64,000 bases of DNA from Sulfurovaceae bacterium (GTDB taxonomy: Bacteria > Campylobacterota > Campylobacteria > Campylobacterales > Sulfurovaceae). The translations under genes were made by a program, and so were the position numbers. The stretch lies in contig JAQTLV010000002.1 of the NCBI GenBank assembly GCA_028714675.1, forward strand, positions 186,001 through 250,000, read 5' to 3'. Shown here piece after piece: positions 1 to 64,000 of this stretch; the first letter of the stretch is position 1; every line of letters begins with the position of its first letter. The notes under the pieces were generated by a model that was not told where the DNA came from, searched no databases, and saw only the letters and a list, made by a program, of their open reading frames with translations.

Positions 1-1
1 T

Positions 2-559
2 TTTGTATTGCTTAATGATGAGTGTTATGTTGATTTGTATACAGATGAACCGTTGCCGTCTATTTTAAATGCATCCATAGAAGTTAGAAACTGTGATTTT
101 AAAAATGTATTAGTTGCTAATTCTATCTCAAAAAGATCAAGTGCACCAGGGCTAAGAAGTGGCTTTTTGGCTGGAGATGAAAATATACTAAGAGAATATA
201 TGAAGTACAGAACATATATAGGATGTGCATCTCCTTTGCCGCTTCAGTATGCTTCAGCTTCAGCTTGGAGCGATAGCAAACATGCAGATTTTTTTAGAAA
301 TAAATACAAAAAGAATTTTGAAATAGCAAAAGATATTTTGGGCATTACTCCTCCGAAGGCAACATTTTATATATGGCTAGAAGTTGATGATGAGCTTGAA
401 TTTACAAAAAGATTATATAAAGAATATAATTTAAAAGTTCTCCCAGGATCATTTTTGGGCAGAAATGGTGTAGGTGAAAAGTATGTTAGGTTGGCTCTTG
501 TTTACGATGAAGAAATAACAAAAGATGCTCTAAGTAGAATCAAAAAAGCATTAAAATAA
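2..559 (+). CDS. Class I/II PLP aminotransferase, 3' part (probable succinyldiaminopimelate transaminase)
   Basis: The reading frame is already open at the first base, so the 5' part of the gene lies outside the window. The visible C-terminal ~185 residues show the fold-type I signature: a DECY stretch where PLP-binding Asp/Tyr residues sit, then SISKRSSAPGLRSGF, whose Lys is the expected Schiff-base residue and whose distal Arg should bind the substrate carboxylate. The end of the protein carries the usual YVRLALV strand. Position just before murC matches the Campylobacterota arrangement where a DapC-type aminotransferase precedes cell-wall genes. Lysine/meso-diaminopimelate biosynthesis is therefore the best guess for pathway, but substrate cannot be proven from this half. 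Confidence 0.8.
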   Translation, partial: FVLLNDECYVDLYTDEPLPSILNASIEVRNCDFKNVLVANSISKRSSAPGLRSGFLAGDENILREYMKYRTYIGCASPLPLQYASASAWSDSKHADFFRNKYKKNFEIAKDILGITPPKATFYIWLEVDDELEFTKRLYKEYNLKVLPGSFLGRNGVGEKYVRLALVYDEEITKDALSRIKKALK

Positions 560-572
560 AAAAAGGATTGTT

Positions 573-1163
573 TTGAACGCAGATGAAATAAATATAGAAG
601 AGTTGAAGCAAAATAATGATTTTTTGGATTTTTTAAAAACTTTAGAAGTACAAATGAAAGAAGAATCGAGTATAGTAAAAGGTTATCAACTTTTAGATGC
701 AAAAATTTTAATGAATGATAACGAAGATGAAATAAACGATATATTTACTTTTTTAGTTTCTAGCTCTTTTGATAAATTGTCTGATAAGTTGGCAAATAAT
801 CTTAAATTTAATATCAAAGATAGTGAAGATTTGTTTACAGCAAGAGCAATGTATGAACATGCCTTGCAACTATATAGTGAAGATGACAAAAAAGGCGCAA
901 AAGAGTTATTTTTAGCACTTGCTCATACAATTGATGATGATGATTTGAGTGAATCTATGCTTATACATTCTGCAATTGTTATGGCTGGATATAGTTTTGA
1001 TGAATTTATTGATAAATTAGTTGATAGCAATATAGATACAACAAGTGATACATCATATTTTATTCAAGATTTTACGCAGCCAAAAGACACTTTAATGACT
1101 ATGTTGGCTAAATATATAAATGAAGCAAAAAATATACTATTCAAAATAGAAGGAGCTAAATAA
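573..1163 (+). CDS. Conserved acidic hypothetical protein upstream of murC
   Basis: A 196-residue, strongly acidic, mostly helical soluble protein with no signal peptide or membrane segment. I do not recognise a domain. The TTG start is chosen because an AAAAGG ribosome site sits six bases upstream and the frame is open right after the preceding aminotransferase stop. Its TAA overlaps the murC ATG by one base, so the two are translationally coupled. The same position between an aminotransferase and murC is occupied by an uncharacterised protein in Helicobacter, which suggests an old operon member of unknown job. Confidence 0.7.
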   Translation: MNADEINIEELKQNNDFLDFLKTLEVQMKEESSIVKGYQLLDAKILMNDNEDEINDIFTFLVSSSFDKLSDKLANNLKFNIKDSEDLFTARAMYEHALQLYSEDDKKGAKELFLALAHTIDDDDLSESMLIHSAIVMAGYSFDEFIDKLVDSNIDTTSDTSYFIQDFTQPKDTLMTMLAKYINEAKNILFKIEGAK

Positions 1164-2479
1164 TGAATACACACTTTATAGGCATTGGTGGAATCGGACT
1201 TTCTGCGCTTGCAAAATTTTTAGCAAATGCAGGTGAAAATATCAGTGGATCGGATATTAGACAAAGCGAGATTACAAACGATTTGGCTATAAATTTTAAT
1301 GCAAAGATAACTATTCCTCATCATGAAGATGCTGTTATAGGTGTTGATAGGGTTATATATTCTGCAGCAGTTAGACCAAATAATCCTGAATTTCAAAATG
1401 CAAAAAAATTAGGAATCGATTTGTATTCTAGAAAAGATGCATTGAAGTTTATTTTGGGCGATAAAGAGGTTTACGCAGTAGGTGGTGCTCACGGAAAAAG
1501 TACAACATCTGCGATTTTAGCTTCTTTGATTCCAGAGTCAAATGCACTCATAGGTGCCATAAGTAAAGAGTTTGGCTCAAATGTAAGATATTTCGATAAT
1601 AATAAAGTTGTTTTTGAGGCTGATGAGAGCGATGAGAGCTTTTTAAATTCAAATCCTTATTTAGCAATAGTAACCAATGTAGAACCAGAGCATATGGAGT
1701 ATTATGAGTATAACGAAGAGAGATTTTATAATGCCTATAAAAATTTTCTATCATTGGCTAAAGTTAGAGTAATAAATGCTGAAGATGAATTTCTAAGTTC
1801 TTTAGATATGGATAGTATCAAGCTTTATCCATCAAAGGATATGTCAAATATAGAGTATGTTTTAGTTGATGATAAGCCATATACAAAATTTAACCTAAAA
1901 AATCTTGGAAGTTTTGAAGTTTTTGGATTTGGGGAGCATATAGCACTTGATGCATCATTGGCTATCTTGGCTGCACTTGAGCTTGGAGAAGATATCGAAG
2001 ATATCAGAGAAAGACTTAGAAAATATAAGGGAATAAAAAAGAGATTTGACATAATACAAAATAGCCAAAATGCAATAGTAATTGATGATTATGGGCATCA
2101 TCCTACAGAGATAAAAGCAACGATGGATTCTTTGAAAGTCTATAAAGATTTAAGAGGCTTAGATAATTTGACAGTTATTTGGCAGCCACATAAATACAGC
2201 AGAACAATAGATAATTTGCAAGGATTTGTTAAATGTTTTGATGGTGTTGATGAGCTTATAATTTTACCTATTTGGAGTGCTGGAGAGTTAGAAGTTATTA
2301 TTGACCTCAAAGGAGCCTTTTCATCTTATGACCCAATAATGGCAGATCGTGTTACAAAAGAAGATGGCATTGTAAAAGTTTATAAAGACAACCATATCAT
2401 AAAAGAGATAAGTAGTGGTCTTATTTCTGCTTTTGGAGCAGGAGACATTACATATCAAATTAGAGGGGAGCAACACTAA
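1163..2479 (+). CDS. murC: UDP-N-acetylmuramate--L-alanine ligase
   Basis: MurC joins L-alanine to UDP-MurNAc with ATP in the cytoplasm, the first step of peptide-stem assembly in peptidoglycan. The N-terminus has the Rossmann GIGGIGLSALA motif that binds UDP-sugar. The ATP-binding GGAHGKST loop lies near residues 107-114. The middle domain has the EADESDES motif and the C-terminal domain the DDYGHHPTEIKA motif of Mur ligases. Length (438 residues) is normal for Campylobacterota. It overlaps the upstream gene by one base and is followed closely by mutS2. Confidence 0.96.
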   Translation: MNTHFIGIGGIGLSALAKFLANAGENISGSDIRQSEITNDLAINFNAKITIPHHEDAVIGVDRVIYSAAVRPNNPEFQNAKKLGIDLYSRKDALKFILGDKEVYAVGGAHGKSTTSAILASLIPESNALIGAISKEFGSNVRYFDNNKVVFEADESDESFLNSNPYLAIVTNVEPEHMEYYEYNEERFYNAYKNFLSLAKVRVINAEDEFLSSLDMDSIKLYPSKDMSNIEYVLVDDKPYTKFNLKNLGSFEVFGFGEHIALDASLAILAALELGEDIEDIRERLRKYKGIKKRFDIIQNSQNAIVIDDYGHHPTEIKATMDSLKVYKDLRGLDNLTVIWQPHKYSRTIDNLQGFVKCFDGVDELIILPIWSAGELEVIIDLKGAFSSYDPIMADRVTKEDGIVKVYKDNHIIKEISSGLISAFGAGDITYQIRGEQH

Positions 2480-2483
2480 ATCT

Positions 2484-4688
2484 ATGCCAAATTCCTCTTT
2501 GTATAAAAAACTTGATATCGAGGAGTATATAAAGGACTTTAAAAAGTTTTTGGCAAGAGATAAAGATGTGGTGATGATTGGTGATACCAATTTACACTTT
2601 AAATTTATAAAAGAATTATCAACTTTGGAATTTAAACCACCAAAGAGCGTTTCAAACTTGAGCAATCAATTAAATAGGCTAAAGAAGCAAGCTATGCTTT
2701 CTATTGATGAAATTTATTCTTTTGTCCAAATCTTAGAATATTTCAATTATATAAAAAATATTACTTTGCCGCCACTTATGTCAAAATGGATAAATGATAT
2801 AGTAATACCACCGCAAATTAGCGATATAATCACATATTTTACAGATAAAGGTGATATAAATAGCCAAAAAGACGAAGAGCTTTTGGGGATTGAAAATGCT
2901 ATTATATTCAATAAAAAAGCGATTAAAGAGGCTTTGTATAATGTTTTAAAGTCATCATCATTAAATGAATTTTTAGTCGATTCACAAATACATTTTATAA
3001 ATAATGAAGAGACTCTTTTGGTTCGTGGAGGCTTTTCAAATGCCATTAAAGCAAGTGTAATTGCTAGAAGCAGTGGAGGATTTTTTTATATTTTACCTCA
3101 AAGTCTAAGTGATTTAAAAGCAAAAGAGTCAGCACTTATGAGCCAAAAAGAGTTGATAATACTAAGATACTGTAAACAATTTTCACAAATTATGAGTGAA
3201 AATGAGAAATTTTTATCATTTGTAAACAGAGAATTTGACAGATTTGATAATTATCAAGCAAGGGTATTTTTTGCTCGTACAAAAGATTATGAATTTATAT
3301 TACCACAAAAAAATAACAAGGTAATACTTAGCGACTTTGCTCATCCAGCCTTAAATGAACCAGTTCCTATCTCACTTACTTTTGATAAAAAAATATTGCT
3401 TATAACTGGTGTTAATGCGGGTGGTAAAACAATGCTTCTAAAATCAATTTTAAGCGCTGTTTTTATGAGCAAATATCTACTTCCTTTTAGATGTAATGTG
3501 ACAAAAACCCATATTGGTCATTTTGATGTTATTGATGCCATTATAGATGATCCACAAAGTGTAAAAAATGACATATCAACATTTGCTGGAAGAATGGTTG
3601 AGTTTTCCAAACTTTTTAACAAAAAAAATGCAATTATAGGAATTGACGAGATAGAACTTGGAACAGATAGTGATGAGGCAGCTAGTTTGTTTAGAGTATT
3701 GCTAGAAGAGTTGTCAAAAAAAGATATATATTTTATAGTAACAACACATCACAAAAGATTAGCTTCACTTTTGGCTCCAAATAGAGATACTGGGCTTATT
3801 GCTGCACTTTTTGATGAAGAAAAAAGAGTTCCAACATATCATTTTATAGAAGGTAGTATTGGCAAAAGCTATGCTTTTGAAACAGCATTAAGATATGGTA
3901 TACCAAAAGATGTTGTGTCAAGAGTTGTAAAACTTCATGGAGAAGATAAAGAGAGATTAAATGAAGTCATAGAAAATCAAGCAATGCTTGAAGTCAAGAT
4001 GAGACAAAAATTAGAAGATTTAGAGTTAGAAAAGCAAGAGCTAGCAAAAAAAGAGAAATATATTATAGAGCTAGAAGAAAAATTAAGATTTGATTTTGAA
4101 AATCAAAAAACAAATTTAGAAATCACATATAAAGATGCTTTGCAAAAAGCACAAGAAGCTATGAAACAAGCCGAATCCAAAGAGGGCAGAAGATTACTCA
4201 ATGATTCAAATAAAATATTAAAACCATTAAAACAAGAAAAAGCTAAATCAAAAGAGCCAGTAAAAGTAGGAGATAGAGTAAAATATCGTTCCCATAAAGG
4301 CACAGTGCTTTCAGTTGCAAGCGATTATGCAACTATAGATGTAGATGGTTTAAAAATAAAAGTTGATTTAGTTAGTTTAAAAAAAATAAGCGATGAAGCA
4401 AATAATACAAAAATCAAAAAAGAACCAAAAGTTGTCACTACAGTCGAAAAAGGAAGTGCTAGCATTTCTGTAAAACTTATAGGAATGTTTGGAGATGAGG
4501 CGATAGATAAATTAGATAGATTTATATCTGATGCATTGGTACATAATTTTAGTGAAGTTCAAGTGATACATGGTAGTGGAGCTGGAATACTAGCAAAATT
4601 GGTAGGCGAATTTTTAAAAAATCATCCAAAGATAAAAAATTTTTACAGAATGCCAGGTAATTTAGGAATAACAATAGTTGAGCTTTAG
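2484..4688 (+). CDS. mutS2: Endonuclease MutS2 (MutS-like ATPase with Smr domain)
   Basis: MutS2 is a MutS paralogue that lacks the mismatch-recognition domain. In Helicobacter it suppresses recombination and helps repair oxidative damage; in other bacteria it acts on collided ribosomes. The sequence shows the P-loop TGVNAGGKT near residue 307, a Walker B IIGIDEIELG near 386, a long charged coiled coil (about 490-590), and a C-terminal Smr nuclease-type domain ending in the IHGSGAGIL core. The ATG at 2484 is preferred over a start inside murC: a GAGGGGAG ribosome site lies before it and the protein becomes 734 residues, a normal size. Four bases separate it from murC. Confidence 0.94.
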   Translation: MPNSSLYKKLDIEEYIKDFKKFLARDKDVVMIGDTNLHFKFIKELSTLEFKPPKSVSNLSNQLNRLKKQAMLSIDEIYSFVQILEYFNYIKNITLPPLMSKWINDIVIPPQISDIITYFTDKGDINSQKDEELLGIENAIIFNKKAIKEALYNVLKSSSLNEFLVDSQIHFINNEETLLVRGGFSNAIKASVIARSSGGFFYILPQSLSDLKAKESALMSQKELIILRYCKQFSQIMSENEKFLSFVNREFDRFDNYQARVFFARTKDYEFILPQKNNKVILSDFAHPALNEPVPISLTFDKKILLITGVNAGGKTMLLKSILSAVFMSKYLLPFRCNVTKTHIGHFDVIDAIIDDPQSVKNDISTFAGRMVEFSKLFNKKNAIIGIDEIELGTDSDEAASLFRVLLEELSKKDIYFIVTTHHKRLASLLAPNRDTGLIAALFDEEKRVPTYHFIEGSIGKSYAFETALRYGIPKDVVSRVVKLHGEDKERLNEVIENQAMLEVKMRQKLEDLELEKQELAKKEKYIIELEEKLRFDFENQKTNLEITYKDALQKAQEAMKQAESKEGRRLLNDSNKILKPLKQEKAKSKEPVKVGDRVKYRSHKGTVLSVASDYATIDVDGLKIKVDLVSLKKISDEANNTKIKKEPKVVTTVEKGSASISVKLIGMFGDEAIDKLDRFISDALVHNFSEVQVIHGSGAGILAKLVGEFLKNHPKIKNFYRMPGNLGITIVEL

Positions 4689-4734
4689 ATTTTATTTGAA
4701 TTTGATATAATTAGTTAATGTTTAGGAGAAGAAA

Positions 4735-5319
4735 ATGGGTTTAAAAGAAGTAAAACAATATGCAAAAGAAGAACTTAGTAGTGATGAAAAAATACTTGAG
4801 AGTGTTTTAAAATTTGAGAGTTTATATAAAAAGCATAAAATTAAAATATTTGTAGCTTTAGCTATTTTGGCTTTAGCTGTCATCGGTTTATGGGGATATA
4901 GTCAATATAAAGATTATAAATATGCAAATGCAAATGCTGCATTGTTGAAGCTTGTAGAAAATCCTGATGACAAAGATGCACTTGAGTCTTTAAAAAACAA
5001 TGACAAAGCCCTCTATGATTTATATAGTTATCAGATAGCTTCAGCAAAAAGTGATACAAAAAGACTACAAGAACTTACTAGTTCAGAAGATAAATTAGTA
5101 GCTGACTTGAGTAAATATACACTTGGTGCTATAAATAATAAGCCCGTTGATTCAGAGTACTATAAAGATTTAAATGCAATTATGCAAGCCAATATTGCAA
5201 TATCAAAAAAAGATTATCAAAAAGCAAATTCTTTTTTGGATTCTATACCAGAAACTTCGCCACTAATCAATATAGCAATGCTTTATAGACACTATACCTT
5301 GAGTGGTGTACAAAGATAA
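4735..5319 (+). CDS. Single-pass membrane protein, TPR/YfgM-like, function unknown
   Basis: A 194-residue protein with a charged N-terminal cytoplasmic part, one transmembrane helix (about residues 38-58), and a helical, alanine-rich periplasmic tail that looks like degenerate tetratricopeptide repeats. The layout resembles YfgM-like envelope chaperone factors and many Campylobacterota proteins annotated only as hypothetical. The start has an AGGAGAAG ribosome site seven to eight bases upstream. It lies between mutS2 and xerH on the same strand. The role is inferred only from topology. Confidence 0.75.
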   Translation: MGLKEVKQYAKEELSSDEKILESVLKFESLYKKHKIKIFVALAILALAVIGLWGYSQYKDYKYANANAALLKLVENPDDKDALESLKNNDKALYDLYSYQIASAKSDTKRLQELTSSEDKLVADLSKYTLGAINNKPVDSEYYKDLNAIMQANIAISKKDYQKANSFLDSIPETSPLINIAMLYRHYTLSGVQR

Positions 5320-5326
5320 TCATTTA

Positions 5327-6154
5327 ATGAATAATGAGATACTTGGAGTATTTGAAGAGTATCTAAGCATTACAAAAATGCTAGGCTCAAACACAACAAG
5401 TTCATACATTGGCGATTTATCTTCTTTGCAAGAGTTTATAGGAAAAAAAAGTTTAACATCCTTGAGTTCCGAAGATATAATAGATTTTTTATCTCAATTT
5501 ACCAATAAGCGAACACTAAATCGAAAACTCTCATCTATAAATACATTTTTTAGATTTTGTCATGAGTATAATTTTGAACATTCAAAAATTTCTATTCCTA
5601 TGTCAAAGTTACCAAAAACTCTTCCAAAATATCTTTCTAATGAAGAGATAATAAACTATATAAAACTTATAGATAGAAGTACTCCAGCAGGACCTAGAGA
5701 CTATGCTTTGATATTGTTTCTATACGCGAGTGGATGCAGGATAAGTGAAGCTTTAAATGCCCAAAAAGGCGATATTGTTGATGGGTGGCTAAAAATTCGT
5801 TTTGCAAAAGGAGAAAAAGAGAGGATGGTGCCATTGGCACCAATTGCATTAAAAGCTCTTGAGGAGTATTTGGCACAACAAGATATTCGCAGTAATTACT
5901 TGTGGTTGAATTACAAAGGAGAAAAGCTTAGCCGCGTAAGTGCTTTTAAAATAGTCAAAAAGTATTTAAATGTTTCTCCACATGTACTTCGTCACTCTTT
6001 CGCCTCAGCACTCATAATCGGTGGTGCAGATTTGCGTGTAGTTCAAGAACTTTTAGGGCATAGTTCATTGGTTACTACACAAATTTATACACATATTCAA
6101 AAACAAAACTTATCAGATACTATACAATCTTTCCACCCACTAAGGAGTTTTTGA
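5327..6154 (+). CDS. xerH: XerH-type tyrosine recombinase
   Basis: A 275-residue tyrosine recombinase. Campylobacterota use a single XerH in place of the XerC/XerD pair to resolve chromosome dimers at a dif site. The N-terminal half is a SAM-like core-binding domain. The catalytic set is complete: R138 in SGCRISEA, the Lys of the beta-hairpin FAKGEKER, H219-x-x-R222, H245 in LGHSS, and nucleophile Y254 in TQIYTH. The ATG at 5327 is preferred over an in-frame upstream start that would overlap the previous gene. I could not find a convincing dif site next to it, although one is often near xerH in relatives. Confidence 0.92.
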   Translation: MNNEILGVFEEYLSITKMLGSNTTSSYIGDLSSLQEFIGKKSLTSLSSEDIIDFLSQFTNKRTLNRKLSSINTFFRFCHEYNFEHSKISIPMSKLPKTLPKYLSNEEIINYIKLIDRSTPAGPRDYALILFLYASGCRISEALNAQKGDIVDGWLKIRFAKGEKERMVPLAPIALKALEEYLAQQDIRSNYLWLNYKGEKLSRVSAFKIVKKYLNVSPHVLRHSFASALIIGGADLRVVQELLGHSSLVTTQIYTHIQKQNLSDTIQSFHPLRSF

Positions 6155-6480
6155 TGAAAGATTTAGTTGAATTTTTAGCAAAAAATAACATAGTTTTCAA
6201 AAGCCTAAAAGTTATTTTGCCATCACAGCTTGAAAGTAGAAAAAAAATTGATATATATTTAGGAGTGGATTTAAAAAACAATTATTGTTGTTTATTCCAA
6301 ATAAATAAAAAGAGCAGATTTATAACAAAAGATGCAAATGAAATTATAGATTTGACTCAAAAGCTAGAAATTTTTAACGAAAGCAAAATAAAATGCAGAT
6401 ATATAGTCATAAGCTCACCACTTTGTTCAAAAGCAAAGCATTCACTAGAAGAAAATGGATTTAGAGTTATGGATAAATAG
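6154..6480 (+). CDS. Small conserved hypothetical protein downstream of xerH
   Basis: A 108-residue basic soluble protein without signal peptide or membrane segment and without a domain I can name. The ATG overlaps the xerH TGA by one base and has a clear AAGGAG site seven bases upstream, so it is cotranslated with the recombinase. The fold looks mixed alpha/beta, with a hydrophobic strand RYIVISSP followed by a conserved-looking Cys. It converges on the minus-strand operon that starts 12 bases further on. Confidence 0.65.
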   Translation: MKDLVEFLAKNNIVFKSLKVILPSQLESRKKIDIYLGVDLKNNYCCLFQINKKSRFITKDANEIIDLTQKLEIFNESKIKCRYIVISSPLCSKAKHSLEENGFRVMDK

Positions 6481-6492
6481 ACATTAGTTTTA

Positions 6493-7131
6493 TTACAGTC
6501 TTATAATCTCAAAATATATTAATCCACCAACTAATATTAACAACAATGCAGAAAATATTTTTATCTCTTTGTTGTACTTTGAGAGTTCCACTATTATGGT
6601 GGATGTAATTTTGAAAATAAAAAAATAAAAAAATAAAAAAGGGATAATTATTACACCAAAACCAAAAGCCATGCCATATAAAAAAGATGCCAAAAATGAA
6701 CCACCCATTGCGCTAGCAGTTACTAATGAGCTGACCGGCAAACAAAAACTAAATGAACTAAAAAAACCAATCCCAAAAAAACCAAGTTTTGATGTAGTAG
6801 TACACTTATCGGAGCAAGATTTATTTGAAAAAAGAGCTAGATATAGAGAATAGATACCAATTATAACTATAATTATTGAACCAAATTTTATAATAGCAAA
6901 ATCATTTTGGATATATTTTTTAACTACATCTGTGCCTAGAAATGCAATTGATGATATGGTCGTATAAGCCAAAACTTTTCCACTAAAATACTTAATCAAA
7001 ATAGAAATACCATCTTGTTTATTTGACGCATTACCAAGCAAGATAGGTGTCATGATAGGCATACAGCTAATTGCACAAGCGGTAGCTCCAAGTTGTAGTC
7101 CCATGATGAAAATAGTGAAAAAAATGAGCAT
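6493..7131 (-). CDS. CcdA/SafE-like six-helix membrane protein, last gene of the reductase operon
   Basis: A 212-residue polytopic membrane protein with about six helices in two halves. The first half has GATACAISCMPIMTP and the second SFSFCLPVSS, each a Cys followed by Pro at the start of a helix. That is the pattern of the CcdA/DsbD transmembrane family, which passes reducing equivalents across the membrane; related SafE/TauE-type proteins are annotated as exporters. A third Cys pair (SCSDKC) lies in the central loop. Its start overlaps the activator gene's stop by one base, so it belongs to the same operon. Electron or thiol transfer to the periplasm is a reasonable inference; anion or metal export is the alternative. 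Confidence 0.7.
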   Translation of the reverse strand: MLIFFTIFIMGLQLGATACAISCMPIMTPILLGNASNKQDGISILIKYFSGKVLAYTTISSIAFLGTDVVKKYIQNDFAIIKFGSIIIVIIGIYSLYLALFSNKSCSDKCTTTSKLGFFGIGFFSSFSFCLPVSSLVTASAMGGSFLASFLYGMAFGFGVIIIPFLFFYFFIFKITSTIIVELSKYNKEIKIFSALLLILVGGLIYFEIIRL

Positions 7132-7934
7132 TAATTATTCGCGTAGTTATATGAATCAACACCCATTATTGCTGCACCAAATGAAGTTGTAGTTTGTGGA
7201 TTTTGTGGCACATATATTTTTTGTCCTATCTCATTTTCTATGGCATTTACCAACCCACTATTGAGTGCTGGACCACCATCAAAATAGATACCTTCTTTTA
7301 TGCCTACTCTCTTGACTAGCTTTACTATTCTTTTCGCAATAGAGTAATGAACTCCACAAACAATATCCTCTATGCCGTGGTTATTGCCCAAAAGCCCTAT
7401 GATTTCTGACTCTGCAAAAACAGCACACGTACTACTAATTGGCAAAGGAGTGCCAGTAGATTTAAAGTGATATTCGCTAAGTGTATCTACTTCTATTTCA
7501 AGCTTGAGTGCAACAACATCCAAAAATTTTCCAGTACCTGCTGCACATCTATCATTCATAGCAAAATTAACCACATTTCCCTCACTATCTAGCGAGATTG
7601 CTTTACTATCTTGACCACCTATATTTATTATAGTTTTAATTTCACCAAAATCACTTGCTGCCGCTCTAGCCCCTATGGCATTTGCTGTTATTTCACTTAT
7701 ATTTTCATCAGCTTCTTTGTAGAGTTTTCTGCCATATCCAGTTGCTACTATATAAACAATATCGTTACTATCTAATGATAGCTCATTTATGAGTGCATCA
7801 AGTGTTTCTTGGGCATATTTATAAAACATACTCCCACTTGCACTTATTTTAAAGCCAATTAGATTTTTATTTTCATCTACAATAGATATTTTAATAGCAG
7901 TTGAGCCTATATCTATTCCCGCAAAATATTTCAT
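7131..7934 (-). CDS. BcrAD/BadFG-family ATPase, activator of the adjacent iron-sulfur reductase
   Basis: A 267-residue member of the ASKHA ATPases that activate 2-hydroxyacyl-CoA dehydratases, benzoyl-CoA reductases and double-cubane cluster proteins. These are homodimers bridged by one [4Fe-4S] cluster that inject low-potential electrons at the cost of ATP. The phosphate-1 loop GIDIGSTAIK is at residues 6-15, the cluster-binding cysteine sits in DRCAAGTGKF, the second Cys in STCAVF, and the nucleotide motif FDGGPALNSG near the end. The start overlaps the stop of the partner reductase by four bases (ATGA), strong evidence that both act together. Confidence 0.92.
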   Translation of the reverse strand: MKYFAGIDIGSTAIKISIVDENKNLIGFKISASGSMFYKYAQETLDALINELSLDSNDIVYIVATGYGRKLYKEADENISEITANAIGARAAASDFGEIKTIINIGGQDSKAISLDSEGNVVNFAMNDRCAAGTGKFLDVVALKLEIEVDTLSEYHFKSTGTPLPISSTCAVFAESEIIGLLGNNHGIEDIVCGVHYSIAKRIVKLVKRVGIKEGIYFDGGPALNSGLVNAIENEIGQKIYVPQNPQTTTSFGAAIMGVDSYNYANN

Positions 7935-9208
7935 TTTTTATTTCTCCGTCTAGTTTTCAGTGATTCCAAAAATGCTTCTACTCTTGTACTTAGTTGTCCG
8001 CCTTGCGATGGGCTATAATCACTCTCTAAATAGAGAATTGGGATGCCTTCTTTTTCCATTGCCTCGAGAACACTTCTCTGTTCCATTTCATAAACAGTAC
8101 ATCCAGCAAATGCTTGATAAATTACTCCATCGGCTTTATAGTCTCTAACTAGTTGTATAACTCTTCTAATACGATCTTCATTTTTTGTAAAAATAGGGCA
8201 AGTACATGCTTTGAGATACTTATCTGACATAGAATCCATCATATCATACATATTCCACTCATCTATAGCTACCATATCATTAAACATACGGTTTGAGCTA
8301 CAAGTTTCATCAGCTACTATGATGCCATCTGACTCTTCTATGATTTGTGGGATTTTATAATTTGGAAATATTGGAGGAGATCCAGTATAAACTATTCTTG
8401 GGCTGGCTTTGCCTGCAGGGGATATCTTTTCTTTCGCTCTTATTTCAAGTTCACTTATAAGTTTTTGTGTAGCTTCTATCCAATTATCAATCTTGTCAAA
8501 GAAAAAAGCATTTGTTACCAAAAATACATCAAGTCCTAAGATTGGAACAACTTCATTTTTTCTAAAATCTGATAGTTTATTATAAAGTGATTGAGCATAA
8601 CCTATCTTTTTTATAGCATTTTTTAAATTTGCTTTTGTGAGCTTTTTACCTTGAAATTTGGATAAATCTAGAGCAAATTGCTTAACACTTCTTCTCCAAT
8701 ATTCACGACTAGCTTCACTATCTTTTGTTCTTGGAAAATCTACATCTATAAATTTATATCCAAAACTTTCAATCATACTTCCAGCTTTTGTTTTTTGATC
8801 ACAAGTAGTAGGAGAAAAAACAATATCAGGTTTATCGGTAAAATTATTAGAAGCAAAATGTCCAACAGTTGCTTTTACAAGAGGGCATGCCTTTTGTGGC
8901 ATAAAATCACTTCCTATTTCATCATCTGTATAAAACCCATTACATAAGCGTATAGGCACGCCATCAAGTGCATAGATTATCTCAGATGGTATTTGTATAC
9001 ACATTGTGCCTATCTTTGTTTTATCGTCATGTAGAGACTCATGTTTGCAGTGAACTCTTTCAAATAAATCATAAAAATATTCCATGCTCTCAATTGGTGC
9101 TTTGAAGTCTTCCCTTAAAGAATTCAACAGACTTATTGCTTCCATAGCTTTGTGTCTATTTTGTTTTTCTTTTGGTGATTCTATATGGTGATTTGTTTCT
9201 ATACTCAT
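7931..9208 (-). CDS. 2-hydroxyacyl-CoA dehydratase D-family protein, double-cubane cluster protein-like
   Basis: A 425-residue protein of the HgdB/FldB/BcrC superfamily. Dehydratases and benzoyl-CoA reductases of this type are built from two different subunits, but here only one is encoded. It has cysteines in both halves: C89 (RLCNG), C108 (KACPLVK), C136 (SPTTCDQ), then C303 (DETCSSN), C335/C337 (ACTCP) and C370 (AFAGCTVYE). Two sets of three fit the homodimeric double-cubane cluster proteins, which carry an [Fe8S9] cluster and reduce small molecules with ATP. That reading is inference; a classical dehydratase is less likely without a second subunit or CoA-transferase gene. It overlaps both neighbours by four bases. 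Confidence 0.85.
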   Translation of the reverse strand: MSIETNHHIESPKEKQNRHKAMEAISLLNSLREDFKAPIESMEYFYDLFERVHCKHESLHDDKTKIGTMCIQIPSEIIYALDGVPIRLCNGFYTDDEIGSDFMPQKACPLVKATVGHFASNNFTDKPDIVFSPTTCDQKTKAGSMIESFGYKFIDVDFPRTKDSEASREYWRRSVKQFALDLSKFQGKKLTKANLKNAIKKIGYAQSLYNKLSDFRKNEVVPILGLDVFLVTNAFFFDKIDNWIEATQKLISELEIRAKEKISPAGKASPRIVYTGSPPIFPNYKIPQIIEESDGIIVADETCSSNRMFNDMVAIDEWNMYDMMDSMSDKYLKACTCPIFTKNEDRIRRVIQLVRDYKADGVIYQAFAGCTVYEMEQRSVLEAMEKEGIPILYLESDYSPSQGGQLSTRVEAFLESLKTRRRNKK

Positions 9209-10200
9209 TTATCTGTTTCCCCATCATTTTTTATATTAAACCCAACATTCATTCTTTTTTCAAAACCCTCTCTTGTTGAGCTAAAGATTTTTATATTAAA
9301 GATATCAAAATGCAATGCATCATCTTCTGGGCAAGCAGCTACACATTTTAAACATAATATACAATCATCTCTTAGTATATTAGTACTTATCACATCATCA
9401 GCTATATCTTTTATCTGCATATCACATACTGTGTAACAATCTCCACATCTAGTACATTTACTACCATTTTTTTTAAATTTTACTATAGATGTATTTGCAA
9501 AGATGTAATGTAATGCACTCATTGGACAAAAAAAACAAAAAAATCTCTTTTTTACAAATGAACCGATAAAAAACAAAGAAGCAAATGATATACCAAGAGC
9601 TGTTAATATCATATTTGTTTTTGAAGAAAAGTCTATACTCCATTGTGAAAAATCGCCAGTAAACATAGGGCTTATTACTCTCGCTGGGCACATTTGGCAA
9701 AAAGTGGCTGACCAATTATTAGAAATCACACCAGCTCCTATCAAGATAGGAAATAACAATACTATTGTCAAAAATACATATTTAATTTTTGAAAGTTGTT
9801 CAAAGTGATGTCTAGTATATACACTAAATCTAATACCTATTTTTTTTCGTAAACTTGTAATCCAATCTTGAAGTGTACCAAAAGGACACATATATCCACA
9901 CCATGCTTTGTTCAAAACTATAAACCAAGCCAAGAAAGTTAATAATCCTATAAATATAGGTATAAATGCTGGTGAAAAAAGTATCTTGCTTGGCAGAGCA
10001 AGTTGGTGTTGTAATGAGATTAGATAACAAGTAGCACTAACATCTTGATTGTATGGACAAGTAAATATAGGAAAGCTAGAGCCAAAATTTATAGCCAAAT
10101 ATCCACCATAAACAAACAATACAAAGCTGACTAATTGTATCCAAAATCTTACTTTTCTAAGATCTCCATTGTTTATGAAATTTCTAATCTTATTCTTCAT
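9205..10200 (-). CDS. NapH/MauN-like membrane-bound ferredoxin
   Basis: A 331-residue polytopic membrane protein with about five helices and a C-terminal double ferredoxin domain. NapH-type signatures are present: CGYMCPFG after the third helix, FCQMCPAR in a loop, and FCFFCPMS before the soluble part. Two [4Fe-4S] motifs follow (CTRCGDCYTVC and CILCLKCVAAC). Such proteins pass electrons between quinols and redox partners. The ATG at 10200 fits the family; a longer frame upstream overlaps the previous gene and adds an unlikely leader. Its stop overlaps the start of the double-cubane-like gene, so it is a good candidate electron donor or acceptor for that reductase. Confidence 0.88.
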   Translation of the reverse strand: MKNKIRNFINNGDLRKVRFWIQLVSFVLFVYGGYLAINFGSSFPIFTCPYNQDVSATCYLISLQHQLALPSKILFSPAFIPIFIGLLTFLAWFIVLNKAWCGYMCPFGTLQDWITSLRKKIGIRFSVYTRHHFEQLSKIKYVFLTIVLLFPILIGAGVISNNWSATFCQMCPARVISPMFTGDFSQWSIDFSSKTNMILTALGISFASLFFIGSFVKKRFFCFFCPMSALHYIFANTSIVKFKKNGSKCTRCGDCYTVCDMQIKDIADDVISTNILRDDCILCLKCVAACPEDDALHFDIFNIKIFSSTREGFEKRMNVGFNIKNDGETDK

Positions 10201-11287
10201 ATTTGATTTCTTTAAAAGGTTTTGTTCTATTTCTTCTGTATATATAAACAATAATTCCAGATAGTGTAAATATAAAAATACCAATTATCAGACCATAACC
10301 ATAAGATTGATAATCGCTGCTATTTGGATAATAAGATAGAGGATAAGTTAAAATATAATTTACACTTTTATACTCTTTATCTCCTATACGTCCAATTTTT
10401 TCTTCATTAAATGTCAATGTTAAAAGCAAATTTTGTTTGTATCTTTTGTTGAAATCATTCCAAGAAGGAAAATAGTCTCTTATCATAATAAAACTAGCTG
10501 TTCCATTTTCATCTGTTTTGATATTTTTATTCCAGCCACTATTTAAATTGATAGCAATATCAGCATTTTTTAATGGTTTTCCATCAAGTGTAGCTTTGAA
10601 TTTTAGAGTATCTCCCATAGCAATAGTATAAAAAAAACTATCTTCTTTTTTATCTTTTAGTCTTACTAGGTCTATTTTGATTTTATCTGTTTTTAATTCT
10701 TTTTTTATGCTATCGTCATAAATATCTTTACTGCCATGTTTGCCATTGAGATATTCCAATTTGGCAACCCTGTAAAAAAGTGTATTGTTTTTTATAGTTT
10801 CATTTTCTGCCAAGATATTGTAGTATCCACTTTTTGGCATTTCAAAACTATAAGTTGTAATATCATCTTTGCTTTCTATCTTGATATTTTTTTGTGTTTG
10901 TTTTGTGTCAAATACAAAAGTTTTTAAATCAAAACTAGATATTGGTTTATTTTTTTCAAAAACAAGCCATACTTTTTTAGATGGAGCTTTTGACATTTCA
11001 TTTTTATAATCAAAGCCATTCGAGTGCATACCACCCATACTTGTATCTTTTTCATTTGGGTCTGATAATGTAAAATATATTGGAGTTTCTGGAGTTGCTT
11101 TTGAAATATTAACATCTGAAACTTTTGGGCATTTTTCACATGCTTGTTCTTGTCTATTTTTTTCTTTTGCATTATAAGGTTTATATTTAGAACTTTTATA
11201 GGCAGATAAACCTATAAAAATAATCGCCAAAATTATTAGAGAAAGTAAAAATATCTTCTTTTTACTTCTCTTTTTTGATGTTATCAT
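10190..11287 (-). CDS. Membrane-anchored periplasmic protein, DUF4198-like
   Basis: A 365-residue protein with an N-terminal membrane anchor (about residues 10-28), a large periplasmic beta-rich region and a C-terminal transmembrane helix followed by a basic tail. A CEKC motif lies near residue 50 and an MGGMHS stretch near 85, either of which could bind metal. The GKPLKNADIAI...TDENGTASF region resembles the carboxypeptidase-regulatory-like or DUF4198 domain of proteins found with cobalt/nickel uptake systems; the match is weak. It starts 10 bases after the TonB-dependent receptor and overlaps the NapH-like gene by 11 bases. I cannot assign a proven function. Confidence 0.65.
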   Translation of the reverse strand: MITSKKRSKKKIFLLSLIILAIIFIGLSAYKSSKYKPYNAKEKNRQEQACEKCPKVSDVNISKATPETPIYFTLSDPNEKDTSMGGMHSNGFDYKNEMSKAPSKKVWLVFEKNKPISSFDLKTFVFDTKQTQKNIKIESKDDITTYSFEMPKSGYYNILAENETIKNNTLFYRVAKLEYLNGKHGSKDIYDDSIKKELKTDKIKIDLVRLKDKKEDSFFYTIAMGDTLKFKATLDGKPLKNADIAINLNSGWNKNIKTDENGTASFIMIRDYFPSWNDFNKRYKQNLLLTLTFNEEKIGRIGDKEYKSVNYILTYPLSYYPNSSDYQSYGYGLIIGIFIFTLSGIIVYIYRRNRTKPFKEIKYEE

Positions 11288-11297
11288 GTGTTATCCT

Positions 11298-13532
11298 CTA
11301 AAATTTCACTTGTAAGCCAAAGTTGATTGTTCGGCCTTCATTCACTGTGATTGAAATATCTTCTGCATCATAAGTACCATCATTATTTCCATCTCCAGAT
11401 GCTCTAGCAGTATTATAATAATATTTGTTAAATAAATTATCAACTCTTGTGTAGAAACTTGTATCATAGCCGTGTATTTTTGTTTTATAATCTAAGTTTA
11501 AATTTATTACTGCATGACCTGGAACTTTAAAACGATTCAGCTCATCAGCATAATATGGTGAAATAGCATCTATTTCAGGAGAGATAGTAAAATTAGCAGT
11601 TGGTTTATAATCAAAAGCTACATTCAAGTGATGTTTTGACACCCTAGGCACATCATATCCTTTTAAATTATATGGTACTACTGTGTATGAACCCCATTTA
11701 CTTCCTAATATAAGATTAAAATTATCATATTGTGTGAAATATGCATCTATATAAGTATATGCAAGATGTGAAGTTAATTTTTCAGATAATTCACTCTGAA
11801 CAGATAATTCGAGACCTTGACTTCTCATGCCACCTATGTTTTCATATTTTGAATACTCACCAGAAACTGGAGAAGAGTATTGCCCAACGGATGACATAAT
11901 ATAATCACTTCTATCCATAACAAAAAGACCAACTTCATAGCTGTGTTTCAAGCCAAAAGCGTCACTTTTACCACGAACTCCTATATCGAAACTTTTTGTC
12001 TCTTCTGGTTTAAGATCTGGATTGCTTTCTACTGTACCTGTAGGATTTATGGTTCCAGCAAAAAGTTGTTGTATGGATGGTGACCTAAAACCAGTAGAAA
12101 GTGCCGTATAAAAAGCCATGTGGTCATTTAATTGGTAATTCGCACCAGCTCTATAAGATAAGTTTTTAAAGCTTTTTTCTAATTGTAACCCCGACAAGTC
12201 ACTAGCATAATCTAAGTTTATATAATCATAACGCAGATTTGATGTCACACTCCATTTATCATTTATTTTATATTTATACTCTCCATAAAGTGCATATACA
12301 TTTTCATCTGTTTCATCATTTGATGTTACAGTACCTTTGGTATATTCATTCCAGATGCCAGTTGTATAGTCCCTTTGCGACCAATCCATAGCATAAGAGA
12401 CATTATTTTTATAGTTATTGGCTCTTAGGTCAAGACCCACCATATAAGCACCATTTTCTCCATTATTTCCTCTAAATTCACTCTTGATTCCTCTTTGAAC
12501 TTGTTCATATTCATTGAGATTTGGTTTTAATTTAGGATCCGTTATTTTTTGATGACCTGTTATATTGCCATTTACATCTTTTATTGGAATATAATCAGCA
12601 TAGCCTGAATAGAATGTAGTGTTGTCACCATATTGGTAGACATTTACCAAAAGATTTTTATTGTCTTCGAATTCTTTTGAGTATGTTGCAAAAAGTTTTA
12701 AAAGCTCTACATCAAACATAGCTGCATAATCTTTTACATTTTCATTTCCGGTGGTCCAGATACTCTTAGGATTCTCGTATGCTTCAGTAACTCCTCTTAC
12801 TGTTCCATGTGAGTCTTTATTGCGTTTAGAGTACTCAAAGCCAGCAGTTATATCACTAGTATCATCTATATAATATTGTGTTTTACCATTGAGATAATTG
12901 GTTTCATAATCCCCATCTTCATAATATCCGTCTTTTGCTCTTCTGCTTGCTTGGATATAAGCATTGTATTTTTCTTTGGAAATGCCGTATTTTGCTAAAT
13001 ATTTTTCATATCCATAAGTTCCATGTTCTACTTCTACTTTTCCTCCAGCATTTTTTGCACCTTTTTTGGTAGTGATGATAACAGCACCAGAGAGTGCATC
13101 ATCCCCAAACAGATAACTTGCTCCACCTTTTATGACTTTTATGCTTTCGATATTATCCATATCTATATTGACACTTCCAGTTCTTTCAAATACTGGAACC
13201 CCATCTATTACTACCGCAACTCCAGGCTTTTCACCCATATAAACTTGATTTTCAACTCCTCTTATATGGATTTTTAGAGAATCACCATCAGTAAATTCTG
13301 TCGTAATACCAGTTATTGATTGCAAAGTTCTTTGGATATTTTCCGCTTTTTTTTCATCTATTTTTTCACCCTTGACTGATGTTTCTGATGAAACTTTATC
13401 TTTTTTAGATTCAAATCTATCATCAATCGTTGTTGAATCAACATGAATTACACCCATGTCTTCCTCCGCATGTATTGCCGACATTGTTGCTAATAAAGCA
13501 GATGCAATAATACTAATCCTAATCGTTTTCAT
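11298..13532 (-). CDS. TonB-dependent outer-membrane receptor
   Basis: A 744-residue TonB-dependent transporter that imports a large or scarce ligand across the outer membrane. The signal peptide ends near AIHAEE. A short TonB-box-like stretch follows, then the plug domain with the typical IHIRGVENQ, IDGVPVFE and IKVIKGGASYLFG motifs. The rest is a 22-strand barrel containing the FRSPSIQQLF region and ending in Phe (GLQVKF). It heads the minus-strand operon containing the double-cubane-like reductase and is divergent from its energising exbB-exbD-tonB set. Ligand cannot be read from sequence; siderophore, corrinoid or another metal chelate are possible. Confidence 0.93.
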   Translation of the reverse strand: MKTIRISIIASALLATMSAIHAEEDMGVIHVDSTTIDDRFESKKDKVSSETSVKGEKIDEKKAENIQRTLQSITGITTEFTDGDSLKIHIRGVENQVYMGEKPGVAVVIDGVPVFERTGSVNIDMDNIESIKVIKGGASYLFGDDALSGAVIITTKKGAKNAGGKVEVEHGTYGYEKYLAKYGISKEKYNAYIQASRRAKDGYYEDGDYETNYLNGKTQYYIDDTSDITAGFEYSKRNKDSHGTVRGVTEAYENPKSIWTTGNENVKDYAAMFDVELLKLFATYSKEFEDNKNLLVNVYQYGDNTTFYSGYADYIPIKDVNGNITGHQKITDPKLKPNLNEYEQVQRGIKSEFRGNNGENGAYMVGLDLRANNYKNNVSYAMDWSQRDYTTGIWNEYTKGTVTSNDETDENVYALYGEYKYKINDKWSVTSNLRYDYINLDYASDLSGLQLEKSFKNLSYRAGANYQLNDHMAFYTALSTGFRSPSIQQLFAGTINPTGTVESNPDLKPEETKSFDIGVRGKSDAFGLKHSYEVGLFVMDRSDYIMSSVGQYSSPVSGEYSKYENIGGMRSQGLELSVQSELSEKLTSHLAYTYIDAYFTQYDNFNLILGSKWGSYTVVPYNLKGYDVPRVSKHHLNVAFDYKPTANFTISPEIDAISPYYADELNRFKVPGHAVINLNLDYKTKIHGYDTSFYTRVDNLFNKYYYNTARASGDGNNDGTYDAEDISITVNEGRTINFGLQVKF

Positions 13533-13690
13533 TTTTCCCCTTGTAATGTGTAATTAAAAATGATAAATTGAGGTTAACTAGAATAATTTTATATACTTTC
13601 CATATTGCTCATAAATATAATTTTATTTTACATTTATCTTATTTACGAACAAACTCCTCTTAATAAATCGTCAAAGTATAAACATGAAAT

Positions 13691-13735
13691 GTTAATTTAG
13701 TGTTAATTTATAAAAATTTTTAACATTAAATTAAC
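13691..13735. promoter_or_regulatory. Long inverted repeat between divergent TonB-receptor operon and exbB
   Basis: The 256-base gap between the receptor operon and exbB holds two 15-base arms, GTTAATTTAGTGTTA and TAACATTAAATTAAC, matching at 14 of 15 positions as an inverted repeat with a 15-base spacer. The left arm also overlaps a second direct GTTAATTTA copy at 13702. The placement upstream of both transcription units fits an operator for a shared regulator, but no regulator gene is adjacent. AT-rich promoter DNA is an alternative explanation. Confidence 0.5.
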
Positions 13736-13788
13736 AAATTTATCTTATGATACTGAAATTTAATTTTGAAAACTAGGAAAATAAGCAT

Positions 13789-14241
13789 ATGAATATGGAA
13801 CAATTGAGCAATATGGTAGATTATGGAATCATAGGAATACTCAGCATTATGAGTTTTTTGGTTGTATTTTTTTGGATAGAAAGACTACTTTTTTATAGAA
13901 AAATTGATATCAAAAATTATAATTCTCAAGAAGCTTTAGAATTAGATATTACACAAAATATATCCATAATATCTAGCTTTGGCGCAAATGCTCCGTATAT
14001 TGGGTTGCTTGGAACTGTTCTAGGAATCATTGTTACATTTTACACATTGGGTCAAAGTGGCAATATGGATGTTAAAACTATTATGACTTCTCTCGCCTTA
14101 GCATTAAAGGCTACTGCGATGGGTCTTGTGGTGGCCATTCCTGCCATATTTTTTTACAATCATATAACTAGAAAAGCAGAAGTAATTATTACAAAATGGC
14201 AGATTTTGCAAAAGGAAAAAAATGCAAATCAAAAAGTTTGA
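13789..14241 (+). CDS. exbB: ExbB-type proton channel subunit
   Basis: A 150-residue MotA/TolQ/ExbB-family inner-membrane protein that, with ExbD, uses the proton gradient to energise TonB. Three helices are visible: residues 11-30, a second starting at GANAPYIGLLGTVLGI, and a third ALKATAMGLVVAIPAIF. The conserved GLLGTVLGI and ALKATAMGL motifs match the family. It is short, as in Campylobacterota. The ATG at 13789 follows an AGGAAAA site; an ATG six bases on is possible. It overlaps exbD by 20 bases. Confidence 0.92.
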   Translation: MNMEQLSNMVDYGIIGILSIMSFLVVFFWIERLLFYRKIDIKNYNSQEALELDITQNISIISSFGANAPYIGLLGTVLGIIVTFYTLGQSGNMDVKTIMTSLALALKATAMGLVVAIPAIFFYNHITRKAEVIITKWQILQKEKNANQKV

Positions 14242-14599
14242 TTCTATCAATGTAGTTCCTTTTATTGACATAATGCTTGTCTTGTTAGTTATCGTACTAA
14301 CAACAGCATCTTTTATACAAACCGGAGTTATAAAAGTTAACTTACCAACTGCTAACGCACAAAGCAAACAAGATGAAAAAAAAGAGATAAAGATAGCAAT
14401 CAAGCAAGATGGTAAAGTATATCTTAATGATGTAGAAGTAAAACAAGACGATTTACAAACTGAACTATTGAAATTTCCAAAAGACTCGCCAGTAAATTTA
14501 TCATGTGATAAAAGCGCAAAGTTTGATAACTTTGTTTTTGTAGTTGATGTTTTAAAAACCAATGGGTATGAAAATTTAGGGATAGTGACAAAAAAATGA
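14222..14599 (+). CDS. exbD: ExbD-type proton channel subunit
   Basis: A 125-residue ExbD/TolR protein with one N-terminal helix and a periplasmic domain. The proton-carrying aspartate is in VPFIDIMLVLLVI at the start of the helix. The periplasmic part contains the usual KQDGKVYLNDVEV strand pair. It overlaps exbB by 20 bases and tonB by four, so the three form a coupled unit dedicated to the divergent receptor operon. Confidence 0.92.
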   Translation: MQIKKFDSINVVPFIDIMLVLLVIVLTTASFIQTGVIKVNLPTANAQSKQDEKKEIKIAIKQDGKVYLNDVEVKQDDLQTELLKFPKDSPVNLSCDKSAKFDNFVFVVDVLKTNGYENLGIVTKK

Positions 14600-15249
14600 A
14601 TAGATATGCTCACTCTTTTTTAATATCATTTTTGATTTATACTGTTTTCGTATTCTCAGCGCTTTTTATGCTAAGAGATATTCAAAAACATAAAATAAAC
14701 AGCGAAACTATTGTAAAAATGGCGATACTAAACCCGCAAGAAGAGTCAGTAGAAAAACAGGTGGCTAAAACTGAGCCTAAAGAAGAAAAGATTCAAGAAA
14801 AGCCAAAAGAGGAACCTATACAAAAAATAGAAAAAACAAAAACTACTTTTGAACCCAAAGTGGCACCAGTAAAACAAACAGAAGTATCTAAACAAAAAAC
14901 AGAGCAAAGCACAACGAGTCAACAGCTAGTTACACAAAAATCTTATGTTAGCACACAAGCGGAGAAAAATCAATTTATATCTGATCTTAAAAATAAAATT
15001 AGACAAAATAAATATTATCCAGAAGTGGCAAGAAACAGAGGACAAGAAGGAACAGTAAAAGTTTCATTTTGTGTTAATAGTGATGGAAGCGTGAGTGATA
15101 TAGTATGTGATGGTGAGTTTTCTGTACTCAATAATGCCGCTAAAAATGCAGTTGCTAAAACATTTCCAGTTAAAGTACCACCCAATCTTATTTCTTCTCG
15201 TCTTGAACTTTCATTAATACTAAGTTATAAACTTGACAGATTAGATTAA
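14596..15249 (+). CDS. tonB: TonB energy-transducing protein
   Basis: A 217-residue protein with an N-terminal membrane anchor (about residues 7-25), a Lys/Glu/Pro/Gln-rich spacer that spans the periplasm, and a C-terminal TonB domain containing YYPEVARNRGQEGTVKVSF. The domain order is that of canonical TonB. It is the last gene of the exbB-exbD-tonB unit. Having a complete energising set next to one receptor suggests a self-contained uptake module. Confidence 0.92.
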   Translation: MNRYAHSFLISFLIYTVFVFSALFMLRDIQKHKINSETIVKMAILNPQEESVEKQVAKTEPKEEKIQEKPKEEPIQKIEKTKTTFEPKVAPVKQTEVSKQKTEQSTTSQQLVTQKSYVSTQAEKNQFISDLKNKIRQNKYYPEVARNRGQEGTVKVSFCVNSDGSVSDIVCDGEFSVLNNAAKNAVAKTFPVKVPPNLISSRLELSLILSYKLDRLD

Positions 15250-15266
15250 TTACCACAAGGCATAAT

Positions 15267-15283
15267 GCTGATATTTTGTCAGC
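15267..15283 (+). terminator. Hairpin after tonB, possible weak terminator
   Basis: GCTGA and TCAGC arms around a seven-base loop (TATTTTG); flanking CATA and TATG bases could lengthen the stem with one bulge. No long T run follows, so termination is uncertain. It lies in the 79-base gap between tonB and coaX. Confidence 0.35.
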
Positions 15284-15328
15284 GTATGTATGGTAAACTC
15301 ATAATTATAAATCAAAGAGGGGTTTATT

Positions 15329-15949
15329 ATGCTGTTAGCTGATATTGGTAATACCCGAACACATATATACAATGGTAAAAGTGTTATTCATCTTTTGCAC
15401 AAAGAAGTTTTAGAATCTTATAAAGACAAAGAGTTGTTTTACATTTGTGTTAGTTTAGATATGAGCGAAAAAATAAAAGATTTAACAAATTGGACAAACA
15501 TATCTAATACCATTCATATAAAAGGTGAATATGACACGATGGGTATAGACAGAAAAGCATTATGCCTTAGCCATAAAGATGGCATTTTTGTAGATGCTGG
15601 AAGTGCCATAACAGTTGATGTTGTCAAAGAAAATGAATATCAAGGCGGATTTATACTTCTTGGGATAAATGCATGGCTTAATGCATATAAAGGCATTTCA
15701 TCTGCTCTTGGTGTCGAAATAAACCACAATTGTTCATTAGCAAAACTACCAAAAACAACAAAAGATAGTATTAGCTATGGTATAATTGCTTCAATTAAAG
15801 CCGTAATTGAAACCAATTCTTTTGGTTTGCCAATCTATTTCACAGGCGGTGATGGAGAATGGTTGTCATCATATTTTAAAAATAGTATATATGATGAATT
15901 TTTGGTTTTTAAAGGTATCCAAAAAGCACTAAAGGAAAATAAATGCTAA
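15329..15949 (+). CDS. coaX: Type III pantothenate kinase
   Basis: CoaX phosphorylates pantothenate with ATP, the first step of coenzyme A synthesis, and needs a monovalent cation. The 206-residue protein begins with the ASKHA phosphate-binding motif LLADIGNTRTH, has the central DTMGIDRKAL segment, and then DAGSAITVDVV, where the catalytic Asp lies, and GGFILLGI. It is short, as is usual for Campylobacterota CoaX. A strong GAGGGG site precedes the ATG, and its stop overlaps the hisG start. Confidence 0.93.
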   Translation: MLLADIGNTRTHIYNGKSVIHLLHKEVLESYKDKELFYICVSLDMSEKIKDLTNWTNISNTIHIKGEYDTMGIDRKALCLSHKDGIFVDAGSAITVDVVKENEYQGGFILLGINAWLNAYKGISSALGVEINHNCSLAKLPKTTKDSISYGIIASIKAVIETNSFGLPIYFTGGDGEWLSSYFKNSIYDEFLVFKGIQKALKENKC

Positions 15950-16566
15950 CAGTAGCACTTCCAAAAGGAAGAATTGCAGATGAAACATTGGAAATTTTTT
16001 CAAAGATTTTTAATACTAATTTCGCATTTGATAATAGAAAATTAATCTTAGAAGAATATGGATTTAGGTTTTTAAATGTTAGAAATCAAGATGTACCAAC
16101 ATATGTTGCACATGGTGCTGCAGATTTGGGTGTAGTTGGACTTGATGTTATAACAGAACAAGGACTCGATATCATTGATTTGCTTGATATGCAACTTGGT
16201 AAATGCAGAGTTTCAATTGGAATTAAAAATGAAGATGATATCAATTGGAGTAGACCAAATATAAAAGTAGCAACAAAAATGGTTAATATCACGAAAGATT
16301 ATTTTGCTAAAAAAGCAGTTGGCGTTGATGTTATAAAGTTATATGGTTCTATAGAGCTTGCACCACTCGTAGGACTTGTTGATGCAATAGTAGATATAGT
16401 AGATACTGGCGCTACAATGAAAGAAAATGGACTAAAAGTGGCTGAAGATATTATGTATTCATCTGCACACTTAATAGCAAATAATAATAGTTTCTATGCT
16501 AAAAAAAGTGAAATTCTATCAATTTATGAAAAAATAAAGTTTGTAGTTGATAAATCAAAAATTTAA
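15943..16566 (+). CDS. hisG: ATP phosphoribosyltransferase, short form
   Basis: HisG condenses ATP with PRPP in the first step of histidine synthesis. The protein (207 residues) begins with ALPKGRI and has the signature DIVDTGATMKENGL near residues 146-159, which binds PRPP. It ends without the C-terminal regulatory domain of long HisG, so it is a HisG-S enzyme that normally needs a HisZ partner; no hisZ is visible in this window. It overlaps coaX by seven bases, a coupling with no obvious metabolic reason. Confidence 0.94.
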   Translation: MLTVALPKGRIADETLEIFSKIFNTNFAFDNRKLILEEYGFRFLNVRNQDVPTYVAHGAADLGVVGLDVITEQGLDIIDLLDMQLGKCRVSIGIKNEDDINWSRPNIKVATKMVNITKDYFAKKAVGVDVIKLYGSIELAPLVGLVDAIVDIVDTGATMKENGLKVAEDIMYSSAHLIANNNSFYAKKSEILSIYEKIKFVVDKSKI

Positions 16567-16579
16567 AAGGTTTATAAAT

Positions 16580-16966
16580 ATGGATAATAAAACATTTCAA
16601 GAAAAACTTCAAGATCAACTCCAAGATCCAAATAAGAATATTACCCTTATAGTTTATGGGTTACAATTAATTGGAGTTTTAACAGGTGGGATAGCTTTTA
16701 TTGTTGCCATAGTTTTAAATTATATAAAAAGAGATGATGTTGCTGGAACTTTTTTGGAATCACATTTTGAATGGCAGATTCGAACTTTTTGGACATCTCT
16801 TATTTGGGGGATTGTTGGATTTGTTATGGCAATTACAATTTTTCTACTGCCAGCTGCTTGGATAATTTGGTTTGTTGTAATGGTATGGGTGATATATAGG
16901 GCTATAAAAGGTTTGTTGAATCTTCTTGAAAATAAACCTATGCCAAGTAAAGTAAAAAGTATTTAG
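16580..16966 (+). CDS. DUF4870-like small membrane protein
   Basis: A 128-residue protein with a short charged N-terminus and about three helices. The segment containing GTFLESHFEWQIRTFW is typical of the DUF4870/Tic20-like family, whose role is unknown. The ATG at 16580 is preferred because it follows hisG by 13 bases with an AAAAGG site; the longer frame would overlap hisG. A stem-loop terminator follows. Confidence 0.75.
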   Translation: MDNKTFQEKLQDQLQDPNKNITLIVYGLQLIGVLTGGIAFIVAIVLNYIKRDDVAGTFLESHFEWQIRTFWTSLIWGIVGFVMAITIFLLPAAWIIWFVVMVWVIYRAIKGLLNLLENKPMPSKVKSI

Positions 16967-16980
16967 GTATTAAGAAGTAT

Positions 16981-16998
16981 TTTGCCCAAAAGGGCAAA
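16981..16998. terminator. Bidirectional stem-loop terminator
   Basis: A perfect seven-base stem, TTTGCCC / GGGCAAA, with an AAAA loop lies between two convergent units: the DUF4870-like gene and rpsR. T-rich sequence follows on the plus side. It is the best terminator-like structure in the window. Confidence 0.65.
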
Positions 16999-17024
16999 TG
17001 TTTTGTTGATTGTTATCGTCTCAA

Positions 17025-17276
17025 TTAAAATTGAGAGTCAATAACATTTTTTCTATCAACAATGTAAGGTATGAAAGCGGTTTGTCTAGCTCTTTTTATA
17101 GCTATAGTAACTAGCTCTTGATGTCTTTTACAGTTTCCTGTTAGACGTCTTGGCATGATTTTGTATCTTTCACTTAGTGAAAATTTCAAGCCATTTACAT
17201 CTTTATAATCGATATAATCAACTTTCATTTCACAGTATTTACAATGTCTTTTTTTAAATTTTCTTTCTTGTCTCAT
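17025..17276 (-). CDS. rpsR: 30S ribosomal protein S18
   Basis: The 83-residue protein binds the platform of the small subunit beside S6. It has the S18 core [20 protein letters not shown] and a CKYC...CKRH set that would bind zinc, as in the cysteine-containing S18 type. It is the last gene of the rpsF-ssb-rpsR operon, 12 bases after ssb. Confidence 0.97.
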
Positions 17277-17288
17277 ATTTAGTTCCTT

Positions 17289-17747
17289 CTAAAATGGTAT
17301 TTCGTCATCATTGATATCAATCTCAGGTATAGCATGTTCTGCAGAATCTTGTTTTGTTTCTGTGTTTTGCTCTTCTGTATTATATGAAGAAGCGTTATTG
17401 TTTGCCATACTAGCAGACTGATCTCTACTTCCTAGCATTTGAAGTGTCTCAACTGCAATTGCATGTTTACTTCGTTTGCTTCCGTCTTGTGCTGTCCATT
17501 GCTCTAGTGTCAAACGACCCTCAACTAAAACTTGTGAGCCTTTTTTAAGGTATTGATGGGCTATTTCAGCAGTTCTGCCCCAAAAAGTCAAATCGATAAA
17601 CATGGTTTCATCTTTTTGTGTACCATCACTCGCTTTGTATCTTCTGTTTGTGGCAATAGCTGTTGTAGCTACTGCTGTACCGCTTGGTAGATATCTTATT
17701 TCGACATCTCGAGCTAAATTACCAGCCAATATAACCTTATTAAACAT
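17289..17747 (-). CDS. ssb: Single-stranded DNA-binding protein
   Basis: A 152-residue SSB. The OB-fold occupies residues 1-105, starting MFNKVILAGNLARDVEIRY, with conserved FWGRTAE and VEGRLTLEQW strands. A Gln/Asn/Ser-rich linker leads to the acidic tail DINDDEIPF that recruits replication and repair proteins. It sits between rpsF and rpsR, the common bacterial order. Confidence 0.97.
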   Translation of the reverse strand: MFNKVILAGNLARDVEIRYLPSGTAVATTAIATNRRYKASDGTQKDETMFIDLTFWGRTAEIAHQYLKKGSQVLVEGRLTLEQWTAQDGSKRSKHAIAVETLQMLGSRDQSASMANNNASSYNTEEQNTETKQDSAEHAIPEIDINDDEIPF

Positions 17748-17765
17748 TTAGAGCTCCTTTTTGTT

Positions 17766-18233
17766 TTACTCAGTAACCTCTTGAGTTTCTTCTACAGCAA
17801 CATCTTCTACAGTAACTTCTTCTGCAACAACTTCTTGAGTTTCTTTAGCAACAACCTCTTTTTTAGAAGCAACTTCTCTAGGAGTTCTTTCATTTTTGGT
17901 TTTACCAATAGAAGCAATCATTTTTTCAAATTGTGCTACCTCTTTTTTAGAACCATATTTGATAGTTAGAAATTTAATTATTTCTTCATTGATTTTTAGA
18001 TTTCTTTCAATCTCAGCAATATTGCTACCATCAACTTTATAATAAAGTACTGTGTAGTAACCTCTGCTTTGCTTTTCTACAGCATAAGCTAATTTTCTCA
18101 TACCCATATCATCTGTAGCGATAAGCTCTGCACCAACTTTAGCTAAAATATCTTTTATTTTAGTAATTTGTGCTGCTATTTCTTGTTCAGTCAAAGTAGG
18201 TTTGACAACAAAAAGTGTTTCATAACAATTCAT
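17766..18233 (-). CDS. rpsF: 30S ribosomal protein S6 with long acidic tail
   Basis: S6 binds S18 and 16S rRNA on the platform. Residues 1-95 hold the ferredoxin-like fold, with MNCYETLFVVKPTLTEQE at the start and RGYYTVLYYKVDG in the middle. The last ~50 residues form a low-complexity tail rich in Val, Glu and Lys (repeated VVAKE, VVAEE, VAVEE units), longer than the usual S6 tail. It leads the rpsF-ssb-rpsR operon. Confidence 0.96.
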   Translation of the reverse strand: MNCYETLFVVKPTLTEQEIAAQITKIKDILAKVGAELIATDDMGMRKLAYAVEKQSRGYYTVLYYKVDGSNIAEIERNLKINEEIIKFLTIKYGSKKEVAQFEKMIASIGKTKNERTPREVASKKEVVAKETQEVVAEEVTVEDVAVEETQEVTE

Positions 18234-18313
18234 TTTTTTCCTTTGGTTTTGTAGCCCATTGCCTTGATGGCTTTGAGCAAGAATTTTGGAAAGCTATTTT
18301 ACAATAAAATAAC

Positions 18314-19288
18314 TTATAGAATGTTTTGAAGTTCTATAAACATAGAGTAAATAAGCGTTTCTCTTTGTGGTGCAGGAGCAGATTTGATTTCAAGCTCACA
18401 CTGTAAAACATGCTCAAAAGCTTTCAATAATTTAGAAGATTTTATGCGATTTGCTAATGTTGCTTTTTGTTCCTCTATATGTTTTGGTAGTTTATAACCT
18501 AATATATCTTGAGAATTTATAGAGCCATTTATTTTTATATATGCCTGAAAGAGTAGTATCTGATTTAAAAAGTTTTGTGCTGCTCTTAATATACTATTTA
18601 CATCTTCTCCCAAATCAAGAAGCGTATTTATATTGGCAAGAACCAATTTTTTATTACAGAGGTCAATTAGTAGTTTTTCTGCGGAAAAGGATGTCTCTGA
18701 AAATACCAATTCATTTATCTCTTTTGTTGTTATTTCTCTATTTAGAATACTTAGTTTATCTAGTTCATTACTGCAAAGCATTAGGTTATTACCTAGCATT
18801 ACCAAAAGATATTCTAGCCCATAATAGTCTATATTTAAACCTATATTTTTCGCCTTATTTTGCAATACCAAAATAGAATCTTTCATGCTTGGCTCAAACA
18901 GTCTAACTTCAACACTTTCATTGCTTTTAAATAGCGAAGTTGATGTTTTGATATCTTTTGCCATTCCTGAGTATATATAAAGCAAGTAATTATCTTGATT
19001 TTTTTGTGTCATTTCAAGTAGTGCCTCAAGCTCTTTTTTTGGGATGGCTTTTTCGGCTTTAATAATTAAAAGATTAATATTTCCAAAGAGTGAATTTTGT
19101 GACAGATAAGACCTAGCCTGTTCAAAATTATAGTCATCAAAATAGAGTTTAAGTTTATCTTCTTTGGCATTTAGTTTTGTAATGTAAAAGTTTATGTATT
19201 GTTCTATCGCATATAAATTTTCACCATATATAAGAGCTGATTTTGGCACTCTAGTTTTTAATATTTGTTCAAATTCTTGTTTATACAT
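18314..19288 (-). CDS. holA: DNA polymerase III delta subunit
   Basis: The 324-residue protein is the clamp-loader delta subunit that opens the sliding clamp. The AAA-like N-terminus lacks a functional P-loop, as expected for delta, and shows FGNINLLIIKAEK. The C-terminal collar domain is helical. Sequence conservation is low in this family, so position is important: it starts with a one-base overlap of the rnr stop and lies upstream of rpsF, the Helicobacter HP1246-HP1248 order. Confidence 0.85.
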   Translation of the reverse strand: MYKQEFEQILKTRVPKSALIYGENLYAIEQYINFYITKLNAKEDKLKLYFDDYNFEQARSYLSQNSLFGNINLLIIKAEKAIPKKELEALLEMTQKNQDNYLLYIYSGMAKDIKTSTSLFKSNESVEVRLFEPSMKDSILVLQNKAKNIGLNIDYYGLEYLLVMLGNNLMLCSNELDKLSILNREITTKEINELVFSETSFSAEKLLIDLCNKKLVLANINTLLDLGEDVNSILRAAQNFLNQILLFQAYIKINGSINSQDILGYKLPKHIEEQKATLANRIKSSKLLKAFEHVLQCELEIKSAPAPQRETLIYSMFIELQNIL

Positions 19289-21258
19289 TAAAAATCCATA
19301 TGTTCTTTTGATAATTTTTTGACAACTTTTGCCATTATGATTGCCATTGCTATATTGACTTCATAAATAGATACTTCTACTCTATCAAAAAGTAGTAAAT
19401 TGTCATTTTTTAAGTTTACAACAACACCACTAATATCTGTTTTTAAAACAGCTTTCGCATTGTCATCTCCTATTTCTATTATTTCGGCTTCAAATATTTC
19501 ATCTTTATGCAAGGCAGCCCATCTAGCAAATTTTCTATCTCTAAAATCCCATTCACACTTTGTTGTTTTTCTCTCTAATTCACTTACTCTAGCACAAAGT
19601 GGAGATATATTTCTAAGTAGATATTCTCTCTCTTTTATATCACTATTTAATTGTGTTTTTATAAGCCTATGTAAGATTAAATCACTATACCTTCTAATAG
19701 GCGAAGTAAAATGACTATAATGAGTAAACCCAAGCCCAAAATGTCCTACATTGAGTGGAGCATAAGAAGCTTGTTTTAGCGATTTTATAATCATAGAGTC
19801 AACTTCATTTTCTAAGCCTAAATTTGTAGCTTCTTTTTGTATGGCTCTAATTAGAGATGGCGAATCTTCATAATTATCTACAAATAGCCCAATCGTTGAG
19901 AGTTGTGATAAAAGTTCTTCTATTTTTGACATTTGAGGAGGCTCATGAATCCTAAAAATCCACTCTTCACCAGTAGCTCTCTTTGCAGATGCTTGGTTTG
20001 CTAGCAGCATACATTCTTCAATCAAAGAGTGTGATGGTGTTCCGGTTTCGATTTGAGTACTTTTTAAAAGATGATTTTTGTCAATCGAGAGTTTCATCTC
20101 CTCTGTTCTAAAATCAAAGCCATCTTTTAGTCTTTTTACCCTTAGAGTTTGAGTTATTTTGTATAGTTTTGATAAATTTGTCCAAAGTTTTTCAACAACT
20201 CCAGAAGCTTCAATGCCGTTAGTTTCTATTAGTTTGTCAACTTCATCATAATTGAATCTATGCTTTGAATGAATGACAGCCTCGAAAAACTCTTCATTAG
20301 TTGGTGCAAGAGAGTTTCTATCAAGCGTTATTTTTGATACAAAGGCAAGTCTGTCAACATGGGGTTTTAATGAACATACATTTTCGCTTAATTCACGGGG
20401 TAACATCGGGAAAGCTTTGTGAGGTAGATATGTAGTAAAGCCTCTTTTTTTTGCCTCCATGTCAATAGGTGAAAAATAATCAACATAATAACTCACATCA
20501 GCTATGGCAACATATAGTATAAAGTTATCTGTATCAAAATAGATGGCATCATCAAAATCTTTTGCAGTAACTGGATCTATCGTGCAAAAATCCAAATTTC
20601 TCAAATCAACTCTATTTGGATACTCATTCCCATCCACTTCCAAAGGTGTAAGACTTGCTTGCTCCAAACAAGGATTTGGAAATTCATCTTCTCTGTCATA
20701 TAAAATTAGAGATATTTTTTCATCTATTTTTGGATCGTCCAAATTGCCTAAAATTTCTTTTACTTCATCATTATCTATATCTATTTTTAAAACAGTTCCA
20801 TTTTTAAGAGTTTTCAAATCAAGCCCAGCCATCCAAGCAGATAATGGTTCATTTGTTCTTAGGTTTAATATGGTGAAATTTTTGGCTTCATCTGTGTTTA
20901 TATATGCCAAGTTGTACAAATGTGCTTGTTTTACAGTTAAAATTATTTTGCCACTAGCTCTTCCTCTTTTAGCAATAATTCTTTTGGCTACTACTAAATC
21001 ACCTCGTTTTGAGTTTTTGAGATTTTCTGGCTCTATAAGTAAATCAACTTCAGATTTTAGTATGGATTCTACAAATCCAGTGCCATCTTTGCTGATATAA
21101 AGTTCACCTATACGATAAAGAGAAGATAGTCTAAAAAGACCATCATTCTCTTCTTTGATGGCTTCAATTTTTTTAAGATTTTCAAAAGCATCTATATACT
21201 CATTATCAATGTCACTTTGTTTACAACCATTTGTGATTTGAAGTGCAAATTCATTCAT
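19288..21258 (-). CDS. rnr: Ribonuclease R (RNB-family 3'-5' exoribonuclease)
   Basis: RNase R degrades structured RNA from the 3' end. The 656-residue protein has N-terminal cold-shock-like domains, then the RNB catalytic core: CTIDPVTAKDFDDAIYF carries the metal-binding aspartates, and GHFGLGFTHYSHFTSPIRRYSD is the conserved signature. A weak S1-like domain ends the protein. It is shorter than the E. coli enzyme but close to Helicobacter RNase R. It precedes holA with a one-base overlap. Confidence 0.94.
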   Translation of the reverse strand: MNEFALQITNGCKQSDIDNEYIDAFENLKKIEAIKEENDGLFRLSSLYRIGELYISKDGTGFVESILKSEVDLLIEPENLKNSKRGDLVVAKRIIAKRGRASGKIILTVKQAHLYNLAYINTDEAKNFTILNLRTNEPLSAWMAGLDLKTLKNGTVLKIDIDNDEVKEILGNLDDPKIDEKISLILYDREDEFPNPCLEQASLTPLEVDGNEYPNRVDLRNLDFCTIDPVTAKDFDDAIYFDTDNFILYVAIADVSYYVDYFSPIDMEAKKRGFTTYLPHKAFPMLPRELSENVCSLKPHVDRLAFVSKITLDRNSLAPTNEEFFEAVIHSKHRFNYDEVDKLIETNGIEASGVVEKLWTNLSKLYKITQTLRVKRLKDGFDFRTEEMKLSIDKNHLLKSTQIETGTPSHSLIEECMLLANQASAKRATGEEWIFRIHEPPQMSKIEELLSQLSTIGLFVDNYEDSPSLIRAIQKEATNLGLENEVDSMIIKSLKQASYAPLNVGHFGLGFTHYSHFTSPIRRYSDLILHRLIKTQLNSDIKEREYLLRNISPLCARVSELERKTTKCEWDFRDRKFARWAALHKDEIFEAEIIEIGDDNAKAVLKTDISGVVVNLKNDNLLLFDRVEVSIYEVNIAMAIIMAKVVKKLSKEHMDF

Positions 21259-21435
21259 CTATTTACACCCCTTTTTGTTATATTTATTACTTTTTTTATC
21301 ATCAATTTTCATAAAAGATTATATCACATTTTATTTTAGTGCTTCTAATCTTCCTGCCCTTGAATAACAAAAACAAGTATTTGTTAAGAGATTTTAAAAT
21401 AAAATAAAATAAACTATAAAAAGGAAATTTAGCTC

Positions 21436-21711
21436 ATGTTAGAATTTTTTACATCTCTTGGACTTATTGCTTTTGTTGCAACTATTCCATTGGCCATTTT
21501 AACGAATATAAATACAAATAAAACCAATCAGCTTTTAAAAAACACACATCCCGAATTGGGTCGTGTGAGTGTCTTTGAGATATCAAAGATGAATGATATT
21601 TCAGAAGAAACGAGAACATATGCCAAAAAGGCAAAATCTTTTTTGATTTATATGCTGCTTGATTTTTTTGTAATGTGTTTAAGTGGAATGATGATATCCA
21701 CAATAATATAA
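21436..21711 (+). CDS. Small two-helix membrane protein, unknown
   Basis: A 91-residue protein with hydrophobic helices at about residues 5-24 and 68-90 and a charged middle part. An AAAAGGAAA site lies ten bases before the ATG. It is divergent from rnr and convergent with the stomatin-like gene. I recognise no family. Confidence 0.6.
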   Translation: MLEFFTSLGLIAFVATIPLAILTNINTNKTNQLLKNTHPELGRVSVFEISKMNDISEETRTYAKKAKSFLIYMLLDFFVMCLSGMMISTII

Positions 21712-21742
21712 ACTTGCTGGCAAAAATTATTATTCTTTTTCT

Positions 21743-22591
21743 TTAATTTTTTAGTATGCTACCTAGCATTCCCCTGATAGCTACCTGAAGGTCTGCTGGG
21801 TATATGATAAATTTACCATTTTGGCTTTGACTTAATCTCTCAAGAGAGTTTATATATTTTTCGCCCAATAAAAACATAACAGGAAGTTCATTGTTTTGTG
21901 TATTTTGCGCAACTAGTCTAATAGCTTCAGCAGATGCATTTGCTAATTTTATTTGTGCCGCAGCTTCTCTCTCAGCAGACGCTAGTTTTCCATCTGCCTC
22001 TAAAACCATAGCATTTTTATTACCTTCTGCAATAGTTTCGATTGCTCTTCTTTCCCTCTCTGCTGCAGCTTGTCTCTCCATAGATGCTTGCATAGAAGGA
22101 CTTGGCGCTATGTCTTGGATTTCAACAGATTTTACTGTAACTCCCCAATCTGCAACATCATCTATAATTTGGGTTTTTAATTTAGCTTTTATTTGCTCTC
22201 TATTTGACAGAGCTTCATCTAAGTTCATTTCACCCAAAATAGAACGAAGAGTTGTCATGACAAGTTGTTGGATTGCGCGCTTAAAATCTTCAACACCATA
22301 TATAGCATTTTCTGGTTTTGTAACTCTAATAAATGTTATAGCATTTGTATTGATTACAGCATTATCTTTCGTGATAACTTCTTGTTGAGGGATATCTAAA
22401 ATTATATCCCTAGTAGATATTCTTTGGCGAACAGTTTCTATGTAGGGTATTATAATATTTAGCCCTGGCAAAAGTGTTCTAGAAAATTTACCAAGACGCT
22501 CAACTACCCACTCTTCACCTTGTGGTACTATATTTATACCTTTGTATAGAGTTATTAGTACAAGAACGAGTAAAACGATTAAAATTTGCAT
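21743..22591 (-). CDS. SPFH/stomatin-like membrane protein (QmcA type)
   Basis: A 282-residue protein with an N-terminal membrane helix, an SPFH (band 7) domain starting at VPQGEEWVVERLGKF, and a coiled coil rich in Ala and Glu with the AAAERERRAIETIAEG segment. Bacterial stomatins form membrane rings that organise lipid domains and associate with NfeD proteins. The upstream neighbour is an NfeD gene 11 bases away, the classical partner pair. Confidence 0.92.
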   Translation of the reverse strand: MQILIVLLVLVLITLYKGINIVPQGEEWVVERLGKFSRTLLPGLNIIIPYIETVRQRISTRDIILDIPQQEVITKDNAVINTNAITFIRVTKPENAIYGVEDFKRAIQQLVMTTLRSILGEMNLDEALSNREQIKAKLKTQIIDDVADWGVTVKSVEIQDIAPSPSMQASMERQAAAERERRAIETIAEGNKNAMVLEADGKLASAEREAAAQIKLANASAEAIRLVAQNTQNNELPVMFLLGEKYINSLERLSQSQNGKFIIYPADLQVAIRGMLGSILKN

Positions 22592-22602
22592 AATTATTTC
22601 CT

Positions 22603-23058
22603 TTATTTGTTTTCTTCAACAACTATTAGTTGACCATTTATTTCTTTTATAGTCACACGACTACCAACTTCAATATTATGTTTAGATGTTGCATCCCAAG
22701 ATGTATTGCCAAGAACTGGAGTGTCAAATACAACTTCACCTCTACCATGGGCTTTTATCTCTTTACTAACAGTTCCAATAGTATCAAAACTTTTGTTTGA
22801 TTGTCCACTTGTAGAAATGGTTGTTTCTTTGTAATACTTAAACCATATTATTATGGCTACTATAGAAAATAGTATCCATAAACCCAGTGCCCCAGTAAAA
22901 GATAAACCGATAAGTAAATCTAAAATACCTACCAATATAGCTCCAATACCAAGTCCAAGTATAAAAAATGTACCTATACCAAGCTCTATAATTATAAGCA
23001 ATATACCTAGTATTATCCAGTGCCACCAAAGAACAACTTCATTTAAAAAATCAATCAT
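22603..23058 (-). CDS. NfeD-family membrane protein
   Basis: A 151-residue short NfeD protein with about three N-terminal helices rich in Gly and Ile and a C-terminal OB-fold domain (GRGEVVFDTPVLGNTSWDATS). It lacks the N-terminal serine protease of long NfeD. NfeD OB domains bind stomatin partners; the stomatin-like gene follows 11 bases downstream. Confidence 0.9.
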   Translation of the reverse strand: MIDFLNEVVLWWHWIILGILLIIIELGIGTFFILGLGIGAILVGILDLLIGLSFTGALGLWILFSIVAIIIWFKYYKETTISTSGQSNKSFDTIGTVSKEIKAHGRGEVVFDTPVLGNTSWDATSKHNIEVGSRVTIKEINGQLIVVEENK

Positions 23059-23140
23059 TTTTCAACCTTTTGTATTGTCGGTATAAAAGAATTATACAAT
23101 AATAAATAGGTTTTAAAAAAGCAAAGGTAAGAAAAAATAA

Positions 23141-24205
<1,065 letters not shown>

Positions 24206-24216
24206 AGTAGTTCTCA

Positions 24217-24239
24217 AATTTGGAGCAAAGCTCCAAATT
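24217..24239. terminator. Hairpin after ilvC
   Basis: A perfect ten-base stem, AATTTGGAGC / GCTCCAAATT, around an AAA loop, 11 bases after the ilvC stop. No T run follows, so it may act as an mRNA 3'-end stabiliser or a weak terminator. Confidence 0.55.
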
Positions 24240-24304
24240 AGGTCTTCAGCAGACAGCTCTCGCGACTAGTCGCTCTATGAAACCGAAAATACTTTCTTCG
24301 CGAA

Positions 24305-24430
24305 ACCTACAGCAAACTAACCAAAAATTACATTATTATATTGTACTCAAACCTACAGCAAACCAAACAAAAATTAAAAATAAGCTTCTTCACAACAACC
24401 TTTAAATTTACAACAAACTAATCAAAAATA
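24305..24430. repeat. Three degenerate 26-base direct repeats
   Basis: Copies at 24305-24330, 24351-24376 and 24406-24430 share the pattern ACCTACAGCAAACTAACCAA followed by AAATTA. The first two match at 24 of 26 positions; the third at about 21 of 25. Spacing is 46 and 55 bases, so they are not a CRISPR. They fill most of the 297-base gap between ilvC and dprA, which otherwise shows no gene. Origin unknown; they may be decayed intergenic repeats. Confidence 0.55.
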
Positions 24431-24502
24431 ATATTAATTTTAAAAACATTGCATTTTGACATATTTTCTTCCCCCTTTTATTTTTTTTATTAAAATACCA
24501 AT

Positions 24503-25279
24503 ATGTATAAAATATTAGATGAAAATATAAAAGAGCTAAAAACTCTAAAGAAATATCCGCAGGTTTATTATAAAGGCAATAGTACTTTACTAAAACGATT
24601 GAAAGTATCAATTGTTGGAAGTAGAAATCCAACTCCATATACTAGAGAATGCACATACAATTTAGCAAGGGCATTATCTGCTAGAGGTGTTTGCGTAGTA
24701 AGTGGTGGTGCAATGGGTGTTGATGCAGTTGCTCATGATGGAGCAGGGGTAGAAAATACCATTTGCGTGCTAGGAAGCGGCATAGATGTTTACTATCCTG
24801 CCATAAATAAAAATTTAATTGCATCTATCGCAAATCATGGACTTTTGCTTAGTCAGTTTGAGCCTGATTTTAAAGCCACACAATGGAGTTTTATACAAAG
24901 AAATGAGATAGTCGTAGCATTAGGGAATATTTTGATAGTAACTCAGGCTGATATCGATAGTGGTTCTATGAGGTCAGTTGAATTTGCTTTGAGTATGGGT
25001 AAAAAAATATATGTTTTGCCACACACGATAAATGAGAGCAGGGGGACAAATACTCTTTTGGCAAAGGGGGAAGCCATGATAATCCATGATATAAATGAGT
25101 TTGTTTCACAGTTTGGAAAAGAGTTCAAAGATGAAAGGTTTAAAGATGATGATTTTTTTATTTTTTGTCAGCAAAATCCAACTTTGGATGATGCTGTTTT
25201 TAGATTTAAAGATAGAGTTTATGAAGCAGAACTATTAGGTCAGATTTCAATAACCAATGGCAAAATAAATCTTATTTAG
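24503..25279 (+). CDS. dprA: DNA processing protein DprA
   Basis: DprA protects incoming single-stranded DNA and loads RecA during natural transformation. The 258-residue protein has the Rossmann-like DprA fold: SIVGSRNPTPYTRE, then VVSGGAMGVDAVAHDGA, VLGSGIDVYYPAIN, and TQADIDSGSMRSVEFAL. It lacks the N-terminal SAM domain of larger DprA proteins, as in Helicobacter. Its 3' end overlaps the convergent TlpA-like gene by eight bases. Confidence 0.94.
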   Translation: MYKILDENIKELKTLKKYPQVYYKGNSTLLKRLKVSIVGSRNPTPYTRECTYNLARALSARGVCVVSGGAMGVDAVAHDGAGVENTICVLGSGIDVYYPAINKNLIASIANHGLLLSQFEPDFKATQWSFIQRNEIVVALGNILIVTQADIDSGSMRSVEFALSMGKKIYVLPHTINESRGTNTLLAKGEAMIIHDINEFVSQFGKEFKDERFKDDDFFIFCQQNPTLDDAVFRFKDRVYEAELLGQISITNGKINLI

Positions 25280-25784
25280 ATAGCTCTTTTATTATTGTTT
25301 CTAGCCCAGCTTCTCCCATTGAACCAGCTTGCATAAACTGAACTACACCTTTTTTGTCTATTACTACTAGATATGGGATTGCACCACTCCAATTTGCGCG
25401 AGATGCTATATAATTTACAAAATCTCCAGCTTTGTCTTGAGAAACAGTCGTATAATTTATTCCTTTTTGTGCAGCGAAAGTTTTAACTTGATTGTTGTCT
25501 AAACCTTGAACCTCTATAGCTATGATTTGAATTTTTCCATTATATTTTTTTTGTAAGTTTTTATAGTGAGGTATTGATGTGATACAAGGGGGGCATTTGT
25601 GACCAAAAAATTCTAAAAATATAATTTTACCTTTGGCTTCTGGTATGATTAAACCATCTTTTGTGCCTTGAGCATGAAATATTTTACCACTTGTGTCAGT
25701 AAAAGTATAGTTTTCAGTTGGTTTGGCTTGAGCCACATTTAAAATAATAAATACAGATGCTATAAGAAACAATATTTTTTTCAT
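25272..25784 (-). CDS. Periplasmic TlpA/ResA-like thioredoxin
   Basis: A 170-residue secreted thioredoxin-fold protein. The signal peptide ends near NVAQAK. The active site KCPPC follows the FLEFFGH strand; a cis-Pro lies in GAIPYLVV. Such proteins reduce disulfides in cytochrome c or other exported proteins. It stands alone, convergent with dprA. CPPC is less usual than CEPC/CPHC. Confidence 0.88.
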   Translation of the reverse strand: MKKILFLIASVFIILNVAQAKPTENYTFTDTSGKIFHAQGTKDGLIIPEAKGKIIFLEFFGHKCPPCITSIPHYKNLQKKYNGKIQIIAIEVQGLDNNQVKTFAAQKGINYTTVSQDKAGDFVNYIASRANWSGAIPYLVVIDKKGVVQFMQAGSMGEAGLETIIKELSK

Positions 25785-25891
25785 TTGAAACCTTTAAGTT
25801 TTAGGAATTATATCAATTTTATAGTGAAAATAATGTGTAATTTTTAGTTTAAAGTATTTATTGTTAAAATGCATTAAAAATAAAGGTTGTT

Positions 25892-26983
25892 TTGTTGAAA
25901 AAAATTATAAAAATATTAATAATTGGATTTTTGTTTTCTGGATGCTCAAATGCTGATCCTTTAGATAAAAAAATAGGCTCAATGCTTATGGTAGGTTTTT
26001 TCGGAACACAAGCAGATAAAGATAGTCAAATTTGTAAAGATATACGCGATTATAATTTGGGTGGCATTATATTATTTGATTATAATCCGATAGATAAAAC
26101 TAAGCCAAAAAATATATCTTCAATGTCTCAAGTTGCAAAACTCACAAAGCAACTTCAAGATTGTTCCCCAAATAAGAATCTTTTAATTGCAGTTGATCAA
26201 GAAGGCGGTAAAGTTCAGAGACTTAAAAGCAGTTATGGGTTTTATGGAAATTTCCCAAGTGCTTCAAGTGCTTCAAGCCTCAAAGATGCTGAAATATATG
26301 CAATTTATAGCAAAATGGCAAAAGAGTTAAAAAGTGTTGGTATAAATTATGATTTAGCTCCTGTCGTAGATTTGGCTGTAAATCCAGAAAATAAAGTTAT
26401 ATTTGGACTTGGTAGATCTTATGGTAAAAATCCTGTTGATGTTTCTAATAAAGCAAAACTTTTTATTGACGCTATGAACAAAGAGGGAATTTTAACTTCA
26501 ATAAAACATTTTCCAGGGCATGGATCTTCTCTAGGAGACACACACAAAGGCTATGTTGATGTTACAAATACATGGAGTAGTATAGAACTGGAGCCATACA
26601 AAAATCTTAAAAATAGAGCAGATAGTGTAATGGTAGCACACGTCTTTAATTCAAAAATAGATACAAATTATCCAGCAAGTTTGTCTGAAAAAACGGTAAA
26701 AGGCTTGTTGAGAGAAAAGCTTGGATATAAAGGTGTTGTGATAACAGACGATTTGCAGATGGGCGCAATAAAAAGTAAGTATTCACTAAAAGAGACTTTA
26801 AGATTGGCTATAAAAGCGGGGGATGACATACTTCTTTTTGGCAATCAATTAGATCCGCAAAATAGTGTTAAAACAAAAATTTTAGTTGAAACAATAAAAC
26901 AATTAATTGCTGAAAATAAAATATCAACGAGTGATATAGAGATGGCTTCTAATAGGGTCAATAATTTAAAAAAACAGCTTTAG
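25892..26983 (+). CDS. Glycoside hydrolase family 3 lipoprotein, NagZ-like
   Basis: A 363-residue GH3 enzyme. The N-terminus has a lipobox (LFSGC), so it is probably an outer-membrane or periplasmic lipoprotein, unlike cytoplasmic E. coli NagZ. The beta-N-acetylglucosaminidase signature KHFPGHGSSLGDTH is present near residues 205-218, including the catalytic His, and the nucleophile Asp is in TDDLQMGAI. It likely cleaves GlcNAc from peptidoglycan fragments. The start is one of two consecutive TTG codons after an AAAGG site. Confidence 0.88.
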   Translation: MLKKIIKILIIGFLFSGCSNADPLDKKIGSMLMVGFFGTQADKDSQICKDIRDYNLGGIILFDYNPIDKTKPKNISSMSQVAKLTKQLQDCSPNKNLLIAVDQEGGKVQRLKSSYGFYGNFPSASSASSLKDAEIYAIYSKMAKELKSVGINYDLAPVVDLAVNPENKVIFGLGRSYGKNPVDVSNKAKLFIDAMNKEGILTSIKHFPGHGSSLGDTHKGYVDVTNTWSSIELEPYKNLKNRADSVMVAHVFNSKIDTNYPASLSEKTVKGLLREKLGYKGVVITDDLQMGAIKSKYSLKETLRLAIKAGDDILLFGNQLDPQNSVKTKILVETIKQLIAENKISTSDIEMASNRVNNLKKQL

Positions 26984-27034
26984 AATTTTTTAAATTTATT
27001 TAAGGCAACTTAAGATACAATCCAAAATAGAACT

Positions 27035-27051
27035 TGACCGACGGTCGGTCA
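27035..27051. promoter_or_regulatory. TetR-type operator palindrome
   Basis: TGACCGACGGTCGGTCA is a perfect 17-base palindrome with a single central base, 19 bases before the ATG of the TetR gene. It stands out as GC-rich in an AT-rich intergenic region. Palindromes of this type lie before many TetR-controlled RND efflux operons, so autorepression of the regulator and the pump is expected. Confidence 0.8.
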
Positions 27052-27070
27052 TAAATATTAGGAATTTTTA

Positions 27071-27658
27071 ATGGCTATTATAATAGATAAAAATGAAAAA
27101 AGAAAACAAATAGCATTTTCATGTAAAGAGTTGCTTTTTCAAAATGGAATAAAAAATATTACAGTTTCTCAAATTGCAACCGAGGCTGGGATAGGAAAAG
27201 GAACTGTTTATGAATATTTTTCAAGTAAAGATGAAATTGTATTTGAAATATTAAATATATTAGTTGAAGATATGCAAAAATGGTTTGAAGAATTTTTTGA
27301 TGAGCAGAAATTTAATTTTGAAGATAAGTTGAGATACTTTTTATCATTTTTGTTTTTGCCCGAGTATGAAAACAATCTTAAAATATATAAAGAGTTTTTG
27401 AGTATTGCAATTACAGAGGCTAGCAATGAGATGAAAGAGCACGACAAAGAATGTGTAAGTAGTTTCGAGAAGTTTTTAGGTAAGATGATTGAAGAGGCTA
27501 TTATTCTAGAAAAACTTGACTTAACAAATGATGTTATCCGAATAATTAGATTTTTTCATTTAGGTCTTGTTGTAAGAAGTTCCCTTGATGATTTGGGTGT
27601 TGAAGAAGAGATAGAAAAGTTTATTGCTTTTATAATGCATAGAGGAGGTTCAAATTGA
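27071..27658 (+). CDS. TetR-family repressor of the RND efflux operon
   Basis: A 195-residue regulator with an N-terminal helix-turn-helix (ITVSQIATEAGIGKGTVYEYF, broken at its turn by AGIGKG) and a helical ligand domain. It is the first gene of a four-gene operon with tolC-, hlyD- and acrB-like genes and its stop overlaps the TTG start of the tolC-like gene by three bases. A 17-base palindrome upstream is the probable operator. Inducer unknown. Confidence 0.93.
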   Translation: MAIIIDKNEKRKQIAFSCKELLFQNGIKNITVSQIATEAGIGKGTVYEYFSSKDEIVFEILNILVEDMQKWFEEFFDEQKFNFEDKLRYFLSFLFLPEYENNLKIYKEFLSIAITEASNEMKEHDKECVSSFEKFLGKMIEEAIILEKLDLTNDVIRIIRFFHLGLVVRSSLDDLGVEEEIEKFIAFIMHRGGSN

Positions 27659-28908
27659 AAATAAATAAAAAAATATTATTTTTTTGTAGCTTTATTAGTG
27701 TTTGTTTTGGATCAGAAGTTGGACTTGATGATTTACTAAGTGGTGTAACACAAAATAATCAAATATTAAAATCATACAATTATCAAGCACTTTCAAAAGA
27801 AAAAGAACTCGAATCACAAAAAAGATCATTTTTCCCAACAATTGATGTTGGTGCAACATATGTAAATAATAATCGCTACAATACTTTTACACCAGAAGAG
27901 ACAAAAAATATATATGGCGTGGCTTCATTGGATTTGTATGATGGAGGTAAGAAAAGTGCTCTAATGAAATCAAAAGCATTTGATTACAAAGCTTCACTTT
28001 ATGAAAAAGATGCATTTTCAAAGAGTATGACTTTGGATATTATTCAGAGATATTTTCTCATACAAAAACTCCAGTCAAATTTGATAGTATTGCAGATGAA
28101 ATCAAAAGAATTGCAATATCAAATCAAAAGAGCAAAAAGTTTTGTAAAAGCAGGGTTGATGACAAATGACGATGTTGATAAATTTCAAGCATCAAGTGAT
28201 GAAAATGATTATAATATGGAAAACACTATCTTTGCTATGGATGAACAAAAAGAGTATATACAAACTCAAACAGGTATAGAATTCAACTCTTTTAGAGAGT
28301 CATCATTGGCTGAGCCAGATACAAATATTCAATTTGATGATTATGAAAATACGAAAATACTTGATGCAAAAGCAAAGTCAATTAAAGAGGTTGGAAATTC
28401 CGTAGGCTCTGTGTATGTACCTCAAATTAAAATCCAAGATACATACTATAAATATTTTTATGATGACGCAACAATAGCATCAAGTGGAGGCTTTTTGGTT
28501 AATGATAAAAATGTATTAACTGTTAGTGCGAATTGGAGAATATTTGATGCTGGTCAAATAAGTAAACAAAAAGAGGCTTACAGTCTCCAAAGTTTAGCCC
28601 TTGTTGAACAAAAGCTAAATTCTAAAAAAGAGCAAAAAAGTTCATTTGAATTGGCAAAAAAAAGATTAAAAACAACACTAGCACAAATCAAAAGTGCTAC
28701 AAGTGCAGTAAAATCTGCTGAAAGTACATATGATATTATTACTCAAAAATATGAGGCTGGGCTTGTAGATAATGTATCTTATCTAGATGCTTTAAATATA
28801 AAAAGTTCAGCTATGTCTAGATACAAAACGGCACTATATGATTATGAGATTGCCAAATCACTATTTTATTATTATGCAGGAAAAAATCCAAAGGAGTTTA
28901 TTAGATGA
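27655..28908 (+). CDS. TolC-like outer-membrane efflux protein
   Basis: A 417-residue protein with a signal peptide (CFGSE cleavage region) and two long helical repeats typical of the outer membrane efflux family; KYEAGLVDNVSYLDAL is the conserved C-terminal repeat. It uses a TTG start, with AGGAGG upstream and overlap with the TetR gene. It would form the exit duct for the RND pump encoded downstream. Confidence 0.9.
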   Translation: MKINKKILFFCSFISVCFGSEVGLDDLLSGVTQNNQILKSYNYQALSKEKELESQKRSFFPTIDVGATYVNNNRYNTFTPEETKNIYGVASLDLYDGGKKSALMKSKAFDYKASLYEKDAFSKSMTLDIIQRYFLIQKLQSNLIVLQMKSKELQYQIKRAKSFVKAGLMTNDDVDKFQASSDENDYNMENTIFAMDEQKEYIQTQTGIEFNSFRESSLAEPDTNIQFDDYENTKILDAKAKSIKEVGNSVGSVYVPQIKIQDTYYKYFYDDATIASSGGFLVNDKNVLTVSANWRIFDAGQISKQKEAYSLQSLALVEQKLNSKKEQKSSFELAKKRLKTTLAQIKSATSAVKSAESTYDIITQKYEAGLVDNVSYLDALNIKSSAMSRYKTALYDYEIAKSLFYYYAGKNPKEFIR

Positions 28909-29612
28909 AAAAAATACTACTTATATCTGCGCTGATGTTAAATATTTCATTTGGAGAAAATGTTTTTGCAACATTTGAAATCAAAGCACAAAAAAGTACA
29001 AAATTGGCTTTTAGCAGTAGCGGGATAGTTAAAAAAATTTATGTTGATGTTGGTTCAAAAGTAAAAAAAGGTCAAATTTTGGCAAGTTTGCAAAATGACG
29101 ATTTGGTTGCATTGGCAAATACAGCGAGAGCACAAGCAAACTATGCATCTTTGGAGTACAAAAGATATAATGAAGTAAGAGAGTATATAAACAAAAATCA
29201 ACTTGATTCATATAGATTAAAAAAAGAAAATGCTATTACACAATTGAGATACAGCGAATCGGTTTTAAACAAAACTATTCTTAAAGCACCTTTTAATGGT
29301 GTTATAACATCAAAAAGCATTGAAGAGGGTGATGTTGTAACATCACAGGGGGCTACAACAAATGCTTTTAGTATGCAAAGTATTGGTCCGATGAAATTGG
29401 TTATCAAATTTGATGCGAGATATTTCGGATTGGTTAAAGTAGGGCAACCATTTATTTTTCAAATAGGTGGTAAGGGTACAAAAATACAAGTTACAATCAC
29501 TAAAGTTTATCCAAGCGTAGATGAAAAAACACAAATGGCTATGGCAGAAGCAAAAGTTAGCAATTTCCCATCAGGGCTTTTCGGCGCTGGTACTATAATA
29601 ACAGGAAAATAA
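28905..29612 (+). CDS. Periplasmic adaptor protein (membrane fusion protein) of RND pump
   Basis: A 235-residue HlyD-like adaptor with a signal peptide. The lipoyl halves are GIVKKIYVDVGSKVKKGQIL and ILKAPFNGVITSKSIEEGD, separated by a short helical hairpin. At 235 residues it is much shorter than AcrA-type adaptors (350-400), with little of the membrane-proximal domain. It overlaps the tolC-like gene by four bases and is followed with no gap by the pump gene. Confidence 0.9.
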   Translation: MKKILLISALMLNISFGENVFATFEIKAQKSTKLAFSSSGIVKKIYVDVGSKVKKGQILASLQNDDLVALANTARAQANYASLEYKRYNEVREYINKNQLDSYRLKKENAITQLRYSESVLNKTILKAPFNGVITSKSIEEGDVVTSQGATTNAFSMQSIGPMKLVIKFDARYFGLVKVGQPFIFQIGGKGTKIQVTITKVYPSVDEKTQMAMAEAKVSNFPSGLFGAGTIITGK

Positions 29613-32600
29613 ATGTATAAATTTGCGATTAATAGACCAATTGCAACATTGATGTATGTTGTAATGTTGCTTATCATAGGTTCTATGGCATTTAAGAGTA
29701 TGCCAACAGCACTTTTCCCAAATATTGATTTTCCGATTGTTACAATTCGTACAGCTTACCCAGGTGCAGAGCCTTCAACAATAGAAACTCAAGTTACTGA
29801 CAAGGTGGAAGAGGCAGTTTCTGAAATATCCGGTGTAGAGATGATAAGCTCAACAAGCAGCAATGGTGTATCTGTGGTTATGGTTAAATTTGTTTTAGAA
29901 AGAAACATAGAAGAAGCTGCAAATGATGTTAGAGACAAGATTTCAGCGATTCAATTGCCAACAAATGCAAAGCAACCACTTGTCAGTAAGCTTGATGTCG
30001 GAAGTGCTCCTATTATAAATGTTTTTGTTTCCAATAAGCATAGTACTCAAAAAGAACTTATGATGTTTGCCAATGATGTTGTCAAGCCAACTTTACAAAA
30101 AGCCAATGGCGTTGGAAGAATAAATTTAATTGGCTATAGAGAAAGAGCTATAAAGATATTGCCAAATCCATATCTTTTAACACAGTTTGGTTTGAGCGTA
30201 TCCGATCTAAATAATATTATGTTAAATGAAAATATAAAATTATCTGGCGGAAAACTTATAAGCAACACAGAAGAGTTGGTATTGAAGACAAAAAGTGATG
30301 CACTTAGTGTAGAACAGTTGAAAAATACAATCATAAAAGACGGGATAAGACTTCAAGATGTTGCAACAGTTGAAGATGGATTAAGTGATGCACAGAGCTA
30401 TTCCTCATATAATAATAAGCAAGGTGTAATGCTTGAAGTTCAAAAAATTTCAGGTACTAATACTTTAGAGATAGTAGATGCTATAAAAAATAAGCTTCCA
30501 AGTGTTTATGAAAAAGCAGGAGATAAATTCCAAATAAATGTTCTAAACGACACTTCAATATATATAAAACACTCATTAAGAGATGTTGAGTTTGATCTTG
30601 TTTATGGTGCATTTTTGGCCGCTATTATAGTTTTTCTATTTTTAAGAAATGTTACTATTACCTTAGTTTCGGCTCTTTCTATACCAGTTTCCATAGTTGG
30701 TACATTTGCATTGATGGACTATATGGGATATGATTTAAATAAAATGACCATGATAGGATTGACTTTGGCAATAGGTATTATCATAGATGATGCCATAGTT
30801 GTAATAGAAAATATAAACAAGAAAATAGAAGAAGGCATGGATAAATTTAGTGCTGCAGTTGAAGGAACAAAAGAGATGGCTTTTGCAATTCTTGCAATTT
30901 CTTCAATGTTGCTAGCCGTTTTTATACCAGTATCTTTTATGGGTGGTATCGTTGGAAGATTTTTTAATTCATTTGCAATGACAGTAGGATTTGCTATTAT
31001 TATTTCATACAGTGTTGCCTTGAGTTTAATCCCAAGTCTTAGTGCTAGAGTTTTAAATAATAAAGCGAGCAACTTTCATAAAAAAACAGAACATATATTT
31101 GAATGGATAGAAAATAAATATGTTAATTTATTGAAAAAGACTTTAAATAATAGAAAAAAAACAATTTTTATCGTTTTTATTATTTTTGTATTTTCTTTGT
31201 CGCTATTCCCAAAGATTGGTATGGACTTTATTCCAAAAGAAGATAAGAGTGAATTTGAAATACAAGTAAAAGCAAATGCAGGTATATCTCTTGAGGAAAT
31301 GACAAGAGAGTGTCAAGCTATACAAAATGAAGTTAAAAAAGACAAAAATATAGAGTTTACAACTTTGGGTATAGGTTATAGTTCAGCCAAAGAAATACAC
31401 AAGGGTTTAATTTATGTTAAGCTCAAAGAGATAAATGAAAGAGACTTAAATCAAGAAGAGATAATACAAGCCTTGAGAGCAAAACTTGATCCATTCAAGA
31501 AAAAATTATTTATAAGTATTGCTGCTATTCCAAATATAAAAGGGGCAGGAGTAAGTGTACCATATCAATTAGTTCTTAAATCTGATTCATTGGAAAAACT
31601 TTCTATTGCAAAAAATAATATATCAAACTATTTATCAAAAAAACAAGGAATTGTTGATATAGATAGTAATCTAGAAGACAAGAAGCCTCAACTCGAGATA
31701 ACTATACTTAGAGAACGAGCTGCTAAAATGGGCATAAGTGCAAAAGATATATCTAATCTTATAAGAAATTCATTTTCTGGAGAGATAGAAATATCAAAAT
31801 TAGAAGAGAATGGCAAAGAGTATAATATATTTTTAAGACTTCCAGATGAATATAGAACGGATGTGGCTGATTTAAAAATGTTACAAATAAAATCTCCGCT
31901 AACAGGTGAATTGGTATTTTTAGATGGACTTATAGACATAAAAAGAGAAAACTCTATGGCAACAATCAATAGAACTGATAGAGAGAGACAAGTTACCATA
32001 TTTGCTGATTTATTTGGCATAGATTTGGGAACTGCTGTAAGTTATACGGAAGCAAAAATTGATTCATTACTTCCAAAAGGTGTTAGCTATAGATTTGTAG
32101 GTTTTGCTGATGAGATGAAAAAAACAGCAAGTGAATTTGGTGCTGCACTATTTTTGTCTATAATTTTTATGTATGTTATTTTGGCAGTTCTTTATGAATC
32201 GCTCATACAGCCATTTATAATCATGGTGGCATTGCCTTTGAGTATTGCAGGGGTCTTGATAGCCCTTTTGGTAAGTGGAAACCATTTTAGTTTGTTTGTT
32301 ATGATTGGGTTTATGTTACTGATGGGGATGGTTGGTAAGAATGCTGTCCTTTTGGTTGATTTTGCAAATCATGCCGTTGCTAATGGTAAAAATATAAATG
32401 ATGCTCTTGTTGAAGCTGGCAAGAAAAGGCTTAGACCAATCCTTATGACAACTATGGCTATGGTTTTTGCAATGCTTCCTTTGGCACTTAGCAGTGCTGT
32501 GGGGAGTGAAGTAAAATCACCTATGGCAATATCTATCGTAGGTGGCTTAGTAAGCTCTATGGTACTAACACTACTTGTTGTTCCAGCAATTTATTATATA

Positions 32601-32657
32601 TTTGCACCTTTGGATAATTATCTTAGAAAATGGTATGAAGGAAAGATTAAGGAATAA
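29613..32657 (+). CDS. RND-family inner-membrane efflux transporter (AcrB-like)
   Basis: A 1,014-residue hydrophobe/amphiphile efflux RND pump with 12 helices and two large periplasmic loops. It starts with the typical FAINRPIATLMYVVMLL segment. TM4 has the proton-relay aspartates in GIIIDDAIVVIEN, and TM10 has the Lys in GMVGKNAVLLVDF. PNIDFPIVTI and the porter-domain motifs agree with multidrug pumps. It begins immediately after the adaptor stop, completing a TetR-TolC-MFP-RND operon. Confidence 0.95.
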   Translation: MYKFAINRPIATLMYVVMLLIIGSMAFKSMPTALFPNIDFPIVTIRTAYPGAEPSTIETQVTDKVEEAVSEISGVEMISSTSSNGVSVVMVKFVLERNIEEAANDVRDKISAIQLPTNAKQPLVSKLDVGSAPIINVFVSNKHSTQKELMMFANDVVKPTLQKANGVGRINLIGYRERAIKILPNPYLLTQFGLSVSDLNNIMLNENIKLSGGKLISNTEELVLKTKSDALSVEQLKNTIIKDGIRLQDVATVEDGLSDAQSYSSYNNKQGVMLEVQKISGTNTLEIVDAIKNKLPSVYEKAGDKFQINVLNDTSIYIKHSLRDVEFDLVYGAFLAAIIVFLFLRNVTITLVSALSIPVSIVGTFALMDYMGYDLNKMTMIGLTLAIGIIIDDAIVVIENINKKIEEGMDKFSAAVEGTKEMAFAILAISSMLLAVFIPVSFMGGIVGRFFNSFAMTVGFAIIISYSVALSLIPSLSARVLNNKASNFHKKTEHIFEWIENKYVNLLKKTLNNRKKTIFIVFIIFVFSLSLFPKIGMDFIPKEDKSEFEIQVKANAGISLEEMTRECQAIQNEVKKDKNIEFTTLGIGYSSAKEIHKGLIYVKLKEINERDLNQEEIIQALRAKLDPFKKKLFISIAAIPNIKGAGVSVPYQLVLKSDSLEKLSIAKNNISNYLSKKQGIVDIDSNLEDKKPQLEITILRERAAKMGISAKDISNLIRNSFSGEIEISKLEENGKEYNIFLRLPDEYRTDVADLKMLQIKSPLTGELVFLDGLIDIKRENSMATINRTDRERQVTIFADLFGIDLGTAVSYTEAKIDSLLPKGVSYRFVGFADEMKKTASEFGAALFLSIIFMYVILAVLYESLIQPFIIMVALPLSIAGVLIALLVSGNHFSLFVMIGFMLLMGMVGKNAVLLVDFANHAVANGKNINDALVEAGKKRLRPILMTTMAMVFAMLPLALSSAVGSEVKSPMAISIVGGLVSSMVLTLLVVPAIYYIFAPLDNYLRKWYEGKIKE

Positions 32658-32698
32658 GCAGGGATAGTATTTTTTTGTCATCTTTACGCTCGAATTTG

Positions 32699-32755
32699 TC
32701 ACCCTGAACTTGTTTCAGGGTCTAAAGTGAGATACTGAACTAAATTCAGCATGAC
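32699..32755. repeat. Palindromic intergenic repeat element (CCCTGAA type)
   Basis: The unit has imperfect terminal inverted repeats GTCACCCTGAA and TTCAGCATGAC (9 of 11 paired) and two internal hairpins: CCCTGAA/TTCAGGG (32702-32720) and CTGAA/TTCAG (32735-32749). Repeats of this style are scattered in intergenic DNA of many bacteria and behave like small non-autonomous elements. It lies between the convergent RND gene and ruvX, and could also end transcription from both sides. Confidence 0.7.
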
Positions 32756-32767
32756 AGACAATGGTAC

Positions 32768-33160
32768 TCAAACTTTTTTGCTATCTAGATATCTTTCGAG
32801 TATTATTACTGCTGCAAGTGAATCTATCTTGCCATCTTTTGAGTGTTTAAATACTCCAATACTTCTCTCTTTCGCTTCTTGTGAACTATTTTGTTCATCT
32901 TGATATATTGTAGGTATTGACAATTCAAGCAAGCTTACAAAGTGAGTAATTCTACGTTTCATCTCTTCTGTTGAGTTTCCATCCATTGGCACACCAACTA
33001 TTAGTTTTTCTATTTCCCAGTCTATTAAAAATTTTTTTAAATCGTTTGATGCTTGATTTCTATTTTTTCTAATTATTGGAGGTTGTGGCGTGATTATGTT
33101 GCCATCTGAGAATGCGATACCGATTCTTTTTAAACCGATATCAATGGAAGCAATTTTCAT
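32768..33160 (-). CDS. ruvX: YqgF/RuvX-family putative Holliday junction resolvase, pre-16S rRNA nuclease
   Basis: A 130-residue RNase H-like fold protein with the catalytic DIGLKRIGIAFSD at the N-terminus, IVGVPMDGNS in the middle and YQDEQNSSQEA near the end. In E. coli YqgF trims the 5' end of 16S rRNA. It lies eight bases after the NlpC/P60 lipoprotein gene. Confidence 0.9.
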   Translation of the reverse strand: MKIASIDIGLKRIGIAFSDGNIITPQPPIIRKNRNQASNDLKKFLIDWEIEKLIVGVPMDGNSTEEMKRRITHFVSLLELSIPTIYQDEQNSSQEAKERSIGVFKHSKDGKIDSLAAVIILERYLDSKKV

Positions 33161-33168
33161 AAAAATAC

Positions 33169-34554
33169 TTATGAATCAATTTTTGTTACAAATGCTTCTT
33201 TGATGATATTTTCTTTAACAGCATTTAATTTTCCATAAGCCTCTGTATCATCGAATGGACCTATTAGAATTTTTGAAGCTATTTTACCATTTTCGGATAT
33301 TGGCATTATAGTATATGCATAACCTTGTGCTTTGATTTTATTCAAAAAGCTTGCATCTGGTTTATTTTGAAATTTTCCAACTTGCACATAGTAACTACTG
33401 TTTTTATTTGAAGGTTCTACTTCCAATTTAGCTACATTTGTAGCTGTGTCAACTTTCTCTATTTTTGTTTCTGTTTGTAGTGTCTTATCAGCAGGGAACA
33501 TTTCTTCTACTTCGGTATCTACTTGTGCAATTTTTTCAGTAGGAGTTACCGTTGAGTCCACATTTGTTTCTACTTTAGCGATTGTTGTATCAGGAGTTGT
33601 ATTTTCTACTTTAGTTTCAACTTGTGCAATTTTTTCAGCAGGCACTACATCTTTTGTTTTTTTAACAGCATTCAAATTAATTGTTTGAATTGGTTGGTTA
33701 TTTATATCTTCAGTACTTTTTATAACAATTTTTTCTTCTTTGATTTTATAATCATTTGATGCTAAATTGCCACCTGCACCAGCTTTTTCCAAATCTTCAT
33801 ATGCTACTTCTCCAACATTTGTAGGTTCTTGTGTGATTTTTGTTTCAGTAAATTTAATATTTGTTGTATTGTTTGTTGTTTTAAAGTTTGATGCTAACAT
33901 AGTAGTTGGTTTTATTTGTATATCAACATTGGTTTTTGTATTGGAAGCAAGCATTTGAGTAAATTCATTTTGCATTTTAGGTTTCAAGATAGCATACTTA
34001 TTACCATTTTTTTCATAATACCTTCTAGCACCCATAAATCTACTTCTATAGTAAGGGTCAGTGTTGAAATTGCTATATGTTATTTGTCTATGGCTTGAGC
34101 TTGCATGAGTAAACCAACCATCTTTTAGATACATTCCAACATGTGTAATCTTTCCAGATTTGTTTTTTGTTGTATCAAAAAATACAAAATCTCCAAATTT
34201 CATATCTTCAAATGCTATAGGTTGACCATGTTTTATCTGTTCTCTTGCAACCCTTGGAATATCAACTCCCATTTTGCCAAACATATAGTATAAGTATCCA
34301 GAGCAATCAAAACAGTATGGTCCTTCTTCTGCCCATACATAAGGACGACCTTCAAGTTCTTTGATCATAGAAGCCAGATTTTCTTCAGAGAACTCTTTAT
34401 CTTTAGACGGTTTTATAATCGCATAATTTGGGTTCTGAGGATAAGTTTGATATTTGTATGATTGAGGTTTAAGATTGCTATTGTTTGTACATCCGCTAAA
34501 TAGAGCGACTGCAAGTAGTGCAGATAATTGTATAACGACGGTCGACTTTTTCAT
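33169..34554 (-). CDS. NlpC/P60 lipoprotein peptidase with C-terminal SPOR domain
   Basis: A 461-residue lipoprotein (lipobox LFSGC, Cys22). The NlpC/P60 papain-like domain has catalytic C84 in DCSG, H138 in THVG and H150 in THASS, so it should cleave peptidoglycan stem peptides. A long Thr/Glu/Val-rich linker with about four degenerate repeats (AKVET, AQVET, AQVDT cores) follows. The C-terminus, from SSYYVQVGKF, is a SPOR domain, which binds glycan strands stripped of peptides at the septum. This fusion suggests a cell-division hydrolase. No other division gene is adjacent. Confidence 0.9.
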   Translation of the reverse strand: MKKSTVVIQLSALLAVALFSGCTNNSNLKPQSYKYQTYPQNPNYAIIKPSKDKEFSEENLASMIKELEGRPYVWAEEGPYCFDCSGYLYYMFGKMGVDIPRVAREQIKHGQPIAFEDMKFGDFVFFDTTKNKSGKITHVGMYLKDGWFTHASSSHRQITYSNFNTDPYYRSRFMGARRYYEKNGNKYAILKPKMQNEFTQMLASNTKTNVDIQIKPTTMLASNFKTTNNTTNIKFTETKITQEPTNVGEVAYEDLEKAGAGGNLASNDYKIKEEKIVIKSTEDINNQPIQTINLNAVKKTKDVVPAEKIAQVETKVENTTPDTTIAKVETNVDSTVTPTEKIAQVDTEVEEMFPADKTLQTETKIEKVDTATNVAKLEVEPSNKNSSYYVQVGKFQNKPDASFLNKIKAQGYAYTIMPISENGKIASKILIGPFDDTEAYGKLNAVKENIIKEAFVTKIDS

Positions 34555-34560
34555 GTTGTA

Positions 34561-34609
34561 AATCCCTAATTTTTAATTCCTGATTTTCTAATCCCTAATT
34601 TTTAATTCC
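34561..34609. repeat. Perfect 20-base direct repeat upstream of the NlpC gene
   Basis: AATCCCTAATTTTTAATTCC occurs at 34561-34580 and again at 34590-34609, with a 29-base period. A half unit (GATTTTCTAATCC) overlaps the spacer. It lies in the upstream region of the NlpC/P60-SPOR gene and downstream of queA, so it could affect the promoter or be a slippage product. Confidence 0.7.
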
Positions 34610-34656
34610 CATTTTGTCCACTTAATATATTATGGCAAAAATTTCTTAAAATAATA

Positions 34657-35679
34657 TTATAAAATTAATATAGCATCTCCATAAGAGTAGAACCTATATT
34701 TGTTCTCTATGGCTTCTTTGTAAATTTCGAGAGTCTTTTCTCTTCCTATAAAACTTGACACTAACATAATAAGAGTGCTTTTGGGCAAATGAAAATTTGT
34801 TAATAAATGATTGACTCTTTTTGGAGTGTTTTGAGGATGTAAAAATATATCACACTCGCCAGTAGTTTTGCCTGTTTGATGAAAGTATTCTATGGTTCTA
34901 GTCACAGTTGTTCCAACTGCTAGTATTGGTTTATCACTTTGCAATATGGACGCTGTATCCAAAGGAATATCAAATAATTCAGAATGAATTTGATGTTCTT
35001 TTATATGGTTGCAATCTACTGGCTTGAAAGTCCCAGAACCTACATGAAGCGTTAGTGTATAAGTATCAAATTTATCTTTTAATTTATCTAATAATTCTGG
35101 CGTAAAATGCAAAGATGCAGTAGGAGCAGCAACAGCACCTTCTACTTTTGCAAATAAACTTTGATATTCTATTACATCTTCTTTTGTGTCAGATCTTTGT
35201 ATATATGGAGGAAGTGGAACATGGCCAAAATTATCAAGCAATATAATCAATTTAGCAAAGTCAATTTTTTTATCATTTTCAAAAAACTCTACTATTCTAC
35301 TTCCATCATCATTTAAATTGATTATCTTTGCTTTTAGATAGTTTTCAAAATATAGTATTGTTCCTATATTTACTTTACCTCTTATATAAGCGACAAATTG
35401 ATTATTGCCTATAGGTTTATCTAAAAGTAGTTCTATTTTTCCACCACTGCTTTTATTGCCAAAAATTCTAGCTTTTATGACTTTGGTATCATTTAGAAAA
35501 ATAGAACAATCTTGTGGTATAAAATCAAGTATCTTGGAAAATAGACTATGAGTTATGGTATCACTTGCTCTATCATAAACAAGGAGTTTTGCACTATCTG
35601 CAGGATGTGCAGGATGCGAAGCTATAAGCTCCTTTGGGAGCATATAATCATAGCTTGAAGTTAACAAATCAAGATTCAT
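34657..35679 (-). CDS. queA: S-adenosylmethionine:tRNA ribosyltransferase-isomerase
   Basis: QueA transfers the ribosyl part of SAM to preQ1-tRNA, making epoxyqueuosine. The 340-residue protein begins with the family start YDYMLPKELIASHP, has RIFGNKSSGGKIELLL and the C-terminal VGTTVTRTIEYF and TNFHLPKSTLIMLVSSF motifs. It overlaps the tatC stop by 11 bases. The tatB-tatC-queA order is conserved in Helicobacter. Confidence 0.96.
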   Translation of the reverse strand: MNLDLLTSSYDYMLPKELIASHPAHPADSAKLLVYDRASDTITHSLFSKILDFIPQDCSIFLNDTKVIKARIFGNKSSGGKIELLLDKPIGNNQFVAYIRGKVNIGTILYFENYLKAKIINLNDDGSRIVEFFENDKKIDFAKLIILLDNFGHVPLPPYIQRSDTKEDVIEYQSLFAKVEGAVAAPTASLHFTPELLDKLKDKFDTYTLTLHVGSGTFKPVDCNHIKEHQIHSELFDIPLDTASILQSDKPILAVGTTVTRTIEYFHQTGKTTGECDIFLHPQNTPKRVNHLLTNFHLPKSTLIMLVSSFIGREKTLEIYKEAIENKYRFYSYGDAILIL

Positions 35680-36445
35680 TATTTACTTTTGAAGGTAATT
35701 TGGTATCTTTTGGTTCTGGATTAACCATTTTTACTATCAATATAGATAATCCATAAAGCACAACGAGTGGTATTGCCATGAGAAGTTGTGATAATATATC
35801 TGGAGGAGTAAGAACAGCAGCAGCAATAAAAATTAAAACAACAGCATATTTAAAAAAATCTATGAGTGTTCTTTCTGTTATAAGCCCCATAGCACCAAGT
35901 AAAAATGCAATTACTGGTAGCTCAAAAGCTATCCCAAAACCTATCATGATTTTAGTAAAAAATCCGATGTAATCTTCGATATTTATCATTGGTGTATATA
36001 AAAAAGCCCCAAACTCTATAAGAAATTTAAATCCGAGAGGAGTTACAACATAGTATGCAAAAAGCACACCAACTAAAAACATAACAGTACCACCAACCAC
36101 AAATGGTATAGCTAATTTTTTTTCATTATCATATAATCCTGGAGCTACAAAAAGCCATAGTTGATAAAGAACATAAGGCAACGCACCTATAAATCCAGCA
36201 AAAAATGAAACTTTTAATGCAACGAAAAAAGCACCAGCTACTTGTTGTGTTGTTACAGTACCGTGTGCGGCATTTTTCATAGTAAGACTAGCATTGTGTA
36301 TAGCATCATAAAGTGGTTGTGTAACCCAATGCAGTATTTCATTATGAAAAGAAAAGGATACTCCAAACATAATCAAAATCGCTACTATAGACAATCCAAG
36401 TCTTTTTCTTAGCTCTATAATGTGTGGTTTTAAATCTTCAAACAT
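35669..36445 (-). CDS. tatC: Sec-independent protein translocase TatC
   Basis: TatC is the receptor for twin-arginine signal peptides in the inner membrane. The 258-residue protein has six helices, the N-terminal HIIELRKRL stretch, and FEDLKPH at the start. It follows tatB with a one-base overlap and overlaps queA. No tatA is present in the window. Confidence 0.96.
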   Translation of the reverse strand: MFEDLKPHIIELRKRLGLSIVAILIMFGVSFSFHNEILHWVTQPLYDAIHNASLTMKNAAHGTVTTQQVAGAFFVALKVSFFAGFIGALPYVLYQLWLFVAPGLYDNEKKLAIPFVVGGTVMFLVGVLFAYYVVTPLGFKFLIEFGAFLYTPMINIEDYIGFFTKIMIGFGIAFELPVIAFLLGAMGLITERTLIDFFKYAVVLIFIAAAVLTPPDILSQLLMAIPLVVLYGLSILIVKMVNPEPKDTKLPSKVNNES

Positions 36446-36837
36446 TAGTCAGTCTCATTTTTTTTATCTTTTTTGAATGCAACAGTTTCTCTTTTTGGTT
36501 CAGCTTTTTTAGTCGCAGAAGATGTATCATTGAATGTATCTTTAGCAGCACTTATAGCATCATTGATTTCTTTGGCTGGATTTATATTGACATTTTTAAA
36601 GCTCTTGAGATCATTGGTAGCATTATCAAGTTGTTTTTTATAATTAAGTGTCTCTTCTTTTAAGTCGGCAATTTTGATTTCTGTTTCTATAGAATTTTTA
36701 GCATCATTCATAACTTTTTTGACGCTTTTGATAAATCTGCCCAATTTGACCATGGCTTCTGGTAACTTGTCTGGACCCAAAAATAGTATTGCTATAATAA
36801 CAATAAGTAAAAACTCATCAAATCCTATTCCAAACAT
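36445..36837 (-). CDS. tatB: Sec-independent protein translocase TatB
   Basis: A 130-residue single-helix protein starting MFGIGFDEFLLIVIIAILFLGPDKLPEAM (key features: the N-terminal helix, the LGP turn and the amphipathic helix after it). The long charged, partly coiled-coil tail distinguishes TatB from TatA. It leads the tatB-tatC-queA operon. Confidence 0.93.
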   Translation of the reverse strand: MFGIGFDEFLLIVIIAILFLGPDKLPEAMVKLGRFIKSVKKVMNDAKNSIETEIKIADLKEETLNYKKQLDNATNDLKSFKNVNINPAKEINDAISAAKDTFNDTSSATKKAEPKRETVAFKKDKKNETD

Positions 36838-36893
36838 ATCTATTTTTGCCTTATATTTTTAGAAATTTTATCCAAATTAAATATAGTAAACTC

Positions 36894-38618
36894 TTAATTG
36901 GAGAAATTGCTTTTACCAAAGCTATCTTTTGCGACAACTATGGATTTTTGTTCCTCTTTTTTCGTCATATTTTTTTCTACAAATATAGGTTTTCTGCTCT
37001 TTGGATCTAGCTGTGTATAGTACATAACTGCACTATAAGTCCCTGGAGTGGGAGTAAAGATTTGTGCTTGTTCTGGATTGATGCGAAGTTCATTTGTAGT
37101 AAAGTTTTTTAGACTTTTCATATCTTTGATGTCGCACCCAGGATGAGCGGCTATGAGATAGTATGTGAGATATTTTTTGTTTTCTTTTGTGCCATTTACT
37201 TTATCAAAAAGCTTTTTAAATTCTATCAGGCTTTGTTTGCCAGGTTTGCCCATCAGTTCAAGCACTCTATCTTCAGTATGTTCAGGAGCTATTTTCATCT
37301 GTCCTGATATATGATGATTTACAAGTTCTCTTAGATATGTTTCGCCATGTTTTTTGTCTTTTGCTATGATGTCGTATCTGATGCCTGATTGCACGAAGGC
37401 TTTTTTTACACCTCTGATTTTTCTAACACTTCTCATTAGATTTATAAGTCTGCTGTGATCTACTTTCATTTGACGGCATAGTCTTTTGTGATCAACACAT
37501 CTTTGATGAGTACATGTTCCGTGGTTTATTTTTTTATCACATTCATAACCATACATATTGGCACTTGCCCCTCCTAGGTCATTTATGATGCCCTTGAAGT
37601 TCGGCTCTTTTGTATATGATACAACTTCACTTATGATGGATTTTTCACTTCTGGTTCTGATTGTGCGTCCTTGATGAACACCAATCGCACAAAAATTACA
37701 TTCTCCCCAACATCCATGATGAGTTGTTATCGAATAACCTATGGTCTCTAGACACTTTATCTTGCCATATTTAGCATAATATGGATGAGGTTGCCTCATA
37801 TATGGCAAAGACGCTATTTCGTCCATTTGTGGCTCATTGAGATAATTACAAGGTGGATTTTGTATGAGGTATCTAGTATCAACCTTTTGGCAAAGTCCTT
37901 TTGCACTAATTGGGTCATTGTTATCATAAAATATATCAAAAAGGTCGATGTATCTCTCTTTGTCTTTTAAACACTCATCATGAGATGGTAAATTTAAAAA
38001 ATCCTCTTTTGGCTCATTCGCGATATAGCAAATACCTCTTATATCTTTTGGAGATTGTCCTTTGTCGAGAGACCATGCTAACTCTTTGATAGCATTTTCG
38101 CCCATTCCATATATGAGATAATCAGCTTTGCTGTCAAAAAGGATAGGTTTTCTTAAGCGGTCATCCCAATAATCATAATGCGTAACGCGTCTTAGGCTTG
38201 CTTCTATACCGCCAAGCACGATAGGAGAGGTATTTTTGAAATATTGTCTTATGAGATTTGTATATGCCAAAACGGCACGGTCGGGGCGGCGGTTATTTAC
38301 GCCGCCAGGAGTATAGTCATCGCTTTTGCGAAATTTTTTTGATGCTGTGTAGTTAGCGACCATAGAATCAACACTTCCGCCACTAACTCCCCAAAACAGT
38401 CGAGGTTCACCAAGTCTTTTGATATCAATGTCGCTTTTAAGTTCAGGTTGAGCAATGATACCGACTCTAAAACCTATGCTTTGAAGTATTCTGCCTACAA
38501 CAGCTACGCCGATATATGGTGAATCCACATAAGCATCACCGCTTATGAGTATCACATCGCATCTATCCCAGCCTAACTCTTTTAGTTCTTGCGGGGTTGT
38601 TGGCAAAAACTGTGACAT
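36894..38618 (-). CDS. YgiQ-family radical SAM protein
   Basis: A 574-residue member of the YgiQ family. An N-terminal B12-like domain (DVILISGDAYVDSPYIGVA) precedes the radical SAM core with the cluster motif CWGECNFC near residue 300. A Cys-rich insertion (CTHQRCVDHKRLC) follows. The family has no firm function. It lies eight bases after the DEAD-box helicase gene on the same strand, so both may be cotranscribed. Confidence 0.92.
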   Translation of the reverse strand: MSQFLPTTPQELKELGWDRCDVILISGDAYVDSPYIGVAVVGRILQSIGFRVGIIAQPELKSDIDIKRLGEPRLFWGVSGGSVDSMVANYTASKKFRKSDDYTPGGVNNRRPDRAVLAYTNLIRQYFKNTSPIVLGGIEASLRRVTHYDYWDDRLRKPILFDSKADYLIYGMGENAIKELAWSLDKGQSPKDIRGICYIANEPKEDFLNLPSHDECLKDKERYIDLFDIFYDNNDPISAKGLCQKVDTRYLIQNPPCNYLNEPQMDEIASLPYMRQPHPYYAKYGKIKCLETIGYSITTHHGCWGECNFCAIGVHQGRTIRTRSEKSIISEVVSYTKEPNFKGIINDLGGASANMYGYECDKKINHGTCTHQRCVDHKRLCRQMKVDHSRLINLMRSVRKIRGVKKAFVQSGIRYDIIAKDKKHGETYLRELVNHHISGQMKIAPEHTEDRVLELMGKPGKQSLIEFKKLFDKVNGTKENKKYLTYYLIAAHPGCDIKDMKSLKNFTTNELRINPEQAQIFTPTPGTYSAVMYYTQLDPKSRKPIFVEKNMTKKEEQKSIVVAKDSFGKSNFSN

Positions 38619-38626
38619 ATCGGAGA

Positions 38627-40156
38627 TTATCCTCTTTTGTCACTTTTTGGTTTGTTGCTTCTTTGTCCTTGTCCACTTGAGCTTGAAGGTCTACGATCTC
38701 TATCGCCTCTAGGCTTATCGTCTCGTCTTCTATCTCCGCCTCTATCACTTTTAGATTTATTAAATGATGTTCTGCCTCTATTGCCACCACCACTTCTGCC
38801 TCTTCTGTTTCTATCATCTCTACTCGCCATTGCTTTTTGAAGTAGTTTTTCTACATCTTCGGCTCTGAAGCCTATTTTTTCTTTACCTTTAATCTCTTGT
38901 TTATCAAGTATCATAGAAGCAAGCATATGTGCAATTGCTACGATATCTACTTCATGTTGAAGAGTTTTTACTATCTCGATAGCATGTTCTGTGATTTTAG
39001 TAGATGCGATTTGTGCTATAAGTTCATCTTGTTTGCTAGATTGTACTTCGCTTTTGCTAGGGATAGATTGGGTTACCATTTGTGCACCCACATCTTTTTC
39101 AATTCTTTTGATAGTTCTAAGTTCATTTGGACTAACAAGAGTGATAGCTTCACCACTTTTTCCGCCTCTACCAGTTCTACCAATTCTATGAACATAACTT
39201 TCACTATCAAAAGGCATATGATAGTTAAATACATGGCTCACATCATTTACATCAAGTCCACGAGCTGCCACATCTGTTGCTACAAATATATCTACATTTC
39301 CGCTTTTAAATCCTCTGATAGCAACTTCTCTTTGTCTTTGTTCCATATCGCCATGAAGTACGCTTACTTTAAAGCCTTGTGATGTTAGATGACTTGCAAG
39401 TCTATCAACTTCTTTTTTCATACGACAAAAAATGATACATTTTGCAGGATTTTTATAATCGATTAGTCTTACAAGTGCATCGTCTCTCTCATGCTCTTCT
39501 ACTACATAATAGTTTTGAGATATTTTACTGTTTGTGCTTTCACCTTTCGTGATAGCTACTGTTTTTGGATCTTTTAGTATCTTTTCGGCTAGTTTACGGA
39601 TAAGTGGAGGCATAGTTGCTGAAAACATAAGTGTTTGTCTATCTTCATTTTTGATAAATTCAAAGATAGCTGTTATCTCGTCCAAAAATCCCATATCTAG
39701 CATTTCATCTGCTTCATCAAGTACTACGAATTTTGGAGATAGTTTGATCCTACCGCCAGCTAGTAAGTCTTGAAGTCTGCCTGGAGTTGCTACTACTACG
39801 CTTGCTTGTTTGATACGCTCGATTTGTTTGTCATATGATGTACCACCATAAACTGTTGCAGTTTTTAGGTTTGAGTTTTTACCGAAACGGTAAATCTCAT
39901 CACTTACTTGCATAGCAAGTTCACGAGTTGGGACTATTACAAGTCCTTCAACACTTCCGTCACCGCTCATCATATTTAGCATTGGTAAACCAAATGCAGC
40001 TGTTTTTCCTGTTCCTGTTTGTGCTTGAGCGATAATGTCATTACCTGCTAGGATAAGTGGTATCGCTTCTTTTTGTACTGGGCTTGGTTCTGTAAAACCT
40101 GCCTCGTCTATAGCTTGTTGTATTGGTTCTTTTAGATTAAAATCTTTAAATGTCAT
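38627..40156 (-). CDS. DEAD-box RNA helicase with RG-rich tail
   Basis: A 509-residue RNA helicase. All core motifs are visible: Q motif (FTEPSPVQKEAIP), AQTGTGKT, PTRELA, DEAD in VLDEADEMLD, SAT, and HRIGRTGRGG. The C-terminal ~80 residues are rich in Arg, Gly, Ser and Asp, an RNA-binding tail as in DeaD/RhlE proteins. Roles in cold adaptation, ribosome assembly or RNA decay are usual. It is the first gene before the ygiQ-like gene. Confidence 0.94.
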   Translation of the reverse strand: MTFKDFNLKEPIQQAIDEAGFTEPSPVQKEAIPLILAGNDIIAQAQTGTGKTAAFGLPMLNMMSGDGSVEGLVIVPTRELAMQVSDEIYRFGKNSNLKTATVYGGTSYDKQIERIKQASVVVATPGRLQDLLAGGRIKLSPKFVVLDEADEMLDMGFLDEITAIFEFIKNEDRQTLMFSATMPPLIRKLAEKILKDPKTVAITKGESTNSKISQNYYVVEEHERDDALVRLIDYKNPAKCIIFCRMKKEVDRLASHLTSQGFKVSVLHGDMEQRQREVAIRGFKSGNVDIFVATDVAARGLDVNDVSHVFNYHMPFDSESYVHRIGRTGRGGKSGEAITLVSPNELRTIKRIEKDVGAQMVTQSIPSKSEVQSSKQDELIAQIASTKITEHAIEIVKTLQHEVDIVAIAHMLASMILDKQEIKGKEKIGFRAEDVEKLLQKAMASRDDRNRRGRSGGGNRGRTSFNKSKSDRGGDRRRDDKPRGDRDRRPSSSSGQGQRSNKPKSDKRG

Positions 40157-40535
40157 TGTGTTCTTTCTGTTTGTTTGATTTTCTATAAATATCTATTTTT
40201 GTATCATCTGAATTAGTTTTTTTGTTATCTTAAACTTGAGTGTTTTTTGAATTTGATCCAAAATCTCTATTTAGATCCTTAAACTAACCCAGTCATGATG
40301 AATTTTATCAAGCCAAATTTATTGTAGAATCTATATTTTAATCAGATGAAATGATTAAATTTTCGTAGAAGTTATGTACATTATAGCGTAAAATAGGTTA
40401 AAAGTATATAGTGGGCATATTTGGCAGTTGTTTGGAGATTAAAAATAAGTAAAACTTATAATTAGTTTTTTATTGCATCTATACTATTTTAGTTATAATT
40501 ATTAAAATATTAAAATTTACTTTTTAGGTGCAAAT
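40157..40535. other. 379-base intergenic region upstream of the defence-like locus
   Basis: No gene with a start and ribosome site is visible in this AT-rich region. A TTAATCA / TGATTAA hairpin lies at 40338-40358. The right part probably holds the promoters of the helicase (leftwards) and of the following rightward genes. Because an hsdS scar follows at once, this may be the deletion junction of a former restriction-modification operon. Confidence 0.5.
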
Positions 40536-40643
40536 ATGAGTAAAATGATTTTTAAGTGCCAACAAAAAATACTCGAAAACTTACGAGATACACTTTTGCC
40601 AAAGCTTTTGAGTGGGGAAGTTAGGGTGTGGCTAGATGAGTAG
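40536..40643 (+). pseudogene. 3' remnant of a type I restriction specificity gene (hsdS)
   Basis: Thirty-five codons encode a peptide whose end, ENLRDTLLPKLLSGEVRV, is the standard C-terminal coiled-coil end of HsdS subunits. Full HsdS proteins have about 400 residues, with two target-recognition domains; none of that precedes this piece, and no hsdM or hsdR is in the window. A complete ATG, an upstream TTTAGG and an eight-base overlap with the next gene remain, so the scar could still be translated as a leader that couples into the large ATPase gene. Confidence 0.8.
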
Positions 40644-43600
40644 TCAATTTCATTGGACAAATATTATTAGCCTTAATAGTTTACAAAATAATGCTTTTGA
40701 AGAACTGGTTTGTCAATTAGCAAAAAAAGAGAATATTCCAAATAAAAAAGAGTATATAAAAGTTGGAAATCCTGATGGCGGAGTTGAATGTTATGTTGTT
40801 TTAAATAATGGTGATGAGATAGGATTTCAAGCTAAATATTTTTTATCTTCATTTCAAGAAGCACAATGGAGTCAAATTGAAAAATCATTTAAAACAGCCC
40901 TAGAAAAACATCCAAATATGATTTCATACTATGTAGCTATACCTTTGGATAGGCCTAACCCTAAAATTGATGGTAAAAAGTCAATGATGGATAAATGGAA
41001 TGAAAAAGTTAAAAAATGGAAAAAATTTGCAAAAGATACTTATGATAAAGATATAGAATTTGAGTATTGGGGTGATTCAGAATTAATTACACGACTAAGC
41101 AGAGAAGAAAATGCAGGATTAATAAAATTTTTCTTTGGCGTGATTGATTTATCTAAAGAGTGGTTTAAAAATCAAAATGAACTAGTTATCAAAGACTTAG
41201 GTGCAAGATATACACCTGAAATTAATGTTGAATTAGAAATTGTCGAGAACTTTAATGCTCTAAGTAGGAATAACACTTTTAAAGAACAGATTGACAAACT
41301 TTATCATGAGATGATGGTTGATTTTAGGAAACTTATAAATCGTCATAATGTTGATGAAAATTTGATAGAAAATTTTGAAAAATTAAAAATGATTCTAATA
41401 GAGTTTGAATCAGAATATTTTCAATTAAATTTTACAGGAATAGAAGAAATTAATTTTGAAATAATTGAAAGTTATTTGAATAATATAGGAGCAATATCAG
41501 AAAATACTTATAAACTATTAGAAGATTTAAATGAAAAAGAGATTAAAGAAAAAAATATAAAAACTGAAATGGGCTATAGAACAGCAACTAGTTTTGATGG
41601 ATATCTTAGTGATTTAAGAAGTGCTACTAGATCACTTTATGACTTTAAAAATATTTTAACTAAACCACTCATCAAATTAGTAAATAATCCTTATATGATT
41701 TTAAAAGGTGAAGCTGGGATTGGAAAATCTCATCTATTAGCAGATATTATAAACCAAAGATTAGAAGAAGGAAATGATTCAATATTTTTATTAGGTCAGC
41801 AATTTATGCAAGAGAAATCTCCTTGGAGTCAAATCTTAGATGACTTATTAAGACTAAAATGCAATGAAGATGAATTTCTAGGTGCTTTAAATGCTAAGGC
41901 AGAGGTTAAGCAAAAAAGAACAATTATTTTTATTGATGCAATTAATGAAGGAAAAGGTAGAAATTTTTGGAAAGATTATTTAGTAAGTTTTGTAGAGTCT
42001 ATAAAAAAATATGAATGGCTAGGTTTAGTTCTAAGTATCCGTTCTTCATATGTTGATTTAGTTATACCTGAGGGGATAAAAAACGATGACACTATAGCTG
42101 CCGTTACACATTATGGTTTTGATGAGATAGAATATGATGCATCGAAGATTTTTTTTAAATACTATAATATTGAACAGCCTACTATTCCATTGCTTCACCC
42201 AGAATTTTCAAATCCTTTATTTCTAAAATTATTTTGTGAGGGATTACAAAAGAAAGGCCTTGTTCGAGTACCAGAAGGTTATGAAGGAATATCGAATATT
42301 ATTAAGTTTTTTATAGAGGGCATTGAAGATAAATTAATACATAAATATGAGCCTATAAAAAGATTAAAGTTGTTAAACAAAATTATAGATAATTTAATTA
42401 TCCAAAGTCTTGAAAATCAAGTTATAGCCTATGATATAGCATATGAAAAAGTAGAAGATATATCATCAAAATATGGACTAAGTAGTGGATTGCTAGATGA
42501 CTTGATTTCAGAAGGTCTTTTAACACAAAATCTTCAATATGATTATGCAACAAAAGAGTACCATGAAACAGTTTATTTTGTATATGAGAGATTTGAAGAT
42601 CATTTAAAAGTAAAATATCTATTTGAACAATTTTTAGATAAGGATAACCCTAAAGAGTCTTTTGAGAAAGAACCTTTATGTGGTTATTTTGAAGAAGATA
42701 AGATGTATTACAACAGGGGTATTATTGATGCTATGAGTATACAGCTTCCTGAGGTTTGTAATGTGGAACTTATAGATATGATAGACCAAAATCAGGTTTT
42801 GGTTGAAAGTTTTTTTGAAAGTTTACTATGGAGAAAAGTAGATAGTATCTCTCAATATACAGTTGATAGAGTATTAAAAAATATAGACAATTCCTACATA
42901 CAAAAAAATATTTTTGAAACATTCTTTTTAATTGCTTCTAATACTAAGCATCCGTTAAATGCAAACTTAATGCATGAATATTTAAAAGACTTTTCTATGA
43001 AAGATAGAGATGTTTGGTTTATTTCTTTGTTGAATGATATTTATTTAGACTATGGAATAAATCCTATAAAAAGGATTATTGACTGGTCATGGTCTGACGA
43101 AGATAAAAGTTATATATCAGATGAATCTTTACTTTTGAATTCTATAGCATTATCTTGGTTTTTGACAACATCTAATAGAAAATTAAGAGACTACTCAACA
43201 AAAGCATTAATTTCAATTTTACAAGGCAGAATTAGCACTCTTTTAGAACTTCTAAAAAAGTTCGAAGGTATTAATGAATTATATATACAAGAGCGATTGC
43301 TTGCGGTCGCTTTTGGGGTTACTGTTAGAACAGAAAATAATACCAAATTAAAAGATCTTGGAGAATATATTTATAAGACTATTTTTGATACTGAAGAAGT
43401 TATCATACATATTTTACTAAGAGATTATGCTAAAAGTACAATTGATTATATATCATATTTGGGTATTGAATTAGACATAGATTTTGAAAAGATAAAGCCA
43501 CCATATAAAAGTTATTTCCCTTCTATTGAAGAACTACCAACAAATGAAGATTTGGCAAAATATGAAGATAAAGATGATGGATATAATCAAAGTCGAATTA

Positions 43601-44946
43601 TCTCTTCAATGATGACAGAGCATGGTGGTGGGATGTATGGAGATTTTGGTAGATATGTATTTGGTAGTAAACTGTATGACTTTGAGTGTAAAAAAGATGA
43701 ACAGTTGATTAGCAACTATGCAACTAGAAAGATATTTGAGGATTACGGTTATAATGGAAGTTTTTTCAATGATGCTGAAAAGTCTATCCAAGAGAATAAT
43801 AGGTATGGCTATAATCGGCATAATCATAAAATAGAAAGAATTGGGAAAAAGTATCAATGGATAGCAATGCATGATACTTTAGCTAGGGTAATGGATAATT
43901 TCAAAATGAGAGATCACAATAGTGGATGGAATGGTGAAGAAAAAGTGTATATTGATTATCAAGGTTCATATGAACCTTGTGTTAGAGATATTGACCCTAC
44001 AATTTTATTAAAAGAGACTAAATCTAGTTGGTATATAGAGACAGATAGTAAATTTTGGTGGAGTGTTAAAACAAACTTTCAATGGAAGATGGATAACAAA
44101 GAGTGGATTAATTTTACAAGTGATATACAAAACCCTAAAAATTCCATATTTTTTATTGATGATAGTGGTCAAGAGTGGATTGCTTTGGATTCGTCACCAA
44201 ACTGGATAGAACCAATTAAAAAAGGGGTTGATAAATCTAGTATAGTGTATAAAAAAGCTTGGTATATTTTACATGGTTATTTAATTCCAAATGAACATAT
44301 TAATGAATTTAAAGCATGGGCTGAAAATCAAAGTTTTTGGAACAACTGGATGCCTGATGCTAAAGAACATTACCAAATGTTTAACAGAGAATTCTACTGG
44401 TCAGATATGTATGCTTTTTTTCAAAACCCATACTATGGATATGAAGAGTGGTCAGAAATAGATAGTTACGGATTGAAAGCAAAATATCCACATAAAATTG
44501 GTTTAACGACCTCTCAATATTATTGGGAATCAGAGTTTGATTATTCGAAAGAAGATTCATTACGTATGAATAAGCCATCTAATATACTTTTCGAAGGCAT
44601 GAAAATGAGATATTCAGCACAAGAAGGTCATTTTATAGACCAAAATGGAGAAATTATCTGTTTTGATCCAAGTATATATCATGAATCAAATCCATATTTA
44701 ATGGTTAGAAAGGATAAATTAATACAGTTTCTCTCGGAAAATAATTTAACAATTTGTTGGACTTTGCTAGGTGAAAAACAAGTTATTACACCATCTTTTG
44801 GCAGAGATGACAGCATGGGTGTTATGCAAATGAGTGGCTATGTCTCTTTGGATGGCACTGGTATTATCAATGTAAAAGATGCAGAGCATGAATCTGAAAG
44901 ATATAATATAAAACTTAAAATTGAAGATATGGATATAAAACAATGA
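40636..44946 (+). CDS. PD-(D/E)XK nuclease-STAND NTPase fusion, probable anti-phage protein
   Basis: A 1,436-residue protein. Residues 1-140 form an Mrr-like nuclease domain: E22, D47 in GNPDGGVE (E51), and the Q65-x-K67 in GFQAKY. A conserved-looking segment with YYVAIPLDRPNPKIDGKKS follows. The P-loop GEAGIGKS is at 358-365 and Walker B TIIFIDAINEG at 429-439, as in STAND ATPases. A helical middle region leads to an aromatic- and Trp-rich beta-like C-terminus (about 1100-1436) that I cannot assign. Nuclease-STAND architecture is known from Avs defence proteins, which sense phage proteins and then cut DNA; this role is inferred. It overlaps the next gene by four bases. Confidence 0.85.
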   Translation: MSSQFHWTNIISLNSLQNNAFEELVCQLAKKENIPNKKEYIKVGNPDGGVECYVVLNNGDEIGFQAKYFLSSFQEAQWSQIEKSFKTALEKHPNMISYYVAIPLDRPNPKIDGKKSMMDKWNEKVKKWKKFAKDTYDKDIEFEYWGDSELITRLSREENAGLIKFFFGVIDLSKEWFKNQNELVIKDLGARYTPEINVELEIVENFNALSRNNTFKEQIDKLYHEMMVDFRKLINRHNVDENLIENFEKLKMILIEFESEYFQLNFTGIEEINFEIIESYLNNIGAISENTYKLLEDLNEKEIKEKNIKTEMGYRTATSFDGYLSDLRSATRSLYDFKNILTKPLIKLVNNPYMILKGEAGIGKSHLLADIINQRLEEGNDSIFLLGQQFMQEKSPWSQILDDLLRLKCNEDEFLGALNAKAEVKQKRTIIFIDAINEGKGRNFWKDYLVSFVESIKKYEWLGLVLSIRSSYVDLVIPEGIKNDDTIAAVTHYGFDEIEYDASKIFFKYYNIEQPTIPLLHPEFSNPLFLKLFCEGLQKKGLVRVPEGYEGISNIIKFFIEGIEDKLIHKYEPIKRLKLLNKIIDNLIIQSLENQVIAYDIAYEKVEDISSKYGLSSGLLDDLISEGLLTQNLQYDYATKEYHETVYFVYERFEDHLKVKYLFEQFLDKDNPKESFEKEPLCGYFEEDKMYYNRGIIDAMSIQLPEVCNVELIDMIDQNQVLVESFFESLLWRKVDSISQYTVDRVLKNIDNSYIQKNIFETFFLIASNTKHPLNANLMHEYLKDFSMKDRDVWFISLLNDIYLDYGINPIKRIIDWSWSDEDKSYISDESLLLNSIALSWFLTTSNRKLRDYSTKALISILQGRISTLLELLKKFEGINELYIQERLLAVAFGVTVRTENNTKLKDLGEYIYKTIFDTEEVIIHILLRDYAKSTIDYISYLGIELDIDFEKIKPPYKSYFPSIEELPTNEDLAKYEDKDDGYNQSRIISSMMTEHGGGMYGDFGRYVFGSKLYDFECKKDEQLISNYATRKIFEDYGYNGSFFNDAEKSIQENNRYGYNRHNHKIERIGKKYQWIAMHDTLARVMDNFKMRDHNSGWNGEEKVYIDYQGSYEPCVRDIDPTILLKETKSSWYIETDSKFWWSVKTNFQWKMDNKEWINFTSDIQNPKNSIFFIDDSGQEWIALDSSPNWIEPIKKGVDKSSIVYKKAWYILHGYLIPNEHINEFKAWAENQSFWNNWMPDAKEHYQMFNREFYWSDMYAFFQNPYYGYEEWSEIDSYGLKAKYPHKIGLTTSQYYWESEFDYSKEDSLRMNKPSNILFEGMKMRYSAQEGHFIDQNGEIICFDPSIYHESNPYLMVRKDKLIQFLSENNLTICWTLLGEKQVITPSFGRDDSMGVMQMSGYVSLDGTGIINVKDAEHESERYNIKLKIEDMDIKQ

Positions 44947-45767
44947 TAAAAATTACAGAAAATCATATAGAAAACTCAGGTTTAGAAGAGCAAGAAAATA
45001 TAAATCTATCGATAGAAACAAAGAAAGAGAATTTATTTATTGAACCTTTGAGATTGATAAAAGAGTATCTACCTCTGATAGTTTTATTGCCAGCCACATT
45101 AGGCGGTTTATGGCAGATCGCTGCACTTGCTAGCATATCTATACCCTATGTGCGGTTTTTCTCTGTTACGCAATTGATTGCAGATGGAGTTTTGGTAATT
45201 TTAGTCGTCATGCCTTGGCTTATATGTGCTTATCTTTATGCCAAGCAGGTTGAAGAGTTTAAGATAAAACCAAAAAAGAAAAAAGAGCTATCTTCTAAAA
45301 TTAGATATTACTTATTGAGGGCATTTCTTGTTTTATATTTATCGTTAATCGCTATACTAATCATATATGTGCTAGTTTATGATGTATCTAAAACAAATAA
45401 TGAATTAATCAACTATATTGCAACTACAATTTTATTTTTCTCGATTGTTGTTATATTTGATCTGTTATTATTCAATGCTAGTTCGTCAGAAATTTTTGAT
45501 AAAGCTTATAATAGCAAGATATTCAAAGTACCATTTATATTTTTGTTTACTATGATATTTTTAGTGATTTTTCCAATGTTTTTTAACTCCAAATTTTTCA
45601 TACCTCGTAATTTGGAAAATCTAGAAAATCTAGATAAGTATAATTCGGACAAAAATGCGAAGTTGCGATATTTTAATGACAAATACATATTTATAGAGCA
45701 TAAAAAAGAAGATAATAGCACCACCATTCAAGTAGTGCCTTTTGAAGAGTTATTTGATATAAAATAG
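44943..45767 (+). CDS. Five-helix membrane protein coupled to the nuclease-STAND gene
   Basis: A 274-residue membrane protein of unknown family. Five hydrophobic helices are visible at about residues 44-66, 78-100, 121-147, 156-177 and 195-213, after a 40-residue charged N-terminus and before a 60-residue charged C-terminal tail. Its ATG overlaps the TGA of the large ATPase gene (ATGA), so the two are translationally coupled and probably function together. A membrane effector, anchor or immunity part of the defence module is possible; there is no known domain to decide. Confidence 0.75.
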   Translation: MIKITENHIENSGLEEQENINLSIETKKENLFIEPLRLIKEYLPLIVLLPATLGGLWQIAALASISIPYVRFFSVTQLIADGVLVILVVMPWLICAYLYAKQVEEFKIKPKKKKELSSKIRYYLLRAFLVLYLSLIAILIIYVLVYDVSKTNNELINYIATTILFFSIVVIFDLLLFNASSSEIFDKAYNSKIFKVPFIFLFTMIFLVIFPMFFNSKFFIPRNLENLENLDKYNSDKNAKLRYFNDKYIFIEHKKEDNSTTIQVVPFEELFDIK

Positions 45768-45783
45768 TGATAAGCTACTTACA

Positions 45784-46506
45784 TCAATAATCGTTAAAGT
45801 TTTCTACCTTTGACATAGGAGTCAATTTCTTCATCTTTGGATTTATCTTGCTAGTGGTTATCTTTGGTTTCAAACCTTCGTTTTCCTCTGATTCCATAAC
45901 AACCAAATCTTCGGTATGTTCATGTACATTTGTGAGATAATTATAACTATCTTCACTTCCAACACCAGAAGCTCTATGCCACTCTGATGTATCTGCTCCG
46001 ATTAATACAAATTGATTATTTTGATATCTAAAACGAAAAACCGAACTAGTGGCATACCAGCTACCCATACTCATCATGGTAGTAAAGGAAACAATCAATT
46101 TATTGTTTTTTATATCAACTGCACTATCAACCATAAAATTTGGATTTTCTTCATTATCTTCTGGTGGGATAAGCTCGCCATTTATAGATGATGGTTCGAG
46201 ATGATAGACACCTTTTTCATCTTGGAACATCACTAAGATAGTTCTTGGGTTATAATTGAATTCGCGTGAACTGTCATATCCATCGCCCTTTTTGATATTT
46301 TTAGGATTTGTATCTTCTATCACGAGCACCATATCTTTGCGGTTATCACCGTTCAAATCACCATAATTTGTACTTATAAGTCTAGCTTTTTTGCCTACGA
46401 AATCAGCTGGCTGTTTACCCTCTTTAATAAAATTTTGTTCCTTAGCATATAAACTGCCAAAAAGAACACACATCAAAGCCATACCAAAAACTATCTTTTT
46501 ACTCAT
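45784..46506 (-). CDS. Secreted FG-GAP/VCBS-like protein, unknown
   Basis: A 240-residue exported protein; the signal peptide ends near GSLYAKE. The segment NYGDLNGDNRKDMVLVIED is an FG-GAP/VCBS-type calcium-binding blade (Asp-x-Asn-x-Asp pattern). The rest is beta-rich with no named domain. It converges on the membrane protein gene, 16 bases away, and is divergent from the MazF-like gene. Function unknown. Confidence 0.75.
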   Translation of the reverse strand: MSKKIVFGMALMCVLFGSLYAKEQNFIKEGKQPADFVGKKARLISTNYGDLNGDNRKDMVLVIEDTNPKNIKKGDGYDSSREFNYNPRTILVMFQDEKGVYHLEPSSINGELIPPEDNEENPNFMVDSAVDIKNNKLIVSFTTMMSMGSWYATSSVFRFRYQNNQFVLIGADTSEWHRASGVGSEDSYNYLTNVHEHTEDLVVMESEENEGLKPKITTSKINPKMKKLTPMSKVENFNDY

Positions 46507-46610
46507 TGTTTATCCATCTTTTTATATTTCACACATTATAACAAATTTATAGTAGCAATACAGAATCATTCATTAATAAAAATAAAGAGCAATATTTTAA
46601 AGAAAGAGAT

Positions 46611-46916
46611 GTGTTTTGGGCTAGTATAGGTGTTAATATAGGTTATGAGCAAGATGGCAAAGGTGAAATATTTTCGAGACCTGTACTGATAGTTAAAAAG
46701 TATGGTAAAAATATATTTTTTGGCATACCACTATCAACGAAAATAAAAGAGGGAAGTTTTTTCTTTGATTTTTATCTAAACCGACAAAAGAGCAATGCAC
46801 TATTGGTGCAAGGAAGAACATATGATAGCAAAAGGCTTGAAAATAAAATTGGAAAAATATCCAAAGAGGATTTTATAAAATTGAAAATAAAACTTAGAGA
46901 ATTACTGAATTTGTAG
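46611..46916 (+). CDS. MazF/PemK-like toxin, probably 5'-truncated
   Basis: A 101-residue MazF/PemK-family protein: VFWASIGVNIGYEQDGKG, RPVLIVKKY and FFGIPLSTK are the RNase-toxin core, and the KRLENKIGKISKEDF end matches full-length members. Those usually have ~25 more N-terminal residues. The frame stays open upstream to a stop at 46539 and encodes a matching YFKERD stretch, but has no ATG, GTG or TTG. Translation could begin at GTG 46611 after GAAAGAG. No antitoxin gene is adjacent. It may be a decaying or solitary toxin. Confidence 0.75.
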   Translation: MFWASIGVNIGYEQDGKGEIFSRPVLIVKKYGKNIFFGIPLSTKIKEGSFFFDFYLNRQKSNALLVQGRTYDSKRLENKIGKISKEDFIKLKIKLRELLNL

Positions 46917-46923
46917 ATTTTCT

Positions 46924-46943
46924 CCCCTTGAGAAATCAAGGGG
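46924..46943. terminator. Stable hairpin after the MazF-like gene
   Basis: A perfect eight-base stem, CCCCTTGA / TCAAGGGG, closed by a GAAA tetraloop, eight bases after the toxin stop. It is GC-rich for this genome. No T tract follows, so it may stabilise the mRNA end or be a remnant of a mobile repeat. Confidence 0.55.
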
Positions 46944-47057
46944 CATCCCGAAGGACAATTGTAAGTGGATTATAACATGTTTTCGATACCGTGTCAAGTT
47001 GAAAAATAGGATAATTAAAATGACAATTCTTTATATATCAAAAGCTATAATTATCTC

Positions 47058-47459
47058 ATGAAAATATCTATAAATGCTCTATGTCCTTGTCATAGCGGTC
47101 AAAAATACAAAAAATGTTGTCAAGCTTATCATGTAGGAGCAAATCCATCAAATGCTTTGGCGTTGATGAGGTCGAGATATAGTGCCTTTGCATTGCGTTT
47201 GGTGGACTATATCATCGCTTCTACGCATCCAGACAACACAGAGTATACCAAAGATACAAAAGAGTGGAAAAAGGGCATAGCGGAGTTTTGTGACAATGCA
47301 AATTTTACAGGACTTGAAATAATTGAGTTTGTGGATGGTGAGAATGAGGCTTTTGTGACATTTAAAGCCATTTTAGGCGATATGCAATTTATCGAAAAAA
47401 GCAGATTTCTTAGGGTTGATAGTAAATGGCTCTATGAGAGTGGTGACTTTGCCACATAA
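47058..47459 (+). CDS. YchJ-family protein with SEC-C zinc motif
   Basis: A 133-residue protein of the UPF0225/YchJ family. The N-terminal CPCHSGQKYKKCC is a SEC-C zinc-binding motif, followed by the family signature ALMRSRYSAFALRLVDYI and an NTF2-like domain. Function is unknown. It stands alone, with a short T/A-rich promoter region upstream. Confidence 0.9.
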   Translation: MKISINALCPCHSGQKYKKCCQAYHVGANPSNALALMRSRYSAFALRLVDYIIASTHPDNTEYTKDTKEWKKGIAEFCDNANFTGLEIIEFVDGENEAFVTFKAILGDMQFIEKSRFLRVDSKWLYESGDFAT

Positions 47460-47490
47460 GGTTTATGTGACAAAGCCGAGTATAGTCGTA

Positions 47491-47964
47491 TTATGCTTTT
47501 TTCTCTACTTTTTTGGTAGTCTTTTTTGTTGCTGGTTTAGCAGCAGCAGTTTTAGTACTAGCGGTCTTAGCAGCAGCAGTTTTAGTGCCTGCAGTTTTAG
47601 TAGTAGCCTTTTTGGCAACAGTTGTTTTAGTGGTAGTTTTAGCAGTAGCCTTTTTGACAGTTTTAGGTTTTTCATCAACTTTTTTTGCTAGCTCTCCAAG
47701 CTTTTTGCTCACATTTGTTAGACCTTCGTCTGCCAAAACTTTAGCTTTTTTGCTAAGTTCATCTAGTTCTTCTAAGCCTTCTTTTGCCATCTTTTTGCTT
47801 TTTACTGCAATCTTTGCCCCAACCTCAGATGCTTCTTTAGCTATCTCATCAGCTACTACTTTTGCTTTTTTACCAAGCTCATCAAGTTCTTCTAAACCTT
47901 CTTTGGCCATTTCATTTGCTTTTTCACTTGTTTTACCAAAGAATTTTTTTATCATTTCAAACAT
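47491..47964 (-). CDS. Histone H1-like Lys/Ala/Thr-rich protein with duplicated helical unit
   Basis: A 157-residue basic protein. Residues 18-90 have two copies of a helical unit, MAKEGLEELDELxKKAKV, about 45 residues apart. Residues 98-157 are a low-complexity tail of Lys, Thr and Ala (AAAKTA, KTTTKTT and related units), like eukaryotic H1 tails and bacterial H1-like proteins such as Hc1/AlgP. DNA compaction is the expected role. A long frame on the opposite strand is only a shadow of the repeats. Confidence 0.75.
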   Translation of the reverse strand: MFEMIKKFFGKTSEKANEMAKEGLEELDELGKKAKVVADEIAKEASEVGAKIAVKSKKMAKEGLEELDELSKKAKVLADEGLTNVSKKLGELAKKVDEKPKTVKKATAKTTTKTTVAKKATTKTAGTKTAAAKTASTKTAAAKPATKKTTKKVEKKA

Positions 47965-48052
47965 TTTTTAGTCCTTCTATAAAATTGAATTATTATAACA
48001 TAAATATATATTAGAAATAAATAATTTTAATACTAAATATTTTTTATTTTAT

Positions 48053-49054
48053 TTATGAAGATAATCCTGCATCTGCAACTTTTAAAATCATTTGCTCATA
48101 AGTTATATCTTCGTTGAGTATAAAAGATCTATAAAAATATCCATGACCAAGACCTGGCATAAAGTTAGCTTCTATAAAATGCAAAATACCATTTAAACCA
48201 GTTTTTATATCAATTCTTCCCATGGTTTTACCGCCCAGCGCCCTAAAAGAGTTTATCGCTACATCACAAAGCTCTTGGTGAAGTTTTATATCAGTTACTG
48301 CTATAACTTCTTCTAAGTTATTTATCTTGGCATCATAATCAAGGATACGATGTCCATTTTTATTTTTGCATGTGATAATTTCAACTGGCAGTATCATAAG
48401 AATATCTTTTGATTTATTTTCAAGAATACTAACGCTGTATTCTCTCCCAGATAAGTAATTTTCCACTAAAGTGCGAGATTGTTGTTTTATGTAAATATCT
48501 AAAACTTTTGTTTGATATGCTCTAAAATTAAATACAATAGAATCTGCATTGATTCCTCTGCTGTCTCCACCTGTGATTGGTTTTAGAAATAGAGGAAATG
48601 TTATAGGGAGTGAACTTTCATTTGAGTGTTCATTTGGCTGAGTAGTAAAAAATTGTGCAGTATTTATATTTGCTTCTTTTACAATTTCTTTCGCTCTATT
48701 TTTATCATACTCACTATTTAAAGCCTCTTTGTTTGATGTAATGTAAAAAATATCATTTTCTTTTAGATAATCTGATAGCCAGAGTTCTTTTTCATCAAAA
48801 TCAAAATACTTAATACCAGAAAAAACCAAATCAGGTTTTCTGTCGACTAAGCTTTCCAAATCTTCTTTTGTTTCTATGATAGTAATAATAACTTTTTTAT
48901 AGCTTTTTGAGAGTATTTCAAAGATTATCTTTTCTTCTAGTTCGATACCAACATTTTTTCTATCTTCGGTTGGATTTGTTGCTGCTGGTATGGTAACAAT
49001 TTCGATATATTTATCGATTTTTATATTTTCAAGAGATTTGTTTCGTACTGTCAT
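48053..49054 (-). CDS. D-Ala-D-Ala ligase-like ATP-grasp enzyme
   Basis: A 333-residue ATP-grasp protein. The N-terminal half is a Rossmann-like domain; then FPLFLKPITGGDSRGI is the phosphate-binding loop region, LVENYLSGREYSVSIL the central strand, and GRIDIKTGLNGILHFIEANFMPGLG carries metal-binding Glu and Asn. It resembles Ddl but lacks the usual cell-wall neighbours, and the N-terminus differs, so it may ligate other amino acids or small carboxylates. It is monocistronic. Confidence 0.8.
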   Translation of the reverse strand: MTVRNKSLENIKIDKYIEIVTIPAATNPTEDRKNVGIELEEKIIFEILSKSYKKVIITIIETKEDLESLVDRKPDLVFSGIKYFDFDEKELWLSDYLKENDIFYITSNKEALNSEYDKNRAKEIVKEANINTAQFFTTQPNEHSNESSLPITFPLFLKPITGGDSRGINADSIVFNFRAYQTKVLDIYIKQQSRTLVENYLSGREYSVSILENKSKDILMILPVEIITCKNKNGHRILDYDAKINNLEEVIAVTDIKLHQELCDVAINSFRALGGKTMGRIDIKTGLNGILHFIEANFMPGLGHGYFYRSFILNEDITYEQMILKVADAGLSS

Positions 49055-49235
49055 CTTGATTTATTAAAATATACTATTGACATATGTTTTGTCCTTATTT
49101 TATAGTTTTGACATAATTAAATAGTTGATTTTTGCTCTGAAGAACTAAATAAAAGTTATTCAGGGTATCATAAATAGTATTAATTACACATTCTTGTTTT
49201 TTATTTGTAATAAATTGTCAGTTTTGAAAACTTCT

Positions 49236-49910
49236 TTATAAGTTATTTCTCATTGGTGCAATGATATAAAACCATATCGCACAAGTTTGACAAATAGCAG
49301 CAGATAAAACAAATATATGCCAGATGGCATGAGTGTATTTATATCGTTTTGCTACATAAAAAATAGTACCTATGGTGTACAAAAGTCCACCTATGGCAAT
49401 CCACAGCAATGCATTTTTGTTTGTAAAATATAAATCTTTGATGATCAAAACAGAAAGCCATCCCATGCCAAGATATAGTATAAGAGAGAGTTTTTTGAAT
49501 TTATCCACAAAGAATAATTTCATAATGATGCCAAAAAGTGCAATTGTCCATAAAATCCAAAACAATACCCAAGCTTGAGTTGTTCCAATGCCAATAAGTA
49601 AAATAGGTGAGTATGTACCAGCAATGAGGGCAAATATAGCACTATGATCAAGTCGTTTTAGAGCAAACTTTGCTGGAGTATTTGAAAAAGAATGATAAAG
49701 AGTTGAACCTAAAAACATTAGAATAAGTGTTGAGCCAAAAATACAAACAGATGCTATTTGTGCCCCATTTAAATTTATATCTGTTTCAAGAGCTTTTATA
49801 ATCATAAAAACCAAAGCAACAATAGCAAATATGATGCCGATGATATGCGTGAGTATATTTAATAATTCTTCTTTTGGCCCATAGTCGGAGGTGTATTTCA
49901 CAGATTGCAT
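49236..49910 (-). CDS. Hemolysin III / YqfA-family membrane protein
   Basis: A 224-residue seven-helix protein of the hemolysin III/PAQR family. Metal-binding signatures are visible: STLYHS, then RLDHSAIFALIAGTYSP, and THAIWHIFVL near the end. E. coli YqfA-type members affect membrane-energy metabolism; hemolysis has been shown for only a few. A 181-base AT-rich gap separates it from the upstream side of the ATP-grasp gene. Confidence 0.93.
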   Translation of the reverse strand: MQSVKYTSDYGPKEELLNILTHIIGIIFAIVALVFMIIKALETDINLNGAQIASVCIFGSTLILMFLGSTLYHSFSNTPAKFALKRLDHSAIFALIAGTYSPILLIGIGTTQAWVLFWILWTIALFGIIMKLFFVDKFKKLSLILYLGMGWLSVLIIKDLYFTNKNALLWIAIGGLLYTIGTIFYVAKRYKYTHAIWHIFVLSAAICQTCAIWFYIIAPMRNNL

Positions 49911-50035
49911 AACAGTCCTTTCAAAAGATACTATTTTTCAAGTTTCGTATGTATAATAAAATTATACTACTTATTTCAATATATTTTCTCAATTTAGATT
50001 GATATGATATGATTATAAAAATGCAGGAGGTCAAG

Positions 50036-51817
50036 ATGAAAAGATTTCATTTTGGATTGTTAATTGGGTTAGCTTTATTGTTTGATATGCAATATTTACA
50101 TGCAGAACAAAAGTCTTTTGAGCTTAATATATTGCATATAAATGACCAACACTCTCACCTAGACTCTGAACCGCTTGAACTCAATATTGATGGGAAAAAG
50201 TATGAGATAGAAGTTGGCGGCATGGCTCGTGTTGCATCAGAGATTAAGGCACTTAAACAAAAATCAAAAAACACACTTGTTTTGCATGCAGGTGATGCGA
50301 TGAGTGGCACGCTGTATTTTACACTATTTAAAGGACAAGCCGATGTAGCATTGATGAATGAGATAGGGTTTGATGCTTTTACACTTGGCAATCATGAGTT
50401 TGATGAGGGAGATAGTGTGCTTTTTGATTTTATAGATAAAGCAAAATTTCCTGTCATTAGCTCGAATGTAGATACATTAAAAACCTCTGTACTTCATGGA
50501 AAGTGGAAACCTTATATAATAAAAGAAATAGATGGACAAAAAGTAGGGATTATAGGCTTAGAAACTGCTCAAAAAACATCAGCATCATCACGCCCAGGCA
50601 AAGATATTAGCTTCTATGATGAGATTTTTAGAACACAAAAATATGCAAATGAGTTGATGTCAAAAGGAGTAGACAAGATCATACTTTTGAGTCACTTTGG
50701 GTATGACAATGATCAAAGACTTGCTAAAAAGGTCAAAGGTATCGATGTCATCATCGGCGGCGATTCGCACTCTTTGCTTGGAGATTTTTCAAGCTTAGGG
50801 CTTGCATCATCAGGCAAATATCCAACTGAAGTAAAATCAGTAGAGGGCAAAAAGGTATGTATAGTACAAGCATGGGAATATACAAAAGTAGTTGGCGAGC
50901 TTAATGTTTTATTTAATGACAAAGGAGAAGTTACATCTTGTGATGGGAAAGCACATCTTATAGCAGGAGAGAATATCTCCCTTAAAGATGTTAGCGGACA
51001 GAAAAAATATATAGACAAAAAAGAGATAAAAGCTTTACAAGGTATGCTTAAAAATGGGGCAGTTCTTGATATAGTCAGTGAAGATGAAGGTATAGTCAAA
51101 AAACTATCAACATATAAAGATCAGATAAAAGTTAAAGCATCTGAAGTGATAGGAGATATTGGAGAAGATTTAAGACACATAAGAGTGCCAGGTAAAACAT
51201 ATGATGGAGTTGATGGTAAAGAGTTACCACTTGGCAGTGAGCTAGCTCCTGTGATAGCCGCATCTTTTTATAATGCCAGTCTTAAATCAGATGTTTGCAT
51301 ACAAAATGCTGGAGGTGTTCGTTCTGGGCTAAAAAGTGGGCAAATGACAGTTCAAGGTGTTTATACACTTCTACCATTTTCGAATACTCTTGTAGAGATA
51401 CAACTCTCGGGCGCAGAAGTAAAACAAGTTCTTGAAGACGCGCTTATAAATTTTTATGACAACTATGGCTCGGATGGATCTTTTCCATATGCGTATGGGC
51501 TTAAATATGACATAGATATGAATAGAGCCAAAAATGATCGTGTGTATAATTTGGAAATCAAAGAACGGAAAAGTGGTAATTGGGTGTCTCTAAATATGAA
51601 AAAGCAATATACAATAGTAGTAAACAGTTATATCGCTGAGGGTAGAGATGGTTATACAACTTTACAAGAAGTGCAACAAAAACGAGGAAAAGGAGTTGAT
51701 ACATATCTTGATTATGCTATGAGTTTTGCAAAATATGTGCAAAATATGAATAAAAATAACAAAAAAGTCATGCGATTACCAAAAGAAGAGTATTGTATCA
51801 AGAGCTATAAGGAATGA
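50036..51817 (+). CDS. Secreted 5'-nucleotidase/UshA-like metallophosphatase
   Basis: A 593-residue periplasmic enzyme that dephosphorylates nucleotides or sugar nucleotides. The signal peptide ends near YLHAEQ. The metallophosphatase domain has LHINDQHSHLD, HAGDAMSGT, LGNHEFDEG, LLSHFGYDND and GGDSHSLL. The C-terminal substrate domain has NAGGVRSGL and AYGLKYDID. The ATG at 50036 follows an AGGAGG site; earlier in-frame starts add only nine residues before the signal peptide. Confidence 0.93.
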   Translation: MKRFHFGLLIGLALLFDMQYLHAEQKSFELNILHINDQHSHLDSEPLELNIDGKKYEIEVGGMARVASEIKALKQKSKNTLVLHAGDAMSGTLYFTLFKGQADVALMNEIGFDAFTLGNHEFDEGDSVLFDFIDKAKFPVISSNVDTLKTSVLHGKWKPYIIKEIDGQKVGIIGLETAQKTSASSRPGKDISFYDEIFRTQKYANELMSKGVDKIILLSHFGYDNDQRLAKKVKGIDVIIGGDSHSLLGDFSSLGLASSGKYPTEVKSVEGKKVCIVQAWEYTKVVGELNVLFNDKGEVTSCDGKAHLIAGENISLKDVSGQKKYIDKKEIKALQGMLKNGAVLDIVSEDEGIVKKLSTYKDQIKVKASEVIGDIGEDLRHIRVPGKTYDGVDGKELPLGSELAPVIAASFYNASLKSDVCIQNAGGVRSGLKSGQMTVQGVYTLLPFSNTLVEIQLSGAEVKQVLEDALINFYDNYGSDGSFPYAYGLKYDIDMNRAKNDRVYNLEIKERKSGNWVSLNMKKQYTIVVNSYIAEGRDGYTTLQEVQQKRGKGVDTYLDYAMSFAKYVQNMNKNNKKVMRLPKEEYCIKSYKE

Positions 51818-51850
51818 TATAAACTAACTGTTTATGGTATAATAACACCC

Positions 51851-52453
51851 ATGATAGATTCATTTTTACAGGGTTTTTTGTTAGGGTTGGGTGCGGCTGT
51901 GCCTATAGGACCAATTAATATTTTGATTATGAATCAAGCACTCAAAAACTATAAAAATAGTGTTGCTATAGGTTTTGGTGCAATGAGTGCAGATATAACA
52001 TATATTGTTGTTATATTTTTTGGTCTTCTGACATTTGCATCTGATAAATCTTTTATGCAGAGTCTTGGAGTTTTGGGAACTATTTTTTTGTTTGTTATGA
52101 CATATGTCATATTTAAAAACAGAAATAATAATTTATCTACAAAAGAAAAGAGTATTAAAGCGACAAAAATATATAAATTTTACCTAGGTGGTTTTTTCCT
52201 CACTATGTTAAATCCATATACAATTGGATTTTGGCTAAGTGTGTCAAGCTATAGTCTTAACAAAAATTTAGATTATGTTATGACTTTTTTAGGTCTTATT
52301 TTTGCAATATTGTTATGGATTACAATGATGCCTTTTTTTGTGCATAAATCAAGACATAAAATATCACCCAAAATAGCATATTATATAAATCTAACATCAG
52401 CAGTAATTTTGCTCTGTTTCGGAATTTCATTGGTGTATTCAACATTTAAATAA
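51851..52453 (+). CDS. LysE/RhtB-family exporter
   Basis: A 200-residue membrane protein with six helices. The N-terminus (LGLGAAVPIGPINILIMNQAL) has the LysE/RhtB signature with conserved PIGP. Such proteins export amino acids such as lysine or threonine. It lies 33 bases after the 5'-nucleotidase gene on the same strand but probably has its own promoter. Confidence 0.9.
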   Translation: MIDSFLQGFLLGLGAAVPIGPINILIMNQALKNYKNSVAIGFGAMSADITYIVVIFFGLLTFASDKSFMQSLGVLGTIFLFVMTYVIFKNRNNNLSTKEKSIKATKIYKFYLGGFFLTMLNPYTIGFWLSVSSYSLNKNLDYVMTFLGLIFAILLWITMMPFFVHKSRHKISPKIAYYINLTSAVILLCFGISLVYSTFK

Positions 52454-52468
52454 TATAGTATTAATATA

Positions 52469-53080
52469 TTATTTTATATTTAGTATTTCTAAATCCATAT
52501 TCGTTTTACTCTTTATGTACTCTGCTGCAGAACTTTCTAGGAAGTCACCAGATGTTACAAACTTCATTTTTTTATGATATAACGAGGACTTGAAAAGAGC
52601 ATTCTTGTTAAGATAATTTTCTACTTCATTTTCAAAATTAATGGCATCTTCTTTTGTTACCAACTTTTGCGATTCTTCATTTTGGTACTTACAATATATA
52701 AATATGATAGTTTTGTCTTTTTTGGCTATCAAATCTATGCCATTGGCTTTTTGATCTCCTATAATGCTTGTTACATGCACAGAATAACCATAATATTCAT
52801 AAAAATGTTTTACATGCTCTTCAAATTCTTCTTGATTGTTAACTTGAGCATGTGGAATATCGTTGATATCTATATGGCTATTCTCATCAACTATTTTTGG
52901 TTTGTCCGTTTCAAAAATATTTTTAGCCATAGGTTGTTTTTTTGTAGTAATAAGATTTGAGTTTATTTGACTTTGTTTTTTTTTGTTTTTTGCATTATGC
53001 TTTTTAACAACTATAAATAATATTGCCAAAGGCAATAAACCAATAATAGTCTTCATTGACCCACCGAAAATATCTTCCAT
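52469..53080 (-). CDS. Membrane-anchored Mrr-like restriction endonuclease-fold protein
   Basis: A 203-residue protein with an N-terminal transmembrane helix (about residues 8-24), a polar linker and a C-terminal Mrr_cat-like domain. FEEHVKHFYEYYGY is the usual first helix; ANGIDLIAKKDKTIIFIYCKYQ spans the D...x-K core, but the usual Gln/Glu before the Lys is replaced by Tyr (Y-C-K), so activity is uncertain. Membrane-anchored Mrr-like proteins are common, with roles in foreign-DNA control suspected. Confidence 0.8.
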   Translation of the reverse strand: MEDIFGGSMKTIIGLLPLAILFIVVKKHNAKNKKKQSQINSNLITTKKQPMAKNIFETDKPKIVDENSHIDINDIPHAQVNNQEEFEEHVKHFYEYYGYSVHVTSIIGDQKANGIDLIAKKDKTIIFIYCKYQNEESQKLVTKEDAINFENEVENYLNKNALFKSSLYHKKMKFVTSGDFLESSAAEYIKSKTNMDLEILNIK

Positions 53081-53180
53081 ATCGAACCCTTTCGTAGGTT
53101 ATTATTAACGATATCATATAATAAAATTTATTAAAGTTAGATTAAAAGATTAGAAAAATTTATTAACTAATAAAAATTAT

Positions 53181-53651
53181 TTATAAATTGGCATAAAATT
53201 TTCCTCCATCTGAAAATGAATTTACGGTAAATTTTGAAAATCTTTCTACATAATTCCAAAAGTCATCTTTTAATTCTTGGGCTATATCAACTTGCTCTAG
53301 TGATTGCTTCATGCACCCTAGCCACTCAAGACGTGATTTTTCATATATAGAAAAATCATCATGAAGTCTCACCATATATTCATTTAACTCCATTCCCCTG
53401 GATTCATCTTCATATACTTTTGGACCACCACATATTTGCATAAAAAAATTTGTATTTTTCTTTTTTATCTTTTCAAATTCTTCTAGGTCTTGAGGAAAAA
53501 AGTTTGCTATATCGCTTTCATATATCCTGTCGTAAAAATCATACATCAACTTTCTCATACCTTCTTCGCCCAATGCTTCATAAAAAGCTGGATTTGGATT
53601 CTTGAATTCTATTTTTTCACCCTTGATAGTTTTGCTTACTTTATAAGACAT
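53181..53651 (-). CDS. Truncated hemoglobin
   Basis: A 156-residue protein with the 2-on-2 globin fold. FYEALGEEGMRKLMYDFYDRIYES is typical of group II/III truncated globins; MVRLHDDF carries the proximal-His region and RLEWLGCMKQSL has the conserved Trp of group II. Roles in NO or O2 chemistry are usual. The ATG at 53651 is preferred because an AAAGGTGA site precedes it; an earlier GTG overlaps that site. Confidence 0.85.
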   Translation of the reverse strand: MSYKVSKTIKGEKIEFKNPNPAFYEALGEEGMRKLMYDFYDRIYESDIANFFPQDLEEFEKIKKKNTNFFMQICGGPKVYEDESRGMELNEYMVRLHDDFSIYEKSRLEWLGCMKQSLEQVDIAQELKDDFWNYVERFSKFTVNSFSDGGKFYANL

Positions 53652-53754
53652 AAATTTCACCTTTGTTTATATATTTGATGGGATGATAACAATTTTAATA
53701 TTTTTCTATAATTACAAATCGATATTTTGGATGATAAAGCTATTGGAGTGTTTA

Positions 53755-54570
53755 TTAATTACACTCTTTTGCGCCAAGTTGTTTTATTTCGTCACAAGTA
53801 AAACCAGCTTTTTTTCTAGCTTCAACATTGATATGTGGACGATATTTTTTAGTAAGTTCAAATTTGTCCAATATATCAAAATACACATCATGACTTATTT
53901 GATTTTTATCACATAAAAATTTAAACCATTTATCCCCTTTGCCCACATGGCTAATCTCTTCATTAAGTATAATATGGAGAGCATCTATGATTTTTTTGAC
54001 AATTGGAATTTTTCTTTTGTTGTCTAGCTTGATCATTATTTGTGGATTAACATCCAGTCCACTTGCCTCATAGTATCTTGGTACTACTGCCATTCTCTCA
54101 AGTACACTATAGTCTGTTTGTCTTGAGATATCAAAATATCCTTGATGTACATCAAAATCTCCATATTTATATCCCAGCTCCTCTAGGATGGCGTTTAACA
54201 TCTTGAAGTGTCTTATCTCTTCTAATGCTACTTCAAGCCAATCTAGCTTGAATTCTAGTGGCATATCATAGAATCTATACGCAGCATCAAGTCCAAGGTC
54301 AATCGCACTATACTCTATGTGTGTAATTGCATGAACCAAAGTAGCAAGACCTTTGTTTGTATCAAGATGATTTCTCTTTGGCAACTCTTTTGGGTCAACT
54401 ATATTACATTTGTTAAAATATGATGGTTTGTCAAATACTACAGGAGTAAAATCTGATGGAATTTGCAAAATGTTTTCGCTACAATACGAAAAACATTTAT
54501 TTGTCAAATCCTCTTTTATACTTATATCATCGGTGGTTAGTGCAAGATAAAGTGTTTGTTCAAAATTCAT
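53755..54570 (-). CDS. DUF455 ferritin-like protein
   Basis: A 271-residue protein of the DUF455 family. Helices with metal ligands are visible: HAITHIEYSAIDLGLDA (E-x-x-H pattern), LEEIRHFKML, and LNEEISHVGKGDKW. These are typical for diiron ferritin-like proteins such as MiaE. Function is not established. It is divergent from the metallo-hydrolase gene with a 16-base gap, so the promoters overlap. Confidence 0.9.
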   Translation of the reverse strand: MNFEQTLYLALTTDDISIKEDLTNKCFSYCSENILQIPSDFTPVVFDKPSYFNKCNIVDPKELPKRNHLDTNKGLATLVHAITHIEYSAIDLGLDAAYRFYDMPLEFKLDWLEVALEEIRHFKMLNAILEELGYKYGDFDVHQGYFDISRQTDYSVLERMAVVPRYYEASGLDVNPQIMIKLDNKRKIPIVKKIIDALHIILNEEISHVGKGDKWFKFLCDKNQISHDVYFDILDKFELTKKYRPHINVEARKKAGFTCDEIKQLGAKECN

Positions 54571-54586
54571 AGGAGAATTATAATAT

Positions 54587-55192
54587 ATGCAAGTTAAAGT
54601 TCAGCCAATGGGGCCATATCAAACAAATTGTTATATAGTTACTATTGATGGGAAAGATTTGATTATAGATCCAGGCGTTGGTGCAACATCATGGGTGCTT
54701 AAAAATGTAAAAAATCCTGTTGCAATATTAAATACTCATGGACATTTTGATCATGTTTGGAGTAACAAAGAGTTGAAAGAAAAGTTAAACTTACCAATTT
54801 ACATACCGAAAGATGATGCTTTTATGTTGGAAAATGATCCATTTTCACAAGGAACACCAAGCAGCAAGGCTGATAAAGTAGTTCAAAGAGATGAAGTTAT
54901 AGATATTGAAGGCATAAAAGTAAAGTTTTGGTATTTTGCAGGACATACCCCAGGATGTAGTGTTATTGAGATAGGAGATAGTTGGTTTAGTGGTGATTTT
55001 TTATTTGATGGAAGTATAGGAAGATGGGATTTTCCATATAGTGACAGCAATGAAATGATGAAAAGCCTAAAAAAAGTAGCAAATTTTAAAGGAAATTTTA
55101 AAATCTATCCTGGGCACGGAGGAAGTACAACATTATCTAGAGAGATGAAATATATACCATACTGGATAGAACAAGTAAAAAGAGGTTTTTAG
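54587..55192 (+). CDS. Metallo-beta-lactamase-fold hydrolase, glyoxalase II-like
   Basis: A 201-residue protein with the beta-lactamase-fold motif THGHFDHVW near residues 50-58, GHTPGC near 126, SGDFLFDG and the last His in YPGHGG. Family members are hydroxyacylglutathione hydrolase-like thioesterases; the small size fits YcbL-type enzymes. It is followed by a palindromic repeat. Confidence 0.92.
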   Translation: MQVKVQPMGPYQTNCYIVTIDGKDLIIDPGVGATSWVLKNVKNPVAILNTHGHFDHVWSNKELKEKLNLPIYIPKDDAFMLENDPFSQGTPSSKADKVVQRDEVIDIEGIKVKFWYFAGHTPGCSVIEIGDSWFSGDFLFDGSIGRWDFPYSDSNEMMKSLKKVANFKGNFKIYPGHGGSTTLSREMKYIPYWIEQVKRGF

Positions 55193-55227
55193 TTTTTAGT
55201 GTGAATGCGAGTGATTGTGTGAGTGTC

Positions 55228-55247
55228 ATTCCTGCAAAGGCAGGAAT
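55228..55247. repeat. Palindromic repeat (GTCATTCC..GGAATCC type)
   Basis: ATTCCTGC and GCAGGAAT form an eight-base stem with an AAAG loop; the wider unit begins GTC and ends CC (55226-55250). This dyad resembles the widely distributed ATTCC(N)GGAAT intergenic repeats. It lies between two convergent genes, the metallo-hydrolase and amt, and could end transcription from both. Confidence 0.7.
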
Positions 55248-55266
55248 CCACCCATTGCCTCATTAA

Positions 55267-56439
55267 TTAAATAGTCCTACTAAACTCTGGATAGGATTCA
55301 ATTCCACATTCACTCTCATCAAGCCCTTCCATTTGAGCATCATCTTCTGCACGAAATGGCATAAATTTATTTATTGCATAGATTATTGTATAAGATATGC
55401 TAAATACAAGAATTCCTATAACTGCTACACCTTTTATTTGACCTAAAAGGGTAATAGCAGCATCATTGGCAAAAATACCAACTGCTATTGTTCCCCATAT
55501 GCCATTTACCAAATGAACTGACAATGCTCCTACCGGATCATCTATACGAACTTTATCAAATAGAGGAACGGCAATAACAACTAGTATCCCACCAATTCCA
55601 CCAATGATAAGAGAATTTGCAGTATTTAGTATGTCAGCACCAGCAGTTATAGCTACGAGTCCACCTAGTGCACCATTTAATATCATTGTGATATCAAAAA
55701 GTTTATATCTAACATAAATAAATATACCAGCGCTCAGTGCCCCAGCAAGTCCTGCAGTGTTCGTGTTAAATATAGTGAGCGCCACAGTATCAGCCGCTTC
55801 TTTTGAAGCTATATTTCCAACTGAGCCACCGTTAAAACCAAACCATCCTATCCATAGAAGCAATGCCCCAAGAGTAACAAGAGGAATATTTGAAGCAGGT
55901 ATGACCTTTATTTGATTATTGACATATCTGCCTTTTCTAGATCCTATTATTAGAATGGCTGCAAGCAATGCCCATCCTCCAGTTGAATGTATCACAGTTG
56001 AACCTGCAAGGTCATGCATATTTAAATCAAATAGAGTATCTTTTAAAATATCACTTCCCCAAGATATGTTTACCATAAAAGGATAGATTAAAGCTCCCAT
56101 TATGAATGTAAATAGGGTAAGTGGAAATATTTTAGCTCTTTCACCAACTCCGCCACTCATTATATTTATAGCTTTTCCTACAAAAGCCATTTGAAACATA
56201 ACAAATGCCAAAGGGCTTAATGTTGTGATTTGAGTATTGCCAAATGCAAAATCATAGCCAATAAGTATAAATGCTAAAGAGGCAATTACATATATCATAA
56301 CATTTACTGTTAGTACACTTGTAACATTTTTAGTTCTAACAATTCCAGCTTCTAGCATAGCAAAACCTGGAACCATTAGGATAATGAGTGTCATAGAAAA
56401 TAGTACAAAAAGAGTATTGATAATATATCCGTAATCCAT
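55267..56439 (-). CDS. amt: Ammonium transporter
   Basis: A 390-residue Amt/MEP/Rh channel with 11 helices. VPGFAMLEAG is the early family signature; DLAGSTVIHSTGGWALLAA carries the twin-His pore residue, and GALGGLVAITAGAD is the C-terminal signature. No glnK is adjacent. The family imports ammonium under nitrogen limitation. The hsrA-like regulator lies on its upstream side, after a 132-base AT-rich gap. Confidence 0.95.
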   Translation of the reverse strand: MDYGYIINTLFVLFSMTLIILMVPGFAMLEAGIVRTKNVTSVLTVNVMIYVIASLAFILIGYDFAFGNTQITTLSPLAFVMFQMAFVGKAINIMSGGVGERAKIFPLTLFTFIMGALIYPFMVNISWGSDILKDTLFDLNMHDLAGSTVIHSTGGWALLAAILIIGSRKGRYVNNQIKVIPASNIPLVTLGALLLWIGWFGFNGGSVGNIASKEAADTVALTIFNTNTAGLAGALSAGIFIYVRYKLFDITMILNGALGGLVAITAGADILNTANSLIIGGIGGILVVIAVPLFDKVRIDDPVGALSVHLVNGIWGTIAVGIFANDAAITLLGQIKGVAVIGILVFSISYTIIYAINKFMPFRAEDDAQMEGLDESECGIESYPEFSRTI

Positions 56440-56571
56440 AAAATAACCTTGTTTTTAAATAGAATGAAATGATATCAATTTAGTCTATTTTAAACAAAAA
56501 AACTCTGTATATATTTTAATCATTATTTTTTTAAAAGAAACCTATCAGTAGATTTGTTGATTATTTTTTAA

Positions 56572-57231
56572 TCAATATGAAAATTTATAGCCTCTTCTTC
56601 TTACAGTATGGATTACTTGAAAACCTAAAATATTTTTAAGTCTTTTTCTAATTTGATTTATAGCTACTTCAACAGTATTGTCACTTACATACTCTGGTTC
56701 TTCCCAAAGTGCATTAATAATCTCATCTTTCGAAAAAACTCTCTGTTTTCTTAGTGCAAGATAAGCCAATATATCAAATGTTTTTCCATTTAGGGAAACA
56801 TTTTTTTTGTTATATTCTATTTTTTTGTTTGTAATGTCTATAACTAACTGACCTATATTGATTGTTGTCCCAAAAAGATGTCTCATATTTGCCAAAACCC
56901 TAGCAGCTATCAAATCAGGGTGTTCATGATAGTAGCATATAACATCATCTGCTCCAATGTTGAAAAATATGCCTTGAGTTTTTGGATTGTCAGCTAAAAC
57001 AATAACCTTTGTTTCGTTTTTCTTTTTTTTGACTTCGTTGATATATCTCTCTAATGAAAATTTAACACCCTCATCAATAACGATAACCAATTCATAATGT
57101 CTAAAGTCTGTAAAATTGGTTGCATCATATAAATCTTTGGCACTGTCAACTATACAGATGAAATATTTACTTAGTTCAACTTCAAGTTTTTTGATATAGG
57201 CATCATCAAAGCCTATCGTTAATATTCTCAT
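56572..57231 (-). CDS. hsrA: HP1043/HsrA-like atypical orphan response regulator
   Basis: A 219-residue OmpR-type regulator. The C-terminal winged helix contains ALWEEPEYV, NTVEVAINQIRKRL and HTVRRRGYKFSY, closely resembling Helicobacter HP1043/HsrA, an essential homeostatic regulator. The receiver domain is degenerate: the phosphoacceptor position is I52 in ELVIVIDEG (the preceding E47 replaces the usual Asp). This matches phosphorylation-independent HsrA. No kinase gene is adjacent. The HP1043 assignment is inference from similarity to the known protein. Confidence 0.85.
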   Translation of the reverse strand: MRILTIGFDDAYIKKLEVELSKYFICIVDSAKDLYDATNFTDFRHYELVIVIDEGVKFSLERYINEVKKKKNETKVIVLADNPKTQGIFFNIGADDVICYYHEHPDLIAARVLANMRHLFGTTINIGQLVIDITNKKIEYNKKNVSLNGKTFDILAYLALRKQRVFSKDEIINALWEEPEYVSDNTVEVAINQIRKRLKNILGFQVIHTVRRRGYKFSY

Positions 57232-57392
57232 AATATTTTAAACCCTAAATAAGTTTTTAAAAAACTTATAATATCCATCACAAAATAATTGTAAATGATA
57301 AAATTCGCTAATTTTGTTAGAGTTATACCAAAAAAGACCTTATTTAAAAATAAAAGTAAAATTTTATATATTTTTTGGTATTTTATTTAAAC

Positions 57393-58298
57393 TTAAGCTT
57401 TTTTTGCTTTTATGTATGCTCTTTTCGGAGCAGGGTATCCTTCAACTGTTAGTTGACTGTTTATTGGATCTAAGAAGTCTTCTAAGCTTTGGGAGTCTAT
57501 CCAAGAAGTTTTTCTCTGTTCTTGCATGTCTGTAATTTTTATTTCGAGAAGTTCAATCTCGTTAAATCCTGCTCTATGACACCAATTCTTTAAAGCATTT
57601 ACCGTTGGAACAAAATATACATTTGGGATTTTTGAATATCTATCCAGCGGAGTTAAAGCGATATCTTCTTCACCATCTATGATAAATGTATCTAAAATTA
57701 GCTCACCACCGCTATTTAGTCCTTGATATAATGATTTGAGTGTTGCTATCGGATCGCTTCTGTGATATAGGACTCCTAGACAAAAGAGAGTATCAAATTT
57801 ATATTCATACATTCCCACATGTTCAACTCCTAGTAATTCATAAACTATATCACTTTTTACAAAATGGTTTATAAATGAAAATTGAGTAAAAAATAGATTT
57901 GATGGATCAAATCCTACAAGTTTTTTTGGTTTTTCTTCTAACATTCTAAAAAGATAGTATCCGTTATTGCACCCAATATCGCCAACCACTTTATCTTTTA
58001 TATCAAAATGAGGTTTTAAAAGATTGTATTTTATAAAACTTTGCCACTCTGAATCAATAAAAAGATTACCTATCTTAAATGGTCCTTTTCTCCATGGTTT
58101 TAGCATAAGAGCAATTTTTTCTATTTTTTGCTCCAATATATCATCCATATCAATTGTTTCAATCGAAACTATATCCCCAAAGGATATATTCGCTTTTATA
58201 TCTGGTAGAGTTTTTAACTCATCTATTATATGGACTACATTTTTATGCTTGAGCCACCCAAGTCGCTCATTCCTAATAGAGTCCAAGAAGTTACACAT
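57393..58298 (-). CDS. cmoB: tRNA U34 carboxymethyltransferase
   Basis: CmoB transfers a carboxymethyl group from carboxy-SAM to 5-hydroxyuridine 34 of tRNA. The 301-residue protein has the SAM-binding motif VGDIGCNNGYYLFRM near residues 103-117 and the characteristic WRKGPFKIGNLFIDSEWQS before it. It starts one base after the cyclophilin stop. Confidence 0.92.
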   Translation of the reverse strand: MCNFLDSIRNERLGWLKHKNVVHIIDELKTLPDIKANISFGDIVSIETIDMDDILEQKIEKIALMLKPWRKGPFKIGNLFIDSEWQSFIKYNLLKPHFDIKDKVVGDIGCNNGYYLFRMLEEKPKKLVGFDPSNLFFTQFSFINHFVKSDIVYELLGVEHVGMYEYKFDTLFCLGVLYHRSDPIATLKSLYQGLNSGGELILDTFIIDGEEDIALTPLDRYSKIPNVYFVPTVNALKNWCHRAGFNEIELLEIKITDMQEQRKTSWIDSQSLEDFLDPINSQLTVEGYPAPKRAYIKAKKA

Positions 58299-58862
58299 TT
58301 ATTTAGTGTATGCTTTTTTGATAAATTGTTTTGTATATGGTCTGTCTTCTGGGGATGTTTTAGCATTTTCGATTTTTCTAACAACATCTTTTCCTGTAAC
58401 AACTTCACCAAAAATAGTATATCCGCCATTTAGCCAAGGAGCTGGAGCTGTTGTTATAAAAAACTGGCTACCATTTGTATTCGGACCAGCATTTGCCATA
58501 GCAAGTAGGTATGGTCTATCAAAAACTATATTTTTACCATATTCATTTTTAAAATCTTTATGCCATATAGACTCTCCACCTGTCCCAGTACCAGTAGGAT
58601 CTCCACCTTGGATCATGAAGCCTTTTATTATTCTGTGAAAAATTAAACCATTATAATAACCATTTTTGGCATGAGTAGTAAAGTTTTTTACCGCTAACGG
58701 AGCAATATTTGGATACATTTTTAGCTCTATCTTCCCAGAATTTGTTTCTAAAACAACTATGTTGTTTGTTGTTATATTATTTACAGCAGGTTTTAGTGTC
58801 TCTTTTGCATTGACAAACGTAAAGCCAAGTACCAAAATAGTTAATATTAAAATTTTTTTCAT
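58299..58862 (-). CDS. Periplasmic peptidyl-prolyl isomerase (cyclophilin type)
   Basis: A 187-residue cyclophilin with a signal peptide (cleavage near FVNAKE). The conserved core FHRIIKGFMIQGGDPTGTGTGG contains the catalytic Arg (in FHR) and Phe/Gln; NGSQFFIT is the second signature. It assists folding of exported proteins. It overlaps the upstream small gene by four bases and continues into cmoB. Confidence 0.93.
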   Translation of the reverse strand: MKKILILTILVLGFTFVNAKETLKPAVNNITTNNIVVLETNSGKIELKMYPNIAPLAVKNFTTHAKNGYYNGLIFHRIIKGFMIQGGDPTGTGTGGESIWHKDFKNEYGKNIVFDRPYLLAMANAGPNTNGSQFFITTAPAPWLNGGYTIFGEVVTGKDVVRKIENAKTSPEDRPYTKQFIKKAYTK

Positions 58863-59152
58863 ATGTCACTCTCGCAATGATCTATTTTAAGATCTTTTAA
58901 TAATTTAGTGAAAAAATCACCACAGACTCTATTGTCATCTTCAGAACATTCAATCGAAATAGTCATATGATTTATATTATTTTCATCTATTCTCTCGATA
59001 ACATCAGGATTTAATCCTTCTTCTTTTTTTACTCTCTCAATACTATTGAATATTTCGCTTCTGATGTCTTTATCCCCACCGTAAGCTAAGCTTATTCTTT
59101 CATATTTTTCTTCCATAAACACATGTGCTTTGATTTTGTTGCAATTATCCAT
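58859..59152 (-). CDS. Small conserved hypothetical protein
   Basis: A 97-residue soluble, acidic protein with no recognised domain. It has cysteines at C4, and near the end in RVCGDFF and DHCESD. The ATG at 59152 is preferred: a GAGG site lies six bases upstream, while an earlier TTG overlaps that site. It overlaps the cyclophilin start by four bases (ATGA). Unknown function. Confidence 0.65.
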   Translation of the reverse strand: MDNCNKIKAHVFMEEKYERISLAYGGDKDIRSEIFNSIERVKKEEGLNPDVIERIDENNINHMTISIECSEDDNRVCGDFFTKLLKDLKIDHCESDI

Positions 59153-59206
59153 AAAAAACCTCAAAAATTTTATGCGAAATTATAGCCAACAAAATTTTAA
59201 TAATAG

Positions 59207-60730
59207 TTATTTTGCAAAACTTATTGCTCTTGTTTCTCTTATAACATTAATTTTAATTTCCGCTGGATATTGAACACTAGCTTCTATTTCTTTCGCAATC
59301 TCTTTACTTAGCATTGTAGCTTCATTATCACCAACTTTTTTTGCATTTACGATAACTCTTATTTCTCTACCTGCATTTATAGCGTATGCTTGTTCTACAT
59401 TTTCTTTTGACATGGCTATATCTTCAAGTTCTTTGACTCTTTTTGTAAAACTCTCCAATACTTCCCTTCTAGCACCTGGACGTGCCGCACTAAGCACATC
59501 AGCTGTACATACAGCAGCACTTTCTATGCTAGTAGGGTCTTCTTCTCCATGATGTGCATATATAGCATTAATGATAACTGGGCTTTCATTGTATCTCTTA
59601 CAAAATTCAGCACCTATTTCAACATGAGAACCTCCAAGTTCTTGGGTAAGAGCCTTCCCTATGTCATGAAGCAAACCCGCTCTTTGAGCAAGTTTTTCAT
59701 CACCTCCCATTTCTGCTGCCATTATTGATGCAAGATTCGCAACTTCTAGTGTATGGGCAAGTGCATTTTGTCCATAGCTAGCACGATATCTTAGTTTGCC
59801 AAGCATTTTGATGAGTTCATCATGCATAGGAGGCTGTCCTAAATCCATAAGTATATTTTTACCTTCTTGGTGTATTTTTTCTTCAAAATCATGGGTTACT
59901 TTTTCAAAAACATCTTCTATTCTTGCTGGATGAATTCTTCCATCTTCTACTAAAATTTCTATAACTTTTGTTGCAATAGCTCTTCTATATAAGTTAAATC
60001 CACTAACAATGATTGTATTTGGTGTTTCATCTATAATGATATCAACACCCAAGAGCATCTCTAAAGCTTTTATGTTTCTTCCATCTTTGCCTATAATTCT
60101 GCCTTTATGTTCATCAGTTGGAAGAGTTACTATATTGATAAGTCGTTCACCCGCAAATTCACCAGCATATCTAGTGGTTGCTTGAGCTAATATATAATTT
60201 GCCTTTTTTTCAGCTTCTTCTTTGGCTATTTTTTCATATCTTCTAACGATGGACGCAACATCGTTTTTATATTTGTTTTCAACCTCTTTTAGTACATAAG
60301 CTTTTGCTTCAGCCTCTGTAAAAGATATTTGATTTGATAAAATTTGTAAATTTTTATCAATCGCATCTCTTTTGTCTTCTTCGAGTTTTTCTAATTTTTT
60401 TTCTTTATCCTCTAAGAATTTAGAAAATTTATTTAAATTGTCTTCAAAATTGTTTAAATCATTTTTATGTTTGTTTATACTATTTTCTAATCTTTCGATA
60501 TCAGACATTTTATGATTTATTTTTTTTTCAAATCTTAACTCTTCCTTTTTTATAGTTACTTTTGCTTCTTCTAGTAAAATTTGTGATTCACTTTCAATCA
60601 CTTTTGCCTTTGCCTTTGCTTGAGCTTCTATATACTCAAATCTTTTGGCTGCTGTTTTATTTAATATCAAATAAGCTATTAAAAAACCGACTATTAAACC
60701 TATTAATATGCCCATACTCATGGATATCAT
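59207..60730 (-). CDS. rny: Ribonuclease Y
   Basis: RNase Y is a membrane-anchored endoribonuclease that starts mRNA decay. The 507-residue protein has an N-terminal helix (about residues 5-22), a long charged coiled coil (30-200), a KH domain (GRIIGKDGRNIKALE), an HD domain with LLHDIGKALTQE and the YAHHGEED motif. A GGGAG site precedes the ATG at 60730. Confidence 0.96.
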   Translation of the reverse strand: MISMSMGILIGLIVGFLIAYLILNKTAAKRFEYIEAQAKAKAKVIESESQILLEEAKVTIKKEELRFEKKINHKMSDIERLENSINKHKNDLNNFEDNLNKFSKFLEDKEKKLEKLEEDKRDAIDKNLQILSNQISFTEAEAKAYVLKEVENKYKNDVASIVRRYEKIAKEEAEKKANYILAQATTRYAGEFAGERLINIVTLPTDEHKGRIIGKDGRNIKALEMLLGVDIIIDETPNTIIVSGFNLYRRAIATKVIEILVEDGRIHPARIEDVFEKVTHDFEEKIHQEGKNILMDLGQPPMHDELIKMLGKLRYRASYGQNALAHTLEVANLASIMAAEMGGDEKLAQRAGLLHDIGKALTQELGGSHVEIGAEFCKRYNESPVIINAIYAHHGEEDPTSIESAAVCTADVLSAARPGARREVLESFTKRVKELEDIAMSKENVEQAYAINAGREIRVIVNAKKVGDNEATMLSKEIAKEIEASVQYPAEIKINVIRETRAISFAK

Positions 60731-60776
60731 TGTAACTCCCTTTTGTAAAAAACATTACACAAAATTACAATTTTAA

Positions 60777-61310
60777 TTATATGATAATTATATCAGCGGA
60801 TATATCATGATTATCTGTTATACAATCCTCACTAATGAAAAGTTTTCTTGTAATAAATAGTGTATAGTTTATATATTTTTTTTCTTTTTCAAAAAATCTA
60901 TCATACATACCTTTGCCAAAACCTACTCTTCTAAGAGTAATATCTGTTCCCACAATTGGTACAATAGCTAAATCAATATTCTTTTTTCTAAATTTATATG
61001 AATTTTTTGGTTCTTTTATGCCAAACTTTTTTTTATAAAGTGGCAATCTGTATTGTACCAATCTAAAACTTTTACCTTCCATAAAAGGCACTAAAATTAG
61101 TCTATTTTCTCGTCTAAGCTTTGAAATAAGGTTGTTTATATCTACTTCTAATTTTAATGGAATATAAACCATAATTGTTTTGAAATTGTTTTTTTTGACA
61201 ATTTTGTAAATCTCATTTGAGATTTTTTTATCTTTTGTTCTTGCGCCAATATTTTTTGATTCAAGTTCAAGTTTTTGTATGGTTTCACATCTAAAATTAT
61301 TTTTTGTCAT
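60777..61310 (-). CDS. 5-formyltetrahydrofolate cyclo-ligase
   Basis: A 177-residue enzyme that converts 5-formyl-THF to methenyl-THF with ATP. The signature RVGFGKGMYDRFF near residues 130-142 binds ATP phosphate, and VPIVGTDITLRRVGFGKG precedes it. The C-terminus is short. It is divergent from ftsY. Confidence 0.88.
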   Translation of the reverse strand: MTKNNFRCETIQKLELESKNIGARTKDKKISNEIYKIVKKNNFKTIMVYIPLKLEVDINNLISKLRRENRLILVPFMEGKSFRLVQYRLPLYKKKFGIKEPKNSYKFRKKNIDLAIVPIVGTDITLRRVGFGKGMYDRFFEKEKKYINYTLFITRKLFISEDCITDNHDISADIIII

Positions 61311-61403
61311 TGTGTGTATAAAGTCTTTATATTTTGTTGTTAAAGATTTTTATTATAACACAAATAGTATAATATATAAAGAATTAGGAAAAGAGTATAA
61401 AAA

Positions 61404-62273
61404 ATGTTTGATTTTTTAAAAAAAGCACTAGGCAAAACAAATGAATCGATTGCCGATATTGTTTCTGAAAAAAGAAAAGAAATATCAAGAGATGCTTTTG
61501 AGGAGTTACTTTTAGAGGCTGATGTTTCTTATGATTTAGTGGAATCGTTAATTGATAGTTTGTCATCATCTATAAATAGAGTTCAAGCTTACAATTCTCT
61601 AATTTCGCTTTTTGGATATGATGTCAATCGTAAAAATAGTGATTTGAAACCTTTTGTTGAAATGATAATAGGCGTAAATGGTGCTGGGAAAACGACTACC
61701 ATTGCTAAGTTGGCAAGGATGTATCAAAAAAATGGCAAAACCGTAATGCTTGGAGCCGGCGATACATTCAGGGCTGCTGCTATAGAGCAATTAACTTTGT
61801 GGGCGGACAAGTTATCAATTCCAATTATATCTACAAAACAAGGACATGATCCATCTGCCGTTGTATATGATGTAATTGCTTCAGCAATCTCTAAAAATAT
61901 TGATAATGTTATTATAGATACAGCTGGACGCTTACACACACAAACAAATCTAGCAGGTGAGCTTCAAAAAATGGTGAGAACAGCAAATAAAGCCATGGAT
62001 GGAGCACCGCATAGAAAAATATTAATACTTGATGGGACACAAGGTAATTCATCCATAAATCAAGCCAAATCATTTAATGAAATGATAGGGATAGATGGAA
62101 TAATCATAACCAAATTGGATGGTACGGCAAAAGGCGGCTCTATATTTAGCATAGCCAACGAGTTGAAGTTACCAATTTTGTATATTGGCATAGGTGAAAA
62201 ACCAGATGATTTAATAGAATTTAAAGCAAATGATTTTGTAAATGCAGTTTTAGATGAGGTTTTTTTAAAATAA
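61404..62273 (+). CDS. ftsY: Signal recognition particle receptor FtsY
   Basis: FtsY is the SRP receptor GTPase at the inner membrane. The 289-residue protein has a helical N domain and a G domain with GVNGAGKTTTIAKLA (G1), DTAGRLHTQTNL (G3) and TKLDGTAKGGS (G4). It lacks the acidic A domain of E. coli FtsY, as in other Campylobacterota. Confidence 0.95.
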   Translation: MFDFLKKALGKTNESIADIVSEKRKEISRDAFEELLLEADVSYDLVESLIDSLSSSINRVQAYNSLISLFGYDVNRKNSDLKPFVEMIIGVNGAGKTTTIAKLARMYQKNGKTVMLGAGDTFRAAAIEQLTLWADKLSIPIISTKQGHDPSAVVYDVIASAISKNIDNVIIDTAGRLHTQTNLAGELQKMVRTANKAMDGAPHRKILILDGTQGNSSINQAKSFNEMIGIDGIIITKLDGTAKGGSIFSIANELKLPILYIGIGEKPDDLIEFKANDFVNAVLDEVFLK

Positions 62274-62347
62274 TTATTTTAAAAAATGTTATTTTTTTTA
62301 AAAATATAGTAAAATATATAAATTTAAGTTATCCGAAAGGAGTTTTC

Positions 62348-63478
62348 ATGGATTCAGCAAATTTTATCTCTTTTTATAAGCCATATATCTCTAATGCAAA
62401 TATTGATTTATTTAGTTGTTTAAATAATTCAAAAGCCAAAGAGTTAGAAGCAAAATTTTCAAATATGTTTAATATAAAATATTCACTTTCAACTATGAGT
62501 GGCACATCTGCTTTGCATTTGGCAATGTGTGCAATAGATTTAAAAAGAGGAGATAAAATAATATGCAGTGTTAATGCGTATGTTGATGTTCCTGAAGTTG
62601 TAAGACATTTTGATGCAGAGCCAATTTTTGTAGATTGTGATGCTTCAAGCTATATGATTGATTTAAAAAAATTAGAATCCACATTAAAAACACATAAAAG
62701 CAAGAAGCTTAGAGCTATTATCTTGAATCATATGGGAGTTGATGGATTTAACTTAGAAAAGTTATACTCTTTGGCTAGAGAATATGATGTAAAGGTCATT
62801 GAAGATGCAACAGATGCCATGGGTTCTAAATATGATGAAAAATTTTTAGGTTCGCTAAGTTCTGATATAACAATATTTTCTTTTGCTCCACATGTGTATA
62901 ATGATTTTATTTCTGGCGGCATGTTTACTACTAACGACCAGGAATTATTTAAAAGAGCAAAACTTCTCAGAAATCATGGTATTATAAATCAATGCGATGA
63001 GAGTGAATGTGAAATCAATTATCTATATGACACAATAGATATTGGATGGAGATATGCAATGAATGATATTGTTGCATGTGTATGTTTAGATAGAATGGAA
63101 ACTTTAGAAATCCAAAAAACAAGAAGACATGAAATAGCCTCAAAATATGTTCAATCTCTAAGTAATGTAAAAAATGTAAAAATTATTACAAACATAGAGC
63201 ATGATAATATAATGTACTTTTTTGTTGAAATAGAAAAAAATAGAGACCATTTTGCTAGAGAGCTTAAACATAGCGGGATAGATGTAGGACTTCATTATAT
63301 GCCTTTACATTTAACGGATTATTATAGAAAAAAATATTCGCTTAGGGTTTTTGATTTTCCAGTAGCACTTGGAATTTATCAAAAAACACTTTGTTTGCCA
63401 CTTTATGCGAGCATGAAAGATGATGAAGTTTCTAGAGTTATAGAAGCAGTGGAAAAAATTGCAAATTCATATATTTGA
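62348..63478 (+). CDS. DegT/DnrJ/EryC1/StrS-family protein without the catalytic lysine
   Basis: A 376-residue PLP-fold protein of the sugar aminotransferase family. SGTSALHLAM binds the cofactor phosphate, and IEDATDAMGSKYDEK holds the Asp that contacts the pyridine ring. The usual SF..K...TGEGG signature reads SFAPHVYNDFISGG: the Schiff-base Lys position is V183, so normal transamination is unlikely. H182 lies next to it, recalling PLP dehydratases that use His. An AAAGGAG site precedes the ATG. Its stop overlaps the lpxK start, a pairing seen in Campylobacterota, so an envelope sugar role is likely but unproven. Confidence 0.85.
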   Translation: MDSANFISFYKPYISNANIDLFSCLNNSKAKELEAKFSNMFNIKYSLSTMSGTSALHLAMCAIDLKRGDKIICSVNAYVDVPEVVRHFDAEPIFVDCDASSYMIDLKKLESTLKTHKSKKLRAIILNHMGVDGFNLEKLYSLAREYDVKVIEDATDAMGSKYDEKFLGSLSSDITIFSFAPHVYNDFISGGMFTTNDQELFKRAKLLRNHGIINQCDESECEINYLYDTIDIGWRYAMNDIVACVCLDRMETLEIQKTRRHEIASKYVQSLSNVKNVKIITNIEHDNIMYFFVEIEKNRDHFARELKHSGIDVGLHYMPLHLTDYYRKKYSLRVFDFPVALGIYQKTLCLPLYASMKDDEVSRVIEAVEKIANSYI

Positions 63479-64000
63479 TGATGTCAAGGTTTTTTGAAGC
63501 AATTTGGTTTGATACAAAATGGTTTCATTATTTTTTTATAATTCTATTTTTGCCAATATCAATTTTGTGGGCAGTTTTTATGATTGTCAGAAGATTTTTG
63601 GCAATTAGAGAAAACTTTGAAATTCCAATAATTAGTATAGGTAATTTGCAAATTGGTGGAACCGGTAAAACACCGTTTATAATAGAACTCGCATCAAATT
63701 TTAAAAATGCATATATAGTTAGCAGGGGCTATGGCAGAAAAAGCAATGGATTGATTCAAGTTAGCAAAAATGGCAAATTATTTTCAGATGTAAATGCTAG
63801 TGGTGATGAAGCTTATTTGATGGCAGTATCAATAAACAAAAGTAATGTCATAGTAAGTGAAGATAGACGAGCAGGGATAGAGTTTGCTAAAGTCCAAGGG
63901 GCAGATGTAATTTTTTTGGATGATGGTTTCAATCAAGTCAATATAGAAAAATTTGAAATATTGTTAAAACCGTCCAGAGTAACCAACTATTTTCCAATTC
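63478..64000 (+). CDS. lpxK: Tetraacyldisaccharide 4'-kinase, 5' part
   Basis: LpxK phosphorylates the lipid A disaccharide at the inner membrane. The visible 174 codons have an N-terminal hydrophobic helix (about 18-40), the P-loop ISIGNLQIGGTGKTPF, then SRGYGRKS, GDEAYLMA and LDDGFNQ, all LpxK signatures. The gene continues past the window end. The ATG overlaps the stop of the DegT-family gene by one base; a second ATG follows directly. Confidence 0.93.
   Translation, partial: MMSRFFEAIWFDTKWFHYFFIILFLPISILWAVFMIVRRFLAIRENFEIPIISIGNLQIGGTGKTPFIIELASNFKNAYIVSRGYGRKSNGLIQVSKNGKLFSDVNASGDEAYLMAVSINKSNVIVSEDRRAGIEFAKVQGADVIFLDDGFNQVNIEKFEILLKPSRVTNYFPI

Follow-up and report, generated by a model that had tools for sequence, protein, structure and literature searches.

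GnnB is a lysine-bearing DegT transaminase of 2,3-diamino-glucose lipid A in Campylobacterota, and LCB1 of serine palmitoyltransferase is a conserved fold-type I protein that has lost its PLP lysine and needs a lysine-bearing partner. As a yardstick for PLP contacts we took Spr1654, for which the available part of PMC5936713 gives Lys199, Asp170, Ser194, Thr59, Glu205 and His196 as contacts to PLP and Gly28*/Ile30* as contacts to uracil, and describes the glutamate of the EGG motif as orienting donor-binding residues; the mapping of these contacts onto the numbering used here is our own. ColD and E1 are DegT relatives in which, according to the portion of PMC8987622 available, His occupies the place of the lysine and PMP is bound.

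The protein analysed here is encoded near the end of a 64,000-nucleotide stretch of Sulfurovaceae DNA (the window), and we use DegT* as the label for the lysine-less DegT-fold family that contains it. DegT* has the fold, the length and two pocket residues (D153 and T53) in common with PseC and ArnB, but is without their Schiff-base Lys, EGG glutamate and SGWxTxGP loop. As in ColD and E1, the lysine of the DegT signature is replaced; whereas those enzymes have His there, in DegT* L, M or V predominate, with His at 182 and Ser178 kept in 62/101 rows, a comparison made by description and not by residue alignment. LCB1 and DegT* are both conserved lysine-less fold-type I proteins, but whereas LCB1 needs its partner, some genomes with DegT* have no second long DegT match. 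With GnnB it shares the DegT family and a link to lipid A, GnnB being set apart, by description, by its lysine. No account of the family was found in the available portions of open-licence articles, and the accessible part of PMC6477937 held nothing bearing on it. The features of the locus are as follows.

61404..62273, + strand: ftsY-like gene (SRP54 GTPase), 5' neighbour of DegT* in the window
62336..62342, + strand: Shine-Dalgarno-like AAAGGAG, 5' of the ATG at 62348 (from the sequence)
62348..63478, + strand: DegT*, DegT-fold protein without Schiff-base lysine, 376 aa (PF01041; AF2 model and fold search; Ka/Ks)
62879..62920, + strand: SFAPHVYNDFISGG, residues 178-191 (S178-G191), replacing the SF-x3-K...EGG signature (from the sequence and the ArnB alignment)
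62894..62896, + strand: codon 183, GTG (Val), matching ArnB K188 (ArnB alignment; Lys in 0/80 rows, best 80 of at least 383 relatives)
63478..64000, + strand: lpxK, first 174 codons in the window (PF02606, 2e-32; NCBIfam, 216.7 bits)

The initial annotation had placed valine where the Schiff-base lysine should stand and regarded the glutamate of the signature as lost, and both observations were confirmed. Residues 177-191 (FSFAPHVYNDFISGG) align without gaps with those of ArnB K188A (4oca; FSFHAIANITCAEGG), so that V183 falls on ArnB K188 and Ser189 on the Glu of EGG, FISGG standing where xEGG is usual; the codon directly before that of Val183 is CAT (His182). Three congeners read GTG, ATA and GTG at codon 183, none of them Lys, which makes a sequencing error very unlikely. 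The protein matches PF01041, the DegT/DnrJ/EryC1/StrS family, over its full length (E = 1.3e-72; 245.5 bits against a gathering score of 19.8) and scores 246.4 bits with the PseC equivalog TIGR03588 of NCBIfam, under its cut-off of 423.5. An AF2 model (pLDDT 88, pTM 0.88), built as a monomer and with residues 216-233 as the only run of three or more residues with pLDDT <50, has the fold of a fold-type I aminotransferase and matches over its whole length PseC (2fnu, TM 0.87, Z 41.2) and ArnB (TM 0.84; 8sng, Z 41.6). The best database matches (PF01041, PseC) would thus be read as sugar aminotransferase, which probably misnames most of the family.

A contig scan gave at least 383 confirmed relatives, the best 80 of which were used for row counts; these come from Campylobacterota taxa, save two labelled just "bacterium". 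In the resulting set of 80 rows (the window and 79 loci from the best 80 of at least 383) residue 183 is L in 64, M in 10, V in 3 and R, G or N in one each, and is Lys in none. When 18 more divergent members were added, from three other families and from the window's own, Lys was found at 183 in 1/97 rows (locus L114), compared to 23/23 paralogues taken from the same order. The change is hence common to the orthologues beside lpxK across the order, the comparison for which the initial annotation had called. A profile search across 298 sampled genomes of the phylum gave a match at 1e-60 in 189, about 171 of them with a clear orthologue (best E <1e-125) and the other 18 with divergent members or paralogues. 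All 44 DegT* rows of a 67-row tree, mostly lpxK-linked, form one clade with 100/100 support and all 23 paralogues lie outside; four lpxK-linked rows that had been labelled as paralogues (L145, L147, L156 and L180) fall within the clade. It is this tree that carries the claim of a clade, since FastTree with midpoint rooting placed every one of the 108 DegT* rows on the same side with support of 0.126 after re-rooting, leaving that branch uncertain. DegT* is accordingly older and wider than a single window could show, and these alignments and trees show it as an order-wide orthologous family of putative DegT-fold pseudo-aminotransferases, not a mutation of a single strain, in which the Schiff-base lysine was probably lost once, in an ancestor.

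The gene is intact and under strongly purifying selection, with Ka/Ks of 0.04-0.11 among four close orthologues and of 0.057-0.062 between the window and three congeners. It is carried by 43 of 59 relatives, as a single copy in 42 of the 43, and a protein so nearly always single-copy and so strongly conserved does something that matters to the cell. Four loci (L024, L087, L187 and L189) contain long antisense ORFs, and DegT* is present there too.

Measured against Spr1654, the pocket is altered unevenly. The Asp to the pyridine nitrogen, D153, is kept in 97/101 DegT* rows and the Thr to the PLP phosphate, T53, in 86/101, compared to 23/23 paralogues for each; S178, also a phosphate contact, is kept in 62/101 rows compared to 23/23, and all three are present in the window. 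The EGG glutamate (E189) survives in 1/101 rows, compared to 16/23 paralogues (Asp in 5, Gly in 2), and is Ser in the window; His180 is found in 1/101 rows compared to 9/23 paralogues; and the GP glycine of the N-terminal SGWxTxGP loop, which by our own mapping corresponds to the nucleotide-base contact of Spr1654 Gly28/Ile30, is found in 5/101 rows compared to 23/23. The statement of the initial annotation that other cofactor motifs remain is therefore right for T53 and D153 but not for S178, which is often replaced, nor for E189, which is almost always lost. Other pocket positions have changed in a consistent way: position 127 is N/S/T in 100/101 DegT* rows and V in 21/23 paralogues, and position 155 is S/T/C/N in 96/101 and A in 20/23, with S74 and N76 each in 99/101 DegT* rows and H128 in 95/101. 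H128 gives way to Phe in four rows and to Leu in two, and D153 to E, E, N and S in four, two loci (L156 and L180) having E at 153 together with L at 128. What is needed to transaminate and to bind the nucleotide base is thus gone, while part of the cofactor floor stays, and in most members it is well supported by these alignments that no internal aldimine would form. The retention of D153 exceeds what plain cofactor loss predicts and counts against a simple dead enzyme.

Residues were also gained, here defined as at least 95% conserved in the 97 DegT* rows and under 30% in paralogues. Nine of the 23 such positions (67, 70, 86, 87, 88, 89, 91, 119 and 121) lie at the start of a large-domain strand or at most five residues before it, and are R67, K70, R86, H87, F88, D89, E91, K119 and L121. 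Since the active site is at the strand ends, these strand-start residues are on the opposite edge, edges being judged from the strand order of the AF2 model and not from coordinates. The strand-start edge comprises 36 of the 376 residues (P 8e-5 for 9/23 gained positions), and 4/9 lost positions are on the pocket edge (P 0.006), both edges having been defined after the residue list was known. R67, R86, F88, D89 and K329 are kept in the four most divergent members.

A lysine elsewhere that fills the vacated position was the objection foreseen in the initial annotation; it is absent from the 80 rows (best 80 of at least 383), but one divergent member has it in register and a small subclade has it in a shorter loop. 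In L114 (G209:C1:202487-203611; SFFPDKLHCIANGG) the Lys is exactly in register at the Schiff-base place, the sole such row of 97, and this member may differ in function from other DegT*. The subclade has nine members (L025, L128, L147, L187-L190, L193 and L195; local support 0.999 in FastTree), seven of which (L025, L128, L187-L190 and L195) have a Lys at the spacing of true enzymes, seven residues before GG, in a loop, mostly GSKxDN, that is one residue shorter upstream; at that place L193 has R and L147 has P. Counted from GG this Lys is at the catalytic place, but counted from the strand it is at that of His182, and it could be either a re-gained PLP lysine or a substitute for His182. Because the subclade and L114 are nested inside DegT* in the trees, re-gain is likelier than retention. 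Just past the place Lys is common but not conserved (184 in 31/80 and 185 in 22/80 rows, best 80 of at least 383), and some DegT* members may, judging from such residues, bind PLP covalently. Another conserved lysine taking the place was rejected for the main group: Lys is found in at least 80% of the 97 rows at 66, 70, 119, 120, 149, 297, 327 and 329, none of them within the 176-192 loop.

The ATG of lpxK overlaps the DegT* stop codon (TGATG), which bears out the coupling to lpxK noted in the initial annotation; the 175-residue fragment in the window scores under the NCBIfam full-length cut-offs, and in the genome of the window (G000) the gene is at G000:C2:249541-250368. LpxK adjoins DegT* in 40/40 genomes with both found (59 relatives, 43 with DegT*); in G002 DegT* is split across contig ends. 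Two DegT*-LpxK pairs were seen in G055, on contigs C27 and C32 of an assembly with 8% contamination, and could be a second pair or two strains. Among the loci named from the best 80 of at least 383 relatives, 79/80 gave a DegT* ORF, with lpxK next in 74/79 and three of the other five stopping at a contig edge; the upstream gene in these 79 is nadE in 33, a DUF455 gene in 28 and ftsY-like in 4. In the diverged loci lpxK is next in 18/18 and nadE 5' in 17/18. Thirty lpxK loci from genomes picked mainly for having no strong DegT* match had a divergent DegT* in three and none beside lpxK in 27, these last being preceded by nadE in 16, by the DUF455 gene in five and by other genes in six. DegT* has probably dropped out of an old nadE-DegT*-lpxK-argB operon on several occasions.

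In genus g5 of the window's family (loci L188-L190), a lineage possibly without lipid A, no LpxK, LpxC or LpxB match and no LpxD above cut-off was found in 3/3 draft genomes, which are 95% (G014), 95% (G024) and 74% (G033) complete. DegT* is intact in all three, with Ka/Ks of 0.074 for one pair, and argB is next to it (two by ORF, the third by its start sequence), lpxK being missing between them. G058 has no LpxK, yet LpxC, LpxB and LpxD are present. A single absence in a draft tells little, whereas several per genome in three related genomes carry more weight. The window's own genome, 99.8% complete, gave no LpxC match and no LpxD above cut-off, with LpxK and LpxB present, and LpxC is present in all 10 congeners searched; the absence could be an assembly gap or a real loss. 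No LpxK residue conserved in at least 85% of one group and under 40% of the other separates 93 LpxK with DegT* from 27 without. Since g5 keeps DegT* with no Lpx detected and other genomes have lpxK alone, the two genes are separable, and this, together with the lack of a discriminating LpxK residue, leads us to take the pairing with lpxK for an inherited operon, not for proof of a role in lipid A. Such a role is weakly supported; DegT* is probably not simply a lipid A gene, and it seems able to do its work without lipid A and without a second DegT protein.

We lean slightly towards DegT* being an ancient pseudo-aminotransferase put to new use as a binding protein that does not transaminate. 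It would be a homodimer, probably made from the lpxK-argB transcript, that no longer transaminates; its altered pocket, with D153 and T53 kept and polar residues gained at 127 and 155, would hold a different ligand, or a vitamin B6 compound bound only loosely, and the new conserved edge would dock to a partner or to the membrane. The lysine-bearing subclade and L114 temper this reading. More tentatively, and as a possible rather than a probable course of events, the family may have given up the transamination kit and, needing no PLP Schiff base, taken on a new role as a catalyst or a ligand-gated scaffold acting through the new edge, with Lys returning in one subclade in another register and in L114 in its former place. 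If so, one could trace within one family how a catalytic residue is lost and gained back; true enzymes, lysine-less DegT*, members whose pocket has decayed and members with lysine again form a natural series, in which what becomes of a lost PLP residue can be tested directly.

Two alternatives keep DegT* an enzyme. It could be a PMP- or PLP-dependent enzyme without lysine, like the ColD/E1 sugar 3-dehydratases, with His182 or another residue as base, which we consider unlikely. ColD and E1 do have His for lysine in the text available from PMC8987622, E1 H220K is among the fold matches, D153 and T53 are largely kept, H182 is found in 70/80 rows (best 80 of at least 383) and some members have lysines at or beside the place; against this, the nucleotide-base loop is missing, the phosphate Ser178 is replaced in 39/101 rows, and residue 182 is one residue off and non-H in 32/101 (H 69, Q 16, S 4, D 4, N 3, the rest singles). 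Being both variable and one residue before the lysine place, His182 was rejected as a catalytic base, and the PLP dehydratase-like enzyme using a His that the initial annotation had offered is left unsupported. That the remodelled pocket supports new, PLP-free chemistry agrees with how well the remodelling is conserved, at 127 and 155 as at S74, N76 and H128, but H128 and D153 vary in several rows, unlike a fixed catalytic site, and the neighbours suggest no substrate, so that this too appears improbable.

The neighbourhood raises two further explanations. DegT* as an accessory protein of LpxK or lipid A synthesis, be it scaffold, membrane dock or regulator, would fit the TGATG overlap and the constancy with which lpxK adjoins it while the upstream gene varies (nadE, DUF455 gene, ftsY); we nevertheless hold it to be quite unlikely, given the 27/30 chosen lpxK loci without DegT* beside, the lack of a separating LpxK residue and the persistence of DegT* in g5, the last with the reservation that those genomes are drafts and that LpxC and LpxD were missed in the window's genome too. 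Of the options in the initial annotation, a non-catalytic binding protein fares best; a place in lipid A assembly is undercut by g5. A non-catalytic subunit pairing with a lysine-bearing DegT aminotransferase, in the manner of LCB1, might use the low-pLDDT segment 216-233 as a putative partner loop, and sugar aminotransferases are described, in the part of PMC5936713 available, as dimers with sites from both subunits. PF01041 searches in seven genomes (G009, G029, G004, G024, G033, G014 and G000) make it barely credible: in the first five, two of them 98-99% complete, DegT* is the only long match, the rest being short and at most 41.2 bits. The partner of a true DegT enzyme envisaged in the initial annotation is hence unneeded in 5/7 genomes searched, and an obligate heterodimer with a lysine-bearing DegT, for which these five offer no other match >42 bits, was rejected. 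G014 adds a match of 52.5 bits, at the end of a contig and possibly a real DegT, and G000 has four more long matches. On its contig C10 three lysine-bearing DegT genes lie within about 12.5 kb (L129:2508-15015), with PseC, the LegC family and PseC as best models, all under cut-off, and probably form a surface-sugar cluster.
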